IMG/VR virus record: IMGVR_UViG_3300020583_000033
Span: 1 to 29,787 of that record
From: a virus
Strand: one strand, 5' to 3'
Length of the DNA stretch: 29,787 nucleotides
Below are positions 1 through 29,787 of this stretch, in pieces; position 1 is the first letter of the stretch; each line of letters starts with the position of its first letter. The notes under the pieces are model-generated. The model was not told where the DNA came from, ran no database searches, and worked only from the letters and a program-made list of their open reading frames with translations. Made by a program: the position numbers and the translations under genes.

Positions 1-81
1 GGGTTGTTGCTGGCTTACCATCGGCAGTGGATGGAAATGGCGGTGATCCCGTGGCTGCCGATGGTAAGCCAGCAACAACCC
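1..81. repeat. Perfect 27-bp inverted repeat at the window edge
   Basis: Bases 1-27 are the exact reverse complement of bases 55-81, with a 27-base spacer, so the strand can fold into a long perfect hairpin. The repeat begins at the first base of the window, so it may extend further left. It lies inside an open reading frame, where both arms are translated. It could be a real secondary structure, a genome-end hairpin, or a fold-back artefact at a contig end. Confidence 0.9.
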
Positions 82-914
82 CCCGCACCCGCCAGCTCCG
101 AACCTCCTTCCGAACAGCAGCGTTCGAATCACGTCCTCTTGACGGACGACCGGTTGGAGGCTCTCTCGAACCAGCGAGCCCAGGGCCTGACGGCGCACCA
201 GCGACTGCTGCGCGCGCAAAGCACTTTAAGGGATGGCGTACTTCCCTTCAGCAAACCGGGGGAAGCCCCTCAACCGACAAACCAGTCCAGCCCGCGGATG
301 CGAGCGCAGCAGGAGGGCGGGTTCGCGGACGGGGAGCTGCGGAGCCCGGACCCGCAGCCGAAGGCGACCGCACTACGGCCAGCAGCGCTGGCCGACGGGG
401 CCGTCCAAAGAAAGACCAGACTCAGGCCATCCCCAAGCTCCCTAAAGCCATCGCAAAGTTGATTCCGAGGAACGGGGGAGATGTCGCTTCTGTTGCGTCT
501 TTGTCAAAACTCGTCCCCACCGAGACTGAGCGATCGAGTGCCACCCGTCTCTTCCGCGAGATCGGCGAGACGTTCAACAAGAACCGGAAGAAGTCGAAGA
601 CAGCGGCCTACGCCGCCTTCCGTCACGACTTGATGGCGAATCTCGATACCCTGATCATGGGTGGCGCGATCGATCTGAAGGAAGCGACCACGATCATCAC
701 TAATCTCGAGCAGTACACCAAAGAGACCGAAGCGGAATCGACCGAGACCCCAGCGACGATCCTGGGCCGTTGGTTGCGGATGGACGCGGTTGAGGTGGTT
801 GGACTTTCGGTTGAGACTGTGGAAGAAGTTGTGGAAGATGAGGAAAACTCAGGAGAAGAGATTGACGAGTTGGATTCTCTTCCCGATCCACTCCATGCAA
901 CAGACGGCCATTGA
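3..914 (+). CDS. Unknown protein with AT-hook-like motif, 5' end open
   Basis: I do not recognise this protein. The frame is open to the left edge; the first usable start inside the window is GTG at 27, giving 295 residues. Residues 1-120 (counted from that GTG) are hydrophilic and rich in Pro, Gly, Ala and Arg, which suggests disorder. RRGRPKK at about 123-129 resembles an AT-hook that binds the DNA minor groove. A more ordered, helical part follows (about 150-240), and the last 35 residues are strongly acidic. The layout would suit a DNA-binding protein, but that is inference. Its end overlaps the end of the convergent methyltransferase gene by 66 bases. It may be the C-terminal part of a longer protein that starts outside the window. 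Confidence 0.6.
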   Translation, partial: VVAGLPSAVDGNGGDPVAADGKPATTPRTRQLRTSFRTAAFESRPLDGRPVGGSLEPASPGPDGAPATAARAKHFKGWRTSLQQTGGSPSTDKPVQPADASAAGGRVRGRGAAEPGPAAEGDRTTASSAGRRGRPKKDQTQAIPKLPKAIAKLIPRNGGDVASVASLSKLVPTETERSSATRLFREIGETFNKNRKKSKTAAYAAFRHDLMANLDTLIMGGAIDLKEATTIITNLEQYTKETEAESTETPATILGRWLRMDAVEVVGLSVETVEEVVEDEENSGEEIDELDSLPDPLHATDGH

Positions 915-2516
915 GTTTCCAAGGGCCTTGTATCGTGGCCCGTCCGCTGTTTTCTTGTTTATTTTGGTGTAGCCATCGGGAAATTTCTGAAGGCGTTCGC
1001 ATTCCGTTGGGGTAAGACGACGGACTTGCATGGCAGCTACGTAGCTTCTGCTGCTGCCTCCGCTGGCCGAACGCAACGAAGCCTGGTCGGCCATTTCAGG
1101 TTGTGATCCGCCTTCGCGGCCACGGAGGTTGAAAGCCACCGCCTGCGGCACTTGCCGCGCTTCGACTGTGTACGCCAACCCGTCTTCCCGCACACCCACG
1201 CCATCGGGACCGGCCAGTGGATTCTCGCAGATGGCGCGTTCCTGAATTGCGATGGCGATCTGCCCCCCGGCATTCGCATGGCTGCCGGAGAAGTTCATGG
1301 AGCGGAGAGTCGGAGCGATTTCGCCGGAGTCGAGGCCCGAGTCTTTACAGGAGAAGGCGATTGTTTGAGCACGCTTTGTGTCTAAAGGCAATGCGCAGTC
1401 CTCAAGTGTCGGGCATGAGGGGGGAGCCCACTCAGATCCTCCTTGAGCCATACCCGTGAATGCAATTGCCACCGGCACTAGCGGCGTCCCCCTTCCCGTT
1501 TCGTCTTCCGAGGCGTCGAATCCGTCGGCGCGGAGGGAGTGAGTGACCAGGGTGCTTTCCCTGGCTCCCCCTTGTCCTTGAAGATTGCCTTTACGAATTG
1601 TTGTCGCTTCTTTTGCTTCGTTCCACCAGCCAGCGCCGGTTTCGTTGAAGGTTTCCTGCGGCACAAGGACTGCGGGGAACCTATTTTTCTCGGGCATCAT
1701 CTGGCCCTTCTGCAGCACAGCATCAAGAGTCTGGCTTACCTGTCCGCCGTCCCACCACGAAGGCTCTAGCTCAGCAGGTCTTCCAGTGTTGGCGACAAGT
1801 CCTCCGTCGCAGTCGAAGTCGGTTCCGAGGCCACCGCCAGCAGAGCGTCGCGAAGGGATGGTGGGAGCGCCTTGCCCCTTTTCTCTGCTCGGCGGAGAAT
1901 TCCCTTGCAGGCTTTGGCGCTCAAAAAGAACCGGCGGTCGACTTTGCCAGTCTCCAGAATCTCGGACAAGGAAGACGCGACGGCGCCGTTGCGGAACTCC
2001 GAACCATTGCGCGTCCAGAACTGTCCACTCGACGAGTCCTCGGGGTCCAAGAGCCACTCCGGTGTTTTGCCATTTGTTTTTGGGTACAGCAAATTCGGTT
2101 CCAGCCAGTTCTCCAACCACTGCCGCAAAGTCAAGTCCTGAGTTGGAAGAAAACAGTCCGGGGACGTTTTCTGCGATAGTCCAGCGAGTTCCCCAGAGTC
2201 CATGGCAGATTTCGACGATTCGCATGGCTTCAAAGAAGAGTCCACTACGTGATCCTTTCAATCCGGCGCGTTTGCCGGCGACCGATAAATCCTGGCAGGG
2301 AAACCCAAAGACGACGGCATCGACAGGGCCGATCGCAATCAGCATTTCACGGGTGATTCCACACACGTTGCCCAGGTTCGGTACGTCTGGGTGATGATGT
2401 TTCAGAACGGCGCAGGGGAATTTGTCGATTTCGGCTACTGCGGCACAGACCCAACCCAGGCGAATCCAGGCTACGCTTGCGGCCTCGATTCCGCTGAACA
2501 AACTGATAAAACGCAT
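849..2516 (-). CDS. Orphan cytosine-5 DNA methyltransferase (phage Dcm-like)
   Basis: This enzyme transfers a methyl group from S-adenosylmethionine to carbon 5 of cytosine. The ordered family motifs are visible in its 555 residues: the cofactor loop FSGIE (7-11), the catalytic GFPCQ with Cys74, ENVPG (116-120), QRRRRVF (176-182), LTPTECERLQ near 501-510, and YKALGNSM near 529-536. About 300 residues separate the QRRRRVF motif from the C-terminal motifs; this long target-recognition region has recurring pieces such as IAFS, VAFN and SLRA, as in many phage methyltransferases. No restriction enzyme gene is adjacent, so it probably protects phage DNA from host restriction or alters gene expression. 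It is one of only two genes on the minus strand. The ATG at 2516 lacks a clear Shine-Dalgarno. The recognition site cannot be read from the sequence. Confidence 0.95.
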   Translation of the reverse strand: MRFISLFSGIEAASVAWIRLGWVCAAVAEIDKFPCAVLKHHHPDVPNLGNVCGITREMLIAIGPVDAVVFGFPCQDLSVAGKRAGLKGSRSGLFFEAMRIVEICHGLWGTRWTIAENVPGLFSSNSGLDFAAVVGELAGTEFAVPKNKWQNTGVALGPRGLVEWTVLDAQWFGVPQRRRRVFLVRDSGDWQSRPPVLFERQSLQGNSPPSREKGQGAPTIPSRRSAGGGLGTDFDCDGGLVANTGRPAELEPSWWDGGQVSQTLDAVLQKGQMMPEKNRFPAVLVPQETFNETGAGWWNEAKEATTIRKGNLQGQGGARESTLVTHSLRADGFDASEDETGRGTPLVPVAIAFTGMAQGGSEWAPPSCPTLEDCALPLDTKRAQTIAFSCKDSGLDSGEIAPTLRSMNFSGSHANAGGQIAIAIQERAICENPLAGPDGVGVREDGLAYTVEARQVPQAVAFNLRGREGGSQPEMADQASLRSASGGSSRSYVAAMQVRRLTPTECERLQKFPDGYTKINKKTADGPRYKALGNSMAVCCMEWIGKRIQLVNLFS

Positions 2517-2557
2517 GATGGGAGTTTATTGCAAACTTTCATCTATGTCCACAACAT

Positions 2558-2604
2558 TCTTAGTGTTATGGCGTAAAAGTCCACTCCCTACCCACACATA
2601 ATAT
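2558..2604 (+). promoter_or_regulatory. Shared intergenic element, copy A
   Basis: TCTTAGTGTTATGG at 2558-2571 is followed by a pyrimidine-rich stretch with CTCCC and then TAATAT at 2599-2604. The same 14 bases and the same layout recur at 6952-6999, and a looser copy lies at 16596-16650. It lies between the divergent methyltransferase gene and the first rightward small gene. TGTTATGG resembles an extended -10 box, but I see no matching -35. A promoter role is inference from repetition and position. Confidence 0.5.
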
Positions 2605-2629
2605 CCTTCCAACCAGCAGAGGGATACGC

Positions 2630-2827
2630 ATGTCTGAGACTGCCCGCGCAAAATATCAGGACTCCGGAGCCCCGCCTGAGTTCCGCTCTTCCCTCCCCCA
2701 GAATCCGCGCAAGGAATACAATTCCGCCGAAGCTCGTCCTTCAGGGCGCTCCGGTGGCGGGTCGGTTTCGACTCCCCATCGTGTGTCCAGTTCCCGCCGT
2801 GGGAAGAGAAAGTCGGCGCGCGCATGA
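2630..2827 (+). CDS. Small basic hypothetical protein
   Basis: This 65-residue protein is not recognised. It is rich in Ser, Arg, Gly and Pro, with an RRGKRKSAR basic end, and is probably disordered. AGAGGG lies just upstream of the ATG at a workable distance. Its stop overlaps the start of the next gene as ATGA, so the two are probably translated together. It is the first gene of the rightward block of small genes and follows shared element copy A. Confidence 0.6.
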   Translation: MSETARAKYQDSGAPPEFRSSLPQNPRKEYNSAEARPSGRSGGGSVSTPHRVSSSRRGKRKSARA

Positions 2828-3135
2828 TGGACGATCCGGAAGTTACAATCGAGCCTGCCGACAACGGCTACATCGTCAAGCACTACCAGCGCTCGACCAA
2901 GAAGGACGAAAGCGGACGCACTATCCGCCGCGTTGCATCGACTGCTGACGAAGCGCTGGGGCACGCAGGCAAGGTGCTCAGCACCAGGGCCGGCAAAAAG
3001 AAATCGTCTCGGGATGGGCAAGCTCAAGAAGCGGGGGCGGAGGCTTCATCCCCCGTTGCCCATTCCTTCGGTGGTCATCGTTCTCGCGGCTTAGCCAGGC
3101 GTCGCCGCCCTCGCGTCGGCGGAAGGAGAGCCTGA
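2824..3135 (+). CDS. Small conserved-looking phage protein
   Basis: The 103-residue product has a folded-looking N-terminal half, with alternating hydrophobic strands (VTIEPADNGYIVKHY) followed by RRVASTADEALGHAGKVL, a strand-then-helix pattern seen in many small phage proteins of unknown role. The second half is basic and low-complexity, ending in an Arg/Gly-rich tail that may be disordered. Translation is coupled to the previous gene by an ATGA overlap. An out-of-frame 26-codon ORF inside it (3014-3094) was not accepted. I assign no function. Confidence 0.6.
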   Translation: MMDDPEVTIEPADNGYIVKHYQRSTKKDESGRTIRRVASTADEALGHAGKVLSTRAGKKKSSRDGQAQEAGAEASSPVAHSFGGHRSRGLARRRRPRVGGRRA

Positions 3136-3138
3136 TCC

Positions 3139-3408
3139 ATGCCACAGGATAATCCTGCTGCGGACACTCTTCTGGCGATTCCTCGTATGCTGGGCCGGAT
3201 AGGCAACCGCTACGACCCGCCTGCCCCTGCGCGCGTAGATCCTTCTTGGCACAACGATATGGTTCAGCAGGCCAATCGATCGTTTCAGGCGAGACAGGAC
3301 GCTGAACGGGCTGCTGCGGCAGCAGCGGCAGCGGCGCCTGCGGCTGCGCGATCCGCGAAGCGAGTTCCGAAGCGCACTCCAGCGCGGCCGGTGGCGAAGC
3401 GGAGGTAG
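3139..3408 (+). CDS. Small Ala-rich hypothetical protein
   Basis: This 89-residue protein has a Shine-Dalgarno (GGAAGGAG) ahead of its ATG. Residues 35-57 form a polar helix (HNDMVQQANRSFQARQ), residues 58-70 are almost all Ala, and the last 20 are basic with Pro (KRVPKRTPARP). This suggests a helix attached to a DNA- or RNA-binding tail, which is inference. It sits 3 bases after the previous gene and 4 before the next, within the small-gene operon. No family is recognised. Confidence 0.65.
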   Translation: MPQDNPAADTLLAIPRMLGRIGNRYDPPAPARVDPSWHNDMVQQANRSFQARQDAERAAAAAAAAAPAAARSAKRVPKRTPARPVAKRR

Positions 3409-3412
3409 AATC

Positions 3413-3598
3413 GTGCCATGGCGAGCCAGCGACGTTTCGAAACACAACAAGTCGGTAAAATCACCAAAACGTAAAAGACAGTGGAGTGAAATCGCGAATT
3501 CCATCCTCGAGCGGACAGGCTCGGATTCGCGTGCAATTCGTGGCGCGAACGCCGCAGTGAAGAAGTCTCAGGCCCGTCGTACCAGAAAGAGGGCGTAA
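3413..3598 (+). CDS. Conserved small phage protein with KRQW..IANSILERTG motif
   Basis: The product has 61 residues. The stretch KRQWSEIANSILERTG (21-36) followed by SRAIRGANAAVKK resembles a short helical protein that I recall as widespread in phage genomes (pattern W..vAN..L..tG....AI..AN..v). Its function is not known to me. The start is GTG at 3413, chosen because GGAGG lies at 3401-3405, seven bases upstream. An ATG at 3418 is in another frame. It is strongly basic at both ends. It is followed after two bases by the signal-peptide protein gene. Confidence 0.75.
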   Translation: MPWRASDVSKHNKSVKSPKRKRQWSEIANSILERTGSDSRAIRGANAAVKKSQARRTRKRA

Positions 3599-3600
3599 CC

Positions 3601-3939
3601 ATGATTTCTCGTTTCCGTAAAATCGTTGTTTTCTTCGTTGTAGTTTTATTCTGCGCTCTGGCAGCGTGGGCTACGACTCCGCGTTTGATCCAGGTCACTC
3701 TCGGCACAGGTGCGACGCAGATAGTTGTCACATCCACTTACTTTAATCAAATGACAATTCAGAACAACGCCACGCACAACATCCGATACGGCGATTCCAC
3801 GGTCTCGTCTACCAAAGGGATTCTCCTTACTCCCGGTGGTGCCGGCAGCACAGGTACGGTCTCAGGACAACAGGGAGACGCGAGTCAGTTCTACATCGCT
3901 GGAACGAGCGGCGACGTAATTGATGTGCTTGTGTGGTAA
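3601..3939 (+). CDS. Small protein with Sec signal peptide
   Basis: The 112-residue product starts with a clear signal sequence: basic residues RFRK (4-7), a hydrophobic core at about 8-22, and AWA followed by T at 24/25 as the likely cleavage site. The mature part (about 88 residues) is rich in Thr, Gly, Val and Gln and predicted all-beta. It ends with FYIAGTSGDVIDVLVW, a pattern also seen in small virion surface or fibre-like proteins. GAGGG precedes the ATG. A secreted beta-rich protein inside a small-gene operon of a phage is odd; it may act in the periplasm or on the cell surface. Alternatively the hydrophobic start is a membrane anchor. Confidence 0.7.
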   Translation: MISRFRKIVVFFVVVLFCALAAWATTPRLIQVTLGTGATQIVVTSTYFNQMTIQNNATHNIRYGDSTVSSTKGILLTPGGAGSTGTVSGQQGDASQFYIAGTSGDVIDVLVW

Positions 3940-3967
3940 AGGGATGCTACGATAGGAGGCGAGTCCC

Positions 3968-4216
3968 ATGGCAACCAAACATAAGTTTGCGCGCGGCGAG
4001 TGGAATCCGGTGCATCCGTCCAAAAAAGGTGCGGAGACGGCCAAGGCCAAACGCCGTGGAGTTTCCTTGCACCAGCAGGCGGAAAAAGATTCTCACAGCA
4101 GCGATCCGAAAGTTCGCGGCCGTGGCGTATTTGCGTTGAACGCTCAGGCGGGGAAGTTCCACCATCGGACTGGTCTGAAGAAGGCAACGCGACGCCGTAG
4201 CCGGTCGCGCGCATAG
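3968..4216 (+). CDS. Small basic hypothetical protein
   Basis: The product has 82 residues and is very basic (many Lys, Arg and His). AGGAGG lies 10 bases before the ATG. The middle, DPKVRGRGVFALNAQAGKFH (about 47-66), is the most conserved-looking part, and the C-terminus is an Arg/Ser run. A nucleic-acid-binding role is plausible but is inference only. Its end lies two bases from the end of the convergent homing endonuclease gene. Confidence 0.65.
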   Translation: MATKHKFARGEWNPVHPSKKGAETAKAKRRGVSLHQQAEKDSHSSDPKVRGRGVFALNAQAGKFHHRTGLKKATRRRSRSRA

Positions 4217-4218
4217 GT

Positions 4219-4833
4219 TTACGAGAGTATATTCGTGAGCGCCGCGCACATACGCTTCTTGCGAATTACCTTGATTGGAAAGTGATTGGTGCCCGGAATG
4301 GTGAGGGCTTCTTCGACGGTCCATCCGCCGCGGTCGATGCGATTTTTAACTGTCATAAAAGGCAAGCCGATTGTGCGCGCCCATTCTGAAATACATTTCG
4401 TTTCTCCATGAAATGTGAGTAGGTGATTGCTTTTCAAGTTTTGGTTTTGTTCTCGTCGTGTAGCCCATCGACAATTTCCTTTGAAGTACCCGAGAGATCC
4501 GTTGATTCTATCGAGGCTTTTTCCAATCGGACGTTCTCCGAGGTCAGAAAGAAAAGCCTCGAACGATTCGCTCCATTCTTTTGAGACAGTGATGCCTGCG
4601 CCTCCGTATTTTGGAAAATCCGTGTAGTTTGGGTTGGTGCACCGTTGGAGCATCATTGCCCAGCTTCTGTAAGTACGACTCCTGGATTTTCCATGGGTTG
4701 GGTTATTAAACTTGGCGCTGCATGAAACAGAGCAGAATTCGCCCAAGCCACGCTTAATGCGGTAGGGGTGCACGTAGAATTCTTTGTTACAGTATTTGCA
4801 GTAACGCAGTACACTTGATTTTGGGGGTGTCAT
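4219..4833 (-). CDS. HNH-type homing endonuclease
   Basis: The 204-residue product fits a free-standing mobile endonuclease of a type common in phages. Cys12, Cys15, Cys34 and Cys38 form a likely zinc site. TYRSWAMMLQRCTNPNY (54-70) and YGGAGITV lead to the nuclease core SLDRINGSLGYFKGNCRWAT (106-125), the usual variant in which LDRIN and NCRWAT carry the HNH fold. Residues 141-180 (ISEWARTIGLPFMTVKNRI, then GWTVEEALTIP) form a helix-turn-helix DNA-binding end. Such enzymes cut alleles lacking the insertion and spread by repair. It is antisense to the phage operon, inserted between small genes and the portal, and is visibly more AT-rich than its neighbours, which fits recent transfer. Confidence 0.85.
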   Translation of the reverse strand: MTPPKSSVLRYCKYCNKEFYVHPYRIKRGLGEFCSVSCSAKFNNPTHGKSRSRTYRSWAMMLQRCTNPNYTDFPKYGGAGITVSKEWSESFEAFLSDLGERPIGKSLDRINGSLGYFKGNCRWATRREQNQNLKSNHLLTFHGETKCISEWARTIGLPFMTVKNRIDRGGWTVEEALTIPGTNHFPIKVIRKKRMCAALTNILS

Positions 4834-4907
4834 GGTCGCTCCTTGTCAGCGGCTAGGCTTTGCCGGTGCTTCAACACCGACACTCCCCATCGTATCACAA
4901 AGAAAAG

Positions 4908-4916
4908 TGCTATGCT
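4908..4916 (+). promoter_or_regulatory. Possible extended -10 box ahead of portal gene
   Basis: TGCTATGCT resembles an extended -10 element (TGnTATnnT) and is similar to the TGTTATGG core of the shared intergenic elements. It lies 12 bases before the portal Shine-Dalgarno, downstream of the antisense endonuclease gene, where a new promoter would be useful. No -35 hexamer is seen. The evidence is weak. Confidence 0.25.
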
Positions 4917-4927
4917 GATGAACAAAA

Positions 4928-4932
4928 GAGGG
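4928..4932 (+). promoter_or_regulatory. Shine-Dalgarno supporting an ATC start for the portal gene
   Basis: GAGGG at 4928-4932 sits seven bases before ATC at 4940. No ATG, GTG or TTG exists in the portal frame between the upstream TGA (4919-4921) and the ATG at 5114. The codons after ATC would read as M-A-N-I-T, a common phage protein start. This is the evidence that translation begins well upstream of 5114. Confidence 0.5.
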
Positions 4933-4939
4933 TAAGGCC

Positions 4940-6712
4940 ATCGCAAACATTACGTTCATCGGAACTGCTCGAAAGTCCGCGAAGCAGGAGCATATAGATC
5001 CGAGGGCAAGACATATCCGCGAATGGCGAGAGGCTTCAGATTCAGCCCGCAACAAGGCTCTTGGGGAATCCTTCGCCAAGAATGCTGAAGACCTTTATAA
5101 TCTTTCCGATGCGATGACCCCCGGTCCGGTCTACAGGCCCTCGTTGTCCATTCCGATGCTGCAGCGAATCATGCTTGAAGAGGCTAATCAAGTCTCGAAT
5201 CTTTCTCCTCGCATGTATGTGTTTCCGTCTGCCGGTTCTTCTGATCCTTCTTACCAAGGTGCGCAGCAAGCGGATTCTTCTCTTCCCTCATCGTCTGCGC
5301 GCGATCTGGCGCGAGAGGTTTCACTTCAAGCTCAGTGGCAGATCAGTAAAATGAATCTGCATCTCCTGATGGCAGGGCTGACTGCGCGATACTGCGGAGC
5401 TGGCTGGATCGTCGCTGGGTTTGATCCGAATCTTTCGCGTGCGCGCGGCGGTATGTGGGCTCGTTCGATGGACCCTCGCATGGTCTTCTTCGATCCCAAC
5501 ACGGACTATACTTGGAATCCTTCTTTCGCTGGCTGGTCTATGGGGATGAATTTGGAGGATATCCGGCTCAAATGGCCGGAGACCTCGCGTGCGGTTCAAC
5601 CGCGTCGTACCAGCGGAGGCTTTCAACCATTTTCTGGCGACTCCGGTTACGGGATCTCGCAGCCCCCAGGGCCTATGTCGTCGATGCCTTCTTCTCCCGG
5701 TCAGAATGCGAAGACACAATCTTCTGACTCAATGCTGTTGGTAACCCACTGCTTTTGTCGCGACTACACACGCGAGGCTGTTGAGAAGCCTGATGTACCG
5801 ACTACGTCTTTGATCGATCCAGAAGTTCGGCTCAAATATCCGAATGGCCGTTGGTTGATAGAGTGCGAAGGCGTTGTGCTTCAAGACGGCGACAATCCAT
5901 ATCCTCCACGTCGCGACATCACAGCGCCGAGATTTCCGTTGTTTGTAAATTACACATTGCCTCCTCTCTTCGGTCCATGGGGGATTCCCGTCACGCGCAT
6001 GACTGAGAATATGCAGAGGCTTGCTCAGCGGTTTTATTCGCAAATCTTCGAGAATGGTCTGCGTATGAACAACGCGCTATGGATTATAGATGAAAATACT
6101 GGAGTGGATATCGACGGTTTTGGAGGTCTGCCCGGTGAGGTCGTGACAATCAAGCCGGGCAGCCGGCCGCCTCAGCCGATTACTCCCAGTGCGATCGGCG
6201 CGGGCGCCATGCAAGGCGCCGAGAAACTTCTCGCGCTGCAGAACGACGTGCTTGGATTCTCAGCTTCCCGGCAGGGCGATCCAGGCGCCGGCAACGTGTC
6301 GACTGATTTATTCGATTCAGCGGTTTTGCAATCGTCGGGATTGCTGCAATTGGCTGGACGATTTTTGTCGGAGACGGCGCAGATGGTTGGAGAATTTTTC
6401 TTCGACAGCATGTGTCGGTACATGGACAAGAGCAATCTTCCTTACCGTGGACCCGAGGGAATTACCCTCGCTTCATGGGCGGGCATGGTTGATCCTTCGA
6501 CCTACGATGTGGCGCTCGACGAAGCTTCAGTGCGGCCACTCAGCGAAGCGATCGTCCGAAAAATTACGCCAGACTTGATGAAATCTGGAGTCGTAGGACC
6601 GGAGCGCGGGCTGCGGACTTTGGGTTACCCCGATCCCGAGGGAATTGCTTCGGAGCAACAAACGCAGCAGGCCCTGGCCGCGCTGGCTAAAGTTCGGAGT
6701 GGGCGCAAATGA
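4940..6712 (+). CDS. Portal protein, probably ATC start
   Basis: The portal is the dodecameric ring at one capsid vertex through which DNA is packaged and ejected. From 4940 the product is 590 residues, a normal portal size. Visible portal-like parts are DPRMVFFDP (178-186), NPYPPRRD (319-326), the long helix after FGPWGIPVTRMTENMQRLAQ (344-363), and a helical C-terminus rich in Gln and Ala. The only ATG-type start would be 5114, losing 58 residues (such as RHIREWREASDSARNKALGE) that read like a genuine charged N-terminal helix. A Shine-Dalgarno fits ATC at 4940. Other explanations are a +1 frameshift from a tiny ORF at 4912-4935, or a base error. The portal assignment is firm; the start is tentative. 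The terminase that normally precedes it is not adjacent. It overlaps the next gene by ATGA. Confidence 0.88.
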   Translation: MANITFIGTARKSAKQEHIDPRARHIREWREASDSARNKALGESFAKNAEDLYNLSDAMTPGPVYRPSLSIPMLQRIMLEEANQVSNLSPRMYVFPSAGSSDPSYQGAQQADSSLPSSSARDLAREVSLQAQWQISKMNLHLLMAGLTARYCGAGWIVAGFDPNLSRARGGMWARSMDPRMVFFDPNTDYTWNPSFAGWSMGMNLEDIRLKWPETSRAVQPRRTSGGFQPFSGDSGYGISQPPGPMSSMPSSPGQNAKTQSSDSMLLVTHCFCRDYTREAVEKPDVPTTSLIDPEVRLKYPNGRWLIECEGVVLQDGDNPYPPRRDITAPRFPLFVNYTLPPLFGPWGIPVTRMTENMQRLAQRFYSQIFENGLRMNNALWIIDENTGVDIDGFGGLPGEVVTIKPGSRPPQPITPSAIGAGAMQGAEKLLALQNDVLGFSASRQGDPGAGNVSTDLFDSAVLQSSGLLQLAGRFLSETAQMVGEFFFDSMCRYMDKSNLPYRGPEGITLASWAGMVDPSTYDVALDEASVRPLSEAIVRKITPDLMKSGVVGPERGLRTLGYPDPEGIASEQQTQQALAALAKVRSGRK

Positions 6713-6945
6713 CGGAATCAACGATTGCAAACAAAGAGTCCGAGCCTGTCCGATCTGTTCCATCTCATGCTTGGCGATCCCACTGGTTGACTGTTCAAGA
6801 ATTTGCACGTGTGACGGGCCGTGATCCTCAGACTGTTTACTGGTGGATCGGAAACGGAACTTTAGCCGAATTCGGAGTTCCGGTGTGCCAGTTCCGCGGC
6901 AGCAGGCTGCATTCGGGCAGGACGTTTATCTTAAATATCTACTGA
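6709..6945 (+). CDS. Small helix-turn-helix protein
   Basis: The 78-residue product has a winged-helix or excisionase-like pattern: WLTVQEFARVTGRDPQTVYW (26-45) forms the two helices, with GNGTLAEFGVP and RLHSGRTFI as the wing. Such proteins bind DNA as excisionases, small regulators or terminase-like DNA recognisers. The ATG overlaps the portal stop (ATGA), so it is made together with a structural protein. It lies just upstream of shared element copy B, a possible target. Its function here is inference. Confidence 0.75.
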   Translation: MTESTIANKESEPVRSVPSHAWRSHWLTVQEFARVTGRDPQTVYWWIGNGTLAEFGVPVCQFRGSRLHSGRTFILNIY

Positions 6946-6951
6946 TTCGGC

Positions 6952-6999
6952 TCTTAGTGTTATGGAACCTGTCTAGTATTCCCCTCCCATCGCTAATAT
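6952..6999 (+). promoter_or_regulatory. Shared intergenic element, copy B
   Basis: TCTTAGTGTTATGG (6952-6965) is identical over 14 bases to copy A at 2558. It is followed by CTCCC and by TAATAT at 6994-6999, with nearly the same spacing (28 versus 27 bases). It lies between the portal/helix-turn-helix unit and the tiny basic-peptide genes, where a new transcription start would make sense. The promoter role is inferred. Confidence 0.5.
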
Positions 7000-7060
7000 T
7001 CTTTCTCCAATCACACATTCACCCGGCATTCGTGCTCGTGCTTGTGTAAAGGAGAACATC

Positions 7061-7099
7061 ATGGCTCGTCGTCATCGCAAGGAAAAGAAACGGAAGTAA
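7061..7099 (+). CDS. 12-residue basic peptide
   Basis: This tiny ORF encodes MARRHRKEKKRK, in which 9 of 12 residues are Arg, Lys or His. It has a strong Shine-Dalgarno, AAAGGAG, about eight bases before the ATG, which makes chance less likely. It is the first of four similar micro-genes between the portal and scaffold genes. A nucleic-acid-binding or DNA-compacting role is possible, as for the small basic DNA-binding protein J of microviruses, but this is inference. Confidence 0.45.
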   Translation: MARRHRKEKKRK

Positions 7100-7188
7100 T
7101 CTGGCGGCGGAGAGAAATCTTCGCCTGACCTGATCTACCTCCCTGTCGTCCGTCGTCGCATCAACTCCCGAAAGGAGCCTCAGTCCAG

Positions 7189-7314
7189 ATGGCCGGAACC
7201 CCTCGAATCAAAGCTTCCAGCGTCGTCAAAGACTTTGGCCAGCCCCGGAAGTTTCTGCGTGACATGCGGGCAAAGGCCGCTAAGAATTCCCGCAAAGGAT
7301 CGAAGCGGACCTAG
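7189..7314 (+). CDS. 41-residue basic peptide
   Basis: This ORF is preceded by AAAGGAG with an 11-base spacer. The peptide begins MAGTPRIKASSVVKDFG and ends with a run of Lys, Arg, Ser and Gly. The middle, PRKFLRDMRAKAAKNSRKG, could be one amphipathic basic helix. It resembles its neighbours in small size and charge but not in sequence. No family is recognised; a nucleic-acid-binding role is possible. Confidence 0.55.
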   Translation: MAGTPRIKASSVVKDFGQPRKFLRDMRAKAAKNSRKGSKRT

Positions 7315-7409
7315 CTCATCCCGGAGACGGTGCTGTTGCCCTTCGCACCCCGTCTTCTTAGCCAGCAGCGACACCTGTCGTTGCAACCCGGAGCGAAGGA
7401 GGCTCGACG

Positions 7410-7466
7410 ATGGCTTCTCGTGGTGGTAGACGATCTAAGCGTCGGCGCGCCGCCGTTCGTAGGTAG
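7410..7466 (+). CDS. 18-residue Arg-rich peptide
   Basis: The ORF encodes MASRGGRRSKRRRAAVRR, nearly half Arg, and is preceded by AAGGAGG eight bases before the ATG. The composition is protamine-like. A longer GTG-started frame over the same bases (7330-7632) reads as low-quality protein and was set aside. Probability is raised by the strong ribosome-binding site and by similar micro-genes on both sides. Confidence 0.45.
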   Translation: MASRGGRRSKRRRAAVRR

Positions 7467-7628
7467 AGGGAACTTAGGTTCCTTTTGTTCGACGGCGGCG
7501 GTGAGAACTGGTGGGGGACTAGAATTCACCCCGCTTGCCGAAAGCGGTCGATGCGCAAGACAGGAGGAAGGCCGGAGCCGGGGAAACCCGCTTCGGCTCA
7601 ACTCCCAACTTAAACTTTGGAGCAGAAC
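7467..7628 (+). other. Gap between micro-genes with hairpin potential
   Basis: I see no convincing gene in these 162 bases. GAGCCG (7575-7580) pairs with CGGCTC (7594-7599), enclosing GGGAAACCC, a compact nested hairpin. A weaker GGAAC/GTTCC stem followed by TTTTG lies near 7470-7488. A 20-codon ORF in the middle lacks a good ribosome-binding site. The stretch may be a structured leader or a small RNA. I found no tRNA-like fold by eye. Confidence 0.3.
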
Positions 7629-7697
7629 ATGAAAAGCTGCAAGATCATGAAGATGACCCGGAACGTGGATCGCAGGGTCGGCGGGAAGCGGAAGTAG
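7629..7697 (+). CDS. 22-residue basic peptide
   Basis: The ORF has GGAG eight bases before the ATG. The peptide starts MKSCKIMKMTRNVDRR and ends VGGKRK; it is basic with one Cys. It is the last of the four micro-genes and is followed within ten bases by the LAGLIDADG endonuclease gene, so it may originally have led directly into the capsid operon. The function is unknown. Confidence 0.4.
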   Translation: MKSCKIMKMTRNVDRRVGGKRK

Positions 7698-7706
7698 AGG
7701 ACTTCG

Positions 7707-8252
7707 ATGGCAGGTGTTAAGCAAGCAAACCGGCGAACGCTCAAGGTCGATATCAGGGATACCGATTGGGCGCGGCTTGCGGCCTACATCGATGGTGAGG
7801 GATGCGTTAACATCCACACTAACCGTGGGCAAGAGGCGCTCGGAAAGTCAAGGAATCATTCTCTTAAGATTCATGTCACCAACACGGATCCACGCTTGCC
7901 AGTTTGGATTTTTGAGACGTTTGGTGTTGGTAAGTGCCGTCAGAAACAAAAATCTCCGAGCATCGTCGCTTATATGGGCACGGGGAAGAAGTGGCGGCAA
8001 GTTCATATTTGGCAGGTAGAGGCTAAACTCGCCGCGCAAATCCTTGAAGGCTGTATGCCGTTCTTCGTCATCAAACGCGAACAGGCTGAAATTGCCATTG
8101 CATTTCAGAAGACCAAGACCTATCACAACGGCGGAGGCAAACGGGGAACTCGTATCCCAGTCAATGTAATTCAAATGCGCGAGCAGATGGCGCATGAGGT
8201 TCGCCAACTTAAGCACGTCAACTATGAAATCAAGGAGGCCGTAAATGGCTAA
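7707..8252 (+). CDS. LAGLIDADG homing endonuclease
   Basis: The 181-residue product carries one LAGLIDADG motif as LAAYIDGEG (24-32), whose acidic residues coordinate the catalytic metal, followed by CVNIHTNR, the first strand of the DNA-binding saddle. FFVIKREQAEIAIAFQ (119-134) matches the usual C-terminal helix of single-motif enzymes, which act as homodimers. GAGG lies nine bases before the ATG. It is free-standing, not inside an intron or intein that I can see, and is in the same direction as the phage operon. Its stop overlaps the next gene's start by 8 bases. It likely spreads by cutting a site in or near this locus in related phages. Confidence 0.9.
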   Translation: MAGVKQANRRTLKVDIRDTDWARLAAYIDGEGCVNIHTNRGQEALGKSRNHSLKIHVTNTDPRLPVWIFETFGVGKCRQKQKSPSIVAYMGTGKKWRQVHIWQVEAKLAAQILEGCMPFFVIKREQAEIAIAFQKTKTYHNGGGKRGTRIPVNVIQMREQMAHEVRQLKHVNYEIKEAVNG

Positions 8253-8430
8253 AATCAAGGAATCGATGGGGAATACGTTCAACTCCGAAATTTTGAAATC
8301 CCCCCTCACGGTCGGTCGCGTAGGCAACGAGCCCGGTCCTGACGTGAACAACAATCCGGTTGCGATGCCCAAGGATCCTCTTGGCCTCATCCCCGAAGGC
8401 GGCGACAAGCCTCACTGGTCTGACAAGTAA
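8245..8430 (+). CDS. Small hypothetical protein before scaffold
   Basis: The 61-residue product has a strong AAGGAGG ahead of the ATG, which overlaps the end of the endonuclease gene. It is rich in Pro, Gly, Asn and Asp with no clear fold (for example GNEPGPDVNNNPVAMP). Similar short acidic proteins often sit between portal and scaffold genes in phages, but I cannot name a family. It may be a minor capsid or assembly peptide. Confidence 0.65.
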   Translation: MAKIKESMGNTFNSEILKSPLTVGRVGNEPGPDVNNNPVAMPKDPLGLIPEGGDKPHWSDK

Positions 8431-8454
8431 GCATCGAACGAGGATTTGATCTAA

Positions 8455-8958
8455 ATGGCAGCAGGGAATCCAGCCTTGGCGCAGATGATGGCGCGGCAAC
8501 TGATCGGGAAACTCGCAGGAGGAGCGCCTAACGGCGGCCCTCCCGCTGGCCCCGGCGGTCCGATGCCTCCTCCGCCTGGGATGACAGGTCAGGGTGGTTC
8601 TGGTGGCCCAAGTGCGGGCGGAACGGGAGCCCCCGGCTCCCCGCCCCCTACAACTCCTGCTGGCCTTCAGCTTTCTCAGCAACTGGCCGAGCTTCAGGGC
8701 GCCGATCCTGACGCCATGATCAAGTCTTTAACTTCGATGAAGTCGATGGCTGTTCAGCAGTACACGCGCGCCGCCTTCACCATGCCCGGCGTCACGCGTA
8801 ATCTCGCTCAGGTCGTCAAGTATCTCGATAACTGTATCCAGGAAGCGGAGAAGGCAGCGGCCACCACGGCTGCGGCTGGTCCGATCACCAACAACGCAGC
8901 CATCCCCAATCCTGCTGGCCAGAATGCGCCGGTCAACGGAATGGGATCACAACAATAG
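8455..8958 (+). CDS. Hypothetical head-region protein
   Basis: The product has 167 residues. The N-terminus (1-22) is a helix, followed by a Gly/Pro-rich low-complexity linker (about 23-70), then a helical domain (about 72-140) that includes QLAELQGADPDAMIKSLTSM and ends near CIQEAEKAAAT, and a disordered Asn/Pro tail. The position just before the scaffold, and the helix/linker composition, suggest a head-assembly helper or minor capsid protein. I cannot assign a family. The gene starts 24 bases after the previous stop and is followed by AAGGAG for the next gene. Confidence 0.7.
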   Translation: MAAGNPALAQMMARQLIGKLAGGAPNGGPPAGPGGPMPPPPGMTGQGGSGGPSAGGTGAPGSPPPTTPAGLQLSQQLAELQGADPDAMIKSLTSMKSMAVQQYTRAAFTMPGVTRNLAQVVKYLDNCIQEAEKAAATTAAAGPITNNAAIPNPAGQNAPVNGMGSQQ

Positions 8959-8974
8959 AAGGAGACCTACCCCC

Positions 8975-9955
8975 ATGGCTCTAAATGACATTCTCAAGAA
9001 CGGCAAATATCCTGACGACATGGTGCTGAACCTGCCCGACGGGACTACGGTCAATGTTGGAGAAATCCGCGCTCTTCCTGTCGCTGAGCGCCAGGCTCTG
9101 ACGGCGCAGATCGAGCAGCGCCAGAACACTCTCGGCCAGGCCGAGCTTGCCTTCGCAGCCAAGTTTCAGGATGCGGTCAAGGCCGGCTGGATCGCGCAGG
9201 ACGGCAGAATCGTTCCGCCGACGCAGCAGACGACTCAGCAAACCACGCAACAGACTACGACGGCCGATCTCCGTCGCGCTGCCGCTGCCGAATATGGTCT
9301 TGACGAGAACGACCCCTTGCTTGGCCCGGTGGTCAAGGAAATGAAGGCTCAGTTAGCTGAGCGCGACAAGACTTTGAATGAGCTTCGCACGAAGCTCGAC
9401 GCGCTGCCGGCTCAGTTCGATTCGCTCAAATCCACCCTCACTGATTCGCTTGGCAAGGTGACCGGTGTGGTCAACACCTCGGTTGGCCGCTATTTGAACG
9501 ACACGTATCAGCAGCAATTTGCCGCGGCAACCAAGGATTTGCCCAAGGACGTCAAGGTCGATTACGAGGCGGCTTACAAATATGCTTCCGACCATGGCCT
9601 CAAGGACAAGGACGGGTTTCTTCAGATCCCCGATGCGGTGGACCGGCTGACCTGGAATGATCGTAAGAAAGCTGAACTGGACGCGGCCAAGGCTGATCTG
9701 ATCGCCAAGACCACGAAGGATCTCGAGGAGAAGAATCGCGTTTCCACCCTTACTCCTCCGTCGCGCAATCCGCTTACGCAGACGGCCAAGCCCAAGGAAG
9801 GTGAATTCATTCCCTACAACGAGCGCACCGATTCCAAGGGGAACAAGGTCCGTGCCGTCAAGTCTTTCGAGGAAGCGATGTCGGAAGCGATGTCGGATGA
9901 AGATGTTCTGAAATCGGCGCTCTCGACGGCCAGTTTCGGTGGCGGAGTTCAGTAA
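8975..9955 (+). CDS. Capsid scaffolding protein
   Basis: Scaffold proteins shape the procapsid and leave before DNA fills it. The 326-residue product has the typical build: highly charged, helical, Cys-free, with coiled-coil-like segments near 30-70 and 110-150, and a QQTT repeat at 84-96. It lies immediately before the major capsid gene, the usual scaffold place. The start at 8975 was chosen over an in-frame upstream ATG at 8924 because AAGGAG (8959-8964) precedes it and 8924 lies inside the previous gene. The short basic/acidic C-terminus (FEEAMSEAMSDEDVLKSAL) may contact the coat protein. Assignment rests on position and composition rather than on a specific motif. Confidence 0.75.
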   Translation: MALNDILKNGKYPDDMVLNLPDGTTVNVGEIRALPVAERQALTAQIEQRQNTLGQAELAFAAKFQDAVKAGWIAQDGRIVPPTQQTTQQTTQQTTTADLRRAAAAEYGLDENDPLLGPVVKEMKAQLAERDKTLNELRTKLDALPAQFDSLKSTLTDSLGKVTGVVNTSVGRYLNDTYQQQFAAATKDLPKDVKVDYEAAYKYASDHGLKDKDGFLQIPDAVDRLTWNDRKKAELDAAKADLIAKTTKDLEEKNRVSTLTPPSRNPLTQTAKPKEGEFIPYNERTDSKGNKVRAVKSFEEAMSEAMSDEDVLKSALSTASFGGGVQ

Positions 9956-10056
9956 GCAAGTTTTGGTGGGGCCGAGAATTATCTCAGCTTCATTCTTTTA
10001 ACCTTTAACCCGTCCGGCGATCCTCCCCCTTTTCGCTTGGACCAGGAGCAGCCATC

Positions 10057-11043
10057 ATGGCCAATAGCGTGGTTGGACTGGGACTTGCATCGCCACCGGT
10101 TCAGTTGAGTAACAACGTCAACGCGATTTCCCAGAAATTTATCGTCCCTGTCCTCGGCGACAACGTGTTCAAGCCCTCCCCTGTTTTCTGGGCTCTCACC
10201 CGAGAGGGCAAACGGTTTGGCGCCGGCGAACTGATCTTCCCGGAAATCTACCAGGAAGAGCTTCCCGGCGGCGCGTACTACGGCGACCAGTTGCTCGATA
10301 CCTCGGTCGTCGATTCCGTGCAGCCGGCGAACCAGCAGTGGAAGCCGTACCGCCAGCCTGTCGTGATTCCGATCACCGACATCATTTTGAACCGCGGCGG
10401 CTCGAACAACCTGGACATCATCCGGGCGAAATTCCAGACCGCATCCGGCAGCTTCCTGCAGAAGCTCTCGCGCGCCTTGTGGCACACCTCGCCGCAGAAC
10501 ACCTCGCTTGACGTGGACGATCTCAACTCGTGGGTCGTGTCGACCACGAATACGATCGCGGGCATTAATCGTGCGTCCTCGGCGAATGCCTGGTGGCTGG
10601 CCGCGACCGCTGTGGCCGGCGGTTCCGCTGCGTTGTCTTCGGCGACTGCCGAGCCTGGATACCAGTCCGTCACCTGGGGCTATGACGAGCCCGATCTGTT
10701 CGTAATGAACCGGACATCGTATGCGGCGTTCAAGAATCAGTTTGTCGCCAACATCCGATTTGGCCAGGGAATGCAGGATGACGAAGCCTTGCAGGTTGGC
10801 TTCCGCAATCACTTCCTGTTCAACAACGCGGTGACGGTTGCCGATTACTTCGCGACCGCGAATCAGGCTCTGCTGTTGAACTCGAAGTACATTTTCCCGG
10901 TCTTCCATGAGGCGGATTACTTCAACGTGGATCCGTTCCTGAAGCCGTCGAACCAGCGTGTTCTCGTGTCGTGCATGTATCTGACCTGGAATCTGAGTTG
11001 CATCTCGCCCAGGATGAACGTGCCGTTCACAGCGATCACCTAA
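10057..11043 (+). CDS. Major capsid protein
   Basis: The coat protein builds the icosahedral head. The 328-residue product fits the size of HK97-fold coat proteins. Visible features are an N-terminal arm, FWALTREGKRFGAGELIFPE (45-64), a central domain with YDEPDLFVMNRTSYAAFKNQ, and a C-terminal strand region with YIFPVFHEADYFNVDPFL. Position directly after the scaffold supports the call. AGGAG precedes the ATG. No protease gene is seen and the protein lacks an obvious propeptide, so maturation may not need cleavage. A 9-bp inverted repeat lies just after the stop. Confidence 0.88.
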   Translation: MANSVVGLGLASPPVQLSNNVNAISQKFIVPVLGDNVFKPSPVFWALTREGKRFGAGELIFPEIYQEELPGGAYYGDQLLDTSVVDSVQPANQQWKPYRQPVVIPITDIILNRGGSNNLDIIRAKFQTASGSFLQKLSRALWHTSPQNTSLDVDDLNSWVVSTTNTIAGINRASSANAWWLAATAVAGGSAALSSATAEPGYQSVTWGYDEPDLFVMNRTSYAAFKNQFVANIRFGQGMQDDEALQVGFRNHFLFNNAVTVADYFATANQALLLNSKYIFPVFHEADYFNVDPFLKPSNQRVLVSCMYLTWNLSCISPRMNVPFTAIT

Positions 11044-11054
11044 CGAGCCAAGGG

Positions 11055-11099
11055 AGGAGAAGGCAGACCAGGCCTGTGACCCGGATTCAACCTTCTCCT
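11055..11099 (+). repeat. Inverted repeat after the capsid gene
   Basis: AGGAGAAGG (11055-11063) pairs exactly with CCTTCTCCT (11091-11099) across a 27-base loop that holds the palindrome CAGGCCTG. No T run follows, so it is not a standard terminator. It could slow ribosomes, stabilise the abundant capsid mRNA, or affect translation of the next gene. Confidence 0.4.
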
Positions 11100-11121
11100 T
11101 CCAACCCCAAGGAGAACTTCC

Positions 11122-11553
11122 ATGGCGCTACCTTTTGCAAATCCAGTTTCGCAATGCATGCCGGGGTTCGGCTCGCCTTCATTCTACGGGGCTGCGACTC
11201 AGACTCCCACCACCACGGCCGCTCTAACCCTTACGATCGGCGCGACGGCCACCACACCTTCAACCGGAGGCACACCGTTCAATCTCAACGGCGGCCCGGC
11301 TCCGACTTCCGGCAAGTGGCATCTGCGCATGGCCGGCGCGACAGGTACTCCGACTCTCGCGCTTCAGGTCACTGTCTCCGATGGCACGAATACATGGACT
11401 GTTGCGACGATTCCGGCATCTGTAGCCACCAACTATCTTGACTACACAGGTGAATTCAAGACGGATGTGTCGATCACCTCAGTAGCGTTTGTCACGACAC
11501 CCGGCGGCGGAGGGACCAATATTCCGCTGGATGCGGAAGTCTCGCTCGTCTGA
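11122..11553 (+). CDS. Small beta-rich head (decoration-like) protein
   Basis: The 143-residue product is rich in Thr, Gly, Ala and Val with alternating polar and hydrophobic residues, such as LALQVTVSDGTNTWTVATIP, which predicts a beta-sandwich. A small beta protein right after the coat gene is most often a head decoration or capsid-stabilising protein. AAGGAG precedes the ATG. The gene is followed by a rho-independent terminator, so it is the last gene of the capsid transcription unit. No family is recognised. Confidence 0.7.
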   Translation: MALPFANPVSQCMPGFGSPSFYGAATQTPTTTAALTLTIGATATTPSTGGTPFNLNGGPAPTSGKWHLRMAGATGTPTLALQVTVSDGTNTWTVATIPASVATNYLDYTGEFKTDVSITSVAFVTTPGGGGTNIPLDAEVSLV

Positions 11554-11588
11554 TCTTTGTTGCCCGTCGCCATAGCCGCTGTCCCATC

Positions 11589-11628
11589 GGCGGATGTCCT
11601 ACTGACCGGGGACATCCGCCTTCTTTTT
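11589..11628 (+). terminator. Rho-independent terminator after the capsid block
   Basis: GGCGGATGTCC (11589-11599) pairs perfectly with GGACATCCGCC (11610-11620): an 11-bp GC-rich stem and 10-base loop, followed by TTCTTTTT. It ends the scaffold/coat/decoration unit, so the abundant head proteins can be made in excess of the tail proteins. The T run is directly followed by the ribosome-binding site of the next gene. Confidence 0.88.
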
Positions 11629-11642
11629 GTAGGAGGGTTCAA

Positions 11643-12263
11643 TTGGGAATTAAGTGTTTCTGGCTTGAGCCGACTGATCGGGAAAAGCGATATCTGCGTC
11701 GGTACGCAGGAGGTTCAAAATGTCCCGGTCCAATGTCTTATCACGACGCGATGACGTTCCTTGACGAATCGCGTGAAGTGATGAGCGAGGATGGCACGCA
11801 TTGGGTCGACAGTGGTCAGATAGCCAAAGATTTTGAGGGTCATCCGCTTTGGCCGACTCACTGTCCCTGCGGGTACGAGTTTCAAGATTCGCCAGATGAA
11901 CAACGTCAACTTTTCAGTTCTCACATCTACCGCCGCGCAGATACTGGCGAAGAGATGACTTTGCGCGACGCGCCGGACGGAGCGATGTGGGATGCGACGT
12001 GGCTTCATGGCTGGGCTGCGAACTGTGGCCCAGATGGAAGATCGATTGTTTGCAAGGTCCCCGTTAATCACGATTGGCACATCGATGGCCCTTGCAGTAA
12101 CTGCACACGACCTAACGAGCCGCACAAGTGCTGGGTGCGCCATGGCGAGCCGCCGAACTTGACAGTCGATAAGAATGGTGACACTTGCGCTGCGGGAGCA
12201 GGATCAATTCTTACACCGACCTGGCATGGATTTTTACGTAATGGCGAACTGGTTTCTTGTTAA
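11643..12263 (+). CDS. Conserved phage protein of unknown function
   Basis: The product has 206 residues. The start is TTG at 11643, supported by AGGAGG at 11631-11636, six bases upstream. Residues 100-206 look like a conserved phage family that I recall but cannot name: GAMWDATWLHGW, then VNHDWHIDGPCSNCTRP, then KCWVRHGEPPNLTVDKNG and CAAGAGSI, ending WHGFLRNGEL. The many Cys and His residues suggest a metal site. The N-terminal half is Asp/Glu-rich with HCPCGYEF. It starts after the terminator and precedes the adaptor gene. It may be a head-tail joining or virion component; its activity is unknown. Confidence 0.7.
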   Translation: MGIKCFWLEPTDREKRYLRRYAGGSKCPGPMSYHDAMTFLDESREVMSEDGTHWVDSGQIAKDFEGHPLWPTHCPCGYEFQDSPDEQRQLFSSHIYRRADTGEEMTLRDAPDGAMWDATWLHGWAANCGPDGRSIVCKVPVNHDWHIDGPCSNCTRPNEPHKCWVRHGEPPNLTVDKNGDTCAAGAGSILTPTWHGFLRNGELVSC

Positions 12264-12278
12264 ATACGGGGGTGTGAT

Positions 12279-13646
12279 TTGAGTCAATGGTCACTAGTCG
12301 GGGACGCACTTATGGCGCTCCGTGAGCAAGCCGCCGACGTTCCTTCCGCTCTTCCGGCGCCCACTCTTAGCTCCGTCACTCCGTTCCCGACTGGTTCTCT
12401 AGCCGCTTGGTTCACGGTCACCCAACTCACCCCGTGGGGTGAGTCTCCCGCTTCTGCTGAGATCGATGTCACGACCGGCGCGATTGGTGCCACCTTCACT
12501 CTGGTTGGAAGCTGCTCGTTCGCTGCGACTTCGCTGCGCGTCTATTTCACACTCAGCGCGGCGGGTGGTGAGGACCGTTATTCCGAGTATCCGATTCCTT
12601 CCGGTGGCACAGGCGCGTTCTCTCTTGCGTTCACGCTCTCGAGCACCGGGACGGGGCAGGGAGCCATCACGCCGGGATTCGCGCCGACGCGCTCTTCGGC
12701 CTGGCTGCCCGACACAGATGGGACGGCGCTGAGCGCGGCGGCTCTTTATAGGTGGATCTCGGAAGGCTTGGACGTGATTACTGGGCTTACTGACGGTATC
12801 CGCGACGTGACCGGCATTCCAAGTACAGCTGGCCAGGCTCAATACCAACTCATTTCCAACTGGCGCAAGATTGACAATCAATGGTTTGACGGCTGGCCGA
12901 TGACGATGGGCAACAAATCTGACGTCTTCCGGCACAGTAACGTAGTTGGGATATCCGGGACCGGTGTGCTCAATCAGGACTCTGTAATTCAGCAGGTTGA
13001 GTTTTATCCGCAATCGAGCAGGACTTCGGGAAATGGTGTCTTAAGTGGGAATCTTTCAGCCACGGCGACCGCGATTCCATACACCCCCGGATCTTCCGGA
13101 TGGGTACTTGGATTTGGCCTCGCGCTCCTCGGGCCTTATCCAGCCGACCCTTCCGCCTGCGAATTAGTTTATTACTCGGGCAATGTTTCAAACTCGCTTT
13201 CTCCTGTCACGAGGGGTATGGGCGGTACTTTCGCGACCGCATGGCCATCTGGTACTCAAGTCCTTGAGTGCAATCTCTACCTGACCGGCCTGCGATATCC
13301 AACGCACTATACGCGCGGTCAGGCCAACAATCAGCTTGGCTTGCCTCCCGCATGGATCGATGTGTTGAAGGACTACTTGGCGTCGCGGTTCAAAGGTGCG
13401 GAACAGGATATCGAAGGTCAACAGGCATTGTTGAAACAGGTCGAGAACAAATGTCAGTCGATCAAGGGAAATCGGCAGGTCATGATGCGGAGACAGGTGC
13501 AGGTGGGCGGTTCTAGTGGCGTCGAAACCGTGGCTGGGACAGGTGGGTACTTCGGGTCAGTGATTCTTCCCCTTTTGTTCGCTTTTTTGGTATTGAGTCC
13601 TACGCTCTTTTCGCCGTTTGCCAGGATTTGTTGCTATGGCAGCTAA
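12279..13646 (+). CDS. Probable neck/adaptor protein
   Basis: The 455-residue product starts with TTG at 12279 with GGGGGTG upstream; an in-frame ATG at 12312 is the alternative. Residues 20-130 are a beta-rich domain (fibronectin-like look). Two helical parts flank a second beta domain: ALYRWISEGLDVITGLTDGI and, near the end, LPPAWIDVLKDYLASRFKGA with EDIEGQQALLKQVENKC, the type of helices found in portal-binding adaptors. Position before the nozzle gene supports this. The last 29 residues are unexpectedly hydrophobic (SVILPLLFAFLVLSPTLF), encoded by pyrimidine-rich DNA. The role is inferred from order and helices. Confidence 0.6.
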   Translation: MSQWSLVGDALMALREQAADVPSALPAPTLSSVTPFPTGSLAAWFTVTQLTPWGESPASAEIDVTTGAIGATFTLVGSCSFAATSLRVYFTLSAAGGEDRYSEYPIPSGGTGAFSLAFTLSSTGTGQGAITPGFAPTRSSAWLPDTDGTALSAAALYRWISEGLDVITGLTDGIRDVTGIPSTAGQAQYQLISNWRKIDNQWFDGWPMTMGNKSDVFRHSNVVGISGTGVLNQDSVIQQVEFYPQSSRTSGNGVLSGNLSATATAIPYTPGSSGWVLGFGLALLGPYPADPSACELVYYSGNVSNSLSPVTRGMGGTFATAWPSGTQVLECNLYLTGLRYPTHYTRGQANNQLGLPPAWIDVLKDYLASRFKGAEQDIEGQQALLKQVENKCQSIKGNRQVMMRRQVQVGGSSGVETVAGTGGYFGSVILPLLFAFLVLSPTLFSPFARICCYGS

Positions 13647-16587
13647 GGTAATCAGCCAAAAAAAGTTCGCTAAGCTCGTAGCCTCCACCGGTGCTCTCTC
13701 CCAGCCGCCCGGTGCGTTGACCCGCCTCTCGAATCTGTTTTTTAGCCAGCGCGGCAGCCTCCAAATCGCCGATGGCTCTCAAGCCATATCGTCTGCCATC
13801 TCTCCTGCATCCTTCATTTCCGCTATCGCTGCGTTCGCCAATCTCCAGGCGGGTCAATTCCCCTACTACGAATTGCTGGCCTACGCTTCCACTCCGCAGC
13901 TTGCCGACGTCACCGGTTTCGCTATTTCCAGTACGTCTGGATCCACTGACAACCCAGCCGGCACATACACATTCGCTATTGCGGCCAATCTTGGGTCTTT
14001 GCACACCAACCCTCACAACTCTTCGATATTTCAAACGCTTGGCGCGTTCGATACGGTTAATTTCTCCTGGACTGCTGTCGCCGGGGCAACCGGGTACACG
14101 GTGTACTACGTTTATCGCCTTCCGTTGTCCCCGCTCCCGAGCTATATCGTTTTGGGCACTTCGGCCGGAACCACGTTTTCATTCACCGGTGCCCTCCCTC
14201 TTTCTCCTGCCGTTATTCCTTCGCCGACTTTCAACAACACTTTCGAACTGCTTTTGTACGTGAGCACTACGCTCGCCACGGCACCGCCCCAGGTGACTTT
14301 CAGCGAAGTGACTGCCGGGGCGTTCCCATTTGCTCCGCCTCAGCCAGCTACCCTGGCGCCCGGATCGGTGGGGTTCAGTGCCACTCCCGGTATCCCAGGG
14401 TTCTCGCCCTACGGCGGAATCTATGGCGTCGCCGGGCCGCTTCCACAAATTGTTCAGTTTGCCGGTGAGTCCATTCTGATCCTCGGTAACGGTTACGCTC
14501 CGCAGCAAGTCGATCCTTCGCTTGGGGCTATCGCACCCGTCACCCCTCTTCGAAACACGTTTCAAGCTGCCTATCCAACTTGGCAAACAGGGGTCGACTG
14601 GATCACCGGATCGCAATTGGCGGTGCTCAGTGCAGGGATCAACTACCTGTTTACCGCTACTCAGGGAGGCGTCTCCGGAACGAGTACGCCGTCGTGGAAT
14701 TTTACGACCGGCTCTGAGACTTCGGATGGGAGCGCGGTGTGGACCTGTAACGGTCCTATCGTCGTGTCGGTTGCCCCTATCGGCGCTGCTCATGCGGTTG
14801 CTTACGCCGGTTCTCTCTGGCTGGCCAACACTCACCCTACGACCACCACATATCCTTCATGGATTCCAACCAACACTTACGTTGCCGGTCAGCAGATCGT
14901 TGTGGTGGATGGCTCTGGAAATCAGTGGCTGTTCCAGGTGCAGACCGGAGGTGTCTCAGGCTCGAGCGCGCCATCATGGGTTTTTACTATCGGCAGCACT
15001 ACCGCCGACGGCACAGTAGTCTGGCTGTGCGTTCTGGAATTTCAAAATGCATCCGGAACTCAGACCCACACATCCGGATCGCAGACAACCAACGGTTCCG
15101 GAAACTGGAGTTTTGTCGGCACCCAATGGAGATCCAACTTCAATCCCGGTTCGTCTGCGCTCGCGAACCTGGTGTTCAAGGGCTTTGGATTCTCCATACC
15201 ATCCGGCGCTACGATCCTGGGAGTGATAGTCACTGCCAGTTTGACTTCGCAGTCCACCACAACGGGAACTCTGTCCCAAGTCGCTTTGTACTATACAAAC
15301 GCTGTACTCGGCACGATAAAAACTCCGGGTACGGCTTTCACGACGACAATAACGCCGGAGTCTTACGGCAGCTCAAGCGACTTGTGGGGGGCGTCACTTA
15401 CTCCCGCCATTGTCAACGATCCGAGTTTTGGATTCGCAATGGCTGCGACCTGCGATTCCATCCGTGTGTTTATCGGTCAGCCCTTCCAGGTGACTGTCTT
15501 CTATACAACGACGACATCGGGATCGGGCGCGCTGGCCGCCGGGATCGATGGACCGACCTGCCTCAAGATGTCCGATTCCAACAATCCAAACTCATGGAAC
15601 CCGGTCAACACCGCTTTCATCGGCCGGGACGACGGGACGCAGATTACCGGACTGCAGCCGTTCACGATCGCCGCGCTAGGCATATCTCCTACCGGGTCTC
15701 TGTGTGTGTTCAAGGAATTCACCACTTATCAGGTTATCGGCGTGTTTGGCTCCAGTTCGTTCGAGATCCAGCCGGCGCAGACGAATCTCGGCTGCATCGC
15801 TGCGCGGTCGATTCAATTCTTGCCCGGCTTCGGCGTCGCTCGATTCTCGCATTTGGGGTTTGCAATATTCGACGGCATCAACGACCGGCTTATTTCAGAG
15901 GATATTCGGCCTTATCTGTTTGGCGGGGTGGACTCGGAATCCGATATCACCTCTGTTGATCCATCTTTTCTCTACCTCGCACAATCGGGTCAGACCACTC
16001 AGCCGCCGATGTACATGTGTGCGATGCCCTTGTTGGGGTCTGCCGGTCAGTTAACCCGCCTGTTCGTCTACGACCTGGTAATGAAGGCGTGGACTGTGCT
16101 CGATCTTCCCTGGCCCATCACCGCGCTCTCGGCTGTGGCGGTTGGCGAAGGGTATCCGCTGGTTCTCGCCGGGAAGACCGACGGAACAGTACAGCGGCTG
16201 CAGGCAGGCGATTTGAACTGGGATCAGGGCGCGAGCGATCAGTCCGCAGTGAACTGGTCGTTTAGAAGCCCGGATGTGTTCGGCGAGGGCTCAAGCCAGC
16301 GTCTCTTTTTCCAGCAGGCTGTCATCCGCGGCTACGGAAACGCAGCCATGGTCAAATCGATTGTTGCAAACCTGTGGCTGGACGGAAAGAATGTAGGTGC
16401 GCAGGCTATCGACATTGTGCCGATGGGCGGGGCCAATCTGTTCGAAGTCAATATCAAAATCTGGATAAATGGCGAGAGAGCACACCTGGATATCTCGGGG
16501 AACAACGGTGGTGCCCCCGGTGTGATCGATGCCGTGGATTGGTCGATTGTGCCTAAGTCTTCCCAGGCGCGGAGGATCATTGGATGA
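13636..16587 (+). CDS. Large tail nozzle-like protein with inserted modules
   Basis: The product has 983 residues from ATG 13636 (AGGA upstream); a TTG 18 bases earlier is possible but less likely. The last 300 residues resemble short-tail nozzle/DNA-stabilising beta-propeller proteins such as P22 gp10 and T7 gp12: TNLGCIAARSIQFLPGFGVA near 715, then AIFDGINDRLISEDI near 750. Two related modules of about 60 residues are inserted at about 312-374 and 405-468, sharing a W..P.......Y pattern, then GGVSGxSxPSW, G..T.DG..W.C. A separate beta domain (about 475-640) follows. The modules look like carbohydrate-binding or immunoglobulin-like inserts. It overlaps the adaptor gene by 11 bases. The function is inferred. 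Confidence 0.7.
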   Translation: MAAKVISQKKFAKLVASTGALSQPPGALTRLSNLFFSQRGSLQIADGSQAISSAISPASFISAIAAFANLQAGQFPYYELLAYASTPQLADVTGFAISSTSGSTDNPAGTYTFAIAANLGSLHTNPHNSSIFQTLGAFDTVNFSWTAVAGATGYTVYYVYRLPLSPLPSYIVLGTSAGTTFSFTGALPLSPAVIPSPTFNNTFELLLYVSTTLATAPPQVTFSEVTAGAFPFAPPQPATLAPGSVGFSATPGIPGFSPYGGIYGVAGPLPQIVQFAGESILILGNGYAPQQVDPSLGAIAPVTPLRNTFQAAYPTWQTGVDWITGSQLAVLSAGINYLFTATQGGVSGTSTPSWNFTTGSETSDGSAVWTCNGPIVVSVAPIGAAHAVAYAGSLWLANTHPTTTTYPSWIPTNTYVAGQQIVVVDGSGNQWLFQVQTGGVSGSSAPSWVFTIGSTTADGTVVWLCVLEFQNASGTQTHTSGSQTTNGSGNWSFVGTQWRSNFNPGSSALANLVFKGFGFSIPSGATILGVIVTASLTSQSTTTGTLSQVALYYTNAVLGTIKTPGTAFTTTITPESYGSSSDLWGASLTPAIVNDPSFGFAMAATCDSIRVFIGQPFQVTVFYTTTTSGSGALAAGIDGPTCLKMSDSNNPNSWNPVNTAFIGRDDGTQITGLQPFTIAALGISPTGSLCVFKEFTTYQVIGVFGSSSFEIQPAQTNLGCIAARSIQFLPGFGVARFSHLGFAIFDGINDRLISEDIRPYLFGGVDSESDITSVDPSFLYLAQSGQTTQPPMYMCAMPLLGSAGQLTRLFVYDLVMKAWTVLDLPWPITALSAVAVGEGYPLVLAGKTDGTVQRLQAGDLNWDQGASDQSAVNWSFRSPDVFGEGSSQRLFFQQAVIRGYGNAAMVKSIVANLWLDGKNVGAQAIDIVPMGGANLFEVNIKIWINGERAHLDISGNNGGAPGVIDAVDWSIVPKSSQARRIIG

Positions 16588-16595
16588 TTTGGCTT

Positions 16596-16650
16596 GTGTT
16601 ATGGCAAGTTTCGAGTCTTTCGCCTCTTCCCTCTTCCCTCCCGCTAAACT
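16596..16650 (+). promoter_or_regulatory. Shared intergenic element, copy C
   Basis: GTGTTATGG (16596-16604) repeats the core of copies A and B. A long C/T-rich stretch with several CTTCCC and CTCCC blocks leads to CGCTAAACT, similar to CGCTAATAT in copy B. Spacing is about 12 bases longer than in A and B. It lies in the 135-base gap between the nozzle gene and the acetyltransferase gene. It is a weaker match than the other two. Confidence 0.4.
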
Positions 16651-16722
16651 TATCCTCAGAAGCCACCCCCAGGTTTCATTGCAGACGTGCGTGCTGGCAC
16701 GCTGGTGCGAGGAAGGAGCGCG

Positions 16723-17253
16723 ATGACTGTCATAAATGAGCATCTTGATGTTGCCGTTCCCGTCATTGCGTCCGAAGTTGAGGTTCAGCCCGTTTCTTTC
16801 AGGGCGATCCTCGACGATCCTGCTGCTCCCGCTCTTCTTCGGGCTTATGCCGAAGAGTGCCTGGTTCCCGACGCCGAGCCTCAAATTGCGATCTACGAAT
16901 CCATGGAGAAAGCGAATGTTATCCAGTGTTTTGCAGCGTATTACGACCGACCCGGAACTCCGCTTTTAATTGGATTCGTTTCAATTTTGCGCACTATCGT
17001 CCCGCACGACGGTCATCATATTGCTGCGATCGAGTCTCTGTTCGTCGATCCTGCTTATCGCTCGACTGGCGCTTTTCTTATGCTCGCTGCTGCGGCCGAG
17101 CAATTTGCAACCGTTTCCGGATGCAGGTGTCTTCTTGCGTCAGCTCGCATCGGCAGCGCGCTCGATGTGGTTCTTTCGCGTCGTACCGGCTACGAAAAAA
17201 CTCACAATCAGCATACCCACTGGCTGAACGGTTTCAAGGGAGGCCGGGCATGA
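16723..17253 (+). CDS. GNAT-family N-acetyltransferase
   Basis: GNAT enzymes move an acetyl group from acetyl-CoA to an amine. The 176-residue product has the core AAIESLFVDPAYRSTGAFLM (101-120): a strand ending in VDP, then the acetyl-CoA pyrophosphate-binding loop and helix, followed by CRCLLASARIGSALDVVLSR and GYEK, the usual last strand region. The loop RSTGAF is a variant of the common Q/RxxGxG/A. GGAAGGAG precedes the ATG at 16723. It overlaps the next gene by ATGA. The substrate is unknown: it may modify a virion protein, a host protein or sugar. A GNAT next to a cupin-like gene recurs in phages as I recall. Confidence 0.8.
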   Translation: MTVINEHLDVAVPVIASEVEVQPVSFRAILDDPAAPALLRAYAEECLVPDAEPQIAIYESMEKANVIQCFAAYYDRPGTPLLIGFVSILRTIVPHDGHHIAAIESLFVDPAYRSTGAFLMLAAAAEQFATVSGCRCLLASARIGSALDVVLSRRTGYEKTHNQHTHWLNGFKGGRA

Positions 17254-17714
17254 GCGATCTGGTTGTCGACTCTCCTTGCGCACTGACTCCTCCGTCGCCG
17301 GAGATGCTCGACAAAATGAATCAGGCGAACGATTTGATCCGGGCCTGTCCGCAGGTGGAGATTGTTACTGAGCACCTTATCCACGGCGGGATGTATGCGC
17401 GGACGATACGGCGTGGTCCCGGCGTGGTCGCAGTCGGCTCGCTGATTCTGCGTGCCACTATTTTGATCGTTTCCGGTCCCTGCACTCTTGTTACAGGAGA
17501 CCGGCGCATCGACCTTCATGGATACAACGTTCTTCCTGGTCTCGCAGGCCGCAAACAGATTTCGCTTACCCATGGTGATGTGGAAATGACGATGATCTTT
17601 CCAACTTCAGCCAAGACAGTCGAAGACGCAGAAAATGAAATTTTTGCCGAAGCCGATCAACTGGTCTCGCGAAGAGACGGCGACCGGGACATCATCACGA
17701 TTACCGGCCAATGA
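17250..17714 (+). CDS. Cupin-like conserved phage protein
   Basis: The 154-residue product has a short helical N-terminus and then a beta-barrel-like core from 36 to 120: EHLIHGGMYARTIRRGPGVV, SLILRATILIVSG, TLVTGDRRIDLHGYNVLP and MTMIFPTSAKTVEDAEN. The spacing of hydrophobic strands and the early His residues fit a small cupin fold, but the full metal-binding set is not evident. It is translationally coupled to the acetyltransferase (ATGA overlap), so the two probably act on a common target. It lies ahead of the internal virion proteins with a 21-base gap. The function is unknown. Confidence 0.65.
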   Translation: MSDLVVDSPCALTPPSPEMLDKMNQANDLIRACPQVEIVTEHLIHGGMYARTIRRGPGVVAVGSLILRATILIVSGPCTLVTGDRRIDLHGYNVLPGLAGRKQISLTHGDVEMTMIFPTSAKTVEDAENEIFAEADQLVSRRDGDRDIITITGQ

Positions 17715-17735
17715 CGCTGGGGAAAGGAGTTTCTG

Positions 17736-18281
17736 ATGTCGGGTACCATCTCAGCCACAACCGCTGCTTTAATCGCTGCCGCGGTAGGCGCAGCAGGCGT
17801 TGGCACTAGCGTTTACGAAGGAGTTCAGTCGAGCGATCAGGCATCTGCCGCGCAGAAAGCGCAGCAACAGGCTTTGGCCCAGCAACAACAGGCTCAAGCC
17901 AACCAGGCAAATCTTACGAAGCAGGAAGCCGTGCTTGGCGCGCAAGGTCAGACGCAGCAGCAGACCGGCGGATCATTAACTGATTCCGGAACCTCCGCTT
18001 TGACTGATCTTTTGGCTGGATATCCCGGCTATCAAGGTGGCTCAGGCACAAGTACCGGCACGGGTGTGGGAACAAGCGACGTTGGCGGTACAGGTTCTCC
18101 TGGTGGCAGCGGACCTACTCCTGACATTGCTTCTATTTTGGCGGCTTTACGCAATAACAGCGGCAGCGGCGGGCCTGGCCTTAGTGCTCCCGGTACTTCT
18201 GGAAATATCTTCGGCGGTAACTGGCAAACTCAACCGGCTACGCCACAAAATCAGTTGGAGCTTGCCAACCCGCTGGTCTAA
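17736..18281 (+). CDS. Internal virion (ejection-type) protein
   Basis: The 181-residue product has a hydrophobic Ala-rich helix at 8-25 (LIAAAVGAAGVG), then a Gln/Ala coiled-coil-like segment (about 32-75), and a Gly/Ser/Thr-rich flexible end. It contains no Cys. This composition is typical of proteins carried in podovirus heads and pushed through the membrane on infection. AAGGAG precedes the ATG. Its first residues, MSGTISATTAALI, resemble the start of the next protein, so the two may be paralogs. The role is inferred from position and composition. Confidence 0.6.
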   Translation: MSGTISATTAALIAAAVGAAGVGTSVYEGVQSSDQASAAQKAQQQALAQQQQAQANQANLTKQEAVLGAQGQTQQQTGGSLTDSGTSALTDLLAGYPGYQGGSGTSTGTGVGTSDVGGTGSPGGSGPTPDIASILAALRNNSGSGGPGLSAPGTSGNIFGGNWQTQPATPQNQLELANPLV

Positions 18282-18291
18282 GGAGGCTTTT

Positions 18292-18948
18292 ATGTCCGGT
18301 ACACTTTCTGCGACAACTCTCGGTGCGCTTGCTCCCATACTAAAGGACGCTACCGGTGTCGCCGGCCTCGGCTCCACAGTCTACAATCTCTACAATCAGT
18401 ACCAAAATCAGCAGTATCAAAATCAGCTTCGGTCTCTGGCGCAGGACCCGGCGAAGATGAATGCCTACGCTGCGAAATTTACCCAGCCGCTGACTGCTGG
18501 ATTGACCGCCGGAGTCGCTAATCAGGCTCAGGGCTACTTGGCTTCCCGTGGGCTCTCCGACTCACCGCAGATTTCCGAGCAGGTCGAAGCGCAGGCCATC
18601 GCTCCCTATATTCAGCAAAATCAGCAGCAGGGGTATCAGGACGCGCTTCAGGCGCTCAGCGTTGGCGGTGGAGCGATCAATCCGGCGCTTCAGCAGCAGA
18701 ATGGTCTTACAGCGCTAACCAAGGCATTTTCGCAATTGAGTCCTCCCGGCTCTTCTCCTTCTCCTGCTACTCTCCAGGACTATTTGCGCACATTTGGGAC
18801 TCAGTCACAGCAACTCGATCCAAGCCAGTGGAATCCCGGCGCCGCACCGCCGCCGATCGACACTTCTTCATGGGACTGGGGCGCATCGGCGCCGGACATG
18901 AGCACTTTTCAGCCGGACTACGTAGGCGATCTTGCCGCAGGGAGTTAA
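18292..18948 (+). CDS. Internal virion (ejection-type) protein, paralog-like
   Basis: The 218-residue product starts MSGTLSATTLGALAP, close to the preceding protein. The start at 18292 was chosen for the strong AAGGAGG just upstream; an in-frame upstream ATG lies inside the previous gene. Residues 35-60 are Tyr/Gln/Asn-rich (YNQYQNQQYQ), and 60-130 form helices with Gln-rich ends. The C-terminus is Pro/Ser/Trp-rich. It has no Cys. The pattern (Q-rich helices, ASRGLSDSPQISEQVEAQ) resembles phage internal core or ejection proteins. It is followed after three bases by the next gene. Confidence 0.6.
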   Translation: MSGTLSATTLGALAPILKDATGVAGLGSTVYNLYNQYQNQQYQNQLRSLAQDPAKMNAYAAKFTQPLTAGLTAGVANQAQGYLASRGLSDSPQISEQVEAQAIAPYIQQNQQQGYQDALQALSVGGGAINPALQQQNGLTALTKAFSQLSPPGSSPSPATLQDYLRTFGTQSQQLDPSQWNPGAAPPPIDTSSWDWGASAPDMSTFQPDYVGDLAAGS

Positions 18949-18951
18949 ATC

Positions 18952-20313
18952 GTGGGATTTTGGAATGCGCTTTCGGTTCTTGCTCCAGTTGCACCGGCCA
19001 TGTCGGATGCCGCGGACCTGCGCACCCAGCGGCAGCGGGACGCGGCTGACTTTGCTTCAGAGCAGGCATTGAAGCAAGCGCAGCTTACGACACAGAAGCT
19101 GGCAGCGCAACTCGATCAGCAACGGCTCACTGCAGGTAACGCTCCGTCTCAAATTCCCGGCACCAAAGATTACTACTCTGCCGCTGAAGGAAGTTGGATG
19201 CGGCCTTCCTTGGTCAACGGAGAATACAAAGCTGTCAAAATTCCCGGCCAGGCTCCCGCCGATGAACTGAAGCAAGCGACCAAGGGGTTGAAAGATGCCT
19301 TTGATGCGATGGGGATACAAGTTCCCCCTAACGTACTTGCAGACCTTGGGTATCGTATATACGGCGGCACAGGCGCGTATCCTGCAACCGGTATGGGAGT
19401 CGCCAAACCGGTAACTCTCAAAGGGCCGGATGGCCAGCCGATCGGCGCTTCTTTTAGCGGAGGCCGATACTACGATTCGGAGGGAAAAGAGATTGAAAAT
19501 CCGGTGCTATGGGAAAAGCCTGTCGCTGCGCGTTCGCTTCCTCCTGCAACCCAATACATGCAGCTTTACACTAAAAAGCTTCTTGCCGACCGCAAACAGG
19601 GACCACCGTTAACCGCTGAAGAGACGGCGCAAATGCAGGCCAGTCTGAGTACCATGGACGAGCCGGGGATAGCGAGAATGCAGGCGCTAGGGAAAGCGTA
19701 TGCGCAGTACCACATAACACCTATCACCGATGATTCTGGAGCGGCTGTATATGTGCCGATAGCTGCGGTATTAGCGGCGAACAAGGCTGGCGCTCCGCCC
19801 CGGACTGCCGCTGCCGGCACAGCCGACGCAGCAGACAAAAAGAACGCGATGCTTGCTAGCTCTGCTATCCAGCAAGTGAATCGCATGGAGAGCATCCTGA
19901 ACCGCGATCCTAACCTGACAGGGCCAGGCGCAGGACAACTGACTCAGCTTCAGGTTTGGCTGGGTAATCAAGATCCAGATGCGCAAGCTTTTCTGATGTC
20001 TTCTTTACTCGGGTCCGAGCACGGAGTTGCAGTATTCGGCGGCAGGAATATTCACACAATTCAAGATTTGCAGAACACGCTGGGAAGTTGGAGAACCAAT
20101 CCAGCTGCGCTGAAATCCGCGCTGGGAGTTATACGGGAAACAATGACTCCTTGGCTGACAGCGGGCGGAAGATTACCGGGACCGAGGACGGCAGGGGCAG
20201 GACCTACTGCTCCAAAAGGCACAGTTACGCTCAAGGCCGGTGGCAAAACATACAACATCCCCCGCGATCAGGTAGCTGCATTCAGGAAGGATCACCCTGA
20301 TGCCAGCCAATGA
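18952..20313 (+). CDS. Putative internal virion protein
   Basis: The 453-residue product starts with GTG at 18952; AGGGAG is nine bases upstream. It has a short hydrophobic start (FWNALSVLAPVAPAM), then a long Gln/Ala helix (about 22-60), and mixed domains, with a helical part at about 290-400 (SSAIQQVNRMESILNRDPNL) and a small beta domain at the end (GTVTLKAGGKTYNIP). No Cys and no enzyme motif are seen. Position between ejection-type proteins suggests it belongs to the same internal set. It overlaps the next gene by 14 bases, so translation is probably coupled. Confidence 0.6.
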   Translation: MGFWNALSVLAPVAPAMSDAADLRTQRQRDAADFASEQALKQAQLTTQKLAAQLDQQRLTAGNAPSQIPGTKDYYSAAEGSWMRPSLVNGEYKAVKIPGQAPADELKQATKGLKDAFDAMGIQVPPNVLADLGYRIYGGTGAYPATGMGVAKPVTLKGPDGQPIGASFSGGRYYDSEGKEIENPVLWEKPVAARSLPPATQYMQLYTKKLLADRKQGPPLTAEETAQMQASLSTMDEPGIARMQALGKAYAQYHITPITDDSGAAVYVPIAAVLAANKAGAPPRTAAAGTADAADKKNAMLASSAIQQVNRMESILNRDPNLTGPGAGQLTQLQVWLGNQDPDAQAFLMSSLLGSEHGVAVFGGRNIHTIQDLQNTLGSWRTNPAALKSALGVIRETMTPWLTAGGRLPGPRTAGAGPTAPKGTVTLKAGGKTYNIPRDQVAAFRKDHPDASQ

Positions 20314-22870
20314 CAAGTGGGCACAGTACGAGGTTGCGTCTCCGGCTGCCAAGCACGATAAATGGTCGCAATACGAAGCTGCGCCAGCGACGACAGTTTC
20401 ATCTGCTTTCGCGCCCGATCTCACCACCAACACCATCGATCCTGCTACAGGCACTGGTTACGGTCTCTACCGTATGGGCAGTTACGATTTCAATGCGGGG
20501 CAGGTCAGCAAGCCGGAAATCCAAGTCCCTTACAATCGTGTGCAGGACGCCATCGCTGCCGGATACAAACTCCATCCGGATGAGGCTCCACGCTACCAGC
20601 GGGACACAGCGCATAACGGCTCCGTGTCGCGCGCTACCGGTCAGGTCAAATCTCTCCTGGCGCGCATGACCGAGACGATGCCGGATACGCCGCTTGAAGG
20701 AAATTGGTGGCAGAAGGCTAACGCTGCCGCGGCCAACGTTGAAAAGCTTCCGTTCAATGTGACCAACCGGACGTTACGCGGCCTGGCTGGACTGCCTGCG
20801 GGACTGGCACAGACAGCAACGGGCATCAGCCACGGCGATTCAGCGGCACTGGAAAGTCTGGACCCGGCAGCTATGGGCGAGAACTCCTACAAAGGATTGC
20901 AGCAGGATACTTCTGACATTGGCCCAATGGCCGCGCTCGGAAATCTTGGCGGTGACGCGCTGACAGCATACGCAACTGGAAAACTCGGCGGCAAGGTAGC
21001 AGACACGGGAATCGCGGCAGCAGAAGGTACAGGAGACGCAGCCCAATCTATTGTCCGCCGCATGGCGGGCTCCGGTCCCGGTGTGGCTCGCGCACTCGTT
21101 CGTGAGGCTACTGAAGATAATCGTCAAATCGCTCTGCGCAATGCAGACAAGCAGGCTGAGGCTATGGATAAATGGCACGAGGCCCAAACCAAGGCTGATT
21201 ACGATCATCGCGCCGATTTGCTCAAACTTCGCCAACAGTATGCGCAGTCTGTACGGGACGCAACCGAGAAGGCGCGCACGGGAACAGCCAAGGACCGTGC
21301 CGAAGTCCAATCGAAGAATCTGGCAGCGAAACAAAAGTACGAGCAAGATGTGCGCGACGCGCAACAGAAGTACGCGACAGACCGCGCTGAGGCTCTCCGC
21401 GCCAACGCTGAAGCGCAGCGCGCGCTCAATCAGAAGGTCGGTCAGACGGCACAGCAGAATCGTGCGGCCACCGCTGCTGAGCGCGCCAAGGTCGATCAGG
21501 AAGGTAAATTGCAGGTTGGCGGGTCGCAACTGATCTATGGCTTGCAGCAACTCGATAAAGCCTTGCGTGATCGCGCCGGTACGATGTTCGATGCCGTGCG
21601 TGAAAAAGTTGGCACGGTAACTCGACCGGGGACCGATCTTGGCACACGTGCGCGTGCTGCTTTGACCAAGATATCCGGGTCGTCCACCGTTCCTAAGCCC
21701 TTCAGCGACATCCTCGGTAAATACCCCGAGACGGAACCTGAGTTCATCGAATATCAGGGCGCACAGATTCCAAAAACCAATCGTCTTTATGACGTGCTCA
21801 AACAGCAAGGAATGGGCGCAGGCGCTCCTCCTGTCACCTTCGGCGATCTTCAAGGCTATTACACGGAAACCGGCGCAGAGCTTTCCAAAGGCACTCTGCC
21901 CGGAGATGTTTATCTGGCCACTAAAGAACTGCACAACGCCATCGGCGACATGATGCAAGAGATGGCCAGCGGCGCCGGAGCTGGAAAAGAGTTTTGGGAC
22001 TCACGGGTTTTCTACCGGAACTACATGGACACATTTCACGAGCCGACAGGTCCTTCGGGCTCCGGTTCTCCCGTGGCCCAGGCCCTCCTCGCAAAAGATC
22101 CTGCTGTCGCTGTAGAGAAATTCGCTGGCGACGCTGGCGATCGCGGCATCGCTGTCTTGCGTCGGTATTCAGATTCACTGGCTAATCTCGCGCAGAATGT
22201 TCGTAGAACTGCTCGAGAGAAAGTCACGGTTCCTGCGCGAAAGTCTGCTGTCGATATCCCAGCGCCCAAGGCCACGCCGGTTCCCGCCGGGGCCAATCTG
22301 CCTCTCCCCGGTGTCGTCGAGTCGCTGCCTGCCGCTCGCGCCGCTAACCTTGCCTTGCCCCCAGTCCTACCTGACGACCCTGTTGTTCCTTTTCACGATC
22401 CGAAACTTACCCCACCACGTACCATCTCCGCTGAGGAAATCCAACGGCGAAATGCCGCTGGCATTCACTCCCGTGCACAGGGTATGGCTACTCGTCTTCT
22501 AGGATGGACTGCAATCTGGCCAGCGTTTCGCATACTTAGTGAACTGACTCGGACTGGCTCGGCAAGTCTTCGTCCACTGGCTGCCATACCCGCCGCTGGA
22601 GCCGCTGGGCTAGGCGTTGAGTCCCTATTAGAATATCCCCCGGTAATGGACTTCCTTACCCGTGCTACTCCTCGTCAGATTGCAACTATCCCACCCGAAC
22701 TGCGTGGATCAATGCCGGAGATCATTAATGAGGCCAAAGCGCGTGGAGTGAAAATCAGCCCAATTCTCGCTACATGGGCTGTCACCGTACAGCGTAACCG
22801 TGCAGGACAGACAAACCAGCAATCGAGTCAACAAGTCCAGCAACCGGACGTGCAAGGAGCAATTCAATGA
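20300..22870 (+). CDS. Large internal virion/ejection protein
   Basis: The 856-residue product is Cys-free. Its N-terminus repeats DKWAQYE and DKWSQYE, a W-x-x-Y motif that I recall near the start of many phage ejection proteins. Residues about 270-420 are a long, highly charged coiled coil rich in Ala, Gln, Lys and Arg (such as RDAQQKYATDRAEALRANAE). A helical domain follows, then a Pro-rich linker (about 665-700) and a hydrophobic segment near 740-775 (LLGWTAIWPAFRIL, IPAAGAAGLG) that could cross a membrane. This suits a protein that forms the DNA-ejection channel. No lysozyme motif is visible. It overlaps the next gene by ATGA. Confidence 0.65.
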   Translation: MPANDKWAQYEVASPAAKHDKWSQYEAAPATTVSSAFAPDLTTNTIDPATGTGYGLYRMGSYDFNAGQVSKPEIQVPYNRVQDAIAAGYKLHPDEAPRYQRDTAHNGSVSRATGQVKSLLARMTETMPDTPLEGNWWQKANAAAANVEKLPFNVTNRTLRGLAGLPAGLAQTATGISHGDSAALESLDPAAMGENSYKGLQQDTSDIGPMAALGNLGGDALTAYATGKLGGKVADTGIAAAEGTGDAAQSIVRRMAGSGPGVARALVREATEDNRQIALRNADKQAEAMDKWHEAQTKADYDHRADLLKLRQQYAQSVRDATEKARTGTAKDRAEVQSKNLAAKQKYEQDVRDAQQKYATDRAEALRANAEAQRALNQKVGQTAQQNRAATAAERAKVDQEGKLQVGGSQLIYGLQQLDKALRDRAGTMFDAVREKVGTVTRPGTDLGTRARAALTKISGSSTVPKPFSDILGKYPETEPEFIEYQGAQIPKTNRLYDVLKQQGMGAGAPPVTFGDLQGYYTETGAELSKGTLPGDVYLATKELHNAIGDMMQEMASGAGAGKEFWDSRVFYRNYMDTFHEPTGPSGSGSPVAQALLAKDPAVAVEKFAGDAGDRGIAVLRRYSDSLANLAQNVRRTAREKVTVPARKSAVDIPAPKATPVPAGANLPLPGVVESLPAARAANLALPPVLPDDPVVPFHDPKLTPPRTISAEEIQRRNAAGIHSRAQGMATRLLGWTAIWPAFRILSELTRTGSASLRPLAAIPAAGAAGLGVESLLEYPPVMDFLTRATPRQIATIPPELRGSMPEIINEAKARGVKISPILATWAVTVQRNRAGQTNQQSSQQVQQPDVQGAIQ

Positions 22871-25800
22871 AAAAGATCGTCCTTTTAGCTCTGTTGCTCT
22901 TTCCTGTGCTGGCTTCAGCCCAGACTATTCCTGCGGGCTACATTCAGGCCACGGCCACGGTCCCAATCCTCGCCAATGGGTCGTTTGGCGCGGCGTGGAC
23001 CAATCTTTCTTCTTCGCCTCAACTCGGGTTACTCGGCTGTGTTTCTACTTTTCAGACCACTGTCAATGGAACGATCGACTCCTACGGCAAGTTTTCTGTC
23101 CTTCTCGCTGATCCCAGACAAATCTGCCCCTCGCCTTCGACCTGGACTTTTACTTTCTCCTGCTACAAACCTCCGGGCGCATTCATTACTCAGATCACAG
23201 TTACCGGCGCGGGCAGTGTCGACGATATCTCTGCACAGATTCTCGCTGCCGCACCGGCAAATATCTGCGCGGGAGGAGGGGGTGGAGGCGGTCCCACAAT
23301 TGAGACGAACTCAGTCAACAATCTGTCGCAGACATTGTTGAATTTCACCAACACGTCAACCATCTCCTTCCTCAATCCAAGTGGAGGTGTTGAGACCGCA
23401 ACCTGCTCGACTGCTACTAATTCCGCGATTGGATGTCTCAGACCGGACGGAACCACATGTACAGTCACGGCTGGAGTCCTGACATGTCCGGGCGGGGGTA
23501 GCGGTGGCAACACTACCAACTTCGAACACAATGACACACTGCTCACGGGATTGTTTCCACCAAACTCAGGCATCCAGGTATTCGATGTCAACGACGTGCT
23601 GCCCGCTGCACCGGCTGCGGTACTAGGAACAAACACCAACTGCACATGGCAGGCCGATCCATCGACAGGCCGCGTGAGTTGCTATGTTCCCAACGGCGCG
23701 TCGACACTGGTCAATGGCCCCGGTTCAGGGAATCACGTATTTGTGCCGTTTACGGTCGCTACACCGTTTCAGTCGAGTGGCGGAGCATCATCGATTGCCT
23801 ACACCACCACAACGGCGACGATTACGGTTTTTGCGAACTCCAGCGGTTTTCCGCCTTCCTCAAACGACGTCGCGTACACCGTCCCAGCAGCGTTGCCGAG
23901 CTACATCAACCCGGCAAATATTACAGCGGTCTACGCAGTCATTTGGCAGGGCAACAGTTTTGGTGGTGCGAACGTCTACACCGTTTGCAATGGAAGCACA
24001 GTTACGGCGGCAGGTAGCGGGGTAAACCCGTTTTACGTCCTTCTCGGCACATCGAGTTCGGTTATTTCTGGATCGAATTGCACGTTCAATGCAGGCGGGT
24101 CAGGGCCTCGTACTCAGTTGACCGGATACCTGAATCTTGTTGGGCTGGAAATCTACTACAACACCGGCAGCCCCGCCCCTCCGCCGCAGACAGCTATTCA
24201 GGTCGAGTACCCACTTGACATTGATCCGGTCACCGGAGCCATTGGAATATCTCCGCTTTATCCGAATTACCTCAATCCGGTTTCGATTGCCAGCCTGCCA
24301 CTACCGCAGAACGCAGTCGGCGAACAATGGGTCATTGGGGATGGAGTCAGCTTGTCCGATTGCACGACAGGCGGCGGAATCTACACCGTCGTCTGCCTGT
24401 CGCAGGGATACAACGGTGGTTGGACACCCGTGAGCGAAAATGGCCTGAGCGGTATGACGACTGGGCAAGTCCCTATCGCTGCCACTGCCACTACCGTAAC
24501 GAGCAGCAAAGCTCTCGCGGGAGGTGGAGCAGGAATCACCACCGGCCCGACGACAAGTGTAAATTCCGACTGCGTGCAATTCACAGGCACGGCAGGTCAG
24601 ATTTCGGACTCCGGTTCACCGTGCGGTGGTGGAGGTGGGTCCGGTTACAACAATGTAGTCGCATCTTCGACCGCCGACACCACGGTAGCAGCGATCAATG
24701 GCAAGTGCTCGGCGGGACAGACCTACTGGGCGAGTGTGCCGATTACATTCACTGCCGGCGGAACAATCGGATCAGGCTGCAATGTGATGTTTGTCAAGGG
24801 TGGGGTGTGGAGCGGAAGCGTCTCGATTACCTTCGCTAATCCTATTCGAGAAAACGATGGGCCTTCAGAGCATTTCTCAGGGCCGACAATCACGCTTGCT
24901 TCTCAAGATGCAAGGCCGGAATGGTGGGGCGCGGTAGCCGACTGGAACGGAACAACCGGCACCGACAACACAACAGCCCTCAACGCTACCGAAGCGGCTT
25001 TAACGAACGGTGTCGTGCTCGGCCAGCCGGGATGCTACAAAGTCACCGGCACATTCACGATTAACAAGTCAAACACTGGTTTCATCGGGGAAAGTTTGCA
25101 GGCTATCGGCTACGGTGGCTCGGTTGCGCCAACGTGCATCATTTCGACTTCGGCCAGCGCGACCCCTGTCAGCATTCTAGGAACGAGCCTCTCCAACGCG
25201 ATCAATGGAGTGCAACTGAAGGCTGTCGATGTTAAGCGGTCAACCGCGCCAAGCGGCTCTGCTATTGGGGTTTCAATCGCGTATGCGGCATGGTCTGTCA
25301 TCGATCAGGTCTGGTCTGAAGACAGCAATACGGATTTCGACATCAGCCAGTCCCCCAACGCTCGCATCACGAATTCGACTGCCGACTGGTGTTTTGGCAG
25401 TGTCACCGGATACACCGGAACCTTGCAAGGATGGCGCTTTGAGAATGCGGCGGCGAGTTTGGATTCCGTCAATATGGATTCTAATCGCGCTCTGCTTCCT
25501 TCTCCTCACGCCTGCGGAACGTCCGGATCAATCTATGGCGCGTATGTCAATGGCACTTTCCCGAACACCGACCTTGTGTCTGATCATTTTGAGACTGCCT
25601 ATCTGGATTACGGAATTTATTCGACCAACGTCGGCACCGACATGCACTGGACGCATTACACACTCGACAACTGCCAATACGCTTGTATCTATCAGAACCT
25701 TGGTTCGGGACCGATCACTTACGAAGAAGGATGGGGTCGATATTCCGGCACAAGTTCGGTCGGCGCGAACATTCATGGTTCCACGTACACATCGCTTCTT

Positions 25801-26460
25801 AATTCGCAGTTCTACACGACTGTCGGCACCGCTACTGCCGGTATCGAACTCAACGGCAACTATCTGACGGCCACTGGAAATCTGGTGGTTGCAACCAGCG
25901 GCGATGCGATCGATCCTACTTCCACCTACGGATCAACGATCAGCAGTAACGCCCTCTCCCTCAATACTGGGACCGGGGTCAAATGTATCGGCTGCGGGGG
26001 TAACTCAATCGGCGGGAATTCCGCGAGCGGTGCTTCGGGGGCAACCGGCTATTCGTTCGACTCTACGAGCACAAATAACGTGGGCCTTAATTCCTGCTCG
26101 ACAAATTTTGCGCCGGGTACCTGCATCAACGACCTCGGGACCGGAGATCAGCTCAAGGTTGGCACGCAGACGATCTGCACGGGAACAATTGCTCTCAGAA
26201 CGACCGCCATCGGATCAGGCGCGAATGATCCAGCCGGACCTGCCACAGCAACCTGCACAGGATTGCTGACGACGGACAACATTCAACTTGACTTTAATGG
26301 GAATCCTACCGGGATAACCGGATTTACTCCGGGAACTGCTGGCACTTTGACTATCTTCAAATGGCCGACAGCCAACACTATCAATGTGCTTTATCAAAAC
26401 AACACAGGAGGCACAATTACTCCAGGAGCAGTTACTTTGAACTACAGAGTAGTTCGCTAA
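22867..26460 (+). CDS. Tail-spike-like beta-helix protein with signal peptide
   Basis: The 1197-residue product starts with a Sec signal peptide (KK at 2-3, LLALLLFPVL core, ASA before Gln19). Beta-rich regions are joined by Gly linkers near 135-144, 209-217 and 585-592. ARPEWWGAVADW near 682, then TDNTTALNATEAALT and a stretch of repeated short strands to about 1095, matches the pectate-lyase-like right-handed beta-helix of tail spikes. The last 100 residues form a fibre-end domain (NPTGITGFTPGTAG, TPGAVTLNYRVVR). I count about 30 Cys. Spikes usually lack signal peptides because virions form in the cytoplasm, so it may be exported. It is translationally coupled to the ejection protein. Confidence 0.8.
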   Translation: MKKIVLLALLLFPVLASAQTIPAGYIQATATVPILANGSFGAAWTNLSSSPQLGLLGCVSTFQTTVNGTIDSYGKFSVLLADPRQICPSPSTWTFTFSCYKPPGAFITQITVTGAGSVDDISAQILAAAPANICAGGGGGGGPTIETNSVNNLSQTLLNFTNTSTISFLNPSGGVETATCSTATNSAIGCLRPDGTTCTVTAGVLTCPGGGSGGNTTNFEHNDTLLTGLFPPNSGIQVFDVNDVLPAAPAAVLGTNTNCTWQADPSTGRVSCYVPNGASTLVNGPGSGNHVFVPFTVATPFQSSGGASSIAYTTTTATITVFANSSGFPPSSNDVAYTVPAALPSYINPANITAVYAVIWQGNSFGGANVYTVCNGSTVTAAGSGVNPFYVLLGTSSSVISGSNCTFNAGGSGPRTQLTGYLNLVGLEIYYNTGSPAPPPQTAIQVEYPLDIDPVTGAIGISPLYPNYLNPVSIASLPLPQNAVGEQWVIGDGVSLSDCTTGGGIYTVVCLSQGYNGGWTPVSENGLSGMTTGQVPIAATATTVTSSKALAGGGAGITTGPTTSVNSDCVQFTGTAGQISDSGSPCGGGGGSGYNNVVASSTADTTVAAINGKCSAGQTYWASVPITFTAGGTIGSGCNVMFVKGGVWSGSVSITFANPIRENDGPSEHFSGPTITLASQDARPEWWGAVADWNGTTGTDNTTALNATEAALTNGVVLGQPGCYKVTGTFTINKSNTGFIGESLQAIGYGGSVAPTCIISTSASATPVSILGTSLSNAINGVQLKAVDVKRSTAPSGSAIGVSIAYAAWSVIDQVWSEDSNTDFDISQSPNARITNSTADWCFGSVTGYTGTLQGWRFENAAASLDSVNMDSNRALLPSPHACGTSGSIYGAYVNGTFPNTDLVSDHFETAYLDYGIYSTNVGTDMHWTHYTLDNCQYACIYQNLGSGPITYEEGWGRYSGTSSVGANIHGSTYTSLLNSQFYTTVGTATAGIELNGNYLTATGNLVVATSGDAIDPTSTYGSTISSNALSLNTGTGVKCIGCGGNSIGGNSASGASGATGYSFDSTSTNNVGLNSCSTNFAPGTCINDLGTGDQLKVGTQTICTGTIALRTTAIGSGANDPAGPATATCTGLLTTDNIQLDFNGNPTGITGFTPGTAGTLTIFKWPTANTINVLYQNNTGGTITPGAVTLNYRVVR

Positions 26461-26474
26461 TAAGTGAGGTAGCA

Positions 26475-27962
26475 ATGAAAGTTTTAAAAAATCTCGTTCT
26501 CGCATCCCTCTTGCTGATTCCGTTATCGATTGCGGCGCAGGTGTCGAATCCGAGCGTTATTCCGGCGTCTCCTCCAGGATCGTGTACGGCAGGCGTGCCG
26601 CTCTGGGCCGTATTCAGCACCGGGACTCTTTATATTTGCAACAATGGAACGCCGACTGCGATCAGCGGAGGTGGTGGCGGGGGAGTATCTGGGTCGGGCA
26701 CGTCTGGATTTATTCCAGCTTGGACGGGGACAACTGCACTCGGTAACTCACACCTCGACGACGGCAAAACGACTGCTGCGACAGTAACCTCATCTGAACC
26801 ACTTTCAGTTCAAGCACACGCCAGCGCGGGAGTTGGTTCTTCAATCAACGGTTATGGCGGAGTGCCGTCTATCCTGCTGTTACAGGAGACTCAAACAGAT
26901 GGAGATGCTACCGCACTAATCGCAGCCTTAACGTACAACCCAACCGTAACTTCGGCTGGCGGGCAAGCTGTATATAGTGAATTAGATTTTAGCTTGGACG
27001 GCACAACATCAGCCGACAATCTCAGCGCCGTTGATGGTGAGTCATATAATCACAGTAATACCGTGGCTACCACCGAATTTAGAGGTGGTTACTTCTATTC
27101 TGATTCTCCGGGAAGCGGGTCTGTAACTAATCAATCTGGATTAGTAGCGCAGGTGGATAAAACCGGCTCAGGCAATGATGCGCAGCTTGCCGATGCGTGG
27201 CTTCAATCTCCCTCTTTTGGGCTTGGAACAGGTACGGTCACACAATTCGATGGCCTGCGCATTGACCAGATTTCAGGGGCCACTCACAATTATCAAATTT
27301 ATTCCGCTGGAACAGCTACAAGCTATTTCCATGGGGGGATGCAATTCGATAATCTGCCGACCACTGCACAGACTAGTGTGGTTGGGATCGATTCCAGCGG
27401 AAATCTATACAAGAATGCAGCCAGTGGCGGTTACCCCACTCCTGTAACCCAGACAGCAGCAGGAGTATCAGAGCTAGATTTTATCCCTAGCAGCAATCCC
27501 TGCTTCAGTTCGAGCTATCGCGATTACGAGATCAGATACTCAGACATCATCATCAGCGGAAGCTCTGTTTCATTTGGCATTCAGTTCTACACTGGGTCTT
27601 ACGACACAGGGGCAAACTATTACGAAAATCGATTCTTTGGTGGCGTGATCGCAGGGGACGCAGCCACGCCTCTTTGGACGGTTAACGTAAATGGAACTTT
27701 GCTAGGGCCTACTGGGAGTACAGATTCTTACTCAACATCTGCCGCGATAAGTGGTTGGGCTAAGTTTGAGCATCCCGGTGGAACTCAGACTCTAAAAATG
27801 GGACAGTATAGTTCTACTGGATATGTCGGAAATGCTACGACCAAGGCTGACAATTTCATGGGCGGATATGTCTACAACAATGCAACACCGGTAACTGGGT
27901 TTCGTGTGATCACAACAGGAACATTTACAGGGACGGTGACATGCCAGCCGTTGCCGCAATGA
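26475..27962 (+). CDS. Second fibre/spike-like protein with signal peptide
   Basis: The 495-residue product starts at ATG 26475 after GAGG; an in-frame start at 26361 lies inside the previous gene. It begins with a signal peptide (KVLKN, then a hydrophobic core, AA before Gln22). A Gly hinge near 65-75 leads into SGFIPAWTGTTALGNS, a motif typical of phage fibre or appendage proteins. The remainder is beta-rich with Gly, Ser and Thr, including FHGGMQFDNLPTTAQTSVVG and a C-terminal domain (WAKFEHPGGTQTLKMG, TGTFTGTVTCQP). It has four Cys. It overlaps the next gene by ATGA. It could be an alternative receptor-binding protein or a secreted factor. Confidence 0.72.
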   Translation: MKVLKNLVLASLLLIPLSIAAQVSNPSVIPASPPGSCTAGVPLWAVFSTGTLYICNNGTPTAISGGGGGGVSGSGTSGFIPAWTGTTALGNSHLDDGKTTAATVTSSEPLSVQAHASAGVGSSINGYGGVPSILLLQETQTDGDATALIAALTYNPTVTSAGGQAVYSELDFSLDGTTSADNLSAVDGESYNHSNTVATTEFRGGYFYSDSPGSGSVTNQSGLVAQVDKTGSGNDAQLADAWLQSPSFGLGTGTVTQFDGLRIDQISGATHNYQIYSAGTATSYFHGGMQFDNLPTTAQTSVVGIDSSGNLYKNAASGGYPTPVTQTAAGVSELDFIPSSNPCFSSSYRDYEIRYSDIIISGSSVSFGIQFYTGSYDTGANYYENRFFGGVIAGDAATPLWTVNVNGTLLGPTGSTDSYSTSAAISGWAKFEHPGGTQTLKMGQYSSTGYVGNATTKADNFMGGYVYNNATPVTGFRVITTGTFTGTVTCQPLPQ

Positions 27963-29787
27963 TAAAAAAACTCCTCCTTGTCGCGTTGCTCTTCCCGCTC
28001 TCGCTCGCCGCGCAGAGCACGTACACGGCTGCGTCGGCAGCTGAATCAGACGTGAATGCCGTGATCAACGGCCCCACGCATACGGCGATCAATGGCGACA
28101 TCATCCAGATTCCCTGCTCAGGCACACAGTCCGTCACCTGGACGAGCACGCTCACAATCTCGGCCAGCATCACGCTGACAGCTTTGGGGGCGACACCGAA
28201 CACAGGGCCTTCAACCTTCGGCGCGGGAACCAATTGCCTGACCATCGTGGACAACGTGACGAGTGGATGGATGTTCTACCTCACGCCGACTTATGCATCT
28301 TCGAACAACGTCACCACGCTTCAGAACATGAACATCGATCCCATTTCTTCGACAACGGCGCTTTATACGCCGATCACGATGGAAGGCACAGGCACATCAA
28401 GCGGGATGCCACAGGTCCGCATCGATAACATCGTTTTCGGCAAAGCAACGCAATGGTCGGGATCGGGGAACGGATCAAATGCTACACGTGCGCTGAATGT
28501 GGACAACGTGGTTGGCGTGGCAGATCACAATACGATCCCTGTTGGCTCAGACATTTATTTCTACGAGGGCCAGATGTCCTCTTATCTGGGCGTCGGAGCT
28601 TACGGCGATAACTCGTGGGCGCAGCCGGATTCTTATGGTACGGCAAACAACTGGTTCACTGAAAACAACCTGTTCAACACGAATGGAAACGCCAGCTACA
28701 ACGACTGCACAGAGGGCGGCCCTTCAGTGTCTGAGAGCGGCGGCTGCAGGGTAGTAAACCGCTTCAATCAGATTGTTTCGAATGACAGTTTCCAGATCAC
28801 GAGCGTCCACGGATTGGATACGACAGGCAGACCGCGCTCGGCAAGACACACGGAGACTTACGGGAACACTGAATCTTGCTCAGGCAACTGTCAGGACTTT
28901 GTGACATTTCGGGGCGGCACAGGAATGGTCTGGGGTAATACCGCGATTGCTTCCAATCCCGGCTCGTCCTACTGGAATCAGGTTTTCGACGCTACCACTT
29001 ATCGAGTCGTTTACGCATCGTCCCCGTGGGGCGCTTGTGGTGGCCTGACCTCGCTCGATCCATTCGACACGGTTGATAACACGGTCTACTCCTCAGGAAC
29101 AGTTTCGAGCGGCGGCGGGACCGACACGATCACGACCTCGTTCAGTGTGGTTCCTTCGAACCTGGTACCTTCAGGTGCGCCCTATTCCGTCTACGATGTG
29201 ACGCAGAATTTCGTTACCCAAGTTGTATCGAACACCACAAACACCATCACCGTGCTGGGTAATATCCCCGAGCAGCCATGGGCATTCAACAACGGCGACT
29301 CCATCGAAATCATCCGTGCCACGGTCTGCATGGATCAGAGCGGACGCGGGCAAGGCAACTACATCTCCGGCTCCAGCCCAAGCCCTTCGGCAGCCATCAA
29401 TGAAGCTCTTGACCCCATCTATGAGTGGGACGACACTTTTCCGACCTCCCCGTTCGTTCCGCTCTCGCAGCAGTACCTCGCGAATCAGAAGCAGACCATC
29501 GTCAACCGCGATTTCTACACCGACAACTGGAAGGGCAACAGCCTTACCGGGCCGGCAATTCAGACCAGCACCACCGCCCCCTTCAACGGGACGGGCACAA
29601 ACGGAATTGGCGTGGGGTTTGGAACGCTGGCAAATCGCCCCTCCACATGCACAAACGGCGTGCGCTACTTCGCCACCGATCAGGGCTCATGGAACACGAG
29701 CGGCAACGGATTCGGTTCAGGCCTCGGCTACAAGTGCATAAGCGGAAGCTGGTCGCAGGACTACACACCTTACGCCTATCCGCACCC
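27959..29787 (+). CDS. Third signal-peptide beta-helix protein, 3' end open
   Basis: About 609 residues are visible, with no stop before the window end. The signal peptide is IKK, then LLLVALLFPLSL, AA before Gln19. The mature protein is rich in Asn, Thr, Gly and Ser, with repeated short strands such as VRIDNIVFG, NWFTENNLFNTNG and VNRFNQIVSN, typical of a right-handed beta-helix. At least 10 Cys are present (for example SCSGNCQD). The last residues, DYTPYAYPHP, resemble the C-terminus of a secreted beta-helix family that I recall from soil bacteria, so only a few residues are probably missing. It may be a bacterial secreted protein captured as a spike. No catalytic residues can be assigned. 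Confidence 0.78.
   Translation, partial: MIKKLLLVALLFPLSLAAQSTYTAASAAESDVNAVINGPTHTAINGDIIQIPCSGTQSVTWTSTLTISASITLTALGATPNTGPSTFGAGTNCLTIVDNVTSGWMFYLTPTYASSNNVTTLQNMNIDPISSTTALYTPITMEGTGTSSGMPQVRIDNIVFGKATQWSGSGNGSNATRALNVDNVVGVADHNTIPVGSDIYFYEGQMSSYLGVGAYGDNSWAQPDSYGTANNWFTENNLFNTNGNASYNDCTEGGPSVSESGGCRVVNRFNQIVSNDSFQITSVHGLDTTGRPRSARHTETYGNTESCSGNCQDFVTFRGGTGMVWGNTAIASNPGSSYWNQVFDATTYRVVYASSPWGACGGLTSLDPFDTVDNTVYSSGTVSSGGGTDTITTSFSVVPSNLVPSGAPYSVYDVTQNFVTQVVSNTTNTITVLGNIPEQPWAFNNGDSIEIIRATVCMDQSGRGQGNYISGSSPSPSAAINEALDPIYEWDDTFPTSPFVPLSQQYLANQKQTIVNRDFYTDNWKGNSLTGPAIQTSTTAPFNGTGTNGIGVGFGTLANRPSTCTNGVRYFATDQGSWNTSGNGFGSGLGYKCISGSWSQDYTPYAYPH

What the first reader, a model, noticed from the sequence alone, without database searches (positions are those of the whole stretch)
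4908..5116. Portal gene appears to start at ATC, or by a +1 frameshift
The portal frame is open from 4922 to 5114 without ATG, GTG or TTG, yet encodes a believable charged helix. GAGGG lies seven bases before ATC 4940, giving M-A-N-I-T. Alternatively, a tiny ORF (4912-4935) ends GGG-TAA, and a +1 shift at GGG-T would join it to the portal frame, with a purine-rich upstream sequence as in prfB. Either would limit portal dose.
Basis: partly seen in the sequence, partly recalled or inferred. Interest (0 to 1): 0.6.

Follow-up and report, generated by a model that had tools for sequence, protein, structure and literature searches.

The report
Phage packaging genes start without ATG
In a family of uncultured soil phages, the gene for the DNA-entry ring of the virus head (the portal), and in its relatives also the packaging-motor gene, very probably begins at unusual, weak start codons such as ATC or ACG instead of ATG, which would hold these low-copy parts at low levels and makes standard gene finders place their starts wrongly.

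Summary
The portal frame is open from 4922 and has no ATG/GTG/TTG before 5114. ATC 4940 follows GAGGG at a good spacing.

Relatives settle the reading. At the codon aligned with 4940, 60 of 60 non-redundant portals have ATG or a codon one base away from it (34 ATG, 12 ATC, 6 GTG, 6 TTG, 1 ATA, 1 CTG). The codons on either side do so in 5% and 0%. Several ATC relatives have an in-frame stop only 1-5 codons upstream. The 58 residues are under purifying selection and predicted to fold into confident helices.

The case is wider than one gene. In the same phages the terminase large subunit also starts at ACG, ATC, ATT, CTG, TTG or ATG (37 of 38), with about 22 changes on its tree. The major capsid gene is ATG in 67 of 67. 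In Acidobacteria, the candidate hosts, infC (IF3) itself appears to start at ATC, the classic IF3-repressed start.

Best explanation: weak, IF3-sensitive initiation limits the packaging-motor proteins. The start site is strongly supported by comparison; dose limit and IF3 control are inferred.

The parts
4940..4942 (+). ATC start codon of the portal gene
   Evidence: Aligned codon is ATG or a one-mismatch codon in 60/60 non-redundant portals; 12 ATC clusters; in-frame stop 1-5 codons upstream in several ATC relatives (L289, L458, L286, L042, L047, L059)
4928..4932 (+). GAGGG Shine-Dalgarno-like sequence, seven bases before ATC
   Evidence: Sequence; anti-SD pairing is stronger in ATC/ATA than ATG portals (in-group mean -9.1 vs -7.1 kcal/mol, p=0.004)
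4940..6712 (+). portal protein gene (590 codons plus stop)
   Evidence: PHROG phrog_156 matches for relatives; AlphaFold2 model (mean pLDDT 68) matches solved podovirus portals
4940..5113 (+). 58-codon N-terminal part upstream of the first canonical start codon
   Evidence: Conserved in all relatives; pN/pS about 0.3 among ATC lineages with synonymous sites saturated; helices 21-41 and 45-54, pLDDT mostly 80-90
4908..4916 (+). TGcTATGCT, extended -10 promoter-like box just upstream (inferred)
   Evidence: TGnTAnnnT within 45 nt upstream in 17 of 56 distinct portal upstreams vs 2% of shuffles; not found by the sigma-70 hexamer-pair scan, which requires a -35
4912..4935 (+). tiny ORF ending GGG-TAA; considered as frameshift donor and rejected
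   Evidence: Motif not conserved among ATC relatives; overlaps the probable -10 box
4219..4833 (-). HNH endonuclease gene on the opposite strand, directly upstream of the portal leader
   Evidence: PHROG phrog_3377, E 1e-49
10057..11043 (+). major capsid protein gene, used as control (ATG start)
   Evidence: PHROG phrog_9953; ATG at the start in 67/67 relatives

Best explanation
Translation of the portal gene starts at ATC 4940, read by initiator fMet-tRNA, with GAGGG 4928-4932 as ribosome-binding site. The protein is 590 residues and begins (M)-A-N-I-T. The start codon belongs to the near-cognate class that IF3 discriminates against, so initiation is weak and partly compensated by a strong Shine-Dalgarno sequence. 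In this phage family the two low-copy DNA-packaging proteins, portal and terminase large subunit, share this trait, while the capsid protein keeps ATG. The likely effect is to hold motor components far below capsid protein and to make them sensitive to the host's IF3 level, as host infC itself probably is. Shown by comparison: the start position, the conservation of the N-terminal residues, the recurrence in two genes, the ATG control genes, and ATC at host infC. Inferred: reduced dose, IF3 dependence, and selection for weakness rather than tolerance of it.
For: Start position: the codon aligned with 4940 is ATG or a one-mismatch codon in 60/60 non-redundant portals, against 5% one codon upstream and 0% one codon downstream. 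ATC portals with an in-frame stop 1-5 codons upstream leave no other start: L289 TAG GCC ATC, L458 TAG GTC ATC, L286 TAG GAT AAG GCC ATC, L042 TAG AGG GAG TAC GCT ATC. N-terminus translated: conserved, pN/pS about 0.3 with pS about 0.8 among ATC lineages, confident helices. Not an error: ATC in 12 clusters from many metagenomes plus an Acidobacteria MAG contig (L134). Recurrence: at least 6 changes between ATC/ATA and canonical codons on the portal tree. Compensation: stronger SD in ATC/ATA portals (p=0.004 in-group, 0.009 all). Second gene: TerL starts ACG 8, ATC 6, ATT 3, CTG 1, TTG 8, ATG 9, GTG 2, TCG 1 in 38 clusters, with AGGAG-type SD; 22 start-codon changes on the tree. Gene specificity: MCP ATG 67/67, other neighbours canonical; a genome-wide screen of 157 conserved gene entries pointed to portal and TerL only, on my reading of its flags. 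Host: infC of the Acidobacteria MAG and relatives lacks canonical starts near its N-terminus in most genomes and begins ATC after GGAG. IF3 spares AUG/GUG/UUG and represses others (PMC4611024, PMC5472188).
Against: No proteomic or ribosome-profiling data. Most portals of the family use ATG, so weak initiation is not required. ACG, the commonest non-canonical TerL start, has a central C, whereas a review calls the central U the only universally conserved start-codon base (PMC4611024). One TerL (L360) has TCG there, which is not near-cognate. A weak start may be tolerated in low-demand genes rather than selected. The window ends before its own terminase gene, so the pair cannot be checked in this virus. 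Host assignment rests on one MAG contig.
Confidence: 0.8

Rival explanations
1. The near-cognate start is real but merely tolerated: the genes need few copies, or initiation in these hosts is permissive, so start codons drift neutrally and nothing is regulated.
For: High turnover of TerL start codons (22 changes on the tree); ATG remains common in portals; low-copy proteins need little synthesis.
Against: Other genes stay ATG/GTG/TTG; stronger SD accompanies ATC/ATA; AAG and AGG are never seen and ATT never in portals; in 21 contigs with both genes, never both ATG (P=0.03, or 0.09 after removing near-copies).
Confidence: 0.3
2. A +1 frameshift at GGG-TAA joins the tiny ORF 4912-4935 to the portal frame, prfB-like.
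For: GGG-TAA and a purine-rich stretch are present; the motif is also in L002.
Against: Motif absent from the other ATC lineages, whose upstream ORFs are in other frames or absent; ATG relatives start exactly at the 4940 codon; the ATG of the tiny ORF lies in a probable -10 box.
Confidence: 0.02
3. The portal starts internally at ATG 5114 and the upstream 58 codons are not translated.
For: It is the first canonical start; standard gene finders would choose it.
Against: 58 residues conserved under purifying selection; helices 21-41 and 45-54 predicted confidently; ATG/GTG/TTG relatives start upstream; M59 is absent in distant relatives such as L123 and L289.
Confidence: 0.03
4. Sequencing or assembly error of ATG at 4940.
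For: One base change would give a normal start (inference).
Against: Same ATC in a second contig of the virus, in L002 and in many divergent contigs from other metagenomes and a MAG.
Confidence: 0.01

Closest known systems
infC (IF3) start codon: AUU in E. coli, AUC in Streptomyces (PMC5472188)
   Same: Essential gene starting at a near-cognate A-U-N codon behind a strong SD; the same codon (AUC) is seen here at infC of candidate hosts.
   Different: infC is autoregulated by its own product; portal and TerL are phage packaging genes and would at most respond to host IF3. IF3 control has not been tested here.
Streptomyces sigR, GTC start repressed by IF3 (PMC5472188)
   Same: A non-IF3 gene held down by a non-canonical start; routinely misannotated.
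   Different: A single bacterial regulator gene with a fixed codon; here two phage genes with recurrent switching among near-cognates.
Borrelia pncA (bbe22), AUU start (PMC13398362)
   Same: Database entries truncated at an internal canonical codon; the true start is a near-cognate upstream.
   Different: Confirmed by genetics and structure; bacterial enzyme.
Podovirus portal proteins (PHROG phrog_156; solved portals of Pan3, SU10, PaP3, T7)
   Same: Fold and family.
   Different: I know of no report of near-cognate starts for these; not tested in those phages here.

Membership tests
Tailed-phage portal protein | sequence profile match | tested here: met
   phrog_156 in 4 of 10 members of A2, best E 2e-15; the window's own protein alone is below threshold
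Tailed-phage portal protein | portal fold | tested here: met
   Foldseek top hits are portal complexes, E 5e-14, though TM about 0.5
Near-cognate (IF3-discriminated) start | non-ATG/GTG/TTG codon at the conserved N-terminus with SD at proper spacing | tested here: met
Near-cognate (IF3-discriminated) start | no canonical in-frame start between the upstream stop and the conserved N-terminus | tested here: met
   window; L289, L458, L286 and others
Near-cognate (IF3-discriminated) start | expression rises in IF3-fidelity mutants and falls with excess IF3 | not testable with these tools
   needs an experiment
Near-cognate (IF3-discriminated) start | N-terminal fMet/Met from the near-cognate codon | not testable with these tools
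   needs proteomics; residue 2 is Ala/Ser/Gly in 88 of 89 portals, compatible with Met removal
prfB-type programmed +1 frameshift | conserved slippery stop with conserved upstream ORF in the other frame | tested here: not met
Altered initiator tRNA encoded by the phage | phage initiator tRNA with matching anticodon | tested here: not met
   no such tRNA in the window or in five long relatives, which are not known to be complete genomes

The most novel reading that the evidence does not exclude
A whole phage lineage places its DNA-packaging motor (portal and terminase large subunit) under IF3-dependent translational control through rapidly interchanging near-cognate start codons, including ACG, copying the AUC device of the host's own infC, so that motor dose follows the host's translation state.
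Probability: 0.35. Interest if true: 0.85.

Novelty: new variant of a known kind. Interest (0 to 1): 0.72.

Why it matters
Near-cognate starts are known in only a few bacterial genes such as infC, sigR and Borrelia pncA. Here they recur in two essential phage genes across a family, while neighbouring genes keep ATG. If true, IF3-class initiation control extends to virion assembly stoichiometry, and the natural set of interchangeable start codons gives ready material for measuring how weak a start a virus will use. It also shows a systematic annotation error: gene finders limited to ATG/GTG/TTG would truncate or mis-start these genes (58 residues lost in the window's portal).

Tried and rejected
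Frameshift from the tiny ORF and upstream in-frame starts or readthrough (in-frame stops 1-5 codons upstream in several ATC relatives). Internal start at 5114. Sequencing error. Phage-encoded altered initiator tRNA. First AlphaFold2 run with 15 close sequences failed (pLDDT 32); 35 sequences worked. tblastn of the portal against the phages collection gave nothing, so no cultured phage with this portal was found. The first genome-wide screen without gene filtering was swamped by antisense frames. Apparent non-canonical starts in other genes were alignment edges with a canonical start a few codons away. Literature searches for near-cognate starts of phage packaging genes found none, but the library holds only open-licence papers.

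Full report
What was claimed.

The stop before the frame is TGA 4919-4921; the only canonical start from 4922 onwards, up to and including the codon at 5114, is ATG 5114 itself; GAGGG is at 4928-4932, followed by TAAGGCC and ATC 4940; the tiny ORF is at 4912-4935. A second contig of the same virus (one mismatch to the window over 7956 bp) carries the same ATC.

It is a portal gene. The window protein alone is below PHROG threshold, but its relatives match phrog_156 'portal protein' down to E 2e-15. A model built on 35 related sequences (mean pLDDT 68) matches solved podovirus portals, best E 5e-14.

Relatives decide between the readings. Sixty-eight contigs encode close relatives; a wider set came from more distant portal and capsid searches, and one from an Acidobacteria MAG contig. 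All those that reach far enough upstream have the N-terminal part. At the codon aligned with 4940 they have ATG, GTG, TTG, ATC, ATA or CTG. In 60 non-redundant cases every one is ATG or a single-mismatch codon (ATG 34, ATC 12, GTG 6, TTG 6, ATA 1, CTG 1), while the codon just upstream is of that kind in 5% and the next one downstream in 0%. In several ATC portals an in-frame stop lies 1-5 codons upstream (L289 TAG GCC ATC; L458 TAG GTC ATC; L286 TAG GAT AAG GCC ATC; L042, L047, L059), so no upstream in-frame start is possible.

The 58 residues are translated. Among eleven ATC/ATA lineages pN/pS over codons 2-58 is 0.30 with synonymous differences near saturation (0.82). The model has confident helices at 21-41 and 45-54. 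Residue 2 is Ala, Ser or Gly in 88 of 89 portals, as expected behind an initiator Met. An internal start at M59 is unlikely: the Met is lacking in distant relatives such as L123 and L289.

The frameshift reading fails. Among the ATC relatives the GGG-TAA motif is found only in the window, L001 and L002; the others have no such ORF or one in another frame. The tiny ORF's ATG overlaps TGcTATGCT (4908-4916), an extended -10-like box of a type found upstream of 17 of 56 distinct portals against 2% of shuffled sequences. The inference that the transcript begins downstream of that ATG is not tested; a -35/-10 pair scan did not report a promoter there.

How the trait is distributed. On the portal tree ATC/ATA versus canonical codons needs at least six changes, and the closest outgroup uses TTG throughout. 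ATC/ATA portals have stronger anti-SD pairing than ATG portals (in-group -9.1 vs -7.1 kcal/mol, p=0.004; all, p=0.009; p-values ignore relatedness). If the codon were an ordinary Ile codon, ATT should make up a third; it is never seen (P about 0.01).

A second gene does the same. A screen of 157 conserved gene entries in six phage sequences flagged about 30; on inspection only the portal and one other gene stood out, the rest being alignment edges, shadow frames or genes with a canonical start nearby. That other gene is the terminase large subunit (phrog_2, E 3e-20 to 3e-23). In 38 non-redundant TerL genes the start is ATG 9, ACG 8, TTG 8, ATC 6, ATT 3, GTG 2, CTG 1, TCG 1, mostly behind an AGGAG-type SD and often with an in-frame stop a few codons upstream. 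The tree needs 22 changes of start codon and 12 changes between canonical and non-canonical. Some ACG cases also have ATT or ATA one or two codons upstream, but L353, L377 and L389 have no such codon at a fitting distance from the SD. The window stops short of its own terminase gene. Controls: major capsid gene ATG in 67/67, small neighbours canonical in 47/47 and 51/51; other apparent exceptions are alignment edges. In 21 contigs with both genes no contig has ATG in both (P=0.03; 0.09 without near-copies), a lead only.

A link to the host. The only chromosomal assembly with this portal is an Acidobacteria MAG, and its contig also has ATC. In this MAG and most of its relatives searched, infC has no canonical start close to its N-terminus and begins ATC after a GGAG sequence. 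AUU or AUC at infC is the textbook case of IF3 autoregulation, and IF3 represses non-canonical starts while sparing AUG, GUG and UUG (PMC5472188, PMC4611024). The host assignment rests on one MAG contig and is tentative.

Mechanism. Established by comparison: start position, translation of the N-terminus, recurrence in two packaging genes, contrast with the capsid gene. Inferred: lower output of portal and TerL, matching their low copy number per virion (general knowledge: about 12 portal subunits and about 5 motor subunits against hundreds of capsid subunits), and dependence on IF3. The rival that weak starts are merely tolerated cannot be excluded and gets 0.3. No phage-encoded initiator tRNA was found.

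Comparison with the known. It works like infC, sigR (GTC) and Borrelia pncA (AUU) (PMC5472188, PMC13398362). The start-codon features were met; the IF3 response was not testable. I found no report for phage packaging genes in the open-paper library. ACG as a bacterial or phage start would be the oddest part, since the review states that the central U is universally conserved (PMC4611024). I file it as a new variant of a known kind.

Noticed in passing
L343-L394 and L339:12509 (TerL genes of related phages): Terminase large subunit starts at ACG, ATC, ATT or CTG in about half of the family, with rapid turnover.
   Followed up: yes
L423-L447: infC (IF3) of an Acidobacteria MAG and its relatives begins at ATC behind GGAG in nearly all genomes; a gene caller limited to ATG/GTG/TTG would miss this start.
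   Followed up: partly
L305 near 4534-4650 and L311 near 488-560: Two distant portals carry 5 or 6 extra bases containing TGA at the same N-terminal site (after ...RHL, before DEW), breaking the frame or adding a stop; two unlike disruptions at one site may be recoding or error.
   Followed up: partly
L010 about 84 bases before 2445: A nonsense TGA in the portal N-terminus of an otherwise near-identical ATG-starting relative, close to the site disrupted in L305/L311.
   Followed up: no
L360, upstream of the conserved TerL N-terminus: TCG stands at the TerL start position behind a perfect TAGGAGG; the true start is unclear.
   Followed up: partly
L326:10810-11182 and 8458-8530: A tmRNA (marked tmRNA* by ARAGORN, probably permuted) and a tRNA-Glu in a related phage contig.
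   Followed up: no
L339:12509-15391: TerL of some members has an intein-like insert with a LAGLIDADG-like domain.
   Followed up: no
window 4219-4833 (-) and 7707-8252 (+): Two HNH endonuclease genes flank the portal region; the first sits between the upstream small gene and the portal leader.
   Followed up: no
window 849-2516 (-): C5-cytosine DNA methylase on the minus strand, upstream of the head genes.
   Followed up: no
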